Positions 1 to 44,662 of a DNA stretch of 44,662 nucleotides are shown here, in pieces; positions within the stretch are counted from its first letter, which is position 1; each line of letters starts with the position of its first letter. This stretch comes from a virus. Position numbers and translations under genes: made by a program. The DNA is taken from the IMG/VR virus record IMGVR_UViG_3300027833_000085, positions 1 through 44,662 of that record. The stretch is one strand, 5' to 3'. The notes beneath the pieces are model-generated. The model saw only the letters and a program-made list of their open reading frames with translations. It made no database searches and was not told the origin of the DNA.

Positions 1-92
1 CAAAGTGACCTACAAAGCGTTAGCTTTGACCATTCACCTGATTCAATTGATTTACCATAAAGGTAAAGTTCGTCTTCGTGGTATAAATTCAT
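1..92 (-). CDS. Unknown protein, N-terminal fragment (runs off left edge)
   Basis: Thirty codons are visible from an ATG at 92-90, beginning MNLYHEDELYLYGKSIES; the rest lies outside the window. The start codon overlaps the TGA stop of the upstream minus-strand gene as ATGA (92-89), so the two are probably translationally coupled in one leftward operon. The visible part is acidic and matches no family I recognise. Two perfect stem-loops lie inside it (13-28 and 51-67). Confidence 0.55.
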   Translation of the reverse strand, partial: MNLYHEDELYLYGKSIESGEWSKLTLCRSL

Positions 93-541
93 GCTTTCTT
101 CGTCTTTGCAGGGTTAGGAACTTCCTTTTGGTTGGCAAGGTCGAACATCGCATCTTCGTCACGCTGGACACATCTGTCCATCGCTCTTACACTTGCAAGA
201 GTACCGTCGTCATGCTCACTGTCTGTGAATATCTCAGCAATGTCGAAAACAACAGCACCGTCGGAATCAATCCAAGTCCCTATACTTACAGTATAGTCAG
301 CACCTTCGCCTTGGCAAATCTTAGTCGCTTGCTCCATGTATCGCATCCATACAGAACGGAACAGATTCGGAGTGCAAATTTCCTTTGGAAGCTTGACTTC
401 CTCCCATAAACCACCAACTACATAACCTTCGGTTGGTATTTCATACCAAAAAGCATCTTTTGTGGTCACGGTCGATCCCCCGTCCATCATGGTCTTGCCA
501 TAAGCCAAGCGGCACGCCGCATCAAATATTAGTCTATTCAT
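89..541 (-). CDS. Hypothetical 150-aa protein of the leftward gene cluster
   Basis: The reading frame opens at a TTG at 574, but the ATG at 541 (MNRLIFDAACRL) is the more natural start. The product is soluble, with no signal peptide or membrane helix, and rich in Asp/Glu and aromatic residues; its C-terminus is basic (NPAKTKKA). I do not recognise a family. It is coupled by an ATGA overlap to the next gene to the left. The coding DNA contains perfect hairpins such as 280-296 (7-bp stem, TAC loop) and 433-449 (7-bp stem, TTC loop). Its position in a cluster of small genes divergent from the late genes suggests an early host-takeover role, which is inference only. Confidence 0.6.
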   Translation of the reverse strand: MNRLIFDAACRLAYGKTMMDGGSTVTTKDAFWYEIPTEGYVVGGLWEEVKLPKEICTPNLFRSVWMRYMEQATKICQGEGADYTVSIGTWIDSDGAVVFDIAEIFTDSEHDDGTLASVRAMDRCVQRDEDAMFDLANQKEVPNPAKTKKA

Positions 542-637
542 CGTTTTTGAATTGATTCTGCTACTATGTAGCAAATTGCTAGTCCGTATACGGACATGAT
601 TATTGTGAAAATTAACATCTAGTTTAAGTTTATACTC

Positions 638-808
638 TTATAGAGTATTTACGAGGTCTTCCATTCTCATCTGCTCATCGCAAGTGAGTGCATCCCATTG
701 GGATGTGTTACGGACTACGTCCATACCAAAGAATTGAACATCGTTGAACAAAGCGTTCATAGACGCTTGCTTGTTTCTCTTAGGAGAATAGGTGATTGTG
801 CCGTGCAT
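638..808 (-). CDS. Small 56-aa hypothetical protein
   Basis: An ATG at 808 opens a 56-codon frame beginning MHGTITYSPKRNKQASMN and ending at a TAA at 640-638. The protein is hydrophilic with one Cys and no membrane helix. Support comes from its strand, shared with its neighbours, the tight packing between flanking genes, and the upstream motif TCTAAATCTCTAAGCC-ATG, which resembles leaders of three other genes in the cluster. A 6-bp hairpin (632-648) covers the stop codon. Function unknown. Confidence 0.55.
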   Translation of the reverse strand: MHGTITYSPKRNKQASMNALFNDVQFFGMDVVRNTSQWDALTCDEQMRMEDLVNTL

Positions 809-910
809 GGCTTAGAGATTTAGAATGCGATAGCTGAATTGCCATCGGCGATACAAAGGTAAGACTTAACTTTCGAAAAACCAAATTTAATTTTATACCC
901 TTTAGGGTAA

Positions 911-1165
911 TTAGTCAATGACATCGTATGTCTCCCATGTAGGAGAGTCATCACGCCAACACACCACGGTGTGCGATTCAAGCGCAGGCTCGAACACGTG
1001 TTCCGAAGATTCTACTTCTTTGAAGTAGCAAACATCATCTCCCTCTTTGAGGATGATTTCCAAAGCCCAGTTCGCGGCAGTCTCCGCATCTAGGAAGTTA
1101 CGCTTACAGCGAAACTCAGCCCCGCTATCGAACGGGAATACAAAAGCAAAAATTGGTTGATTCAT
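911..1165 (-). CDS. Hypothetical 84-aa acidic protein
   Basis: The product begins MNQPIFAFVFPF and is acidic, with three Cys residues. There is no signal peptide or membrane helix, and I recognise no family. The start ATG is preceded directly by an inverted repeat (TAAATC-TAA-GATTTA on the minus strand) whose last A is the A of ATG. An almost identical repeat precedes the next gene. Internal hairpins include 960-973, the perfect 12-bp palindrome at 992-1003, and 1012-1028. A further 5-bp hairpin (896-909) lies just after the stop codon. Confidence 0.6.
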   Translation of the reverse strand: MNQPIFAFVFPFDSGAEFRCKRNFLDAETAANWALEIILKEGDDVCYFKEVESSEHVFEPALESHTVVCWRDDSPTWETYDVID

Positions 1166-1176
1166 AAATCTTAGAT

Positions 1177-1482
1177 TTAAAGTGAAAATTCAGTAACTAC
1201 TTCGTCAGTCAAACTGACCTTAAGACCTAGCTTCGCTAGACCTTTGCAGGCTTCTTGAACATAGTTCAAGTATTCGATCGCACACCATGGCTCGTCTATG
1301 ACGTCACCTACCTTGCACAGACCATCTTCGATGTCTCCGATTAAGTCATTGATTGCTTCGCAATCAGATTCAGTATGGTTCCTTTTAGTTACTTTGTAAC
1401 TAGTTAGCCAATACTTGTCGAGAAGCTTGTGTTCGCTCCTACTGTTGTTAGAGTAAAACTCTAATGCATCAAAATCAATCAT
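1177..1482 (-). CDS. Hypothetical 101-aa protein
   Basis: The product begins MIDFDALEFYSNNSRSEHK and is a small acidic soluble protein with three Cys; no family is recognised. Only 11 bases separate its stop from the next gene, so the two are probably co-transcribed. A minus-strand hairpin TAAATC-TAAA-GATTTA (1482-1497) ends on the start codon. Six further perfect stem-loops lie within the frame at 1204, 1227, 1254, 1350, 1386 and 1448, the densest stretch in the window. That a reading frame survives there implies either a strong nucleic-acid constraint or a tolerant protein. Confidence 0.6.
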   Translation of the reverse strand: MIDFDALEFYSNNSRSEHKLLDKYWLTSYKVTKRNHTESDCEAINDLIGDIEDGLCKVGDVIDEPWCAIEYLNYVQEACKGLAKLGLKVSLTDEVVTEFSL

Positions 1483-1530
1483 AAATCTTTAGATTTAAAA
1501 GGTTAAAATAATAAGTTAATAACGTAGTTA

Positions 1531-2115
1531 TTAGAATGGAGAGTCTCCGAAATCAGGAGCGCCGCTCATCAAAGCTTCAGCTTCAAGGCGGGATTGCTCT
1601 TTTTCTTGTTCAATTCGTCTTCGACGAACAGCGTCTTGAGGAGATTCGCCGTCAAGAAGTGTAAACACTTCCAAAATCGCTTTCTTCCTAGCCTTTGGCT
1701 CTGGAACTAAAACCTCTTTACGAGGTTCTAAAAACATAGCTTGACTACCGTCAAGAGCGACAGCTTTCGTCTTTTTGGCTTCGCCAACTCCGATAGCTTC
1801 TTTAGCTTGAGTTAACTCAAGACCATCAGCTGACGTCCTTTTAGGACGGCGAACCGCTTTCGACTTAGACTTCGTCTTAGTAGCCTTCGGCTTTGGAGAC
1901 TTCGTCTTGGAAGCCTTTGGCTTAGTAGCCTTCGGCTTCTTGGCAGTTTTCACTTCCTTCGGAATCTCGAAGGACTCCAAAAAGTTGTTCAATGATGCTA
2001 AAGCATCAAAGGCTGCTTCTTGCTTTGCAAGAGACGGAGAGTAGACCAAGCTGTTTACAGCTTTCTTGAGGTCTTTCAGCATAGCTGATTTGTTTTCGAT
2101 TAATGTCTTCGACAT
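1531..2115 (-). CDS. Lys/Ala/Pro-rich protein with SSB-like C-terminal tip
   Basis: The 194-aa product has three parts. Residues 1-52 form a probable helical N-terminus. Residues 53-93 are extremely Lys/Pro/Ala/Thr-rich (repeats such as KPKATKPKASKTK), like histone H1 tails and other nonspecific nucleic-acid binders. The C-terminal part holds a charged helix and ends in APDFGDSPF. Bacterial single-stranded DNA-binding proteins end in an acidic tip finishing in Pro-Phe, usually DDDIPF, which recruits DNA-repair and replication enzymes; the tail seen here resembles it. No OB fold is visible. The Lys-rich part is encoded by repeated CTTCGGC-type hairpins. A role in handling host or phage DNA is inferred. 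Confidence 0.6.
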   Translation of the reverse strand: MSKTLIENKSAMLKDLKKAVNSLVYSPSLAKQEAAFDALASLNNFLESFEIPKEVKTAKKPKATKPKASKTKSPKPKATKTKSKSKAVRRPKRTSADGLELTQAKEAIGVGEAKKTKAVALDGSQAMFLEPRKEVLVPEPKARKKAILEVFTLLDGESPQDAVRRRRIEQEKEQSRLEAEALMSGAPDFGDSPF

Positions 2116-2174
2116 TGTAAAGAGATTTAGATTTTCCTAAGCTAGTCGACTTCCAAAACCAGTTTAAGAGATTA

Positions 2175-2218
2175 AGAGTAAGAGAAGAAGTCGTAAGACT
2201 CTCTTCTTCTTTTACTCT
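2175..2218 (+). other. Long imperfect hairpin (16-bp stem)
   Basis: AGAGTAAGAGAAGAAG pairs with CTTCTTCTTTTACTCT with one non-Watson-Crick position. Read as plus-strand RNA that position is a G-U wobble; read as minus-strand RNA it is a C-A mismatch. This slightly favours a plus-strand RNA structure. It lies just upstream of the leftward gene that starts at 2115. Confidence 0.5.
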
Positions 2219-2338
2219 ATCTCTATCCTTTTTACTGTGCCAATCAGCTTGCTGATTTTCGTAGGGTAAACACTAACCGCATTGAATCTTCTACGAAGAT
2301 CGCATGGTTAGAGGATTTTCACCGTCTCAAAACCTCAG

Positions 2339-2346
2339 CAAAACTA
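2339..2346 (-). promoter_or_regulatory. Possible leftward promoter -7 box (TAGTTTTG)
   Basis: Minus-strand TAGTTTTG fits the Bacteroidota -7 consensus TAnnTTTG. It would start a transcript near 2331 with a leader of about 215 nt, rich in hairpins, in front of the gene at 2115. No clear -33 element is seen, so this is a weak candidate. Confidence 0.25.
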
Positions 2347-2630
2347 AGCTAAACCTATGGTTTAAAACGGTGTTAAGTATCCCTTCCTAAAGGAAGGCTT
2401 CAAGTCAAACCAAAGGTTTGGGGGGAGATTGTCCTGACTCCACTTTCAACTCTGCAAGAGTTGGTTCCTCTCAGAATGACTAAGCAGAGCTTAGGGTTAT
2501 CCTCCATCTTGCTTAACTCCAAGGAGTTAAAAGCTGAAAAGGTACACCGAAAGGCTGTTTAAAGCCCCCTACGGGGTCTTTAGATTCTGTTTCGGAACAA
2601 GATATGATTCAATTCTATATATACATAATC

Positions 2631-2658
2631 CCCATACTCTGTATTACTGGGCTTTTTT
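2631..2658 (+). terminator. Terminator-like hairpin at the end of the hairpin-rich region
   Basis: CCC(C) and GGG flank an inner ATAC-TCT-GTAT hairpin, followed by TTTTTT on the plus strand. It would stop a rightward transcript, yet no rightward gene lies to its left in the window. That fits either a plus-strand noncoding RNA or insulation of the leftward region. Confidence 0.4.
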
Positions 2659-2779
2659 GCGTTTGGCCACGGGGTTTGCGTATCGATATCTGATCATAGG
2701 CTGTCATTAAGGCTTTGAGTAGTCGAAAAAAATTTATACACATATGCATTTGGGGCTTGACTTTGTAAGTTTTTTGTTG

Positions 2780-2787
2780 TACCTTCG
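2780..2787 (+). promoter_or_regulatory. Possible rightward promoter (TACCTTCG with upstream TTGACTTTG)
   Basis: TACCTTCG differs at one position from TAnnTTTG and has a TTGACTTTG element about 20 nt upstream. A transcript from here would run about 165 nt through a noncoding leader before the gene at 2957, which has its own closer box. Confidence 0.3.
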
Positions 2788-2944
2788 CTAAAGCAAATTA
2801 GGAACGACGCTTGTTAGTACATAAACCCAATTGGGCATTCTGGCGTAAACGCAGAGACAAAGTAGCTTAATGTTGTGGTGGCGCAAAGACTGTCCTCTTA
2901 GTTTTTAGGGTTTAAACACAAGAAAGCATATAAGCTTCTTTGTT

Positions 2945-2952
2945 TATCTTTG
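2945..2952 (+). promoter_or_regulatory. Bacteroidota -7 box TATCTTTG, leaderless start
   Basis: TATCTTTG matches TAnnTTTG and begins exactly 12 nt before the A of the ATG at 2957. Five other genes here show the same spacing. The transcription start should fall on or next to the start codon. Confidence 0.6.
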
Positions 2953-2956
2953 GGAT

Positions 2957-3253
2957 ATGAAAGCTGTAAAGAAGAGTCCAGATGGGCGTAACGTTCAGGT
3001 AGAGCTTGACGCCACTAATCGTTCTTCCCAAAAGAGGAAAAAGGATGGAACAGTCAAAGCAAAGCGGATATTTAAAGAATCCAGCAAGAGTACTGATCTT
3101 GACTCTGGAAACGTAACTACGTTGAAGACTAGGTCCAACTCTAATACGGGAAAATACAAACAGGTATTTAAGGAGAAGGATGCTGACGGCAAGCTTATAG
3201 CAAAGCAGGTTGATAAAAACGGAAAAACGCGCGTACCAAAACGATTTCAATAA
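2957..3253 (+). CDS. Small basic protein, first gene of the rightward block
   Basis: This 98-aa, very Lys/Arg-rich protein begins MKAVKKSPDG. It has two loosely repeated halves (KRIFKESSK near residue 36 and KQVFKEKD near residue 68), each followed by polar residues. It has no membrane helix and no family I recognise. The N-terminal MKAV is shared with several other proteins of this block (MRAV, MKAA). A -7 box 12 nt upstream suggests a leaderless mRNA. A nucleic-acid-binding or virion-core role is possible but unproven. Confidence 0.6.
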   Translation: MKAVKKSPDGRNVQVELDATNRSSQKRKKDGTVKAKRIFKESSKSTDLDSGNVTTLKTRSNSNTGKYKQVFKEKDADGKLIAKQVDKNGKTRVPKRFQ

Positions 3254-3269
3254 TATAAACTTACGTAAT

Positions 3270-3338
3270 ATGAGAAAAGAAGAATCCATCTGTGCTATTT
3301 GCTCTTTAGCTAACGTTCAACTTTGCAGCTGTAAGTGA
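3270..3338 (+). CDS. 22-aa four-cysteine microprotein candidate
   Basis: An ATG at 3270 opens a 22-codon frame ending at the TGA at 3336-3338, one base before the next ATG at 3340. The peptide begins MRKEESICAICSLANVQ and ends LCSCK. It has a CxxC pair and a CxC pair, the spacing of a minimal zinc-binding knuckle. It fills the gap between two genes neatly, which argues for reality, but a frame this short could arise by chance. Confidence 0.35.
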   Translation: MRKEESICAICSLANVQLCSCK

Positions 3339-3339
3339 T

Positions 3340-3828
3340 ATGAGGGCTGTTCGATCAAATGGCGACCCTATAGATCCCAAGAAGTTAAAGAAAGGGGTTG
3401 GATGGGCTGAGAGCCGAGGGGGGAATCCTTTGTTTATGAAGAACCCTACTAGTTCTGCTACGGGGAAGTACGGTCAGCTGTACAATCAGATAAAAGATCT
3501 AGATCCTATGCGGGGGGTGAGCAGGGACAGCCTTATTAATAACCCAGACCTTCAGGAGATGTTTATGGATATGAGGATCAACGAGGGTATCGGGGGTCCT
3601 AGTCTGTCTCGTAATGCAGAGGACCTAGAAGAGGAGTATAAAGGGCAGCTAGGGGAAGATTGGGACTTCCGTCCTGATGAGGTGGCCGCTTTAAGTCATT
3701 TCTTGGGGAGGCAGGGTGCTAGGAAGTACTTTGCTTCTATCAGAGATAACTCATCTTTCCAGGCCCCAGGGGTAAACAAAACCCCAGAAGAGTATCTGCG
3801 TATTTACAATGAAGGTATAGAGAGATGA
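3340..3828 (+). CDS. Lysozyme/transglycosylase-like phage protein
   Basis: In this 162-aa protein, residues 22-50 (WAESRGGN followed by ATGKYGQL) match the signature of soluble lytic transglycosylase-like domains, where the Glu of ESRG (here E24) is the catalytic acid and a G-x-Y-Q segment follows. The C-terminal half (RPDEVAALSHFLGRQGARKYF) fits the helical lobe of such domains. Expected role: cleaving peptidoglycan glycan strands, either during genome entry as a virion protein or at lysis. There is no signal peptide. The N-terminus MRAV is shared with neighbours, and the 3-prime end overlaps the next start as ATGA. The fold call rests on motifs only. Confidence 0.6.
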   Translation: MRAVRSNGDPIDPKKLKKGVGWAESRGGNPLFMKNPTSSATGKYGQLYNQIKDLDPMRGVSRDSLINNPDLQEMFMDMRINEGIGGPSLSRNAEDLEEEYKGQLGEDWDFRPDEVAALSHFLGRQGARKYFASIRDNSSFQAPGVNKTPEEYLRIYNEGIER

Positions 3829-5513
3829 GAGCTGTAAACGGAGATCCTACTAAATCGGACACAGCTAGAGTAGCTAATGCTTCTAACGAGCTGTTAAAAC
3901 AGCTTATCGCTGCTGGGTATACACAAGACAGTAACGAAGACATAAAGAGCCATAGGAAATACGATAAGCTAGAAAAGGCTGATAGAGGGTTTTTTGCTGA
4001 TAACAATGTTTCGTTTGACGAAATTATCGAAGGCATGAATAATAAACCCCTTCTAGCGCTTCAACTTTTTGATTACTTTTTCGAGAATAATGACCATAGG
4101 ATCAACTCTCTTACGAAATCCCAATTAAAAGACATTCAGTCCGCCCACGTAAAGGCATCAGAGACTTTAAACTCTCATTACAAACGTATTGCCGACGCAT
4201 ACGATAAAATGGGGGGTTCTTACTCTAGCGAAGCAGAAGAGATTAGGAAAGTCGTAGAAAACACAGGCAAAGATGTTCAGAGATTAAAAGCGTTTGACCC
4301 CAGTACCGATTCGGGTAAATCAAAATTTCTTGATTTTATATCGTGGAGGAATCGCGGGACCAATTTTAATGTAAATACTCAAAAACTCATTTCGGATCTT
4401 TCAAACAGGATTGACCTTAATGACCACGCCAACACAGGGCTCTTTACTTCCTCAGAAAAGAGCGACATTTTTAGGGCGAAAAAGGGTTGGGTGGCTGATG
4501 CTAACTTTAGAGAACTTGCTTCATTGGTGGCGGACAGTAACCCAGATGCTCTGGACGCAGAGGAATTGGAAGACCTTTTTAATCAGGGGTACCGCTACAA
4601 AACTCGCCTTAACGCCGATAACGAACGTGGCTGGATGCCCAAAGGCAAAATTTCGGCAAGCTCGGCTGCCAAACAATTGGCTAACTCTGGGATTTCAGCT
4701 TATAACAGTATTAATAATTTTTTTAACAGCGAAAAAATAGTAGAGGATAGAGGGGACAAAGGTATTAAAGAGACTGTTGTCAATCCAGATCAAATAGAGA
4801 AGTATGATAATTACGCCAATTCAACGGATTCTTTTAGCAACGTATACCCATCTTGGAAAATAACAGAACATAGAGAAGAACTACCCTTTGAAAGAAATCG
4901 AACTAACTACTATGAAGACCTAGGGGATGGTTTTTATTCAGATAGAGAGAAAGGGAATGACTCAAGGGTTGTTAATGAAGAAATCTCTCCTGCTCTTTTT
5001 CACGAAGGCATTACTCCCAATAGAAAAGTTCGTTTATGGAACGAAGCATTAAAGGATCTTGTTGATCTATATGTATACGACTCTCCCGACATGAGGTCTG
5101 CCGCTGGTATTACAAACGAAGAGAGAGCTGGAGGATCTGACGGTTTCCCGTTAAGGCCAACAGCAACGAGTACAACCAAAAAAGTTGAGAAGTTAGTTGA
5201 GCCTAAGAAAAAACAATCTGAAAAGGCTGCAATTCAGGGAAGGCCAAAAACTATAAAGAAGTTAGAGCCTATAAGATTAAAGAGAATTGAAACGGACTAT
5301 GTGCGTCCTGAACTTCAAAAGATTAAAGAGCCTTACAGACCTTTAGGTAGATCTCCAATTCAAATAGGTAGATTATCCACAGGTAGGGAGCACTCTAGAT
5401 ATGGTCAAGTTCTAGATAGCGAGTATATTTGGGATCAAGCTAAAAAGAAATGGCAAAGAAGAGAGGTAGATGAAGAAAGAAAAGGTCACCCATTTATTAA
5501 AGGATCGTTCTGA
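3825..5513 (+). CDS. 562-aa hydrophilic protein, probable virion or core component
   Basis: The protein begins MRAVNGDPTKSD and is highly charged and mostly helical, with no signal peptide or membrane segment. Residues about 440-520 form a basic, Pro/Lys-rich, disordered-looking stretch. I recognise no domain. It is coupled to the lysozyme-like gene by ATGA and to the next gene by TGATG, so the set is co-translated. Size, disorder and position suggest an internal or injected virion protein, but a cytoplasmic role cannot be excluded. Confidence 0.6.
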   Translation: MRAVNGDPTKSDTARVANASNELLKQLIAAGYTQDSNEDIKSHRKYDKLEKADRGFFADNNVSFDEIIEGMNNKPLLALQLFDYFFENNDHRINSLTKSQLKDIQSAHVKASETLNSHYKRIADAYDKMGGSYSSEAEEIRKVVENTGKDVQRLKAFDPSTDSGKSKFLDFISWRNRGTNFNVNTQKLISDLSNRIDLNDHANTGLFTSSEKSDIFRAKKGWVADANFRELASLVADSNPDALDAEELEDLFNQGYRYKTRLNADNERGWMPKGKISASSAAKQLANSGISAYNSINNFFNSEKIVEDRGDKGIKETVVNPDQIEKYDNYANSTDSFSNVYPSWKITEHREELPFERNRTNYYEDLGDGFYSDREKGNDSRVVNEEISPALFHEGITPNRKVRLWNEALKDLVDLYVYDSPDMRSAAGITNEERAGGSDGFPLRPTATSTTKKVEKLVEPKKKQSEKAAIQGRPKTIKKLEPIRLKRIETDYVRPELQKIKEPYRPLGRSPIQIGRLSTGREHSRYGQVLDSEYIWDQAKKKWQRREVDEERKGHPFIKGSF

Positions 5514-5779
5514 TGAAAGCTGCTAGAAACTACAAACAAGAGTATGCTGACTTCCACTCTTCTAAAGCTGCTAAAGCTAAAAGAGCTGAGTTGAATCGTT
5601 ATAACAATAACAACCCTGGTAGCGGAGATGTCTCGCATGGATCTGGAGGTAACATTGTAGGCCGCCGATCAGTGAGTACCAATCGGGGAGACGGACAGAC
5701 TACTGAAGGTGATAGAAATGCCAGAGGGAAAGGGGCTAAGAGAAAGCCTTTCCGTTTATGGAAACGAAAAAATAACTAA
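5513..5779 (+). CDS. 88-aa basic, Asn/Gly-rich protein
   Basis: The protein begins MKAARNYKQEY. It has a Lys/Ala-rich N-terminus (SSKAAKAKRAELN), a Gly/Asn/Ser-rich disordered middle, and a strongly basic tail (GAKRKPFRLWKRKNN). It starts inside the TGATG of the preceding gene. No family is recognised. The composition suggests nucleic-acid binding or a packaged core peptide. Confidence 0.55.
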   Translation: MKAARNYKQEYADFHSSKAAKAKRAELNRYNNNNPGSGDVSHGSGGNIVGRRSVSTNRGDGQTTEGDRNARGKGAKRKPFRLWKRKNN

Positions 5780-5781
5780 TT

Positions 5782-6717
5782 ATGAGCTTAAAAGATAGAG
5801 TAGGTACTGACGCTTCTAGAGGGGCTGCTACTGAGTTAGCTGGTGGAGATCTTAAAGGGAAAGATTTCAGGAAGGCCAAGAGAGCATTAAACAAGCAAGA
5901 TCGAGTCAATAATCGAGCGAAAAGAAAAGCGTCGCGTAGAGGAGATCAAATAAGGGATGGATACGAAGGCTATAAAGGTTTTTCTACGCAAGAACATCAA
6001 GCAGATAGATATTTTGATGAGTTAAGCAAAAAAAGAACGAGAAACATAGTTGTAGGAACTGCCGCAGCAGCTTTAACTGGAGGCGCCGCTTTAGGGGCTT
6101 TTGGTGCAGGCGCAGCAGGGGGCGCAGCGGTAGCAGGAGGCACAGCGGCAGCAGGAGGCACAGCGGCAACTGGAGGAGCAGCGGCAACAGGTTTGTTAGC
6201 AAGTACAGGGGCAACAGGTTTGGCAACAGGAGGCACAGCGGCAACAGGTTTGTTGGCAGGTACAGGATCAACTATTGGGTTAGGCGTTGGAGGAACGTCA
6301 GCAGCCGCAGGCTTAGCGGGAACAGGAACACTTATCGGTAGTGCGGCAGCAGGTACGGCGGGATTAGCTGGAATGTCAGCAGGCACTGCTGCTGCCGTAG
6401 GTGCAGGAACTACTGCTGCTGCCACAGGCGCTAAGTTTATTCCTAAAGCGATTCAGGGGGTTAAAAAAGCTAAACAAGTAGTAGACACGGTTGGGCAGGT
6501 GGTAGATACTGGAAAGCAGGTAGCTCAGATGTTCCAGCAACCAGAACCTACTACGAATATGAATCAAATCGCACCTCAGCAACAAGTGGGTTTTTCCCCA
6601 GATATATATCAGCAGTACGGGATGAATATGAACTACGGGTTTAATCCGAGATCAGCACCCGTTGTTACCCCTTCTGGACCAGCTTATTTGAGCTCTGTTT
6701 ACAATCCAGTAGGCTAA
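5782..6717 (+). CDS. 311-aa protein with long Ala/Gly/Thr-rich segment
   Basis: Residues 1-90 are basic and hydrophilic. Residues about 93-216 consist almost entirely of Ala, Gly, Thr and Leu in repeats such as GGTAATG, broken by hydrophobic steps such as GLLAGTG. The rest is Gln/Asn/Pro-rich. The middle resembles Gly-zipper, membrane-active segments found in ejected phage proteins, but could also form a flexible coat or fibre. The DNA of the middle contains imperfect tandem repeats and is GC-richer than its surroundings. It starts two bases after the previous stop. No specific family is recognised. Confidence 0.55.
   Translation: MSLKDRVGTDASRGAATELAGGDLKGKDFRKAKRALNKQDRVNNRAKRKASRRGDQIRDGYEGYKGFSTQEHQADRYFDELSKKRTRNIVVGTAAAALTGGAALGAFGAGAAGGAAVAGGTAAAGGTAATGGAAATGLLASTGATGLATGGTAATGLLAGTGSTIGLGVGGTSAAAGLAGTGTLIGSAAAGTAGLAGMSAGTAAAVGAGTTAAATGAKFIPKAIQGVKKAKQVVDTVGQVVDTGKQVAQMFQQPEPTTNMNQIAPQQQVGFSPDIYQQYGMNMNYGFNPRSAPVVTPSGPAYLSSVYNPVG
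6110..6260 (+). repeat. Coding low-complexity tandem repeat (15-bp unit)
   Basis: The unit GGAGGCACAGCGGCA occurs exactly at 6136-6150, 6154-6168 and 6229-6243, with degraded copies between. A second unit around GGCAACAGGTTTG recurs near 6184 and 6241. Copy number is likely to vary by slippage. Confidence 0.7.
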
Positions 6718-6729
6718 TTATAAAATACT

Positions 6730-6737
6730 TATATTTG
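6730..6737 (+). promoter_or_regulatory. Bacteroidota -7 box TATATTTG, leaderless start
   Basis: This exact TATATTTG begins 12 nt before the A of the ATG at 6742. The same geometry occurs upstream of five other genes in the window. Confidence 0.7.
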
Positions 6738-6741
6738 TGTT

Positions 6742-7560
6742 ATGAACTACATGAAATTCAACGACGGTGGAAACATCGAAGCGATGATGGCTGCTATGAG
6801 TGGTCAACAAGGAGGCCAGCGCGGTCAAGAAGATTTAAGAACTATCGATGGTCAAAGCACTTCTGAAGTTCAAGAAGATGAAGAGGGACGTCAGTTTGTT
6901 ATGTTTAAAACCCCAACAGGAGATACCGTTAAAGTATTTGGCGACTGGGAAAGCTACGGAGAGATTGCAGCTCCAGGTGGAGGCGCTGTAGCTCCTGGCG
7001 ATCAACGATTTATTGCAGATAGAGAGTTCCCTGTTATGGCAAATCCAGAAACAGGAGAATATGAGCTAGATGTTGATGCTATGGAGACAGAGATGTATTC
7101 AGAGCCAGAACGTCAAATGGCACAACAAGCTGCTCCAGGTGGTCCTGGCGCTAGCGGTGTGGAGGCTCTTTTGGAGAGTCTTACAGACGCCAAAGGTCCG
7201 CAAGGTCAGCGCCGACAAGGAGGCATGGTTCCATATGGCAATGGAGGTAGACTCTCTAGAGACGAGAGAAGAAAAGCTAGATCAGAGAGAAGGTTTGGTA
7301 GACAAATAAAGAGCGACCTCTCAGATCTGGGATGGAACAAGAAAGGGGTAAGGTCATTACCTCCCCCCTCCTTGAGAGAGCAGAATATGATTGAGTTCGG
7401 CAATGAAGGTAGACCCTCTAGAGATCTGATTGAGTTCGGCAATGAAGGTAGACCCTCTAGAGAAGAGAGAAGACTTGGTCGCCAAATGAAAAGAGCTTAC
7501 GCAAAATCAGGCGGGTCTACTAATGCGGTTCTTAACCTTCTGGGGAGATACGGAAAATGA
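6742..7560 (+). CDS. 272-aa Gln/Gly/Arg-rich virion-associated candidate
   Basis: The product begins MNYMKFNDGGNIEAMM. Residues 17-150 are Gln/Gly/Glu-rich, with a segment (residues about 50-120) resembling a small beta domain. The C-terminal third is Arg-rich and contains the motif GN-G-R-SR three times: YGNGGRLSRDERR once and FGNEGRPSR twice in a 13-residue tandem duplication. I recognise no family. It is coupled to the next gene by ATGA. The short x-F-x-x-GG motif near the N-terminus recurs in other phage proteins with disordered tails. A role as a packaged internal protein is inferred from composition. Confidence 0.55.
   Translation: MNYMKFNDGGNIEAMMAAMSGQQGGQRGQEDLRTIDGQSTSEVQEDEEGRQFVMFKTPTGDTVKVFGDWESYGEIAAPGGGAVAPGDQRFIADREFPVMANPETGEYELDVDAMETEMYSEPERQMAQQAAPGGPGASGVEALLESLTDAKGPQGQRRQGGMVPYGNGGRLSRDERRKARSERRFGRQIKSDLSDLGWNKKGVRSLPPPSLREQNMIEFGNEGRPSRDLIEFGNEGRPSREERRLGRQMKRAYAKSGGSTNAVLNLLGRYGK
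7388..7463 (+). repeat. Exact tandem duplication inside a CDS (39-bp period)
   Basis: A 37-bp stretch beginning TGATTGAGTTCGG is present at 7388-7424 and again, identical, at 7427-7463. The period is 39 bp, or 13 codons, so the frame is kept. Identity suggests a recent duplication. Confidence 0.9.
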
Positions 7561-8147
7561 CCCCTAAAGACAAAAATTATATTTCTCTTTACAATCTGCT
7601 AAAGGGGTCCGCTGAAAGAAGCAAGTCAAGAGAACAGGCAAAGCTTGCTCGTCAGCAACTTAGGAACCCAGAGAAGTATGGCAACTGGGACAACTCCCTT
7701 GAAGCAGGTTACAGCAACAAGAAAGAAGGCGATAGAGAAGCCGAGCAAAAAGGAACTGGAGGCGCAGCTACTAATAGTTGGTTGTCTAAAGGAGTGAGAG
7801 AAAGCAATAGAGAAGCAGGAGCCGATCCAGACAAAGCACATAAGCAGCAGCAGCGTTACGCTAAAAGAGGAAACAGGCATTTGTCTGATGTCCTTGAAAG
7901 TTTGGCTGGCGCTATTCAAAAGCAAAAAGCAAATAAAGTAGCTCGTATTGATAATAGGCAGGACTGGTTGAGAAACCACGCTTATTGGGGAGGAAATCCA
8001 GAGAAAGAAAGCGGTCTCAACAGATTGTTAAACGATCGCTTAGGAGATAAAGAAAGAAAGCTTATAGATAAGTACGATTTAAAAGGAGTAAAGCCTTCTA
8101 GTCGGTATAACACTATAAAGTGGAGAGAGCCCAAAGGAAGGTTTTAA
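7557..8147 (+). CDS. 196-aa basic hydrophilic protein
   Basis: The product begins MTPKDKNYISLYNLL and is rich in Lys, Arg, Asn and Gln, with no hydrophobic segment. Charged helices dominate (ERSKSREQAKLARQQLRN). The start overlaps the previous stop as ATGA. The TAA stop is followed immediately by a GTG that could start a further small gene. No family is recognised. It belongs to the run of basic proteins from 2957 to 8147, which may be packaged with the genome. Confidence 0.55.
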   Translation: MTPKDKNYISLYNLLKGSAERSKSREQAKLARQQLRNPEKYGNWDNSLEAGYSNKKEGDREAEQKGTGGAATNSWLSKGVRESNREAGADPDKAHKQQQRYAKRGNRHLSDVLESLAGAIQKQKANKVARIDNRQDWLRNHAYWGGNPEKESGLNRLLNDRLGDKERKLIDKYDLKGVKPSSRYNTIKWREPKGRF

Positions 8148-8306
8148 GTGGGGAGTAAGAACTACTTTAACCCTAGGATAAAACGAATCAGCCCAGCTTG
8201 GGTGGCTGAAAAAAATAAATTTAATGAAGCTAAGCAAAAACCTAACCCTAAAGGAAGTAACGAAATCAAATACGGCCAACCGCCTGGGGATAGACAACAA
8301 ACCTGA
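8148..8306 (+). CDS. Possible 52-aa protein with GTG start, overlapping the M15 gene
   Basis: A GTG directly after the previous TAA opens 52 codons (GSKNYFNPRIKRISPAWVAE...) that run out of frame 83 bases into the M15 peptidase gene. It fills an otherwise empty 76-base gap, and its composition (basic, Asn/Lys/Pro-rich) matches its neighbours. The long out-of-frame overlap and GTG start are points against it. Confidence 0.3.
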   Translation: MGSKNYFNPRIKRISPAWVAEKNKFNEAKQKPNPKGSNEIKYGQPPGDRQQT

Positions 8307-8706
8307 AGAGTTCGATATCAAGAACCTTAGAGAAATTGCAGAAGAAGTATTTCAGCCGCTACGAGATCACTTCGGAGTTCCTTTATATATATCTTCTGGT
8401 TTTAGGTCTAAAGAATTAAATAAGGCTATTGGAGGTAGTAAGTACTCTCAGCATAAATCAGGTCAAGCCTTGGATATCGATGCCGATGTATATGGCAGAG
8501 TGACCAATAGAGAGTTGTTTAGATTCATTAAAGATAACCTTATATTCGATCAGCTGATCTGGGAGTTTGGCGATGACGACTCTCCAGACTGGGTTCATGT
8601 ATCATACAAAAACGAGGGGGCTTACTTTCCGAGCCAGCCAGCTAATAGAAAGCAAGTGAAGAGAGCATACAGAGACTCTAAAGGAATTCACTATAAAGTC
8701 ATTTAA
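8224..8706 (+). CDS. M15-family peptidase (endolysin-type D-Ala peptidase)
   Basis: The protein is 160 aa. A first helix-rich part (residues 1-50, LTLKEVTKSNTA) is typical of phage M15 enzymes. The zinc site is clear: SGFRS at 58-62, then S-x-H-x-x-G-x-A-x-D with H77 and D84, then the catalytic Glu in LIWE (E114) and the third ligand in WVHVS (H125). The family cleaves peptide cross-links or stem peptides of peptidoglycan. It has no signal peptide, so access to the wall would need a holin or delivery in the virion. Its stop overlaps that of the convergent gene (TTAA, 8703-8706). Confidence 0.85.
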   Translation: MKLSKNLTLKEVTKSNTANRLGIDNKPEEFDIKNLREIAEEVFQPLRDHFGVPLYISSGFRSKELNKAIGGSKYSQHKSGQALDIDADVYGRVTNRELFRFIKDNLIFDQLIWEFGDDDSPDWVHVSYKNEGAYFPSQPANRKQVKRAYRDSKGIHYKVI

Positions 8707-9119
8707 AGTGCGTTGTAAAAACGCTGTACCGCCATTCTGCCTTTCTGCGATAGCGCATATCTTACACGGTAGTTGTATTTCGTCTCCTCACGAAACAAGT
8801 GGTCCTCCATTGTCTGAGACGGAGTAAGTTTATCGAAGTGTTTATAGAGATATCCTTCTTTTAACATGGGGTATATAAGTCTGTCCGCTAAGTTATCTTT
8901 ATACATACCGTACTCCTCAGCTACGTAGTTTATAGTAAAGAACTCTAGATCATATAACCACAACATAAGGTCTAGCCAGCTACCAACTATAGCGTTCTTT
9001 GATACAAACTCAGCCTTTACGTTGCGTATATTTTTTAGGTAGTTGTGCTTTACGTACTTCTCTGAAAGTTTTGATGACTCTCTAAACAACTTCGACTTCT
9101 TTACTTGAGACTTTGGCAT
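8703..9119 (-). CDS. Winged-helix-like DNA-binding regulator candidate
   Basis: I start this at the ATG at 9119 (MPKSQVKKSKLF), giving 138 aa; a longer frame to 9200 would run into the divergent gene. After a basic N-terminus, residues 45-138 look like a winged-helix domain: helices around WLDLMLWLYDLEFF, a helix-turn-helix-like INYVAEEYGM / LADRLIYPMLKEGYL, then a beta wing (TKYNYRVRYALSQKGR) and a final helix. This is the pattern of MarR/PadR-type regulators. It is the only minus-strand gene between 2957 and 44302. It faces a divergent promoter region of 39 bases, a classic arrangement for an autoregulating switch. Family assignment is by pattern only. Confidence 0.55.
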   Translation of the reverse strand: MPKSQVKKSKLFRESSKLSEKYVKHNYLKNIRNVKAEFVSKNAIVGSWLDLMLWLYDLEFFTINYVAEEYGMYKDNLADRLIYPMLKEGYLYKHFDKLTPSQTMEDHLFREETKYNYRVRYALSQKGRMAVQRFYNAL

Positions 9120-9130
9120 AATTAAAGTTG

Positions 9131-9138
9131 TATATTTG
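9131..9138 (+). promoter_or_regulatory. Bacteroidota -7 box TATATTTG
   Basis: This exact box has TTTG about 15 nt upstream (9112-9115), and transcription should start near 9143 with a leader of about 15 nt before the ATG at 9159. It overlaps the control region of the minus-strand regulator gene. Confidence 0.65.
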
Positions 9139-9146
9139 GAATACAA

Positions 9147-9154
9147 CAAAGTTA
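9147..9154 (-). promoter_or_regulatory. Leftward -7 box TAACTTTG for the regulator gene
   Basis: Minus-strand TAACTTTG fits TAnnTTTG and would start a transcript near 9142, about 20 nt before the ATG at 9119. It interleaves with the rightward box at 9131-9138, so the two promoters should compete or be co-regulated. Confidence 0.4.
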
Positions 9155-9158
9155 TATC

Positions 9159-9458
9159 ATGGAAGGCAAAGACACACAGTTCCTGGCGGAGATGTACCAT
9201 TTGGTAAAAAAGATGGAGGAACTAATTGAGGAGTTCGAAGTTAAAGATCGCCTTCTTGCTTCTGTAGTTATAGGTCTTTTTGATGAAGACGACATGGACT
9301 CAGAAGATGACATGGCTCAAGTAAAAACGATGTATAGCTTTCACCTAGACAGTAGGGATGAGCTAGAGGTAATTAAAGAATTGATGGATGCAATGTACCA
9401 GCCTGATGAAGATTCCCTCGATGGACTTCTCGGAGACTTAGGTATTTCACTAAACTAA
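9159..9458 (+). CDS. 99-aa acidic protein
   Basis: The protein begins MEGKDTQFLAEMYHL. It is very acidic (runs such as DEDDMDSEDDM) and probably mostly helical, without Cys or membrane segments. It is first behind the promoter at 9131 and in line with the next gene, which also begins MEG. No family is recognised. Small acidic phage proteins often mimic DNA or bind host proteins, but nothing here shows this directly. Confidence 0.55.
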   Translation: MEGKDTQFLAEMYHLVKKMEELIEEFEVKDRLLASVVIGLFDEDDMDSEDDMAQVKTMYSFHLDSRDELEVIKELMDAMYQPDEDSLDGLLGDLGISLN

Positions 9459-9463
9459 ATACA

Positions 9464-9700
9464 ATGGAAGGGCTTATTAGAAAAATAATCGTAGGGAAAG
9501 ACCCTAAAAACGGCATGGCTTACTATACAGGCATGCGAGCGGGAGATGGAAAAGTCTCTGCTATTTTAGAAGACGAAAGAACACTCGTTAAATTTGGAAA
9601 GAAGCGATACTTGGTGTACATTGAGAACGAAGAAGGGACAGTCCTTTGGAAAGCAATCGATGAGATGCCCTGTATGTTAGAGTTTGATCTGAATTTTTAA
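9464..9700 (+). CDS. 78-aa hypothetical protein
   Basis: The protein begins MEGLIRKIIVGKDPKNGMAYYTGM and looks like a small beta-rich soluble domain (alternating hydrophobics, KKRYLVYIENEEGTVLWKAI). It starts five bases after the previous stop, in a tight operon. No family is recognised. Confidence 0.55.
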   Translation: MEGLIRKIIVGKDPKNGMAYYTGMRAGDGKVSAILEDERTLVKFGKKRYLVYIENEEGTVLWKAIDEMPCMLEFDLNF

Positions 9701-9703
9701 TTG

Positions 9704-10288
9704 ATGAGAACATTCGACTTATTTATCGTCAAGCTAGATAAACAGCTTGAGGATACGATGACGACCCCTGGAGGGTTAGAGCTTTTTATAGATACTAAAT
9801 TTAATGAATTTGAAAACAGAATCCAAGAAGGTCCCGTTGTGGCGGCGCCTTTTAAACACAATACAGGGGTTGAGGTTGGGGACACGCTTTACTTCCATCA
9901 TCTCGTGGTGCTTAACGAAGGTCAGGTACTTACTGGAGAGCCTAATCACTATACTGTTCGCTTTGATCCAAATCATACTATTAATAATCAAGCTATTGCT
10001 TATAAAGATCAGCATACTGGGGATATACACCCTCTTGCGGGTTGGAGCCTTCTTGAGCCCGTCGAAGAAGAGAAAGTTCAAGAGTCGGATACTATCGAGC
10101 TGGTTAAATTCTCAGAGGTCCCTGTTACAAAAGGTCGTGTCGCGTTTACGGCTCCTTGGATTGAGGATGTAGGAGCTAAAGTAGGAGATGTAGTAGGCTT
10201 TCAAAAGAACATGGATTACCGCGTTACTATTGACGAGAAAGAGTATTATAGAACCCGTGCAGAAGACCTGATGTATGTCGAAATCTAA
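9704..10288 (+). CDS. GroES-like co-chaperonin
   Basis: The frame opens at a TTG at 9701, but ATG 9704 (MRTFDLFIVKLDKQ) is preferred, giving 194 aa. The first 70 residues follow GroES closely: FIVKLDK strand, a loop with PGGLELF where GroES has its mobile loop AGGI-L, then EGPVVAAP and VEVGDTLYF matching G-VLAVG and VKVGD-V-F. The C-terminal half repeats the theme (KGRVAFTAP, AKVGDVVGF) and ends TIDEKEYYRTRAEDLMYVEI, matching the GroES closing strand and its E-x-DI-A-VE end. GroES is about 97 aa, so this is about twice the length. Like T4 gp31, it may adapt the host GroEL to fold the phage capsid protein. Confidence 0.7.
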   Translation: MRTFDLFIVKLDKQLEDTMTTPGGLELFIDTKFNEFENRIQEGPVVAAPFKHNTGVEVGDTLYFHHLVVLNEGQVLTGEPNHYTVRFDPNHTINNQAIAYKDQHTGDIHPLAGWSLLEPVEEEKVQESDTIELVKFSEVPVTKGRVAFTAPWIEDVGAKVGDVVGFQKNMDYRVTIDEKEYYRTRAEDLMYVEI

Positions 10289-10565
10289 ATTCACCACAAT
10301 AGATGCCTCTCAGCGCCTTATGGGAAGTATGGAGATTGCAATCAATAATATGATTGAGGAAGTCAAGAAACCTGTCGATCCAGAAGCTGGAGGAAGCGCA
10401 CGTAAGGCCGAGCTCCAATCCGTAAAGCAAACGGCCATTGACTGTAAGGAGCTTTTGGTGGAGCGACAGAAACTAGAACAGATGGTAAAAGAATTAAAAG
10501 AAAATGGAGAAATCGAAGAACAAAAAGATTATTCAGGTGGCTTTGCGGAAAGGTTCTCTAAGTAA
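10275..10565 (+). CDS. 96-aa helical protein upstream of the terminase
   Basis: The start overlaps the end of the GroES-like gene by 14 bases. The product is charged and helical, with a coiled-coil-like C-terminal half (ERQKLEQMVKELKENGEIEEQ). Its place just before the zinc ribbon and large terminase would suit a small terminase subunit, but I see no helix-turn-helix and treat that as a guess. Confidence 0.5.
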   Translation: MSKSKFTTIDASQRLMGSMEIAINNMIEEVKKPVDPEAGGSARKAELQSVKQTAIDCKELLVERQKLEQMVKELKENGEIEEQKDYSGGFAERFSK

Positions 10566-10637
10566 ACCCGACTACTATTCTGATAACCAGACAATTAGCG
10601 ACGATTACTTAAACCAAAACTTTACGGTAGTTTACAT

Positions 10638-10711
<74 letters not shown>

Positions 10712-10729
10712 CAAATTAAATTTAGAATT

Positions 10730-10918
10730 ATGCCAGACTTATACTGTCCCGATTGCGGAAAAGAAAAGTACGAGAAGAGCCTTACTATGCGAGTTAAGGA
10801 CGACAAAGCTTATTACGTCGAGGGGACTTGCGAATGCGGATCCCAGATGAAGCTTACCAACCCTAAGAAGGGTGTTCCTAGTTTAGGGCGTATGAATAAA
10901 TTAGGCAGTAGCTATTAA
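10730..10918 (+). CDS. 62-aa zinc-ribbon protein
   Basis: The protein begins MPDLYCPDCGKEKYEK. A CPDC knuckle (residues 6-9) and a CEC pair (34-36) form a four-Cys zinc ribbon with a beta hairpin between. Its TAA overlaps the ATG of the large terminase as TAATG, so it is coupled to it. A role in DNA packaging or in DNA or protein binding next to the terminase is inferred from position. Confidence 0.65.
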   Translation: MPDLYCPDCGKEKYEKSLTMRVKDDKAYYVEGTCECGSQMKLTNPKKGVPSLGRMNKLGSSY

Positions 10919-13044
10919 TGTCCATCCTTATAGACATAGAAGGTTATGAAGATCAAGGGATTAAAATCGACCCTAACGGTGCAGAGGGAGAGGTTATCGA
11001 ACTACATGGGCTTCTCGTTGTCCTTCCAAAAAAACCACCCCGATCGAAGATTCTCTTCCATGATCGGCCAAAGCACTTGCAGCTGTGGACAAGGATACCA
11101 ATGCCTGAGGAAATGCAAAGGGTTCGAAGTATGGATGAGTGGCACGAAAAACCGAGTGAGTTCCGTAAGAAGTTTTCTACTTACATCGAACAAGAGTTTC
11201 AGCGTCGCCGTGACGGTGTTTGGTTTTACAATAATGGCATCCCTACGTATATTACAGGGCGGCACTATATGTTTCTACAATGGTCTAAAATCGATGTCGG
11301 ATATCCTCAGTTCTTACAATTCCAAAGAGAGATCTTTCTCCACATGCTGGCGTGTGAGTCTGACCCTCGTTGTTTCGGTCAGCTTTATACTAAGTGTCGC
11401 CGTTCTGGGTATACTAATGTCTGTAGCGCTGTACTTGTTGACGAGGCTAGTCAAGTTAAAGAGAAACTTCTTGGTATTCAGTCGAAGACTGGTAAGGACG
11501 CTCAGGAAAACATTTTCATGAAGAAGGTGGTCTCTATCTTTAGAGGCTACCCGTTTTTCTTTAAACCTATCCAAGACGGTACTACAAACCCTCGTATGGA
11601 GCTTGCTTTTAGAGAACCTTCTAAGCGTATCACCAAAAACAATAAGACATCTTATAAAGGAGACGCCCTTAACAGTACTATTAACTGGAAGAACACCACG
11701 AACAACGCTTATGACGGGGAGAAGCTACATATGTTGTACCTCGATGAGGCGGGTAAGTGGGAGAAGCCTACCGATATCCGTGAGGCGTGGCGTGTAGAAA
11801 GGACTTGCCTAATTGTAGGTAAACGTATAGTAGGTAAAGCCCTGGTGGGTAGTACGGTAAATCCAATGAGTAAAGGAGGGGATGAATATAAAGATTTATG
11901 GGATGATTCTGACCCGTCTCAGAGAAACGACAACGGACGGACGCGCTCTGGGATGTATAGGATCTTTATACCAGCTTATGAGGCGTTAGAAGGGTTCTTT
12001 GATAAGCACGGCAATGCGGTTATAGAGGATCCAGAAAACCCTGTAGAAGGAATTGACGGAGAAGAAATTGACCAGGGCAGTAAGACTTATTTAAAAAACG
12101 ACCGCAAATCCTTTAAAGACGATCCCTCGGAACTCAATGAGGTTATTAGGCAGTTCCCCTTTACTGAAGACGAGGCATTTAGAGACAGCATAGAGGGGAG
12201 TCTATTTAATATAGGTAAGATCTATCAGCAGATAGAGTTTAATGACGACCTATACCCTAATCCTGTCGTACAAGGCAACTTTGTGTGGCGAAAGAAAGAT
12301 GAAGAAGTTGTGTTTTCTCCAGACCCTAACGGAAGGTTCCGCGTTTCCTGGATGCCTCCTGATCATTTAAGAAACAATAAAGCAGACGAAAGAGGCAAAA
12401 AAGTTGCCCCCAATAAACATATCGGTGTCGGTGGAGTTGACTCGTATGACTTAGACGCTACGGTAGATGGCAGGGGGTCTAAAGGAGCCCTTCATATGTA
12501 CAATAAGTTTAATATGGATGTCCCGTCTAACATGTTTGTAGTGGAGTACGCTTCTCGTCCAGACTTAGCAAGTATTTTCTACGAAGACGTTCTCATGTGC
12601 TCTTTCTTTTATGGATATCCTTTACTTGTAGAGAATAACAAATATGGTATCGTCAGGTACTTTGAAGCAAGAGGTTATGACGGTTATCTAATGGATAGGC
12701 CAGGTCACCTTAAAACTGGGAACTCTTCTGTAAACGTTAGAACTAAAGGGATCCCGTCTAACTCTCAAGACGTTATTCAATCTCACGCTCAGGCAATCGA
12801 GGCTTACATTTATGATCATGTAGGTATAAAGCCAGAATCTGCTGAGTTCGGTAACATGTACTTTAACAGGACTTTAGAGGATTGGATTGGCTACAAGATA
12901 GACAAGAGAACTAAGTTTGACTTGACTATTAGTTCTGGACTGGCGTTACTTGGCGCTCAAAAAACCAAGAAAGAAAAACCTCAATCAGACTTTAACGAGA
13001 AACAATTTTTTAGGACTTTTAAGTCAAAAGCTTGGCACTCCTAG
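10918..13044 (+). CDS. terL: Terminase large subunit (ATPase and nuclease)
   Basis: This 708-aa product is the DNA-packaging motor. The ATPase part shows a Walker A-like CRRSGYT (160-166), Walker B MLYLDE (272-277, D276 and catalytic E277), and a coupling motif GSTVN (311-315). The nuclease part starts with the RNase H-type strand GVGGVDSYD, with acidic residues D508 and D511. Two oddities: the Walker A lysine is replaced by Tyr165, and the protein is longer than most terminases (450-600 aa). Length and sequence style are close to crAss-like phage terminases. The family acts at the portal vertex of the prohead. Start chosen by the TAATG overlap. Confidence 0.9.
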   Translation: MSILIDIEGYEDQGIKIDPNGAEGEVIELHGLLVVLPKKPPRSKILFHDRPKHLQLWTRIPMPEEMQRVRSMDEWHEKPSEFRKKFSTYIEQEFQRRRDGVWFYNNGIPTYITGRHYMFLQWSKIDVGYPQFLQFQREIFLHMLACESDPRCFGQLYTKCRRSGYTNVCSAVLVDEASQVKEKLLGIQSKTGKDAQENIFMKKVVSIFRGYPFFFKPIQDGTTNPRMELAFREPSKRITKNNKTSYKGDALNSTINWKNTTNNAYDGEKLHMLYLDEAGKWEKPTDIREAWRVERTCLIVGKRIVGKALVGSTVNPMSKGGDEYKDLWDDSDPSQRNDNGRTRSGMYRIFIPAYEALEGFFDKHGNAVIEDPENPVEGIDGEEIDQGSKTYLKNDRKSFKDDPSELNEVIRQFPFTEDEAFRDSIEGSLFNIGKIYQQIEFNDDLYPNPVVQGNFVWRKKDEEVVFSPDPNGRFRVSWMPPDHLRNNKADERGKKVAPNKHIGVGGVDSYDLDATVDGRGSKGALHMYNKFNMDVPSNMFVVEYASRPDLASIFYEDVLMCSFFYGYPLLVENNKYGIVRYFEARGYDGYLMDRPGHLKTGNSSVNVRTKGIPSNSQDVIQSHAQAIEAYIYDHVGIKPESAEFGNMYFNRTLEDWIGYKIDKRTKFDLTISSGLALLGAQKTKKEKPQSDFNEKQFFRTFKSKAWHS

Positions 13045-13050
13045 TTTTAC

Positions 13051-13058
13051 TATATTTG
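13051..13058 (+). promoter_or_regulatory. Bacteroidota -7 box TATATTTG before the portal gene
   Basis: This exact box has TTGG 16-19 nt upstream as a -33 candidate. It predicts a leader of about 25 nt to the ATG at 13089, giving the portal gene its own transcript. Confidence 0.65.
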
Positions 13059-13088
13059 CAAGAGCTAATCTCGCAACACCAACGGTAA

Positions 13089-15539
13089 ATGTACAACGAT
13101 AAAGGTAAAAGTGCTTCTGGCTTCCCCGATCCGCTTGCTTCGGCACAAGAAAAACAAGGGAAGGAGTATGGCCTTAATTATGCGAAAGCCATCTACAACC
13201 AGTGGGGAAAGATTGATCAGGAGGGGTCTTTATACAGTAAGCGATCTAAGGTTTTTGAACGTAACAGAGATTATGCTAACGGCACCCAAGACACTAAGAT
13301 TTATAAGCAACTTTTAAATACTCTAGATCCAAACAACGGAGACGGGAGTATGCTTAATATTGATTTCACCCCAGTTCCTATCTTACCGAAGTTTGTTCGA
13401 ATTGTAGTAAATAAAATTCTTTCTTTAAACCCATACCCTAACTTAGAAGCTATAGACCCTTTGTCTTCTTCTGAGAAAGACCTAGAAAAAAAGAAAATCG
13501 AACTCTCGGTAAAAGCCAAGGGTCCTTTACAGAATATAGAAAAGTCGTTAGGGGTTCAGATTTCAGGAGATTCTAATAAGATTCCAGAAACTCTAGAAGA
13601 AGCTGAGATTTTCTTAGAGAATAACATTAAGTCTTCTGGCGAGATCGCCGCTCAGATTGCGACAAACATGACGCTTTCTTGGAACGACTTTAACGATAGT
13701 ATTTACCGTCGCTGCGTCAACGATATGGCAATCTTAGGCATGGCTGTTATTAAGCGTTCTAACGATCCGTCTCAAGGAATTAAAACGGATTATGTGGATC
13801 CTGTTAACTTTATACACAGCCACACAGAAGACCCTGCTTTTTCTGATTTGGTTTATGCGGGCCACGTAAAAAGTATTCCTATTCAAGAGTTAAAGCGTAT
13901 TGCTTCTGACCAGTTTACAGAAGAAGAATATAAGGATATCGCTAAAAAGGCGCAAAAAAAGAATGGCCTTGATGCTTCAAAGCTGAGTCAGTCTTCTTAT
14001 AACGCTTACACTAATACCTCTAGCTATGGCTATGATGAGTACATGGTTGAAGTTCTTGACTTTGAGTTTATCGGAGTAGATTGCATCTACTTTGAAGATA
14101 AAGAAAGCAAGCACGGTAATAAGGGGTTTTATATGAAGGGAGACAATTACAAAACTCCTGCTAATTCCATTTATCAAAGGTCTGTAGAGAAGCTTGAAAA
14201 TTCAGTTGTTTACGAAGGAACGTATGTCTTAGGCACGGACTATCTATTTAATTATGGTCGTCAGAAAAACATACCTAAGAACGTTCATGATATTTCTAGG
14301 GCTACTCTTTCATATTCTTCGTGCGCTACGAATCTCATGAAAATGATGCCTAAGTCTATGGTGGATAGCTGTATCGGGTTTGCTGATCAGTTACAAATAA
14401 CTCACCTTAAGCTTCAGCAGTCTATAGCGAAAGCAAAGCCTGACGGCATTATCATTGATATTGAAGGTTTGGAGAATGTTCAGCTAGGTAAAGGCGGCGA
14501 ACTTCAGCCCTTGGAGTTGCATGATATCTACGAGCAGACGGGTGTATTCTATTACAGAAGCAAGAACCCAGAGGGAGGTTTTCAAAACCCACCTATCCGT
14601 GAGATAGGCAACAGTATAAGGAATGTAAACGAGCTTATCGGACTCTACAATCATTACTTGAATATGATTCGAGATGCTACAGGAATCAACGAGGCTATGG
14701 ATGCTTCATCTCCTAAGTCGGACGCGCTTGTCGGTGTTCAGCAACAAGCCTTGGCTGCTGCTAATAACGCCATATACGATATCACGAACTCGTCTATGGT
14801 TCTTTACAAGAAGGTCTGCCAAGACATTGTAAAGTGTTTGCAGGTTATTCATCCTGACTCAGTTCTATACAAGATGTATGCGAATGCAATCGGTAAAGAA
14901 AATATGAGCGTACTGTCTTCCTTTAGAGATTTGTCGATGTACAACTTTGGAGTTAGAGTAGTTAAGGAAATGGAAGAAGTGGATAAGCAATATTTAGAGC
15001 AGAACATTCAGATTTCTTTATCTCAGAAAGAACTTGATTTAGAGGACGCTATCGCTATTCGTCAACTTAAAGACGTTAATCAAGCTGAGAGGCTGTTGGT
15101 TATCAGGAGAAAGAAGAGAATGGCATCAAACCAGCAGATGGCTATGCAGAATTCGCAACAGCAAGCTCAGATTCAACAGCAGTCTGCTCAGGCGACTTCT
15201 CAAGCCAGGATGCAAGAGCTTCAGATGCAGGCTCAACTTAAAGCTCAGGAGATGCAACTTAACATGAAGTTAGAGTCGCAATTAGAGGAGGTTAAGCATC
15301 AGTTCAAGAAAGAAATTGAGATGATAAAAGCGTCAGCTGTTCTGGGTATTAAAACTGACGACAAAGAGTTTAAAGAAAAGCTTGAGGTGTTAAAAGAAGA
15401 TCGTAAGGATGATCGAGTAAAAAAGCAGGCGGTTGAGCAGAGTAAGTTGCTTTCTCAGAGACAAGAAAAAAGAGGCGAGCTTACAGATACGGACTCACAA
15501 CCTACAGGTATGGATTCACAACTATTAGGAGGACTATAA
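13089..15539 (+). CDS. Portal protein
   Basis: This 816-aa protein follows the large terminase. It has the mixed alpha/beta body of portals (for instance NDMAILGMAVIKRSNDPSQG with YVDPVNFI, the wing/stem area) and the conserved late segment GNSIRNVNELIGLYNHYLNMIRDATGIN split around residues 510-540. Residues about 677-770 are a Gln/Met-rich coiled coil (QQAQIQQQSAQATSQ), as in portals of crAss-like and other large podoviruses, where the C-terminus reaches into the capsid. As a dodecamer it would form the DNA channel and bind the terminase and ring proteins. Confidence 0.8.
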   Translation: MYNDKGKSASGFPDPLASAQEKQGKEYGLNYAKAIYNQWGKIDQEGSLYSKRSKVFERNRDYANGTQDTKIYKQLLNTLDPNNGDGSMLNIDFTPVPILPKFVRIVVNKILSLNPYPNLEAIDPLSSSEKDLEKKKIELSVKAKGPLQNIEKSLGVQISGDSNKIPETLEEAEIFLENNIKSSGEIAAQIATNMTLSWNDFNDSIYRRCVNDMAILGMAVIKRSNDPSQGIKTDYVDPVNFIHSHTEDPAFSDLVYAGHVKSIPIQELKRIASDQFTEEEYKDIAKKAQKKNGLDASKLSQSSYNAYTNTSSYGYDEYMVEVLDFEFIGVDCIYFEDKESKHGNKGFYMKGDNYKTPANSIYQRSVEKLENSVVYEGTYVLGTDYLFNYGRQKNIPKNVHDISRATLSYSSCATNLMKMMPKSMVDSCIGFADQLQITHLKLQQSIAKAKPDGIIIDIEGLENVQLGKGGELQPLELHDIYEQTGVFYYRSKNPEGGFQNPPIREIGNSIRNVNELIGLYNHYLNMIRDATGINEAMDASSPKSDALVGVQQQALAAANNAIYDITNSSMVLYKKVCQDIVKCLQVIHPDSVLYKMYANAIGKENMSVLSSFRDLSMYNFGVRVVKEMEEVDKQYLEQNIQISLSQKELDLEDAIAIRQLKDVNQAERLLVIRRKKRMASNQQMAMQNSQQQAQIQQQSAQATSQARMQELQMQAQLKAQEMQLNMKLESQLEEVKHQFKKEIEMIKASAVLGIKTDDKEFKEKLEVLKEDRKDDRVKKQAVEQSKLLSQRQEKRGELTDTDSQPTGMDSQLLGGL

Positions 15540-15540
15540 C

Positions 15541-15918
15541 ATGGCTACACAAATAAACTTAGATACGTCTCAGCGAGTGGACATTACCTGTAGAAGGGGT
15601 GATACCTTTTCTCTTAGACTTACATTGACAGACGCGACGGATCCTTCGTTAGGGTCGTTTTTGGCGACGGATTCGTTTCTTATGCAGGTGCGTGATGCAG
15701 ACACTAATGATACAACAACCGTTATTGACGTACCTCCAGTTACAGGTGTAGACCCTACGGCTACCACTCATATAGATTTTACTGTTTCCGCAGCCGATAT
15801 GAAACTTGTCCCTTCGGGATTGTACGTTTATGATATCGAGCAAAAAACAACCACTGGCGTTGTGGTAACTTTAATTTATGGCACATTCAAGGTTAATGAA
15901 GATGTTTCTATAAACTAA
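15541..15918 (+). CDS. 125-aa beta-sandwich protein, baseplate/fibre adaptor type
   Basis: The product begins MATQINLDTSQRVDITCRRGDTF. Alternating beta strands, Thr/Asp-rich loops and the end LIYGTFKVNEDVSIN fit the small beta-sandwich seen in BppU N-domains and similar tail-fibre adaptors. It starts two bases after the portal stop; AGGAGG inside the portal end is one of few Shine-Dalgarno-like sequences in the window. The fibre genes that follow support a tail role. Confidence 0.5.
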   Translation: MATQINLDTSQRVDITCRRGDTFSLRLTLTDATDPSLGSFLATDSFLMQVRDADTNDTTTVIDVPPVTGVDPTATTHIDFTVSAADMKLVPSGLYVYDIEQKTTTGVVVTLIYGTFKVNEDVSIN

Positions 15919-15927
15919 TCATTAGCC

Positions 15928-17124
15928 ATGCCACTAAGCGTAGACCAGCCTTCTAAAATAATTGTATCTAGCTCTACTGGAGGGCTGATAAAGGTTTCTA
16001 TTGTAAACACAACGGAGACCAAAATAGTAAGAATAAATCAGACGGTAGCAAATAATGTAACGGTAGCTGGAGCTATTGGTGCTGGACCTACTGGAGCTGC
16101 TGGAGCTACTGGGGCCGCTGGACCTACGGGCGCTCAAGGACCTGTTGGGCCTGCGGGGCCTGCGGGGTCTGATGGAGCTGCTGGAGCTGCTGGAACAAAT
16201 GGTACTAATGGAACTGATGGCACTAACGGTACTGATGGCACTAACGGTACTGATGGTACCGATGGCGTAGACGGATCCCCGAACATAGCTAGCGCTATTT
16301 CGATTTCCAACCTCGACAACGCTTTTGGTCATATGACCACTCCTATAGTTTCAGGCACTTCCGTTGAGGCTATTCTTAGGGATATGTTAGAGAAGTACAA
16401 TATTACCACGATATCCCTTAGCGCCGTTAAGGCGGCTTATCAAAATACAGATGGCAGCTACCCAGCAACTGCGAACAAGAGTAGCTTTACAACACTTGAG
16501 GTGGGTCGAGGAGTTAAGTCAGATGGATTTAGCTTTAGCGTTGCGGACACAAGCCAGACTTCAGACAACTCTGTTTTGTTTAAGATTGACGGAGCTACCG
16601 TTACTTCTGGGGTTTCAGAAACTGGATCTCCAGCAACGTACACTGCGAATACCTTAGATCCTGGCACTGCAACAAGTAAGACTTATAGGGTTGAAGCTAC
16701 TGACGACGGTTCTGGAGCGAACAATACAATTTCCAGCTCTAAATCTGTGACTTGGAGGTACTTAGCCCGTCTCGGTACCGCGACAACCGATGGCATTGCA
16801 AACGACACCGCCGCCCAGTCTTTATATGACAGCGGGCTAACTGATATGGACACGGACCTTAACTCAGGGTCTACATGGACAGATGCACTTACGACTTCGG
16901 ATTCAAATAGTCAAAGCAATTTTACTTATATAGTATTTCCTGCCGCTTGGGGTGATTTGCAAGGCGTTATTCAGGACGGATCCCTTCCAGTCCTTGGGGC
17001 TTTTACAGACCTTGGCGACTTTACTATAAACAATCAGTATGGGGTGTCTATTTCATACAGTTTTTATAAAAGCAACAGCACCGCCGCTTTTGCTGACGCA
17101 ACCTCACTCGCAATAACTTTTTAA
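15928..17124 (+). CDS. Collagen-like tail-fibre protein
   Basis: The 398-aa product has an N-terminal beta domain (1-50), then 20 or so G-X-Y triplets (about 52-116, first GPTGAAG-type, then GTNGTDG-type). A Ser/Thr-rich beta region follows, with a final domain ending GVSISYSFYKSN. Collagen-like stretches form trimeric rods in many phage fibres and the distal part binds the receptor. The GTNGTDG part is encoded by an imperfect 18-bp tandem repeat, so rod length may vary. The final domain is probably receptor-facing. Confidence 0.75.
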   Translation: MPLSVDQPSKIIVSSSTGGLIKVSIVNTTETKIVRINQTVANNVTVAGAIGAGPTGAAGATGAAGPTGAQGPVGPAGPAGSDGAAGAAGTNGTNGTDGTNGTDGTNGTDGTDGVDGSPNIASAISISNLDNAFGHMTTPIVSGTSVEAILRDMLEKYNITTISLSAVKAAYQNTDGSYPATANKSSFTTLEVGRGVKSDGFSFSVADTSQTSDNSVLFKIDGATVTSGVSETGSPATYTANTLDPGTATSKTYRVEATDDGSGANNTISSSKSVTWRYLARLGTATTDGIANDTAAQSLYDSGLTDMDTDLNSGSTWTDALTTSDSNSQSNFTYIVFPAAWGDLQGVIQDGSLPVLGAFTDLGDFTINNQYGVSISYSFYKSNSTAAFADATSLAITF

Positions 17125-17126
17125 GT

Positions 17127-17609
17127 ATGGCAATTAAGTACCCCGATTTTCTACAGCATAATAACCCTAACGCGGTTCTAATTGATGCTACCGAAAACCA
17201 AACAAAGGGTTTTGGCTTTTTTGCTAACACAGGCGCTAGAGATGCTTTAGATTCTGTTTTTCACGTTACGGGTTATCTTGCCGTAGTCGGTTCAACTCCT
17301 TTCGTTTATAACGGCGGGGGGTGGACAGTCGCTGGTAACTGGACAGAGATAGGCAGCGGGTCTGGTTTACAAAACGTTGTAGAAGATACTACTCCAGAAC
17401 TTGGAGGTAATCTAGATGTGCTGACTCAATCTATCGTCTCTAGCAGCAATAGAGACATTACGTTCACTCCGAATGGTACAGGTCATGTAAACTTAGACGG
17501 TCTTGTGGAGTTCAAGAGATTTGATCACACAGCAACTCCTCCGACAGCTTTTCCTGGGGGGATGTACGCGGACAATGCTGACAATCTGTACTTTGGGATA
17601 AGCGATTAA
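17127..17609 (+). CDS. 160-aa tail-fibre-associated protein
   Basis: The product begins MAIKYPDFLQHNNPNAV. Residues 85-125 (TTPELGGNLDVLTQSI, then RDITFTPNGTGHVNLDG) form a beta-helix-like repeat common in fibres of marine phages. It follows the collagen-like gene by two bases and ends just before a promoter. It is probably a fibre or hinge component. Confidence 0.55.
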   Translation: MAIKYPDFLQHNNPNAVLIDATENQTKGFGFFANTGARDALDSVFHVTGYLAVVGSTPFVYNGGGWTVAGNWTEIGSGSGLQNVVEDTTPELGGNLDVLTQSIVSSSNRDITFTPNGTGHVNLDGLVEFKRFDHTATPPTAFPGGMYADNADNLYFGISD

Positions 17610-17617
17610 ATTTTGCG

Positions 17618-17625
17618 TATATTTG
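17618..17625 (+). promoter_or_regulatory. Bacteroidota -7 box TATATTTG
   Basis: This exact box has TTTG about 22 nt upstream. The predicted leader is about 20 nt before the ATG at 17652, an A-rich sequence. Confidence 0.65.
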
Positions 17626-17651
17626 CGCTATAAACACGAAAAACTCGAATC

Positions 17652-18716
17652 ATGTCTTCATGGAAAAAAGTCCTTATTGACGGGGACATTAGCGGCGGTG
17701 ATGGAATTGAACTTTCAGGCACTACGTTAGGTACAATCAGGATTGATCAAAAGACCAATGGAGGTATTTCTATTGAATCAAATCAGATCGCTGTCGATCT
17801 TAGTCACTCGGCTATTAGTGGTACGCTTGCTGTCGGAGACGGCGGTACTGGAATTACTACTGTTGCGAAAGGTTCAGTTCTTGTAGCCAATGCTTTAAAC
17901 ACTGTTTCGGCTCTTGATGGCGGTGGATCTGGAGCGGACGGCTATGTACTTACTTACGACGGATCCGCTGATACCATCTCTTGGGCGGCTGGAGCTTCTG
18001 GAACCCTTTCAGGTCTCGCTGACACAGCCGTTACAAGTGCGGCTGCTGGGCAAGTCCTTATTTACAATGATACTACTGATAAGTGGGTTAACAACACTTT
18101 AACGGACGGCGACGGGATCACCTTTACGGAGGGTGACGGAGCGATTACTGTTGGGATTAGCTCTATTGCAAACGCTAAGCTTGCTGGAAGTGGTGCAATT
18201 ACACTTGGATCAACTTCAATTGCTCTTGGCACTTCAACGCCAACATTGGCGGGGATGCAAGCTATTAGTTACGGTGCTGCTGCTGGAACGTTGGCAGCGG
18301 GAATCGGCGCAAATACTCTGAGTATTGGTGATTCGACATCTACGGTTTCTATTCTTGGTACTCTTGAGATTCAAGGAGAGATCAATCAAATCACCACCAC
18401 TGAACTTTTAGTTGCAGACAAAACTATCATGACTGCTAGCGGAGCGACAACAACCGCTGGCGCTAACGGAGCTGGTCTTGTTGTTGACACGAGTGGCATT
18501 AGTGGGTGGGATGCTGACGCAGCAATCAAGTTGAACACCACCGTAACTAGATTCTCCGAATGGGAGATGGTCAAAGCTAACACCTCTGTTAGCGGAGATA
18601 ACTCATTTATTGCGGGTATGGTTCAGGCAGCTACTACGAATGCTCTTGACGCCCTGGATCCAGGAATTGGAACTTTAGGCATGGCAGGAGCAGCACTTTA
18701 CATTCAGGTAGCGTAA
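17652..18716 (+). CDS. Tail-fibre protein A with WKK-DGD N-terminal anchor
   Basis: The 354-aa product begins MSSWKKVLIDGDISGG. A Gly/Thr/Ala-rich beta repeat region follows (GDGGTGITTVAKGSVLVANA, DGDGITFTEGDGAITVGIS), typical of marine phage fibres, and a compact C-terminal domain ends GMAGAALYIQVA. The protein at 19093 has nearly the same first 12 residues and the same length but a different body, which suggests a shared anchor with interchangeable receptor-binding parts. Confidence 0.65.
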   Translation: MSSWKKVLIDGDISGGDGIELSGTTLGTIRIDQKTNGGISIESNQIAVDLSHSAISGTLAVGDGGTGITTVAKGSVLVANALNTVSALDGGGSGADGYVLTYDGSADTISWAAGASGTLSGLADTAVTSAAAGQVLIYNDTTDKWVNNTLTDGDGITFTEGDGAITVGISSIANAKLAGSGAITLGSTSIALGTSTPTLAGMQAISYGAAAGTLAAGIGANTLSIGDSTSTVSILGTLEIQGEINQITTTELLVADKTIMTASGATTTAGANGAGLVVDTSGISGWDADAAIKLNTTVTRFSEWEMVKANTSVSGDNSFIAGMVQAATTNALDALDPGIGTLGMAGAALYIQVA

Positions 18717-18723
18717 AATATAT

Positions 18724-18897
18724 ATGGCACTTCTTGGAAAGGGCGGGGTTGTTAGTGGTATTTCTACTGACACCCTGACCCAACAAGAGCTTACGTTTAT
18801 TTTAAAGATGCTACATGATTGTAGTTTCGAAGGAAAAGATGTACTTTTGTTGGCAGACATAGTTGTTAAACTTCAGAATCAACTGAAGGCGAAATAA
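18724..18897 (+). CDS. 57-aa small protein between the fibre genes
   Basis: The frame begins MALLGKGGVVSGISTDTLTQ and ends NQLKAK. A Gly-rich start is followed by a single amphipathic helix (QQELTFILKMLHDC, DVLLLADIVVKLQNQL). It fits neatly between neighbours on the same strand. Function unknown; small helical proteins between fibres may be assembly factors. Confidence 0.55.
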   Translation: MALLGKGGVVSGISTDTLTQQELTFILKMLHDCSFEGKDVLLLADIVVKLQNQLKAK

Positions 18898-18913
18898 AAT
18901 AAATTGAATTAAA

Positions 18914-19084
18914 ATGAAATTAGAAATTAACGAGGTGTTTTTTTTAAGCGAAGTCGCAAAGACCGCTACTATTAAAGCTTCTGACGCGGCTGTTGTTGCT
19001 GGCACTTTAGACAAGCTAGCAAAAGAGTTCGATCGGTTACAAAAACTATCTGAAAAAGATTCTGAAAAGCTTGAAAAAGCTTAA
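18914..19084 (+). CDS. 56-aa small helical protein
   Basis: The frame begins MKLEINEVFFLSEVAKTATI and is followed by a Lys/Glu-rich helix (KEFDRLQKLSEKDSEKLEKA). It lies eight bases before the second WKK-type fibre gene. No family is recognised. With its neighbour it forms a pair of small helical proteins between two fibres. Confidence 0.5.
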   Translation: MKLEINEVFFLSEVAKTATIKASDAAVVAGTLDKLAKEFDRLQKLSEKDSEKLEKA

Positions 19085-19092
19085 GTTTACAT

Positions 19093-20157
19093 ATGTCAAC
19101 CTGGAAAAAAATATTAGTAGACGGTGATGCGGTAGCTGACAACTTAGCTACTGCTAATCTGCTTCAAGCCGCTTCCCCTAGGACTTATGATCTTAATGGG
19201 AATGAAACTAATCTTTTGTTTAAGAACGGTGTCGTAAAGTTTTCAAACTCTTCAGACGCAGTAAACTATCAATTTGATAATGCTAATGGGGTCTTTGATG
19301 CTAGATTGGCTAACGGAATTAGGTTAAGCGATGGAAATAACGGCGAGCACGTAAACATAAAGCCTAAGTCTGAAACCGTTGCTAGCTACACTATTACGCT
19401 TCCTAATGCAGTGCCAGGCGCCGCAAACAAGATCCTTGAGTCTAACGCTACTGGCGAACTTTCTTGGATTGACACACCTTCTGGTGGAGGTAGCGTCACG
19501 ATCAATAGCAACGTCGATAATTATCTCGTAACAGCTTCTGGCAGCGCCAACACTCTAAACGGAGAATCCAACCTTACTTACTCTACAGATTTAAGTATCA
19601 CAAGCGGGGAAATTAAGATAGCCACTAATAATAAGTTTATAGAGGGTAAGCTAACTGGCGGTGCGTCCCGCCCCCTTATAGGTATCAACACGAGTAATGA
19701 GGTTGTTGTGGGTAATATCTCCTCAGCCGCTGTTACCCTCGAAGGCGTTGCTACCATTACGGATGGTGTAGATAATAGCATCTCTGGAATTTCTTCTGCG
19801 GGGGACTATGGACCTGGAGCTGACATTACTTTTCTTGGTTCCTCCAGTACTGGCACTAATGCAGGAAGGTTTTATTACTACAGCGGATCCACATGGGTAG
19901 CTTACACTTCTGCAACCGAAGCTCCTCAAGAGTCTCTTATTGGGTATGCAATTGGGGGAACTATGGCTAGTGGGTTTGTGCTGAGGGGAATGGTGTATGG
20001 CGCGAGCTTAACCGCTGGAAAGCCACTTTATGGACTTACAAACGGAGGTCCCTCAACTACCACGCCAACGAGCGGGTTTCAGAGGATTATGGGCCATTCG
20101 GTAACCACAACCGTGTTCTACCTCAACCCTTCTCAAGAATATATAGAGATAGCGTAA
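19093..20157 (+). CDS. Tail-fibre protein B with WKK-DGD N-terminal anchor
   Basis: The 354-aa product begins MSTWKKILVDGDAVADN, paralogous at its N-terminus to the protein at 17652. The middle (TITLPNAVPGAANKILESN) is a beta repeat of the type seen in fibre and head-decoration proteins. The C-terminal 120 residues (GRFYYYSGSTWVAYTSATE) look like a knob domain ending YIEIA. It probably binds a different receptor from fibre A or forms a different part of the same fibre. Confidence 0.65.
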   Translation: MSTWKKILVDGDAVADNLATANLLQAASPRTYDLNGNETNLLFKNGVVKFSNSSDAVNYQFDNANGVFDARLANGIRLSDGNNGEHVNIKPKSETVASYTITLPNAVPGAANKILESNATGELSWIDTPSGGGSVTINSNVDNYLVTASGSANTLNGESNLTYSTDLSITSGEIKIATNNKFIEGKLTGGASRPLIGINTSNEVVVGNISSAAVTLEGVATITDGVDNSISGISSAGDYGPGADITFLGSSSTGTNAGRFYYYSGSTWVAYTSATEAPQESLIGYAIGGTMASGFVLRGMVYGASLTAGKPLYGLTNGGPSTTTPTSGFQRIMGHSVTTTVFYLNPSQEYIEIA

Positions 20158-20161
20158 TGAT

Positions 20162-21037
20162 ATGGCAGACATCACAGCATATAGCGGAATAGACATGGCA
20201 GATATCGCTAAAATAAGTGGGGTAGTAAAAGCGTCTAGTGGGGGCGGAACAGCTTCAACCACGCCGACAATTTCGGTGGCCGAAGGTTTGTTCGGTTTCA
20301 CCACGGTCACGGTTACGAACCACAGTTCATTCACAAATCCAAATTATCAATGTTCGGCAGCGGTGGGAGCAACAACTACAATTGCTGACTCAGCCGTAGA
20401 CCACAGCTTAGATACTGGAAGTGACTCCGTGAGTTCCGTCATGACTTTTACTGATCAAAACGCCTCCACGGGGACGCGAACTGTATCCGTTAGAGCGCAA
20501 GAATTTGGCAGTAATATTGAAAGCGCAGCGGCAACGGCGACTTACGATGTTATCGGTATGACTGCCAGATACATACGTCTTCGCGGCGTTACAGCATCTG
20601 GAGCGCAATCGAATAATCGACTCGCCATTTATGATTTGCGGTTTTTTGAAAGCGCAGGGCAAAGCGGGACAAGCCACCCGACAAATATGGTCAGTGCGAC
20701 AACAGATAGCAGCGGGAACAATTATTACACAATTGACGCAGGACACGATTACAGCGCAAGTTATCCTGAATGGAGAGCCTTTGATTCCAGTTCTTCAATC
20801 TTCCATATGTATTGGGCTTTGGGAACATCAGCTGCAAATAATTGGGTGCAGTTTAAATATGACGACACACAGTTTTCAACTCCGCCAACGATTAAAAGTT
20901 TCAGAGTTGGTATTTACGCAAATGGTCATTTCGCTACTCATCTGGCTTTAGAAACAAGTAATGACGGAAGCACCTTTACACAGCTGGGAGTCTTTGAAGT
21001 AAATCCAGATACGACCACCAAGCAAAATTTCGGATAA
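20162..21037 (+). CDS. Receptor-binding protein with discoidin-like (F5/8 C) domain
   Basis: The 291-aa product begins MADITAYSGIDMADIAKIS. Residues 35-130 form an Ig-like beta domain. Residues about 138-290 (ARYIRLRGVTASG, LAIYDLRFFES, then EWRAFDSS, NNWVQFKYDD and LETSNDGSTFTQLG) fit a discoidin or galactose-binding jelly roll, a glycan-binding fold. The codon choice (more GCG, GCA and GGC) differs from neighbouring genes, suggesting recent acquisition. It probably contacts surface glycans of the host. Confidence 0.65.
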   Translation: MADITAYSGIDMADIAKISGVVKASSGGGTASTTPTISVAEGLFGFTTVTVTNHSSFTNPNYQCSAAVGATTTIADSAVDHSLDTGSDSVSSVMTFTDQNASTGTRTVSVRAQEFGSNIESAAATATYDVIGMTARYIRLRGVTASGAQSNNRLAIYDLRFFESAGQSGTSHPTNMVSATTDSSGNNYYTIDAGHDYSASYPEWRAFDSSSSIFHMYWALGTSAANNWVQFKYDDTQFSTPPTIKSFRVGIYANGHFATHLALETSNDGSTFTQLGVFEVNPDTTTKQNFG

Positions 21038-21219
21038 TGCCTTATTCAAAAAAACAAATTGATGCAGCAGTAGAAGCAACCAGCGAAATGTGTTTTATTC
21101 TGCACGTTTTGGGAGTGGAATATTGTGATGCAGTGTTCGTCGCAATGCAATTATCACATGACAGTGACGGGGCTTTAACGGAAAATGATTTATCGATCAT
21201 AACATCGTTGATGCCTTGA
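21037..21219 (+). CDS. 60-aa protein coupled to the discoidin-like gene
   Basis: The protein begins MPYSKKQIDAAVEATSEM. It is helical with two Cys and acidic. The start overlaps the previous stop as TAATG, so it is coupled. It shares the aberrant codon choice of the preceding gene and is probably part of the same acquired fibre module, perhaps as an assembly chaperone. No family is recognised. Confidence 0.5.
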   Translation: MPYSKKQIDAAVEATSEMCFILHVLGVEYCDAVFVAMQLSHDSDGALTENDLSIITSLMP

Positions 21220-21307
21220 AAACCCCCTATCCTATTTTAGTCTAACGACACAGGTGTTTCCTGGAGCGGGATTGATATTATTGATATACAGTACCTTATA
21301 GTTTAAG

Positions 21308-21332
21308 AAGCCTCAGAAATGGGGCTTTTTTT
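21308..21332 (+). terminator. Rho-independent terminator of the fibre module
   Basis: AAGCCTC pairs with GGGGCTT (one T-G wobble) across an AGAAAT loop, followed by a run of seven T within TTTTTTT. It lies after the gene ending at 21219 and just before the promoter at 21339. Confidence 0.75.
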
Positions 21333-21338
21333 ATTTCC

Positions 21339-21346
21339 TATATTTG
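21339..21346 (+). promoter_or_regulatory. Bacteroidota -7 box TATATTTG, leaderless start
   Basis: This exact box begins 12 nt before the A of the ATG at 21351. The terminator immediately upstream makes this a clean transcription-unit border. Confidence 0.7.
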
Positions 21347-21350
21347 CATT

Positions 21351-21644
21351 ATGGCAAGCCCTAGAGTAAAGAGACTTCTTAAGAAGCATGGATTAAGCGG
21401 GGTTAACAAGCCTAAGCGTACTCCGTCTCACGCTAGAAAGTCTCATGTAGTCTTGGCTAAGGTAGGGGATAAGATTCGTTTAATCCGTTTTGGCGAGCAA
21501 GGAGCTAGCACAGCGGGCGCCCCTAAAGAAGGGGAAAGCGACAAGATGAAGAAGAAGCGAGCTAGTTTTAAAGCTAGACACGCTAGAAATATAGCAAAGG
21601 GTAAGATGAGCGCAGCTTATTGGGCCGACAAAGCAAAGTGGTAA
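21351..21644 (+). CDS. 97-aa conserved-looking basic phage protein
   Basis: The protein begins MASPRVKRLLKKHGL. It is strongly basic with a central beta segment (HVVLAKVGDKIRLIRFGEQG) and a C-terminal basic helical part (RASFKARHARNIAKGKM, SAAYWADKAKW). This style of small basic protein occurs in many podovirus-type and cyanophage genomes near head genes, but I cannot name the function. It is the first gene of a promoter-led operon with a membrane protein. Confidence 0.6.
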   Translation: MASPRVKRLLKKHGLSGVNKPKRTPSHARKSHVVLAKVGDKIRLIRFGEQGASTAGAPKEGESDKMKKKRASFKARHARNIAKGKMSAAYWADKAKW

Positions 21645-21645
21645 A

Positions 21646-21855
21646 ATGGTAGAGCATATTAGTCATTTCGAATTTCTAATCGTAGCGGGATCGCTTATAG
21701 GCGGTTGGATTAAGTTCCAGGCAGATTACAACAAGCTGTCTGCTCGTGTAGCTGTCCTTGAGACGGATAACACAGAATTCAAAGAGGATGTACGTCAGAT
21801 GATGAAAGACATCCAGGAGATCAAGATTCTGCTCGCTAAGAACCAAGTACAATGA
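21646..21855 (+). CDS. 69-aa membrane protein with coiled coil
   Basis: One transmembrane helix (residues about 8-26, FEFLIVAGSLIGGWIKF) is followed by a coiled coil (ARVAVLETDNTEFKEDVRQMM). This is the topology of small holin-associated or haemolysin XhlA-like phage proteins, though in those the coiled coil usually precedes the helix. It is coupled by ATGA to the next gene. A role in lysis or membrane remodelling is likely but not proven. Confidence 0.5.
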   Translation: MVEHISHFEFLIVAGSLIGGWIKFQADYNKLSARVAVLETDNTEFKEDVRQMMKDIQEIKILLAKNQVQ

Positions 21856-22037
21856 AAGCTGTTAAGCTTAATAAAGGCGGCAAGCTAAAGATTACGCAGG
21901 ACACAAAAGCTGTCCCTGCACCGTCTGGGTTTCATTGGATGGAGGAGAAAGGAAGATACTTCTTGATGAAGGGTGATTATGCCCCGCATCCTAACGCTAT
22001 CAAGGAAGCTAAGTTCAAGCTCGTAAATCACGGGTAA
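21852..22037 (+). CDS. 61-aa basic protein
   Basis: The product begins MKAVKLNKGGKLKIT, continuing the M(K/R)A(V/A) N-terminal pattern found at 2957, 3340, 3825 and 5513. The remainder (PSGFHWMEEKGRYFLMKGDYAPH) looks like a small beta domain. It is coupled to the previous gene by ATGA. Function unknown. Confidence 0.5.
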   Translation: MKAVKLNKGGKLKITQDTKAVPAPSGFHWMEEKGRYFLMKGDYAPHPNAIKEAKFKLVNHG

Positions 22038-22048
22038 CAAATAAGTTA

Positions 22049-22056
22049 TATATTTG
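22049..22056 (+). promoter_or_regulatory. Bacteroidota -7 box TATATTTG before scaffold/capsid genes
   Basis: This exact box should start transcription near 22061, with an A/T-rich leader of about 14 nt before the ATG at 22075. It is likely the main promoter of the capsid operon. Confidence 0.7.
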
Positions 22057-22074
22057 CACTTAAATTAAATTCTA

Positions 22075-23166
22075 ATGGAAGAAAACACACAACCCGTAGA
22101 GGCGATGGAGCAGCAGGCTCCCGTTTCTGCACCAGAAGAGTCTACGTCATCGTTTAGTTTTATAAGCGACGAAGAGGTGGCTCAAATTAACCAACCCCAG
22201 CAAACGGGACAGCCTACTCAGGAAGCTCCTTCGCAGGTTGAACAAACACAAGAAACACCTGTTGAGCAGATTGGCGACCAGCCCGAAGCCCAACAACAAT
22301 ATGCACCTGAAGAAATTGAAGGCGCGGTATTCGAATTCCTTAGCGAAAGGCTTGGGAGAGATGTCCGTTCTTTTGACGACTTACAGGCGCAACAGCAGGA
22401 GCAGAGAGAGCTCGATGAAAGAATTTCTGTGATCGCGGATTTTGTCGAAAAGACTGGCCGTGACCCTAGAGATTGGTTTGTTTACCAGTCCATGAACCCT
22501 TCCGAAATGGATGACATGACTGCTATTCAGGTACAGATGGCATCTGATTACCCGAACCTATCTCAAGAAGAAATTGGCTTATTGATCTCTAGCAAGTATA
22601 AGCTTGATCCCGATCTACACTCAGAGGAGGAGGTGAAGCTCTCGCAACTGCAAATGAAGATGGACTCGGCTAGCGCTCGAAGTGGGATAGAAGGTCTGCG
22701 TTCGCAGTACCAGGCCCCTGAACGTCAAGCAGAAACATCGACATCTCCAATTGATGATAATTGGATTGCTTCTATGAGAAGCGAAGTGAGTTCTATGGAA
22801 GGGGTTGAATTTGACCTTGGAAATGGAAAGAGCTTTACTTTCGGAATGGATGACAATTACAGGAATCAACTTGCGGATAAAAACGCTCGCCTTGACGAGT
22901 ACTTTGATCCTTATGTACGTGAGGATGGAAGCTGGGATTACGAATCGTTGAATGTTCACCGAGCCGTCATTGACAATATGGAAAGTATCGTAAAATCTGT
23001 TTATAAGCAGGGTATGTCCGATGGTCAAAGAGGTTTAGTCGATCGTGCAGCTAACGTAACCGCTCAGTCTCCGAATCAAGGCAGTACACCACAAGGGCCT
23101 GACGCTCTTACCCAACAATTAAAACAAGCGCTTGGGCAAGGTGGCGGAGGGTTCGGATTTATCTAA
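22075..23166 (+). CDS. Scaffold protein candidate
   Basis: The 363-aa acidic protein sits directly upstream of the major capsid gene. Residues 1-90 are Gln/Glu/Pro-rich and disordered. A helical body follows, and a short Gly-rich C-terminus ends GGGGFGFI. Acidic, helical, disordered-ended proteins in this position are commonly scaffolds that guide MCP assembly and leave before or during packaging. No protease motif is seen. The scaffold role is inferred from position and composition. Confidence 0.6.
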   Translation: MEENTQPVEAMEQQAPVSAPEESTSSFSFISDEEVAQINQPQQTGQPTQEAPSQVEQTQETPVEQIGDQPEAQQQYAPEEIEGAVFEFLSERLGRDVRSFDDLQAQQQEQRELDERISVIADFVEKTGRDPRDWFVYQSMNPSEMDDMTAIQVQMASDYPNLSQEEIGLLISSKYKLDPDLHSEEEVKLSQLQMKMDSASARSGIEGLRSQYQAPERQAETSTSPIDDNWIASMRSEVSSMEGVEFDLGNGKSFTFGMDDNYRNQLADKNARLDEYFDPYVREDGSWDYESLNVHRAVIDNMESIVKSVYKQGMSDGQRGLVDRAANVTAQSPNQGSTPQGPDALTQQLKQALGQGGGGFGFI

Positions 23167-23187
23167 ACTATTAAAAAATAAAAAATT

Positions 23188-24591
23188 ATGGCTATTTCAG
23201 GACAAGGCGATAGAGCAACAACTAACGCCAGCCCAACAAACGGAGGTCTTAAAGCTACCCCAGAGAACTACACATCTCTGGCTAATTTGCTAGACCCAAC
23301 CAAACCAGACGTACAAGACCTGTACGTCTCTACTTTTGGTGATCAAGGGATCACTGGATTCTTAGAGCTTACTGGCGCTAAGAAAAACGCAGGCACTTCA
23401 GACGAGGCCGAGTGGTATGAAGAAGGTCGTTTGCACAAGACGGTTGGTTACACTGGTTCAGCCGCTGCTGTTGCTGATACAAGTAATGCTACACTTACCG
23501 TTTCAGGTATTCCGTGTCGCGCAAATGATGTTTTGCTTCTTGCTACAGGAGAGAGAGTTGTTGTCATTAAGACAGCGACCAACACCCTCGATGTAGTTCG
23601 CCTTGACGGTGAAGTTCTCGCTGCCGACTTGTCAGGAACTGCTGCGATTATCGGTAACACTTACGCTCAAGGAACAGAGCAGCCTTCTGAATTTTTCACT
23701 ACTGGTCTAACCAGAATGAGAAATCCATACATCATCACTAAAGAGATGTACGAGGTTAATGGCTCACAAGCTACCAACATCGGATGGTTGAACGTAAACG
23801 GACAGTACATGTGGTACTTGAAGAACGAAATGGATGCTCGTAAGCGATTTATGAATCAGAGAGAGGCGATGTTGCTGTACTCTCAGCTTGACTTGACCTC
23901 CGCTGCTGCTGCGGCTGATGGCACTATTGCACTTGGTGGTATTGAAGCAGCTGCTGCTGGAGACGCTTCTGGATCTATCCCAGGTTCTGAAGGCTACTTC
24001 CAGGCTGTTGAGCGAAGAGGTATTGTCGCTGCTGTTTCTGGTGGATCACAAGGCACTTTCAATACTATGGCTGATATGGACGCAATCATCCTTGAACTCG
24101 ATAAAGAAGGAGCTCCTGCTGAGTACGCTATGTACTTGAACAGAAAAGCATCTTTGGATATTGACGATATGCTCGCTAACGGTGTCGCTACTGCAACGAC
24201 TGCTGGTTTGGCAGGACAGTTTGGTGCGTTTAACAACTCAGCTGATATGGCTGTTAAGCTTGGCTTTAAGTCGTTTACTCGTGGAGGTTACACTTTTCAC
24301 AAGCATGACTGGAAGTTGTTGAACGATCCTACATTGGGTGGAATTGGCCTTAACAAGGGCGCTATGATTCCTTTGTCTCAAGTTGCTGATGCTAAGTCTG
24401 GTGCTAAAGCTCCAGCTTTGCAGATGAACTATAAATCTGCTGGCAACTACTCTCGTGAGATGGAGCACTGGGTAGAAGGTGGTGGCGTTCTTGGACACGT
24501 AACTAGCGGAAAGGATACGGTTAAGTTTAACTACCGTTCTGAATGCAACTTGGTAACTCGCGCTGCTAACCAGCACGTTGTTATTAAGTAA
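23188..24591 (+). CDS. Major capsid protein (HK97-fold, crAss-like style)
   Basis: The 467-aa product has a polar N-arm and then a segment typical of Bacteroidota phage MCPs (GDQGITGFLELTG, EAEWYEEGRLHKTVG). An apparent insertion domain follows around residues 88-155 (LTVSGIPCRANDVLLLATGERV), then the conserved A-domain helices and strands (MDARKRFMNQREAMLLYSQ; LNDPTLGG). It sits between the scaffold candidate and a strong terminator. The A-rich leader is typical of highly translated Bacteroidota genes. The GroES-like protein at 9704 is a candidate folding helper. Confidence 0.85.
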   Translation: MAISGQGDRATTNASPTNGGLKATPENYTSLANLLDPTKPDVQDLYVSTFGDQGITGFLELTGAKKNAGTSDEAEWYEEGRLHKTVGYTGSAAAVADTSNATLTVSGIPCRANDVLLLATGERVVVIKTATNTLDVVRLDGEVLAADLSGTAAIIGNTYAQGTEQPSEFFTTGLTRMRNPYIITKEMYEVNGSQATNIGWLNVNGQYMWYLKNEMDARKRFMNQREAMLLYSQLDLTSAAAAADGTIALGGIEAAAAGDASGSIPGSEGYFQAVERRGIVAAVSGGSQGTFNTMADMDAIILELDKEGAPAEYAMYLNRKASLDIDDMLANGVATATTAGLAGQFGAFNNSADMAVKLGFKSFTRGGYTFHKHDWKLLNDPTLGGIGLNKGAMIPLSQVADAKSGAKAPALQMNYKSAGNYSREMEHWVEGGGVLGHVTSGKDTVKFNYRSECNLVTRAANQHVVIK

Positions 24592-24609
24592 GGATAACGC
24601 AGGTAATTA

Positions 24610-24636
24610 GGCAGGGGCTTCGGCCCTTGCCTTTTT
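24610..24636 (+). terminator. Strong rho-independent terminator after the capsid gene
   Basis: GGCAGGGGC pairs with GCCCTTGCC (one G-U wobble) across a TTCG tetraloop, followed by TTTTT. It isolates the capsid transcript from downstream genes. Confidence 0.9.
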
Positions 24637-24668
24637 ATCCTTTTTTGAAACTTTAATTTAATCTTATT

Positions 24669-25478
24669 ATGAATCAATCAACTAAGCGCCCTCCTGGACG
24701 GCCTAAAAAGACAGAAGATGCCCCAGTAATGGAGCGACAGACTAAGAAGAAGCCTATTCGACGCCAAGAGAAGATATCTGCTACTCAAGAATACAAAGTC
24801 AACGATGGCGGAGCTGTAACGATGCTTATGCAGAGCGGCATCACGGTTTTTGACGAGGAATCGGGTATGGTACGAGAGATTCGCTATTGCGAGAATGAAA
24901 ACTCTATCTGGAAAGATGAACAAGCTGATCGGTCTGTAAAGACTCCAGTCATCTTCCGTATGGGTAGAATATTCGTAAACGAAAAACAGCCTAACCTCAA
25001 GAACTTCCTTGAGATCCACCCTCAGAATAAATCTAACGGAGGTTCTCTTTTTGAGCTGGTAGACAATCTAAAGAAGGTAGAGGTGGACATCGATAAGGAA
25101 TTCCTTGTTAATGATGCTGTCTCTTTGCTTCGGTCTAAAGAGCTTGATGAGCTTCTTGCTGTATCTTTAGCGTTCGGCATGGATATCAACCGACCTATTG
25201 CTGAGGTAAAGCATGACTTGCTTTTAAAGGCTAAATCGTCCCCGAAGGTATTTATCGAGTCATTCGATAACCCTGTGGTAGCTATGAAGTCTAAGATTAA
25301 GCAGGCTGTATCATATCAAATTATTAAAGCTGACAGCGATGCTATTAAGTGGTTCGACACCAATAAGCACATTATCTCCGTCCCTGTGGGACAAGATCCT
25401 GTTGATGTTTTTGTTCGTTACTGCATGACCGAGGCAGGAGCCCCAGTCGTTGGAGAGATCGAACGTCAGCTAGGCTAA
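24669..25478 (+). CDS. 269-aa protein with N-terminal AT-hook
   Basis: Residues 7-14 (RPPGRPKK) are a textbook AT-hook, the minor-groove binder of A/T-rich DNA, within a basic N-terminal 45 residues. The rest is a soluble mixed domain (FRMGRIFVNEKQPNLKNFLEIHPQN, then helices) without known motifs. It stands alone between two terminators. It may be a packaged DNA-binding protein or a head-completion factor. Confidence 0.55.
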   Translation: MNQSTKRPPGRPKKTEDAPVMERQTKKKPIRRQEKISATQEYKVNDGGAVTMLMQSGITVFDEESGMVREIRYCENENSIWKDEQADRSVKTPVIFRMGRIFVNEKQPNLKNFLEIHPQNKSNGGSLFELVDNLKKVEVDIDKEFLVNDAVSLLRSKELDELLAVSLAFGMDINRPIAEVKHDLLLKAKSSPKVFIESFDNPVVAMKSKIKQAVSYQIIKADSDAIKWFDTNKHIISVPVGQDPVDVFVRYCMTEAGAPVVGEIERQLG

Positions 25479-25501
25479 GACAGCCTTACACCCACTATGA
25501 G

Positions 25502-25532
25502 AAGCCTCCTATTTAGGGGGCTTTTCTTTTTT
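25502..25532 (+). terminator. Rho-independent terminator
   Basis: AAGCCTCC pairs with GGGGGCTT (one T-G wobble) across a TATTTA loop, followed by a T-rich tract (TTTTCTTTTTT). It abuts the next promoter. Confidence 0.8.
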
Positions 25533-25533
25533 G

Positions 25534-25541
25534 TATATTTG
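25534..25541 (+). promoter_or_regulatory. Bacteroidota -7 box TATATTTG, leaderless start
   Basis: This exact box begins 12 nt before the A of the ATG at 25546. It overlaps the end of the preceding terminator T-tract. Confidence 0.7.
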
Positions 25542-25545
25542 CTTC

Positions 25546-26295
25546 ATGGCAAAGACATTCGGCGCTAGTGTAATAACGGTCTACCAAACTCTTCGGGACC
25601 TCGCAAACAAGGACAATCATGGGTTCTTGTCTGACGTTGAGTTCAACAGGTTTGCTAACTACGCGCAGCTTAACGTATTCAACAATTTATTTAACGAGTT
25701 AAAAGATTCTCGTAGGCTAAGTAAAGCGGGCTTTGAACCTTCTAGAGACAAAGCTAGATTTAAGCGTATCCAAGAAGACCTGGCGGCTTTTTCCGCTAAA
25801 GCTACGCTGACTAAGGTTAACGGAGTGTTTAATGTCTCTACGGAGACAACAGCAAAGCCTTTAGCTAGGATAATCAGCATGGCTACCGCTGGAAGTATAC
25901 TTTTAGACCAATCTACTAAGAAGCCTATCGAGATCTGTTATGATGAAGAGAAGATTGAGCGTATCCTAGTTAGCAATCTTAGCTCCCCTACAGAGGAGTT
26001 TCCTATCGCTTTAGTGTCTGAGGATATTTATGTGTTTCCTACCAGTGTCAATAAGATTGAAGTCAGGTATTACAAGCAACCTCAAGGTAGAAGTGCATCA
26101 ACGGGGTCAAGGGTATCTTCACCCCCTAAATATGAGACAGGGTCCAGTGTCGTTGATTTTGAACTCCCAGAACATTACGTTACAGATCTGATTGAAGAGA
26201 TGGCCCGAATGATGGGATTGAACCTAAGGGATAGAGACATCCAGACTTACGGCACTAACGAAGCGCAGTTAAATAACCAAGCAGAAACATACTAA
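25546..26295 (+). CDS. Ring/head-tail connector-like protein 1
   Basis: The frame opens at a TTG at 25531, inside the promoter. I choose ATG 25546 (MAKTFGASVITVYQ) because of the promoter geometry, giving 249 aa. The protein has helical ends and a beta-rich middle (SEDIYVFPTSVNKIEVRYYKQPQG). The C-terminal part (LPEHYVTDLIEEMARMMGLNLRDRDIQTYG) is typical of connector proteins just after the MCP in crAss-like and other podoviruses. It is coupled to the next gene by TAATG and likely forms one ring below the portal. Confidence 0.55.
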   Translation: MAKTFGASVITVYQTLRDLANKDNHGFLSDVEFNRFANYAQLNVFNNLFNELKDSRRLSKAGFEPSRDKARFKRIQEDLAAFSAKATLTKVNGVFNVSTETTAKPLARIISMATAGSILLDQSTKKPIEICYDEEKIERILVSNLSSPTEEFPIALVSEDIYVFPTSVNKIEVRYYKQPQGRSASTGSRVSSPPKYETGSSVVDFELPEHYVTDLIEEMARMMGLNLRDRDIQTYGTNEAQLNNQAETY

Positions 26296-27122
26296 TGGCT
26301 AGAAATACAGTACCGCTAAATCAGGTTATAAACGACTTCATTCTTTCTTTTGCCGAAGATGATTTCGCAGCAAATGCTAGCGACAATCAGATTAGAACTT
26401 ACGCTCTTCGAGGGGTAAGGGACATGGGGTTCGATGTTTCGAAAAAGATTAGATCTTTAAAACTAGCAATCAACTCAGCCAATAACACTGTTGAGCTTCC
26501 AGACGATTATGTAGATTGGAGCAAGATAGGGGTTGTAGGTACCGATGGTTTAGTTTACGTTTTAGGAGAGAACAAGAACATTAATTACTCCCAAGCATAC
26601 GATACTGGAGCGGGAGTTAAAGCGCCTACTTCTGCGACGGCTAATGACAGCGACAACGACGGTGTGTACGACCGACTTGACGACAAGACCTCTAACGAAG
26701 GTGTAGGCATACAGTCAGGGTTTAACTCAACTATCTTCAGGGATTACTACTACGGGGCTCAAAATGCTGTCTACGGGGCTGGAGGGGGTCGATATAGAGG
26801 GGAGTTCAGGGTTAACCTTGATCAGAACAGAATTGAAATCAGTCCTATGAGCGGTGTAGGGGAAGTGGTTATTGAATATGTAGCGGACGAAGCTCGATCT
26901 AAGAACCCGTCAATCCATGTATACTTAGAGGAAGCTTTGATGGCTTATATGTATTACAGGATTATCGAGAGAAAATCGTCTGTCCCTGCAAACGAAAAGG
27001 CACGAGCTAGAACGGAATACTATAACGAGCTACGCAAGGGGAACGCTCGAATGAAGTCCTTCACTAAAGAAGAGGCTCTTAAGACAATTAGAAAGAATTT
27101 CAAACAGTCACCTAAGTTCTAA
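26295..27122 (+). CDS. Ring/tail-tubular-like protein 2 with calcium-type loop
   Basis: The 275-aa product begins MARNTVPLNQVINDFILS. Its beta-rich core has an insertion with DSDNDGVYD (118-126), a thrombospondin type 3-like calcium loop. The C-terminal part (EEALMAYMYYRIIERKSSVPANEK) is helical, as in tail-tube gatekeepers. It is coupled upstream and downstream by TAATG. With the 25546 product it probably builds the collar between portal and muzzle. Confidence 0.55.
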   Translation: MARNTVPLNQVINDFILSFAEDDFAANASDNQIRTYALRGVRDMGFDVSKKIRSLKLAINSANNTVELPDDYVDWSKIGVVGTDGLVYVLGENKNINYSQAYDTGAGVKAPTSATANDSDNDGVYDRLDDKTSNEGVGIQSGFNSTIFRDYYYGAQNAVYGAGGGRYRGEFRVNLDQNRIEISPMSGVGEVVIEYVADEARSKNPSIHVYLEEALMAYMYYRIIERKSSVPANEKARARTEYYNELRKGNARMKSFTKEEALKTIRKNFKQSPKF

Positions 27123-30100
27123 TGGCGATTGACAAGATAAAGCTTAGACACCTCGCTAAGGATAAAGATGTGAGGCTTTTCCAGGAAGGCGATATGCTTG
27201 ACGCTTTGAATATTAGCGTAGACGCAAACAGCGAATCTTCTGGCGACTTAGTCAAAAATATTAAGTCCACTCTGAAGGGTACAGCCGCGACCGCTTCGGA
27301 TCAGCTTCCAAATGAAAATTGTAGGGTTGTAGGTAGCGTATCTGACGATGCTAACGGAAAGGTTTACTTTTTTGTTTGGTCTGCGACAACAAGTAATCAC
27401 GGCATATATCAGTACGACGCTGCTTTAGGAACTTATAAAGTTGTTTTAAAGTCTTCTGTTTTGGGCTTTAGTGAATATGGTTTTGTTAAAGCAGATTTAA
27501 TTAACGGTGAATTTCAGAAAGACGAGGTATCACAAACTATCGTTTATTTTACGGACGGGGTAAAGCCTCCTCGTAAGATCAATGTAGATAGAGCTTTTGC
27601 TACTGCGTTAGGTAATTATTCTAACAGGGAGCTTGAAGAGTTTTTATCTGTCATTAAAAGCCCCTCGCTCTTCCCCCCTACAGTTTCTTTGGCTACAGAT
27701 ACTAGCAGAAAAAGGAACAACCTATACGGCTCTGTCTATCAGTTTGCTGTACAGTACGTGTATAAGGATGGAGAGTCCTCTGCTTTATCTCCTCACTCTA
27801 AAGTTGTATACCCTAGATACATGTCCCTTCAGGGTGTCGTTGATTCTGCCATAGATGCCGATGACGTTAACGCTGAGAATGTAGCGTTTGTGAACACAAA
27901 ATGGAGGAGTTTACCTCCTACTCTTGACGAATTCCGAAAGGAGGTTTCTAAAATTAGAATATTGGGGCGAACATTAAATTCAAACCCATTTTTTATCGTT
28001 GACGAGTTCGACCCTAACATAGATGTAGTCAGGAACGGCACAACGCTGTATAGTACTTCTAGCGGGGTTTATAAGTTTTATAACGATGGACTTTACTTGT
28101 ACGAACAACCCAACGTAACGGACAAGGTTTACGATGACGTCCCTCAAACTGCCGTAGGTCAAACGATCGCGGGCAACAGACTTATGTACTCTAACGTTAA
28201 GGCTGGTTATCCGAACGTAAATGTAAGGGCTAATTTAACGGTAGCATACGCTCAAGAGCCTAGTGTCAATTTAATCGACGCGCTTAGTTCCTCGAACTTC
28301 CTTACACATGAGCAAAATATCACAGCTAATTCTCCTGATGGCTTTTTAAGGTTTGATTTTAACGGGCTATTTCCAAACGGCGCTACAACGATAGGTGCGG
28401 GCTTACAAGTAAGCTTTAGCTTTGAGTACTTACCTACTTCTTTTAATCAATGGGGGTATTACAATCAGAGTGGTAGCACTGAAGATGCCCCTATTTTAAA
28501 AGTGAACTGGGAAGATGAAGACGGGGCTGCTCAAAACACTTATATAGGCCAGGCTGAAGACAGTCAGGAAATAACGATCTACGGTGAACAAGGTACTTTT
28601 GCTAATCCAGGAGACTCAAGAGGGGCTATTGACTTTGGCATAGACTCTTCTCAGCAGGAAAGCAATATGTCTTGGCAAACTTTAGACGTTGTCTTTGTCA
28701 CTGAAGAGGTGATGACGAAGGACAATTTTATGGCGAAAATGTCAGGACTTGTGAGAGATCAACTTTTAAGTTACTCATTTGACTCTTCCTTATCCGCTTC
28801 GACAACAGATACTATTGCTTGGCAACTTAGAGATGGTGCAGGCGCTTTAGCTTACGAGCTCGAAACCCAAAGGCTAGACTTCGACATAAGGTTTGACGTT
28901 GTAAGCGCTTCTGGGAATATAACACTAAAGCCTGTTGCTGGAAACTACTTTATCCCAAGCGGCAACCTTGCTGATGATGGAAATCTTAACTCGTCAACAG
29001 AGAAAACAAGAATTAGAACCGTCTCCAATGGGGTAGCTGGCGGATACCTAAGTGGCGTTTTTAACGGGTTAGCGCAGTACTCTTTCTTTACTAGCGGCAC
29101 TTCCATCCCGCGAGAATTGAATGGGATTCCAGAAACGGGGATAGATGATGAGTGGGATGACTATGATTATTCTTACGATGGCACTACAATAACCAATCAA
29201 GAGAATGGAGCTCGCATACCCTCTCTTTCGTCTGTACAGGCTTTTTCTAGAAGAACATTTAAATCTGGGTGTTCTCATAAGTTTGGTATTGTCTACTTCG
29301 ATAGACACGGAAGACCAGGATATGTTAACGACTTAGGAAGTGTTGAAGTAAAACCTTTTGGCGATTCGGCTAGGACTTTCGATGTTGGCGGCTCTCCCAC
29401 AGCCCATGAAGGTCCCTGTACAATTTTAGTAGATATGCTTTCGTCGCCGCCGACCTGGGCTTCTACATATCAGATTGTCTACTCAGACATGCAAACATGG
29501 GAGAAGTTTGAATCTTTTACTGTAGGTGGAGCTTGGTTTAAAAGTGTTTTAGAAAACACAGCAAATAGTACAAACGAATATTATACCGACACTAAAAAAA
29601 TCTACGTTAGTTTCAATACTTTAGCTGAGTTTCAATCGGGCAAAGGCGCTTTAAAGGACTACGCTTACACTCCTGGAGATAAGCTTAGGATTATAAGCTA
29701 TAAAGATGGAACAACGTCTGCTTTAAGTTACGGGAACAACCTTGAATTTGACGTAATAGGATATGAAACAGTAGTTACTGACCTAGATCCTGACACCAAT
29801 GCCCCAACGGAAATACACACAAATCACGTAGGTAAGTTTTTAGTTTTGTCTCCTGTAGGAGGTCAGCCCGTTACTCACTTTGATCCAGGCACAGATGGAG
29901 ATTTTTGGAATCACGAAGTTTTAGTAGAAATCCTTACCCCAAGAAAGACACCTCCAGAAGAAGTGTTTTATGAAATTGGAGAGTCAAGAAAGATATTAGG
30001 GCCAAGGGAGTTGTCGGATCTTTCGAACAATACCCATAACGACGGAGATCCAATTTCTTTAACCGAGGGCAGCGTATATTATGGCTCTAGATCAGTTGTG

Positions 30101-31711
30101 ATTCCGCCCATTCTCAATGATGGAAATGGCGATCCTAATACCTTTTGGACCTTTACAAATATAGAGCTTTTTGTATTTGGGGTTAGGAATATTGAATCTA
30201 TGGACGCTTCAGACTTCGTGCCTTCAAGGTGTTGGAGTAAAGGGCGAGCTCATGTAAAGTATGATAAAGCCGCTACGGTAGATTACTACAATAGAATTAC
30301 TTATAGCGAAGAATACGGAGATGATATCGGAGACATCACTTTCTCTAGTTTTAATCCAGGGGCTTTTTCTTATAAGAACATGCCTAAGCGGTACGGGGCT
30401 ATAAACTATATCGGTAACGTAAATCAAAACCTTGTTTCTCTTCAAGAGAATAAGCTGTCTCTTGTGCCTGTAAATAGAAACGTCATCGAATATGCCGACT
30501 CTACTTCTAACGTCACAGCTAGCAAAGAGGTTTTAGGTACTCATCAAGAAGCTAATGGAGACTTTGGAATTGGAAGCGACCCTTCCTCAGCTTTAATTAG
30601 AGACGGTATCGTTTTCTTTGTTGACAGATCTCGTCAAAAGATTATCGCTTCTGGGGGGACTGAAATGAAGGTTATTTCAGATCTAGATATGTCTTCTTTC
30701 TTTGAGGCGCAGATGGACAGCCTAGCAAGCATTGCTAACGGAGGCAGGATTGTCAGCGGGTTTGACCCTCAAGAAAAAATGTACTACGTAACCTTTGAAG
30801 GAGTTGGTACGACGGGGTATTCTCTTCCTAGAAAGAAATGGATTAGCCGATATAGCTTTACTCCTTCTAACTACGTAAGTATAGACAACTCTATGATTTC
30901 TGGCTTTAGAAAAGCCATTGGTGACCCTCCCGTTAATTATCTGTTTCATAAACATAGCGCAGGATCGTCAAGAAACAATTTTTACGGCAACGGATACCCT
31001 TCTGAAGTTCAGGTAGTTTCTAAAATCTCTCCATCTGAAGTTAAAGTATTTAATGCTTTGTCTTATGAAGGCAATAGCGCTGACTGGACTGTAGATGATG
31101 CTGTATTAACCGACTTACATCAAGAGTCTGGTCTTATATCTTCTTTTAAAGAAAAGGAAGGGGCTTACTATGCTTCAATGCCTAGGGTAGTTGGAGGCAC
31201 GAAAATTCCCGTTAATGGATCTACTAATGGTGGCACGAGTCAATATTTATTGCTAGGAAGAGTTTCTAGTTACGAGGTTTCAGGCACTGGGCATATCGTT
31301 ACACTTGACAATAGACTATCCAGAATCCCTATGCCTTCTGGGACCCCTTTAGTATCTTTTGTATCTGGATCAAGCGAAACTATATACGGTCCTGATGAGT
31401 TGTTAGCTTTGGGGAGTAATAACGGAACTGTCGCTGCTACGATGTCTAGCTACGACCTTGACGCTAACACGATCACAATAAGCAACTCCAGTGAGTGGCC
31501 CGTTGTTTCGGGAAATAATGCTTTTCAAGATAACAACAACAACGGCAAACCTCTTTACTTGGTTTTAAACGCAGAAGCAAACGGAGACCCCGTTAGAGGC
31601 CGATGGGCTAAGATCCGACTAACTAACGTCGGCGCAGGTCCTCAAGAGCTATACTGTATTAACACTCACATATCTAAGTCTAAGACGCATCATGTCTTAG
31701 GACAGGAATAA
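27122..31711 (+). CDS. 1529-aa tail muzzle/stabilisation-type protein
   Basis: The N-terminus (RLFQEGDMLDALNISVD, then DLVKNIKSTLKGT and GSVSDDANGKVYFFVW) matches the style of Bacteroidota phage stabilisation/muzzle proteins, with beta-propeller-like repeats of VYFFVWS and IVYFTDG type. The length is within what is seen for the muzzle of crAss-like phages. It has many Ig-like or propeller strands and no transmembrane helix. It follows the two ring genes directly, as expected for the distal short tail. The protein probably forms the nozzle through which DNA and cargo pass. Assignment by N-terminal style, size and order. Confidence 0.6.
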   Translation: MAIDKIKLRHLAKDKDVRLFQEGDMLDALNISVDANSESSGDLVKNIKSTLKGTAATASDQLPNENCRVVGSVSDDANGKVYFFVWSATTSNHGIYQYDAALGTYKVVLKSSVLGFSEYGFVKADLINGEFQKDEVSQTIVYFTDGVKPPRKINVDRAFATALGNYSNRELEEFLSVIKSPSLFPPTVSLATDTSRKRNNLYGSVYQFAVQYVYKDGESSALSPHSKVVYPRYMSLQGVVDSAIDADDVNAENVAFVNTKWRSLPPTLDEFRKEVSKIRILGRTLNSNPFFIVDEFDPNIDVVRNGTTLYSTSSGVYKFYNDGLYLYEQPNVTDKVYDDVPQTAVGQTIAGNRLMYSNVKAGYPNVNVRANLTVAYAQEPSVNLIDALSSSNFLTHEQNITANSPDGFLRFDFNGLFPNGATTIGAGLQVSFSFEYLPTSFNQWGYYNQSGSTEDAPILKVNWEDEDGAAQNTYIGQAEDSQEITIYGEQGTFANPGDSRGAIDFGIDSSQQESNMSWQTLDVVFVTEEVMTKDNFMAKMSGLVRDQLLSYSFDSSLSASTTDTIAWQLRDGAGALAYELETQRLDFDIRFDVVSASGNITLKPVAGNYFIPSGNLADDGNLNSSTEKTRIRTVSNGVAGGYLSGVFNGLAQYSFFTSGTSIPRELNGIPETGIDDEWDDYDYSYDGTTITNQENGARIPSLSSVQAFSRRTFKSGCSHKFGIVYFDRHGRPGYVNDLGSVEVKPFGDSARTFDVGGSPTAHEGPCTILVDMLSSPPTWASTYQIVYSDMQTWEKFESFTVGGAWFKSVLENTANSTNEYYTDTKKIYVSFNTLAEFQSGKGALKDYAYTPGDKLRIISYKDGTTSALSYGNNLEFDVIGYETVVTDLDPDTNAPTEIHTNHVGKFLVLSPVGGQPVTHFDPGTDGDFWNHEVLVEILTPRKTPPEEVFYEIGESRKILGPRELSDLSNNTHNDGDPISLTEGSVYYGSRSVVIPPILNDGNGDPNTFWTFTNIELFVFGVRNIESMDASDFVPSRCWSKGRAHVKYDKAATVDYYNRITYSEEYGDDIGDITFSSFNPGAFSYKNMPKRYGAINYIGNVNQNLVSLQENKLSLVPVNRNVIEYADSTSNVTASKEVLGTHQEANGDFGIGSDPSSALIRDGIVFFVDRSRQKIIASGGTEMKVISDLDMSSFFEAQMDSLASIANGGRIVSGFDPQEKMYYVTFEGVGTTGYSLPRKKWISRYSFTPSNYVSIDNSMISGFRKAIGDPPVNYLFHKHSAGSSRNNFYGNGYPSEVQVVSKISPSEVKVFNALSYEGNSADWTVDDAVLTDLHQESGLISSFKEKEGAYYASMPRVVGGTKIPVNGSTNGGTSQYLLLGRVSSYEVSGTGHIVTLDNRLSRIPMPSGTPLVSFVSGSSETIYGPDELLALGSNNGTVAATMSSYDLDANTITISNSSEWPVVSGNNAFQDNNNNGKPLYLVLNAEANGDPVRGRWAKIRLTNVGAGPQELYCINTHISKSKTHHVLGQE

Positions 31712-31712
31712 C

Positions 31713-31720
31713 TATATTTG
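31713..31720 (+). promoter_or_regulatory. Bacteroidota -7 box TATATTTG, leaderless start
   Basis: This exact box lies just after the muzzle stop and begins 12 nt before the A of the ATG at 31725. Confidence 0.7.
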
Positions 31721-31724
31721 TAGA

Positions 31725-32726
31725 ATGAGCACTTTGAAAGATATCCTAGACATTGGCTTAAAGTACGGGCCTGAAGCGGCTAACTACTTTACTGGTCAGA
31801 GACGTCTAAAAGAACAGATAAAGAACCAAAGAGAGGAGATGTTCCCTGAGTTTCAGCGGAAAAACCTTTCTGCTTCTCAGCAGGATTTATCTAACATGGC
31901 TAATCGAGACAATTCAGCTTTTGCTAGAGGTGAAGAAGCTAGAGGTCTTGCTGATGCGCTTGATGTATCGGGGAGCACCAAGGGAGGGCAGAGGCAGTTA
32001 GCGAAACTGTTAGGCGCGTCTAGCACCAATCAACAAAAGCTCTCTCAGGCGGAAGCTAGGAATAGAGCTGCGTTGCTTCAACAAGCTGGCGCTAACGAAG
32101 AAGGTGTTATGGACTACAACAGAGGGCTCTCTGATAAAGAAAAGATGTATGATTTTCAAAAAGAAAGACAATTAGACTACTTAGGAGATCAGCGAAGACG
32201 TTTAAGAGGTAACGCAATAGGGTCGGCGTTCGAAATGGGTACAGACATCTCTAGTTTATTTCCTAAAAACAAAAGCACAGAGGATGGTGGAGATGATTTT
32301 GGAACCACAAAAGAAGAGGTTTTAGCTCCTTCAGTTTTCCCTGAGTACGGAAGCGATGCGTTCCCTTTAGATTTAGAGGAAATTGACATGCCCGTCGATG
32401 ACCCAGACGGAACTGATTTTAATTTTACTGATCTTTTTCGTACTCCCTATAATCCATTTCCAGCAGAGGAGAACCAGTATGAAAACAGAGAGGGAGGCGC
32501 TGTAGTAACGCCTGACGGCTACGATCATGACGGTGTAGACATCCTGATGACTGACCGATCAAATGGACAGCCTCTAGGGACTGTAGAGAGCGCTGAGATG
32601 ATAGTGAACGCGAGTGACGCGAAGAAAGGAATTGCTTTAGCTAAGAAAAACCCTAAGAGCCCTACTTCTAAGTGGTTCTTGCAGTTGGCTAAAAGATTTG
32701 AAAAAGAGGCGAAAAACAGAAAGTAA
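31725..32726 (+). CDS. 333-aa internal/cargo virion protein candidate
   Basis: The product begins MSTLKDILDIGLKYGPEAA. Residues 1-165 are long charged helices (QREEMFPEFQRKN; KEKMYDFQKERQLDYLGDQRRRLRG), then an acidic disordered region. The compact C-terminal domain has GGAVVTPDGYDHDGVDILMTD split by a turn, followed by ESAEMIVNASDAKKG. This layout occurs in internal proteins of Bacteroidota podoviruses that are packaged and ejected. It is coupled by TAATG to the next gene. Confidence 0.5.
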   Translation: MSTLKDILDIGLKYGPEAANYFTGQRRLKEQIKNQREEMFPEFQRKNLSASQQDLSNMANRDNSAFARGEEARGLADALDVSGSTKGGQRQLAKLLGASSTNQQKLSQAEARNRAALLQQAGANEEGVMDYNRGLSDKEKMYDFQKERQLDYLGDQRRRLRGNAIGSAFEMGTDISSLFPKNKSTEDGGDDFGTTKEEVLAPSVFPEYGSDAFPLDLEEIDMPVDDPDGTDFNFTDLFRTPYNPFPAEENQYENREGGAVVTPDGYDHDGVDILMTDRSNGQPLGTVESAEMIVNASDAKKGIALAKKNPKSPTSKWFLQLAKRFEKEAKNRK

Positions 32727-34411
32727 TGGCAGATCAACAATCACCTATGTCGGGAGCGTTTTCAAACCCTTATGTAGACACCGTAGCTGCTCAGGTTAAT
32801 GAAGATTTTGTAACCTCTCAAAACGAGAGAAGAGATCAAGAGAATTCTTTACTACAAGGAGAGCAAAAGCTTGCGGCAGAGGGTCAGAAAACAGGTGACG
32901 CTCAGTATAAAGCACGGCTTAAAGCAGAGCAGGATTATTTAAAATCTCTTCGAAAAGAAGAAGAAGCTGCAAGAAAGCAAGAATTGACTTTAGCGAAGGG
33001 TCTGCCTACAATTCCTGGGGGGCTATGGAAGTCACAGGCTGATCCATTGGTTAATGGCGCCAACTTAGTAAGAGAAAAGCTTCCTGAACTTATTGAGACA
33101 TACGGAGTAGAAGGTGCTTATCGAATTATCGCTGAACTAGACAGCGCTACTAGCGAGCTTCAACGTGGCTACAACGGAAGCTCTAAAGCAGCAAACGCTC
33201 TTGCAGGACGTTTAGGTCAGCCTATTGGAAACGACAGTATAGAGTCAACGACTCAAGAGGAATATGACGCCATATGGAACAACTTAAATAATTCAGATAG
33301 ATTTTCTTTAGATATCGACCCTAGCGGTCAATGGATTGTGTCTGATCAAGAAGACATCAAGGTGCCTTTGAGAGATTGGATTCAATCGTCATTAACCGAG
33401 TCAGCACAGTCATGGGAAGGGAAATCTAAGTTGAACCTTTATAAAGGAATAGGTGTAGCGGTTCAAGAAACTTATAAAGGGGGTATTAAAGAGAGCGAAA
33501 CAGCTTTAAGCTCTTGGCTAGATGACGTACTAAACCCTTCAAACCTATCAGACCCGACAAAAGGAAAGAAACATTATTTGTCTGCTTTAGCTATGTATGC
33601 TCAGGATCCAGAGAACCCCACATACGAGCAGTTAACAGATCCTAACTTTCCAGCGGAAGAATCTAGAGTAAAAGCTGTTGAGCAATACAAAGAGAAGTAT
33701 ATGGCGCTTGCAGCAAAACGAAAAGCTGAAGGTTCTGCGAGTTCTGGATCTGACGTTACCGCTGAATCAGTTATGGCTGAAGGTAGAGGAGGGCGAGTAT
33801 TCGACTCCGAATCAATGAGAGGATTCTTATCAGACGCCTTTAAGATGGGGCCTCAAGACCCAGAAAGAAATAGTATTTTAGGTTTGTCTGGAGTAAAAGG
33901 AGCTAAAATACAGCTAGGACCAGAGGCAGCCGAAATCCTTCAACTTGAAACTGATGTAAACCAATTGGTCGCTCCCATGACGGTAAATGCAGCGGCGTTT
34001 AACCCAGACGGAGATATGTTTATCCAGTTTAGAGGCAGAATGCTGAAGACGGCGGATGAGCTTAGCGAAGATCAAAGAAGGATGGCAGCTGCGGGAATCG
34101 AAGGTCTTGCTGAAGAAGCTGGAATGCAGAACTCGTATGGGATTTTGGAAATGGGCAGTAAAGAATGGGTCGATGCGGTTACAGAAATTGGAGGTAAGCG
34201 AGTAAAACTTAGCAATCCTAAAAGGGAGGCTATGCAGAAAAAGTACCGTAGAGAGAATAACGGAGCGGAAATGACTGATAATCAGATTAGGTTCTGGGTG
34301 GGACTTGTTTCTCTTGGTGAGTCAACAAACCCTTCTTATATGCAGAAAGTCTTAAAGGCCATTGAGGAAAACGGAATTACCGTGGAGGAGATTGAATCTC
34401 TAATGGACTAA
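32726..34411 (+). CDS. 561-aa internal virion protein candidate
   Basis: The product begins MADQQSPMSGAFSNPYVD. It is Gln/Glu/Lys-rich and almost wholly helical (QGEQKLAAEGQKTGDAQYKA; YKEKYMALAAKRKAEG) with a mixed C-terminal domain. There is no signal peptide, membrane helix or catalytic motif. It lies between a cargo-type protein and the giant polyvalent protein and is coupled upstream by TAATG. Its place and composition fit a protein ejected with the genome. Confidence 0.5.
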   Translation: MADQQSPMSGAFSNPYVDTVAAQVNEDFVTSQNERRDQENSLLQGEQKLAAEGQKTGDAQYKARLKAEQDYLKSLRKEEEAARKQELTLAKGLPTIPGGLWKSQADPLVNGANLVREKLPELIETYGVEGAYRIIAELDSATSELQRGYNGSSKAANALAGRLGQPIGNDSIESTTQEEYDAIWNNLNNSDRFSLDIDPSGQWIVSDQEDIKVPLRDWIQSSLTESAQSWEGKSKLNLYKGIGVAVQETYKGGIKESETALSSWLDDVLNPSNLSDPTKGKKHYLSALAMYAQDPENPTYEQLTDPNFPAEESRVKAVEQYKEKYMALAAKRKAEGSASSGSDVTAESVMAEGRGGRVFDSESMRGFLSDAFKMGPQDPERNSILGLSGVKGAKIQLGPEAAEILQLETDVNQLVAPMTVNAAAFNPDGDMFIQFRGRMLKTADELSEDQRRMAAAGIEGLAEEAGMQNSYGILEMGSKEWVDAVTEIGGKRVKLSNPKREAMQKKYRRENNGAEMTDNQIRFWVGLVSLGESTNPSYMQKVLKAIEENGITVEEIESLMD

Positions 34412-34426
34412 CTAAGAATAATTTCG

Positions 34427-34434
34427 TAAATTAG
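34427..34434 (+). promoter_or_regulatory. Variant -7 box TAAATTAG, leaderless start
   Basis: TAAATTAG differs from TAnnTTTG at one position and starts 12 nt before the A of the ATG at 34439, the same geometry as five other boxes. It is the weakest of the six. Confidence 0.4.
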
Positions 34435-34438
34435 CCGT

Positions 34439-37400
34439 ATGGCTAACAACACGGAATTAGAGGCTAAAATCTTAGAGGCTAAAGCTTCAGGTATGAGCGA
34501 TGAGGCTATTAACTACATGTTAATGTCTGGCGGTTATGATGCAACTAAAATAACTCAAGCTAAGAGCGTCCTTGAAAAAAAAAATCCAGGCGCAACCGCT
34601 TTTACGGAATCAGGCTCGGTAGAGCCTCCTTTGGATTCTTTATCGAATGAAGTAGAGCCACCTAATGACGTTTTAAGTTGGTTAGATCAAGCTACTAGCT
34701 ATCAGATTCCTACAGCTGACGGAGGCATTCAGGAAGCAGACAGCCTAGAAGACATTCAGTTTGGGGGGTTGCAGGACAATCAAAAACCTTTCTTTGACAG
34801 AAAAACTGTTGTAGCCTTCGGTAGGGGGAAAGAGGCATCAGCTGATAAATACGAATCTATTCGCACAGGACCCGCTGCTGCGGCTATAGAGCGTAGGCGC
34901 AATTTACAGATGATCTCAGAGACGGAAGAGGGTAAGCTGGAAACTGGAGAGCCTGGAGTTATGTCGGCGATGTATTCAGCTTCTCAGGCAAACCCAGAAG
35001 ACGATAGATACAGATGGAACTCTTTAAGCGAAAGGATGTTGACGGAAAGAATCGCGAACAATCCTGATTTTACTAATAAATTAAATGAAAGAAAAGCCGA
35101 GATCGAAGAGTTGGAAGCTAATATAAAAGAAGCTAACTATAGAGACATTAAGTATCCCGTAAAAGGAGCTGGGGATTTCGAGTATATGGAGACTAGGACG
35201 GCGGCTCAACAACAAGAGGCGGACAGGAAGAAGCTTGAAAGCTTGAAGTATAGCGCTGTTGAATTTACTAACGGCAAATACTTAAGAGAAGGAAGCAGGA
35301 TAATTGAGGAAGCTTACAAATCTCTTTTGGGTGCCGCGCCTGAAACCTACTGGTGGAAGAGCGATTCAGAAGAGTTTAACGAATGGAAAGCAAAAGTTGA
35401 GCGCGTAGAAAAAGCTGTCTACGGGATGGGGTACGTTATAGATATAGATGATGACGGATATGTAGGGGTTAATAAATTTGACACGCCTACAGATATCTTA
35501 ATGGCTTTTCAGCAAGCTTCAGATATGCTTGTTTATGGTTCAGGCCCTTTGTTAAGCCTTTTAGATGCTTCTTTAGGATCTGAAAAAATGGGCGATTACA
35601 CGAGAGACTCTGCCGCTAGAAGAAAGCATCTTCAAAGCCAGTCTTCAGTTAGAGCTAATAACGCCATTGAGGATATAGAATATGGGGAGTTCGAATGGTC
35701 GAGTTGGTTGTCTTACCTCAGCAAGGCTACGTCTCAAGCTATTCAGTCTTCTCCGACCTCTGTAGGTGCTTTAGTTGTTGGTGCCATCACAAAAAACCCT
35801 TATGCCACGGCTGGCGCAATTAGCTACGTTACTGGAGCCCAAAAGTTTTATGAGAGTAAAATAGATTCTTCTTTTGATGAGTTTTCTATTGACGGAAGAC
35901 CTTTAAATAAAGCTGACGACATGAGGGTCTTGGGGGCCATCGACAAAATGTATAAAGCCAAAGGGTTTGATTTAATCACAGATGATAGCGGAACGTATTT
36001 GCTTTTGGAAGGCGGTTTGGGAAATTCGACTAGAGTTGATGTAAAAGTAAACGACGATGTTCGATGGGGGTATTCTGTGGCGGGAGGTATAGCTGAAGGT
36101 GTTCCAGAGGCTGTTGGATCTTCTATAATGCTGAAAGCGGCTGGGCTTTGGGGTAAGGGATTTAAAGTGCCTTTGACGAATATGATGAAAGGAGTTATGG
36201 TTAACCTCGGAATAGGAACTCTTACGGAGGCACCCCAGGAAGCGGCTACTGAACTCATGAATATAATGACTGATGCCGCTTTAAGGGGTGAGCATATGAC
36301 AATTGAAAAAGCGATGGGTCGTGTTTTCGAAAGCGCTTTAACTGGAGGTATTTCTGGAGGCCCTACATCAGCGGCTCTTTTTGGAGTTAATATGGCTTTT
36401 AAAGGAAAGAGTGGTAAAATGGCGTTCTTTGGTCATCAACAATATCTTGCTCGAAGTATAGCCGCAGGGAAAGTAGAAGGGATAGGAGTTAACGTAACAG
36501 AACTGTCTCAAAAAGCCGAGAAACTAAGAGATGAAAACACATCTGAAGAGGAGAAGCGGCAAATAGAATACGAATTCCAAGAGCAAATAGAGCAAGCAAA
36601 AGCAAAAGACGAGCAAGCAAAACAGCTTATTCTAGATTTAGCTAAAATTGACCCGCTAGCTTCTATTGAGCTTGCTCAAGCTTTGCAGCAACTTACAAGT
36701 TTAACTAGGGGGAAAGCAAACTCTAAGAAAAAATTAAATAACCATTTAGCTTCAGCAGTAGCCTCAGAGCAGATAGGCAAGGCTAAAGAGCAAGCTCAGC
36801 AAGCGATAGCTAAAGCAGAACAAATACTTTCTAAAGCAGAAAGCGAATCAGGTGTTGTTTCCGAAGCGCAAACAGAAGGGCTTCTCGCTGAAGACATGAG
36901 TACAGCTGATCAGCTTCAAGCGGATTGGGCTACTTCAACTGAAGAGGTAGCCGAAGCGCTTGGGTTAAGTCAAGAGCAAGCACAAACTCTTTTAGATAAC
37001 CCACTTACAACTCCTACTACAGTATTAGCTGCTTCTAGGCTAATAAAGAAAGGAGGGAACGTCGTTGTTTACGAAAGTCCAGAAGCCTATTTAGCCGCTG
37101 TAGAAGAGTCTGAGTTAGTTCAGAGACAGAGAGCTCAAGCTCAGTATGACCCTAAAACAAATACCGTTCATTTATCTCCAGCCGCAAGAGCGATTGACGT
37201 ACTCGAAGAGGCTGTTCACCGCACCTTGAAAGAGTCAGGCATTACAGAGGATCAGATAACAGAGATGTATGAGACGTTAAAAGCGTCAGAGGATCCTAAG
37301 GTGAAAGAAATTGTAGACCAGCGAGAGAAAGACTACTCTGAATCCGCTGATAAAAAAGAAGAGGTCGTAGTAGGAGTTCTCAGAGAAGGGTTAGGAGTTA

Positions 37401-40400
37401 ATACTGGGAACCGAGATTTTGACAAACTAAATAAACAAGTAAAGAAAGACTTCGTTGTCGAAGTGGCTGCTGCACAGATGTCTGCTGTTTCATATAATGA
37501 TCAGAGATACAAAGAGATAGAAAGACAGTTTGGAGCAGACGGTGTAAAGGACTTGAGGGCTAGATATGGGGATCCTGTCATTCAAATGGCTGCTGAAAAC
37601 CTAGGTATAGATTTAGAGACCGTCAGCTTTGATCAGTTAACTAAAATTACAAAAGAGCTTACTGAATCAATCCCTTATGTCAGGGAAGATGTGGTCGATT
37701 CTAAAATTACTGTGCCTGATTTAAAAACAGCTGCTCCAGAGCTTGAAAGCTTAATCAAGAGCAACCCTGCTCTCGCTCAAGATATAAAAAACGGAAAAAA
37801 AGTCCGAATCATTACTGTAAGACAAGACGGGACTGGCGTTAACACTATTGATTTTAATGGGAGTTTTTCTAAAACATATCTTTCTGGAGTCGGGGCTGAA
37901 ATAAAAGCTGTCGAAGAAGCAGGTAAAAACACCGCTGTTGTTGCAAGGTCCTCCAAAGGCGTTGTAACTAATATGATTAACGCTCTTACAACATCTTCCG
38001 CTCAAAACAAAGATGTCTCTGATCAAGTAATTATTATGGTGGAGCTTATGGGCTCGCAAGCTACTAGAGGCGGGGAATTAGTTTCTATAGTTACATTTAG
38101 AGACCTTCAAAACAGCCTATCCTCTCAGCCAGCTACAGGTCTTAACAGAAAGAAGGCTTACGAGAACGCAACAGAGGTGCTTCTTAACTACTTCGAAGAC
38201 ATAAAGATTTACAAGGGAGAAGACGCTGGCGTTCAGGTTAAGTTTAAATATAGTATAGGCTCTAAAAACAGAACCGAATTCCGTAGGTTTGAAAATCAAG
38301 AAGCTGCGGATAAAGCTCTTAAACAAGAGGAAGAAAACATAAAGAAAGCTCAAGAAGAACTTAACGCTGGAGCTTCTGTTCCTCAGGTAGAAAGGCAAGC
38401 GTCAATTCAGATTGGGGAAGAGGGGTGGCAAACCTTCCCTCAAACAATGACCGCCGCGTCACCAATATGGAGTTCGAGCTTAGGCAACACGAGTTTGATA
38501 GAATCTTTAGAAAGGCTGCGCCTACCGTTAGATCCAAAGCCTGGCGGAAAAGCTATCAGAGAGCGCGATGTTAACCATATAATTGGCTTGCTTATTGGCG
38601 GCGAAACTCAAAAATTGACTTTTGAGAACAGAGAAGCGTTAATAAAGAAAATTCAGAAATCTGGTAACTCGATATTAACTCCTTTAGATGAAGTTATGGA
38701 GTCTGTTAGAGCGGCTTATTTCGACAACGTAGACATTGGAGACGCAGAAGGCAATGTCATAGCCGCTATTACGGGGAAGCTTGAAAACTACGCAACAGGA
38801 GAGGTTTCAACTATAATATCTGAAGAATCTCTGTATAAAAACGGGATAAACATAAAGAGCCCCAGTATGGTTACTTTTAACAAACCCGTTAGCATAGAGG
38901 CTATTATGGGTGAGTCTGAAGCCCGACATAGAGGACAAATACAAAAATTTCAAGTTGATATCGCAGCTAAAAATCTAGCTTCTTTAGAGAATACAAAAGA
39001 CTCTTTTATGGGGCTCCCAAGCGAGCCTTTTGAAATGACTTTTATCGAGAATAAACCCGTAGGTTACAAAGGCATAAACACTTCCGACGAAGCGCACACA
39101 AAGGTTTTTCAAGACAGCTGGCATTTCTGGAATTGGTGGGTGATGCAAACGGGAAACGGAAAGTCCAGTGTTATTGATCGGTTCTCTTACATTAAAGACG
39201 GAAAAAGAGAGTTCCTAAAAAACATACCAACTAAAAAAGATAAAAATACACGAGAGCCTTTGGCAGTAGGCGTTAAGTGGCAGACCTGGGCTGGGAAGAA
39301 CTTCGATAAAAGACAGCGAGAAGAAGCTGAAAGGTTAAAGTCAAAGGAAGAAAGAACTGAAGCGGCTATGAGCCTTTCAGAATCGCTCAGAGCTAGGCTA
39401 AACGACTCTCCTGTGAGTATGAATATGTCGGCTTTAGATAGAGACTTTCCAAGTCCTGAGACGTTGGCAAGGGAAAACGAACCTACGTTGAAGTACGATA
39501 CTTTTAGCAACCCGTCGTACATGACGCATTTGCAGTATATGGAGAATAGATTGAATCAGCTTGAGGGGATGCAATCAGCTGAGACAGGAGCCACTTTAAA
39601 CTACAACCCTAGCGATCTGTCTTTGTTTGATGAGTCAGTATTTGCAAGCACGACTATGGTAGGTCTTGCGAGTAAAGAAGTAAAAGCTACCGAACAAGGT
39701 GTTCCTACTCTTAAGGACATGAACACTTTCTTTGATCAGTATAACTTTCTTTTCGAATCAACAGACAACGTAAAGCATTCGGTAACCAAAACTGAAAATG
39801 GATGGAAGCTAGACGTAAACCTAGCAGTGTCTGGAAGCATCGAGTCTTTAGCTAAAGAAGCTACCGATGTTCCTCAGAGTAAAGAAGAGTTGATCGAGTT
39901 TGTAGAGGCTTTAAATAACGGAGAGAAGTCCACGCCTAAAGACTCTAGAATTATGCCTCCTCGCTACTATCAGCAAAGAGAAGAGAATGGAGCCTTCCAG
40001 GGAACTGTGAATTTCCTTAATACATGGCTTGTCAATAAGTATGCTGACGTTCTTAAACTACAAGGACAAGTAGAAGAGGGAAGAAAGGGGGAAGTAAAAC
40101 CTGAAGAAAACTTCCAGGAAATAGAACAGCTTATGTATGGGCGGTCTCGTGCCGCTATGGAGGACTTAGATGCTTTCATGGAGGAAGCGAAACAGTTTAT
40201 GATAGTGAACGAGATTACTCACACGGATCTCAGCCAGTTTATGTACGCCTTACACGCCGCTGAAAGAAACGATGTGATTATGGGTAATAGACCAGACCTT
40301 GTTAGCGGATCTGGTATGCCTAATGAGCTAGCTCAAGAGGTTTTAGACAACCTAGACTCGCCTGAGATGAGAGCAGCAGCTAAGATGTTCCAAGATATCA

Positions 40401-42751
40401 TAGCTGACACGCGAAAGACTATGATTGACGAAGGATTGGAGTCACAGGCAAGGATAGACGCTTGGAATGACATGTATGAAAACTATGTTCCTTTACAGGG
40501 TTTTGCTGAAGACGAGATGACGCCCGCTTCAAACGCTTACCCTCATGGAGGTGCTGGGTTCTCTGTATACGGGAGTAAGGTTAAGAAAGCTGTAGGTAGA
40601 GAGTCAGAGGCTGCTAACGTGCTGGCTAACATCATTATGCAAAACGCTTTAACTCACCAATGGGCTGAGAAGAATAGAGCGCTACAATCTTTGTATAAGC
40701 TAGCTGAAGCCAATGACGCTTCTATGGAGGGTGTGATGCACGTATTAGATAAGGACAACCCGCTTCTTAAGGTAAATGATGAAGGAGAACAGGATCACAT
40801 GACCCTTGCGGAAATGCATGCTGACCCTCATACGGTAGCAGTTAGGGTAGATGGATCTCAGAAATTTATATACTTCAATGATCCTTATTATGCGTCTGTA
40901 ATGAACGGAATGACTATGGAACAGTCTAACACCTTTATTAAGATGTTAAGAGCTCCTGTGTCCTTCTTAAGAGGTGTATTCACCCAGTGGAACCCTAACT
41001 TCTTCGTAGGTAACTTTGCAAGAGATATGGGGGCTTCTATCTACAACGCAGAAGCTGACATGGAAGAGGGAGGGCTAGGTAAAATAGACCAGAAGGGTTT
41101 CCAGAAGCAGATGATGAGCAATACCTGGGGGTCTCTAAGAAACCTATTAGGTGAAGCGGTAACAGGTAAAGAAATGGACGCCGAAACTCAACAGTTTTTT
41201 GATGAGTGGAGAGAAGATGGCGGTCAGACAGGTTGGAACTATGTTAAAGAGTTAGAGCAAATTGCAGCGGAGCTATCCGTAGAAGCTAACGATTTAAGCA
41301 AAGGTCAAAAGCTAAAGCAGAAATTGTTCTCGTCCCCTAAGAAGTTCTTGGAATTTGTAGAAGGAGTCAACGATGCTTTCGAGAATAGTATTAGGCTGTC
41401 CGCTTACACTACGGCTAGACAACGAGGAGCTACTAGACAAAAGGCAGCAGTTTTCTCAAAGAACATTACCGTTAACTTTAACCGATCGGGAGAAGCAGGG
41501 CCAACCATCAATGCTATCTACTTGTTCTTTAACGCTTCTATTCAAGGGAACGTAAGAGTTTACAACTCTATAGCTAAGTCCAAGCCTGCACAGCGTCCTG
41601 ACGGATCCACTAGAGAGTGGTACGAAAGAGCTTCTAACCCACAGAAGATCGCTGCTGGAATGACAATGTTTTCGGGTATGCTAACGTTAATAAACCTAGC
41701 TCTTAGCGGTAAAGACCCAGAAGATGATATTTCTTGGTACGATAAGGTTTCTGAGTACGATAAGCAGAGGAATATGATTATCTGCTATGGCAAAGACAGA
41801 GATAACTTCTTAAAGATACCGCTACCTTACGGTTTCGGGCTGTTCAATAACGCGGGTCTTGCTTTAGCTGAGACCTCTACAGGGCATAGAACACTCGGAG
41901 AAGCTACTATGTTCTTAGGTAGCTCTGCTTTTAATTCTTTCTCTCCTATATCTTTTGGAGGTGAGGTTGACAACCCAGGTACTTTTGTCTTAAGGTCTGC
42001 CGCCCCTACTGTATTCAAGCCTTTCGTTGAGATGGCAGAAAACAGAACGTACTTTGGTTCTATGATTACAGGAGAGCAGCTTCCGTTTGGGACGCCAAGA
42101 CCTAACTCTGAATTGTCTTTCAGATCTCCAGATGCATTGCGAGAATACTTCCAATGGATGAACCAAGCCACAGGAGGCTCCGAGTACACAAGCGGAGATA
42201 TAGACCTAAACCCTGACTATGGATGGTACTTGTTTGAGTATTTAATAGGCGGTACTGGAGACTTTGTTCTGGATTCAGGTAAGCAGGCAAGGAATATGTA
42301 CGAGATGTCTAAGAGGTCTTTAAATAAGGCAAAAGAATCTAAAGATGTAGGCGAGCTTATCAAGGCTTTAGGTTACGGATTCTCTGACGAGGGTGAAGTT
42401 AAGATTAACTACAATGACGTACCAATCATTAAGAAGATCTACGGAGAAGCTTCACCTTTCTACGACATCGCAGCCTTTAAAGAGAACGATGCAAACGTAG
42501 GACAGCTTTATAGAGAGATCCAGAACAATAGCATTATTGATGAGCCAGGAAGGTATAATGGCATTCAGGCGTTGAAGGAAGAATCTAAAAAGGTAAATAA
42601 GGAACTAAAAGCTTTAAGAGCTGCCCTGAAAAAAGCTAGAAAAGTCGATGACTATATCGACCGCCAGAATCAAATTTGGGAACTCCAAGAAATGATGAGA
42701 GGCACTATGGCTAGATTTAATAAGAAATACAACACGTTACGTGGAGAGTAA
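34439..42751 (+). CDS. 2770-aa polyvalent internal/ejected protein (LPD38-type end)
   Basis: Helical, charged N-terminal 500 residues are followed by a Gly-rich hydrophobic segment at about 551-650 (GIAEGVPEAVGSSIM, LTEAPQEAATEL) that could insert in membranes, then coiled coils (about 670-820). A zincin-like piece follows, in which HExxH has become EEAVH (923-927). The C-terminal 650 residues have the hallmarks of phage large polyvalent protein domain 38: WNPNFFVGNFARD (2184-2196) and NFNRSG (from 2346). Such multidomain proteins are packaged and injected, and several modules protect phage DNA or alter the host cell. No RNA-polymerase motifs were seen. The end overlaps the holin start by 11 bases. 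Confidence 0.7.
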   Translation: MANNTELEAKILEAKASGMSDEAINYMLMSGGYDATKITQAKSVLEKKNPGATAFTESGSVEPPLDSLSNEVEPPNDVLSWLDQATSYQIPTADGGIQEADSLEDIQFGGLQDNQKPFFDRKTVVAFGRGKEASADKYESIRTGPAAAAIERRRNLQMISETEEGKLETGEPGVMSAMYSASQANPEDDRYRWNSLSERMLTERIANNPDFTNKLNERKAEIEELEANIKEANYRDIKYPVKGAGDFEYMETRTAAQQQEADRKKLESLKYSAVEFTNGKYLREGSRIIEEAYKSLLGAAPETYWWKSDSEEFNEWKAKVERVEKAVYGMGYVIDIDDDGYVGVNKFDTPTDILMAFQQASDMLVYGSGPLLSLLDASLGSEKMGDYTRDSAARRKHLQSQSSVRANNAIEDIEYGEFEWSSWLSYLSKATSQAIQSSPTSVGALVVGAITKNPYATAGAISYVTGAQKFYESKIDSSFDEFSIDGRPLNKADDMRVLGAIDKMYKAKGFDLITDDSGTYLLLEGGLGNSTRVDVKVNDDVRWGYSVAGGIAEGVPEAVGSSIMLKAAGLWGKGFKVPLTNMMKGVMVNLGIGTLTEAPQEAATELMNIMTDAALRGEHMTIEKAMGRVFESALTGGISGGPTSAALFGVNMAFKGKSGKMAFFGHQQYLARSIAAGKVEGIGVNVTELSQKAEKLRDENTSEEEKRQIEYEFQEQIEQAKAKDEQAKQLILDLAKIDPLASIELAQALQQLTSLTRGKANSKKKLNNHLASAVASEQIGKAKEQAQQAIAKAEQILSKAESESGVVSEAQTEGLLAEDMSTADQLQADWATSTEEVAEALGLSQEQAQTLLDNPLTTPTTVLAASRLIKKGGNVVVYESPEAYLAAVEESELVQRQRAQAQYDPKTNTVHLSPAARAIDVLEEAVHRTLKESGITEDQITEMYETLKASEDPKVKEIVDQREKDYSESADKKEEVVVGVLREGLGVNTGNRDFDKLNKQVKKDFVVEVAAAQMSAVSYNDQRYKEIERQFGADGVKDLRARYGDPVIQMAAENLGIDLETVSFDQLTKITKELTESIPYVREDVVDSKITVPDLKTAAPELESLIKSNPALAQDIKNGKKVRIITVRQDGTGVNTIDFNGSFSKTYLSGVGAEIKAVEEAGKNTAVVARSSKGVVTNMINALTTSSAQNKDVSDQVIIMVELMGSQATRGGELVSIVTFRDLQNSLSSQPATGLNRKKAYENATEVLLNYFEDIKIYKGEDAGVQVKFKYSIGSKNRTEFRRFENQEAADKALKQEEENIKKAQEELNAGASVPQVERQASIQIGEEGWQTFPQTMTAASPIWSSSLGNTSLIESLERLRLPLDPKPGGKAIRERDVNHIIGLLIGGETQKLTFENREALIKKIQKSGNSILTPLDEVMESVRAAYFDNVDIGDAEGNVIAAITGKLENYATGEVSTIISEESLYKNGINIKSPSMVTFNKPVSIEAIMGESEARHRGQIQKFQVDIAAKNLASLENTKDSFMGLPSEPFEMTFIENKPVGYKGINTSDEAHTKVFQDSWHFWNWWVMQTGNGKSSVIDRFSYIKDGKREFLKNIPTKKDKNTREPLAVGVKWQTWAGKNFDKRQREEAERLKSKEERTEAAMSLSESLRARLNDSPVSMNMSALDRDFPSPETLARENEPTLKYDTFSNPSYMTHLQYMENRLNQLEGMQSAETGATLNYNPSDLSLFDESVFASTTMVGLASKEVKATEQGVPTLKDMNTFFDQYNFLFESTDNVKHSVTKTENGWKLDVNLAVSGSIESLAKEATDVPQSKEELIEFVEALNNGEKSTPKDSRIMPPRYYQQREENGAFQGTVNFLNTWLVNKYADVLKLQGQVEEGRKGEVKPEENFQEIEQLMYGRSRAAMEDLDAFMEEAKQFMIVNEITHTDLSQFMYALHAAERNDVIMGNRPDLVSGSGMPNELAQEVLDNLDSPEMRAAAKMFQDIIADTRKTMIDEGLESQARIDAWNDMYENYVPLQGFAEDEMTPASNAYPHGGAGFSVYGSKVKKAVGRESEAANVLANIIMQNALTHQWAEKNRALQSLYKLAEANDASMEGVMHVLDKDNPLLKVNDEGEQDHMTLAEMHADPHTVAVRVDGSQKFIYFNDPYYASVMNGMTMEQSNTFIKMLRAPVSFLRGVFTQWNPNFFVGNFARDMGASIYNAEADMEEGGLGKIDQKGFQKQMMSNTWGSLRNLLGEAVTGKEMDAETQQFFDEWREDGGQTGWNYVKELEQIAAELSVEANDLSKGQKLKQKLFSSPKKFLEFVEGVNDAFENSIRLSAYTTARQRGATRQKAAVFSKNITVNFNRSGEAGPTINAIYLFFNASIQGNVRVYNSIAKSKPAQRPDGSTREWYERASNPQKIAAGMTMFSGMLTLINLALSGKDPEDDISWYDKVSEYDKQRNMIICYGKDRDNFLKIPLPYGFGLFNNAGLALAETSTGHRTLGEATMFLGSSAFNSFSPISFGGEVDNPGTFVLRSAAPTVFKPFVEMAENRTYFGSMITGEQLPFGTPRPNSELSFRSPDALREYFQWMNQATGGSEYTSGDIDLNPDYGWYLFEYLIGGTGDFVLDSGKQARNMYEMSKRSLNKAKESKDVGELIKALGYGFSDEGEVKINYNDVPIIKKIYGEASPFYDIAAFKENDANVGQLYREIQNNSIIDEPGRYNGIQALKEESKKVNKELKALRAALKKARKVDDYIDRQNQIWELQEMMRGTMARFNKKYNTLRGE

Positions 42752-43175
42752 AAAGAAAATCAGAGATACTAAGCTAGGGGTATGGTTAAAGGCCAACGCC
42801 CCTGGCGTTCTTTCTACTGTAGGAGATTTACTTCCTGACAGTGGCGCTCTTGGCGTTGTAAAGAACCTACTTAATAAAGAGCCGAACGTAGATCCTGAAG
42901 CGGCTAGAGCGGCAGTTCAAGCTGAGATCGAGTATCAGAATAACGTATCCCGTAGGTGGGAGGCTGATATGTCTAGCGACGTTAAGCTCGCTAAGCTGAT
43001 TCGTCCATCCGTTCTGATCGTGCTTATGGTTTTCTTTATGGCTATCATGGTGTGGGACGGCCTAGACGAAACGTTTATGCCTAGAGAGAGTTATATCTCT
43101 TTACTAGAGATCCTTATGCTTACTGTGTTCGGAGCTTATTTCGCTGGAAGAACGATTGAAAAAACTAGAAAATGA
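42741..43175 (+). CDS. Holin of the 3-TM gene-transfer-release type
   Basis: A GTG at 42741 starts 144 aa. The N-terminal 75 residues are cytoplasmic, then the family hallmark RRWEADMSSDVKLAKLIRP is followed by hydrophobic helices (SVLIVLMVFFMAIMVW; LLEILMLTVFGAYFAG). This pattern matches the 3-TM holin family first named in gene-transfer agents. Holins pierce the inner membrane at a set time so that lysis enzymes reach the wall. It is coupled by ATGA to the secreted protease that follows. Confidence 0.7.
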   Translation: MESKKKIRDTKLGVWLKANAPGVLSTVGDLLPDSGALGVVKNLLNKEPNVDPEAARAAVQAEIEYQNNVSRRWEADMSSDVKLAKLIRPSVLIVLMVFFMAIMVWDGLDETFMPRESYISLLEILMLTVFGAYFAGRTIEKTRK

Positions 43176-44302
43176 AACTAAGCCTCATCCCCTTACTGCT
43201 TCTGCCTGTCATGGGCATGGGTCAAGATTTTTGTGCCACAGAGTACGACGCTAAAGCGGTTCAACCAAGCCAAGTTGGATTTCAGCGCACAACTTACGAG
43301 TGGAGGACAATTCCAGTAGTGGTGCATATAATTTACTCAGACAGTCTAGGAGGTTGGTTTAGCGAGCAGTACGTAGAGGAGGCCATCGAAGATTTAGACG
43401 CGGATATGGAGGAAGCTATGATCGACATAGAGCTTATTCATATAGGATACCAGGACCTGGAAGAGTACGCTTGGTACGATAATTACGTAACAGGACAGTC
43501 TAGCGGGAACAATGAGTGGTGCTTCCCTAATTTCGGAACACAAAACACCGTAATGGCTATTGATCAGTGGTTCCCTGATTATGACCCCGATTACTATTGC
43601 AACATATATGTTATGCCTAAAATATGCGGAGGCATATTGGGGTGGTCTTATGTTACGGTAACAGGCACAAACGCCAGAGATGGCATATGGCTTAGGTCAG
43701 ATATTTTTGGGCTTGATAGCCCTCATCCTAGAAACAACGAGAATAAAGTATTGACGCATGAGATGGGGCATTATTGTGGGCTTCATCACACTTTTATGTC
43801 TGTAGCCAATTGCGGTGACGATGACGGGCTGCCGTGCGACGTATGGGGTGACTTTGTGTGTGACACACCTCCGACAAAGGCTCAATGGGAATGCGACCCT
43901 CCTATGTGTCCTGAGTATATATACGACTATACCGCCGACAACCACATGGATTATTATCCAGACTCTTGTAGACAGCATTTTACTCCAGGACAAATAGATA
44001 GAATGCATACCATGCTAGAGTTCCAAAGAGGAGGCTTGTTTGGTGATGATGTATTTTGTTTTGGTGATGTCAATTTAGACCACATCGTAGGGAGCGCAGA
44101 CTTGCTCGCTGCGTTGACCTGCTTTGGCATACCTGGATGTCTAACGGGTGATCTTGATCACAACGGTATCGTTACCTTTTTAGATATAGCGATGCTTCTC
44201 TCTAGGTACGGGGATTATTGCCCAGGGTACGAGCCTGACAACCTGTACAGGGAAGGTTCTCAAACGAAGAAAGGGGCCGAAGCCCCCTTCCGTTTAAGGT
44301 AA
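43172..44302 (+). CDS. Secreted M43-type metalloprotease with dockerin-like repeats
   Basis: Residues 1-18 form a signal peptide (MKLSLIPLLLLPVMGMGQ). The zinc site HEMGHYCGLHH (H196, E197, H200, G203, H206) and the Met-turn NHMDYY (M259) with a following FTPGQ are those of M43 (pappalysin/cytophagalysin) peptidases. Two EF-hand-like dockerin loops lie at 298-311 (GDVNLDHIVGSADL) and 326-339 (GDLDHNGIVTFLDI). Family enzymes are secreted by Bacteroidota. Finding one in a phage and coupled to the holin is odd. It may degrade host envelope or S-layer proteins at release, or confer an advantage on infected cells. The 3-prime end lies in a terminator hairpin. Confidence 0.85.
   Translation: MKLSLIPLLLLPVMGMGQDFCATEYDAKAVQPSQVGFQRTTYEWRTIPVVVHIIYSDSLGGWFSEQYVEEAIEDLDADMEEAMIDIELIHIGYQDLEEYAWYDNYVTGQSSGNNEWCFPNFGTQNTVMAIDQWFPDYDPDYYCNIYVMPKICGGILGWSYVTVTGTNARDGIWLRSDIFGLDSPHPRNNENKVLTHEMGHYCGLHHTFMSVANCGDDDGLPCDVWGDFVCDTPPTKAQWECDPPMCPEYIYDYTADNHMDYYPDSCRQHFTPGQIDRMHTMLEFQRGGLFGDDVFCFGDVNLDHIVGSADLLAALTCFGIPGCLTGDLDHNGIVTFLDIAMLLSRYGDYCPGYEPDNLYREGSQTKKGAEAPFRLR
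44262..44295. terminator. Bidirectional terminator between convergent genes
   Basis: AAACG and GAAAGGGGCC pair with the matching arms up to CCGTTT, with a GAA/TTC loop. The stem is inside the last codons of the protease gene, so its final residues are fixed by the hairpin. It would stop both the rightward protease transcript and the leftward reductase transcript. Confidence 0.65.
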
Positions 44303-44342
44303 CGTAACCCCGCACGATGTCGGTGTAACTATACAAATATAG

Positions 44343-44662
44343 TCAACCTTCGCAAACCGCACAGTTGAGAATGTCTCGCCCTACTTGCTGAGCCATATTA
44401 GCTCCTCGCTGGTAGTACAACGTCTTAATGCCTAGCTTCCATGCTTCGATCACGAGCTTGTTAACGTCTCTCAATGGCACCTCGTCTCCAATCATAACGT
44501 TAAGCGATTGCCCTTGATCAATATACTTCTGCCGATCAGCTGATTGCTGGATAACTTCCATCTGTGAAATCTCACCGAAGGTCTTAAAGATATCTTTCTC
44601 TTCTTGACTTAAGAAGTCTAGGCCCTGCACAGATCCACCAGAGAGCATAATCTGTCTCCATA
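44343..44662 (-). CDS. nrdA: Ribonucleotide reductase class I alpha subunit, C-terminal part
   Basis: The 106 visible residues are the C-terminus of the catalytic subunit. GSVQGLDFLSQEE, FKTFGEISQ, ADRQKYIDQGQSLN, and EAWKLGIKTLYYQR are signature segments of class I alpha subunits. The end NCAVCEG carries the CxxC redox pair that re-reduces the active site. The gene continues beyond the right edge. It converts ribonucleotides to deoxyribonucleotides for phage DNA synthesis. It is on the minus strand and converges on the lysis genes. Confidence 0.9.
   Translation of the reverse strand, partial: WRQIMLSGGSVQGLDFLSQEEKDIFKTFGEISQMEVIQQSADRQKYIDQGQSLNVMIGDEVPLRDVNKLVIEAWKLGIKTLYYQRGANMAQQVGRDILNCAVCEG

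Follow-up and report, generated by a model that had tools for sequence, protein, structure and literature searches.

In phage T4, intercistronic C(UUCG)G mRNA hairpins place many small, stable RNA tetraloop hairpins between genes. Multi-hairpin single-strand origins (sso and the filamentous phage minus-strand origin) are conserved non-coding elements of 100–300 nt, whose hairpins cluster near a replication site and are active in single-stranded DNA. The early promoters of the virion RNA polymerase (vRNAP) of phage N4 (Schitoviridae) have a stem of 5–7 bp and a 3-nt loop with a sheared G:A pair (GNA); their stem bases can be exchanged if pairing is kept, and in vivo the hairpins are extruded by DNA supercoiled to physiological density (PMC4496689). 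When closed by a C–G pair, the d(GNA) triloop corresponds in DNA to the GNRA tetraloop of RNA (PMC5815330).

The window analysed here is an IMG/VR virus record of 44,662 bp and a fragment of a podovirus-like phage, the early region of which is dense with small hairpins (Table 1). These resemble the N4 promoters in location and geometry, with triloop stems mostly of 6–7 bp and GNA loops in 47% of triloops. Whereas N4 has three sites, a conserved sequence and a dedicated polymerase, there are dozens of hairpins here, with unrelated stems, variable loops and unconserved flanks, and no such polymerase was found. GNA triloops and C–G closing pairs are enriched over background, as in stable d(C–GNA–G) mini-hairpins; those are known as isolated motifs, but here they occur in a genomic array under selection. 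To our knowledge, such mini-hairpins have not been described as a selected genomic array. As in T4, one phage carries many small stable hairpins, but here they are triloops inside coding sequence and UUCG is not enriched. The clustering near a possible replication site recalls single-strand origins, but these arrays span 1–2.7 kb, are partly coding and are not conserved in sequence. No comparable array was found in the open literature.

Table 1 Features of the window
Feature	Position	Strand	Details
Hairpin-dense zone	1–2,580	.	38 perfect hairpins, stems 6–8 bp, loops 2–5 nt, 22 triloops
Leftward gene, 161 aa from TTG or 150 aa from ATG	89–574	-	Weak match to phrog_17808
Small leftward gene, 56 aa	638–808	-	
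Small leftward gene, 84 aa	911–1,165	-	Hairpins inside and at start codon (1,165–1,179); product 53–94% identical in relatives
Small leftward gene, 101 aa	1,177–1,482	-	Hairpins inside and at start codon (1,482–1,497)
Example hairpin TGATTGC-TTC-GCAATCA	1,350–1,366	.	C-GAA-G triloop on the minus strand
First leftward gene, Lys/Ala/Pro/Ser-rich basic protein, 194 aa	1,531–2,115	-	Hairpins within codons
Example hairpin TTCGTC-TTC-GACGAA	1,614–1,628	.	Exact scan
Non-coding leader of leftward unit	2,116–2,618	-	8 isolated mini-hairpins
Longer imperfect stem just upstream of first gene	2,166–2,226	-	From sequence; also in relatives (alignment L024/L035)
Leader mini-hairpins, examples	2,242–2,257; 2,286–2,300; 2,350–2,364; 2,382–2,397; 2,406–2,420; 2,447–2,463; 2,480–2,494; 2,513–2,530		
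Conserved single-copy motif TAATACAGAGTATGGGGATTATGTATAT	2,619–2,646	-	1 match in window, 0 expected; hairpin zone starts here
Bacteroidetes-type promoter-like sequence TTGACTTTG...TACCTTCG	2,757–2,787	+	Faces late genes; conserved in relatives
Large terminase	10,918–13,044		
Portal	13,089–15,539		
Muzzle-like protein	27,122–31,711		
Giant virion protein, LPD38, 2,770 aa	34,439–42,751		

The nearest annotated relatives are a Manatee Spring podovirus and phages of Flavobacterium, Maribacter and Cellulophaga, all with terminase identity below 50%. Between the virion genes and a ribonucleotide reductase gene lies a gene for a secreted-looking metallopeptidase (43172–44302), the homologue of which in the related genome G002 matches Peptidase_M43 and a dockerin-like repeat.

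The first-pass annotation of this DNA had reported at least 34 perfect hairpins in the first 2.6 kb, with triloops dominating and every stem different. An exact scan (stem of at least 6 bp, loop of 2–5 nt) bears this out, with 38 hairpins in 1–2620 against 52 across the other 42 kb. Markov models of order 1–3 built from the zone predict 2.8–3.1 hairpins and reach a maximum of 8–10 over 300 runs, and 2,620-bp stretches elsewhere in the record hold a mean of 3.1 and a maximum of 7. The annotation had also proposed comparisons with codon-preserving shuffles and with the rest of the genome. Protein-preserving codon shuffles of the five leftward genes yield 2.79 hairpins on average (maximum 8, n = 1000) against 20 observed, and outside 1–2620 hairpin density is at background. 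Together, the Markov, codon-shuffle and same-genome controls rule out chance or base composition as the cause. Insertion of a repeat family is likewise ruled out, as every stem is different and no flank is shared.

The excess falls mostly on loops of 2–3 nt, with stems of 6–9 bp, and is slight at 4–5 nt. Triloops with stems of 6–7 bp number 20 against 0.7 expected in the zone, 2-nt loops with stems of 7–8 bp are also enriched, and loops of 7 nt or longer show no enrichment. Spacing has no obvious regularity (median gap, 27 nt). The right edge of the zone, which the annotation had placed near 2530–2650, is real; it lies at about 2,530–2,620, at the conserved motif. The hairpins do disregard gene borders, as had been claimed, yet the array stays within a single transcription unit, comprising the leftward early genes and their leader. 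On the other side of the motif, the sequence at 2757–2787 reads as a putative promoter and marks the divergent, hairpin-free side. The left edge of the zone is cut by the contig end. Eight other contigs also end inside the hairpin zone (L020, L050, L056, L087, L090, L106, L110 and L111), perhaps owing to microdiversity or sequencing difficulty there.

Relatives were gathered by terminase and early-gene searches of viral contigs. A dense zone occurs at the same place in at least 27 distinct contigs, the window included; all array-bearing sequences are metagenomic, and marine Bacteroidetes are the suspected hosts. When relatives are aligned on the motif, hairpin density is near zero upstream, apart from one conserved hairpin 200–300 bp away. 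It rises abruptly at the motif, stays at 1–3 per 100 bp over the next 1.3 kb downstream, with a peak of 2–3, and is back at background by about 2.7 kb. Hairpins of at least 5 bp take up about 39% of the first kilobase. Individual arrays contain 15–40 hairpins over 1–2.7 kb, with stems of 6–8 bp and loops of 2–3 nt. In one short contig (L190) the hairpins lie upstream of the motif instead, with a density of 12.6 per kb across 397 bp.

Family members differ in hairpin density, from 0 to about 24 per kb, and the trait is scattered patchily when set against terminase identity: G022 (70%) has an array and G018 (82%) lacks one. G018 and two further close relatives (G013 and G015) have the same motif without hairpins, so the array is not essential to the role of the motif. 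Its absence from close relatives says that the array would modulate, rather than define, the control site. No hairpin zone was found in Flavobacterium elemoF (first 50 kb), Maribacter Panino, Cellulophaga phi38:1 and phi13:2, Calle_1 or record MW202828, and the zone DNA has no similarity in the phage collection searched. In another relative (G016:C1:26692-28822), the terminase large subunit gene is split between two frames, and a short overlapping match contains an in-frame TGA; an intron, a frameshift or an assembly error may underlie this.

Comparison of the arrays reveals constraint on pairing. Stems change at 0.031 per site against 0.065 in their surroundings, and at 0.062 against 0.146 at greater distance, whereas loops change as fast as the surroundings or faster. 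With duplicates removed, unique stem-pair changes comprise 230 double Watson–Crick changes and 106 single breaks (23 to G.U, 22 to A.C and 61 to other mismatches). Relative to the control, double changes occur 5.3 times as often, and single changes to G.U, A.C and other mismatches each about 0.1 times as often; related sequences make these events non-independent, and control pairs were drawn from the same sequences. At inner pairs of an extended set, 315 double changes stand against 39 single changes. Because compensatory Watson–Crick double changes far exceed broken pairs, the alignments show pairing to be kept by selection across coding and non-coding DNA, with almost no constraint on sequence. 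The annotation's view that the nucleic acid rather than the protein is constrained is thus strongly supported, and the covariation that it had suggested seeking in related phages is observed. In the basic protein of the first leftward gene and its homologues, the codons for KPKA-type repeats (AAGCCNAAGGCTT) form hairpins, and the low complexity of the protein may therefore be moulded by the array.

The zone begins at the motif in most relatives. The motif (AAYACAGANNNNGGGGATTM) is also conserved in family members with few or no hairpins, and turns up at about 90 further unique sites in viral contigs (L144–L246) besides the window; in several members it is followed by a CACACACGCGCACGCACACC-like stretch. 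It is likely to be an important cis element, and we regard it as a putative control site, either a promoter start or an origin element. A DnaA-box-like consensus (TGTGNATAA) lies within 150 bp upstream of it in 12 of 85 regions (0.004 expected per region), although these sites are confined to some members, which are related to each other. Two of the 85 regions carry two consensus boxes. Tandem boxes lie about 50–75 bp upstream of the motif in L095 and at -72 to -59 in L161 and L214. The related genome G001 encodes an HTH protein that, on sequence inspection, resembles the DnaA C-terminal domain, along with an annealing protein and a primase-helicase. Given the DnaA-box-like sequences and this set of proteins, a replication origin at the motif is plausible.

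Whether the hairpins fold as DNA or as RNA can be approached through their loops and mismatches. The closing pair is C–G or T–A in 211 of 232 unique triloops (91%), against 54% of background hairpins; this rule is not reproduced by standard DNA nearest-neighbour energy tables, which counts against the DNA reading. GNA loops make up 47% of triloops against 7% of background triloop hairpins. An RNA role, in which 5' stem-loops of the early transcript obstruct RNases, Rho or antisense RNAs or adjust translation, would account for a zone that has the motif as its boundary, is contained, leader and all, within a single transcription unit and has hairpins at start codons. RNA folding gives a z-score of -3.75 in the leader and of -5.66 in the first gene; DNA-fold z-scores in the zone are -5.2 to -5.7, with -5.2 and -5.5 on the two strands of the leader. 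A static count of seven-pair hairpins on the sense strand gives 46 G.U against 25 A.C (19 and 21 expected), an excess that fits RNA or one particular DNA strand. An early redundant count had also hinted at sense-strand tolerance of G.U, but this vanished in the comparative test after duplicates were removed: G.U is as disfavoured as A.C (ratio 1.11, CI 0.55–2.28). Changed inner pairs include 6 G.U against 315 double changes, compared with 313 against 1130 in phage tRNA stems (badly paired tRNAs left out). Neither GNRA tetraloops nor UNCG loops are enriched, and the hairpin excess drops sharply once loops exceed 3 nt. GNA loops are about as common on the antisense strand (51) as on the sense strand (59), and no Rfam family was matched, with one chance-level match far below the gathering score. 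We therefore consider an RNA function rather unlikely. DNA is favoured, at roughly twice the likelihood of RNA, because G.U is tolerated no better than A.C in the comparative test, because 2–3-nt loops, C–G or T–A closing pairs and GNA triloops are enriched and the RNA tetraloops are not, because GNA loops are about equal on both strands, and because the geometry is that of N4 promoter hairpins, which extrude from supercoiled DNA in vivo. That the folded molecule is DNA, single-stranded or underwound, is supported but not proven. The annotation had offered folded single-stranded DNA or RNA as one of four meanings; loop chemistry and the scarcity of wobble pairs make single-stranded or underwound DNA the best supported of the four. 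Its alternative of early mRNA protection has become less likely, and retains some sense-strand G.U in the static count.

The remaining explanations differ in whether the hairpins need a function or a partner protein. Fold-back template switching near an origin, which the annotation had listed, could make and perfect short palindromes without function, and would agree with the patchy occurrence and with the excess of double changes over single breaks even at 90% identity or more. Of 56 changed 2-nt loops, 27 went from AA to TT, which could reflect inversion or a loop preference. However, copying alone does not predict that stems evolve more slowly than their surroundings, only 4 of 120 changed triloops are exact inversions, and hairpins are gained and lost without overwriting of one arm, arm changes being split as by chance. 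A template-switch birth is thus unsupported, and the process is an improbable source of the array; the transition/transversion ratio of double changes did not discriminate. A phage or host protein that recognizes DNA hairpin geometry rather than sequence, as a packaging, ejection or protection signal, would explain the strict length window (about 15–20 nt), the loops free in sequence and the fixed closing pair, but it seems slightly less probable still, as no gene cleanly tracks the trait among the genomes compared. A Lys-rich first-gene family occurs in 6 of the 8 hairpin-positive genomes, but G005 has it as well, and hairpin-free relatives carry similar basic first genes. Least probable by some way is that the hairpins are N4-like promoters used by a virion RNA polymerase. 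The short stems, 3-nt GNA loops and early location suit it, as does the encoded giant virion protein, but no flank or loop sequence is conserved around the hairpins, there are dozens rather than three, and both orientations are alike. For the giant protein the only matches were to LPD38 and PHROGs, with none in the PDB, and no RNA polymerase was recognized in the genome by family, motif or PDB match; a PF00940 search gave no match, but its controls were silent too. Neither the hairpin-binding protein nor the polymerase suggested by the annotation was found.

Our preferred reading, held tentatively and at slightly less than even confidence, is that a selected array of DNA-type mini-hairpins flanks the early control site on one side and aids its strand opening. 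We infer a role in strand separation as follows. When replication initiation, an R-loop or transcription-driven negative supercoiling opens the early control region, the strands adjoining the motif would snap into mini-hairpins. Once folded, these could store negative twist and hinder both re-annealing and the binding of single-strand proteins, thereby helping strand separation to spread leftward. The fading hairpin density would match the dropping chance of open DNA with distance from the motif. With the same reservation, the array may represent a new phage element: a kilobase-scale, sequence-independent set of extrudable DNA mini-hairpins that runs through the leader and the codons of early genes alike and is selected to control strand opening at the early control site.

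A recent survey of inverted repeats across the tree of life set a minimum arm length of 10 bp (PMC13155455) and would miss such arrays, so others may have been overlooked. In these phages, selection shapes about 1 kb or more of early DNA for folding, in coding and non-coding sequence alike. The patchy occurrence among close relatives provides natural pairs with and without the array. If the hairpins act as DNA, they would argue clearly, on evolutionary grounds, that short genomic hairpins can be functional, a question open since the work on N4 promoters.
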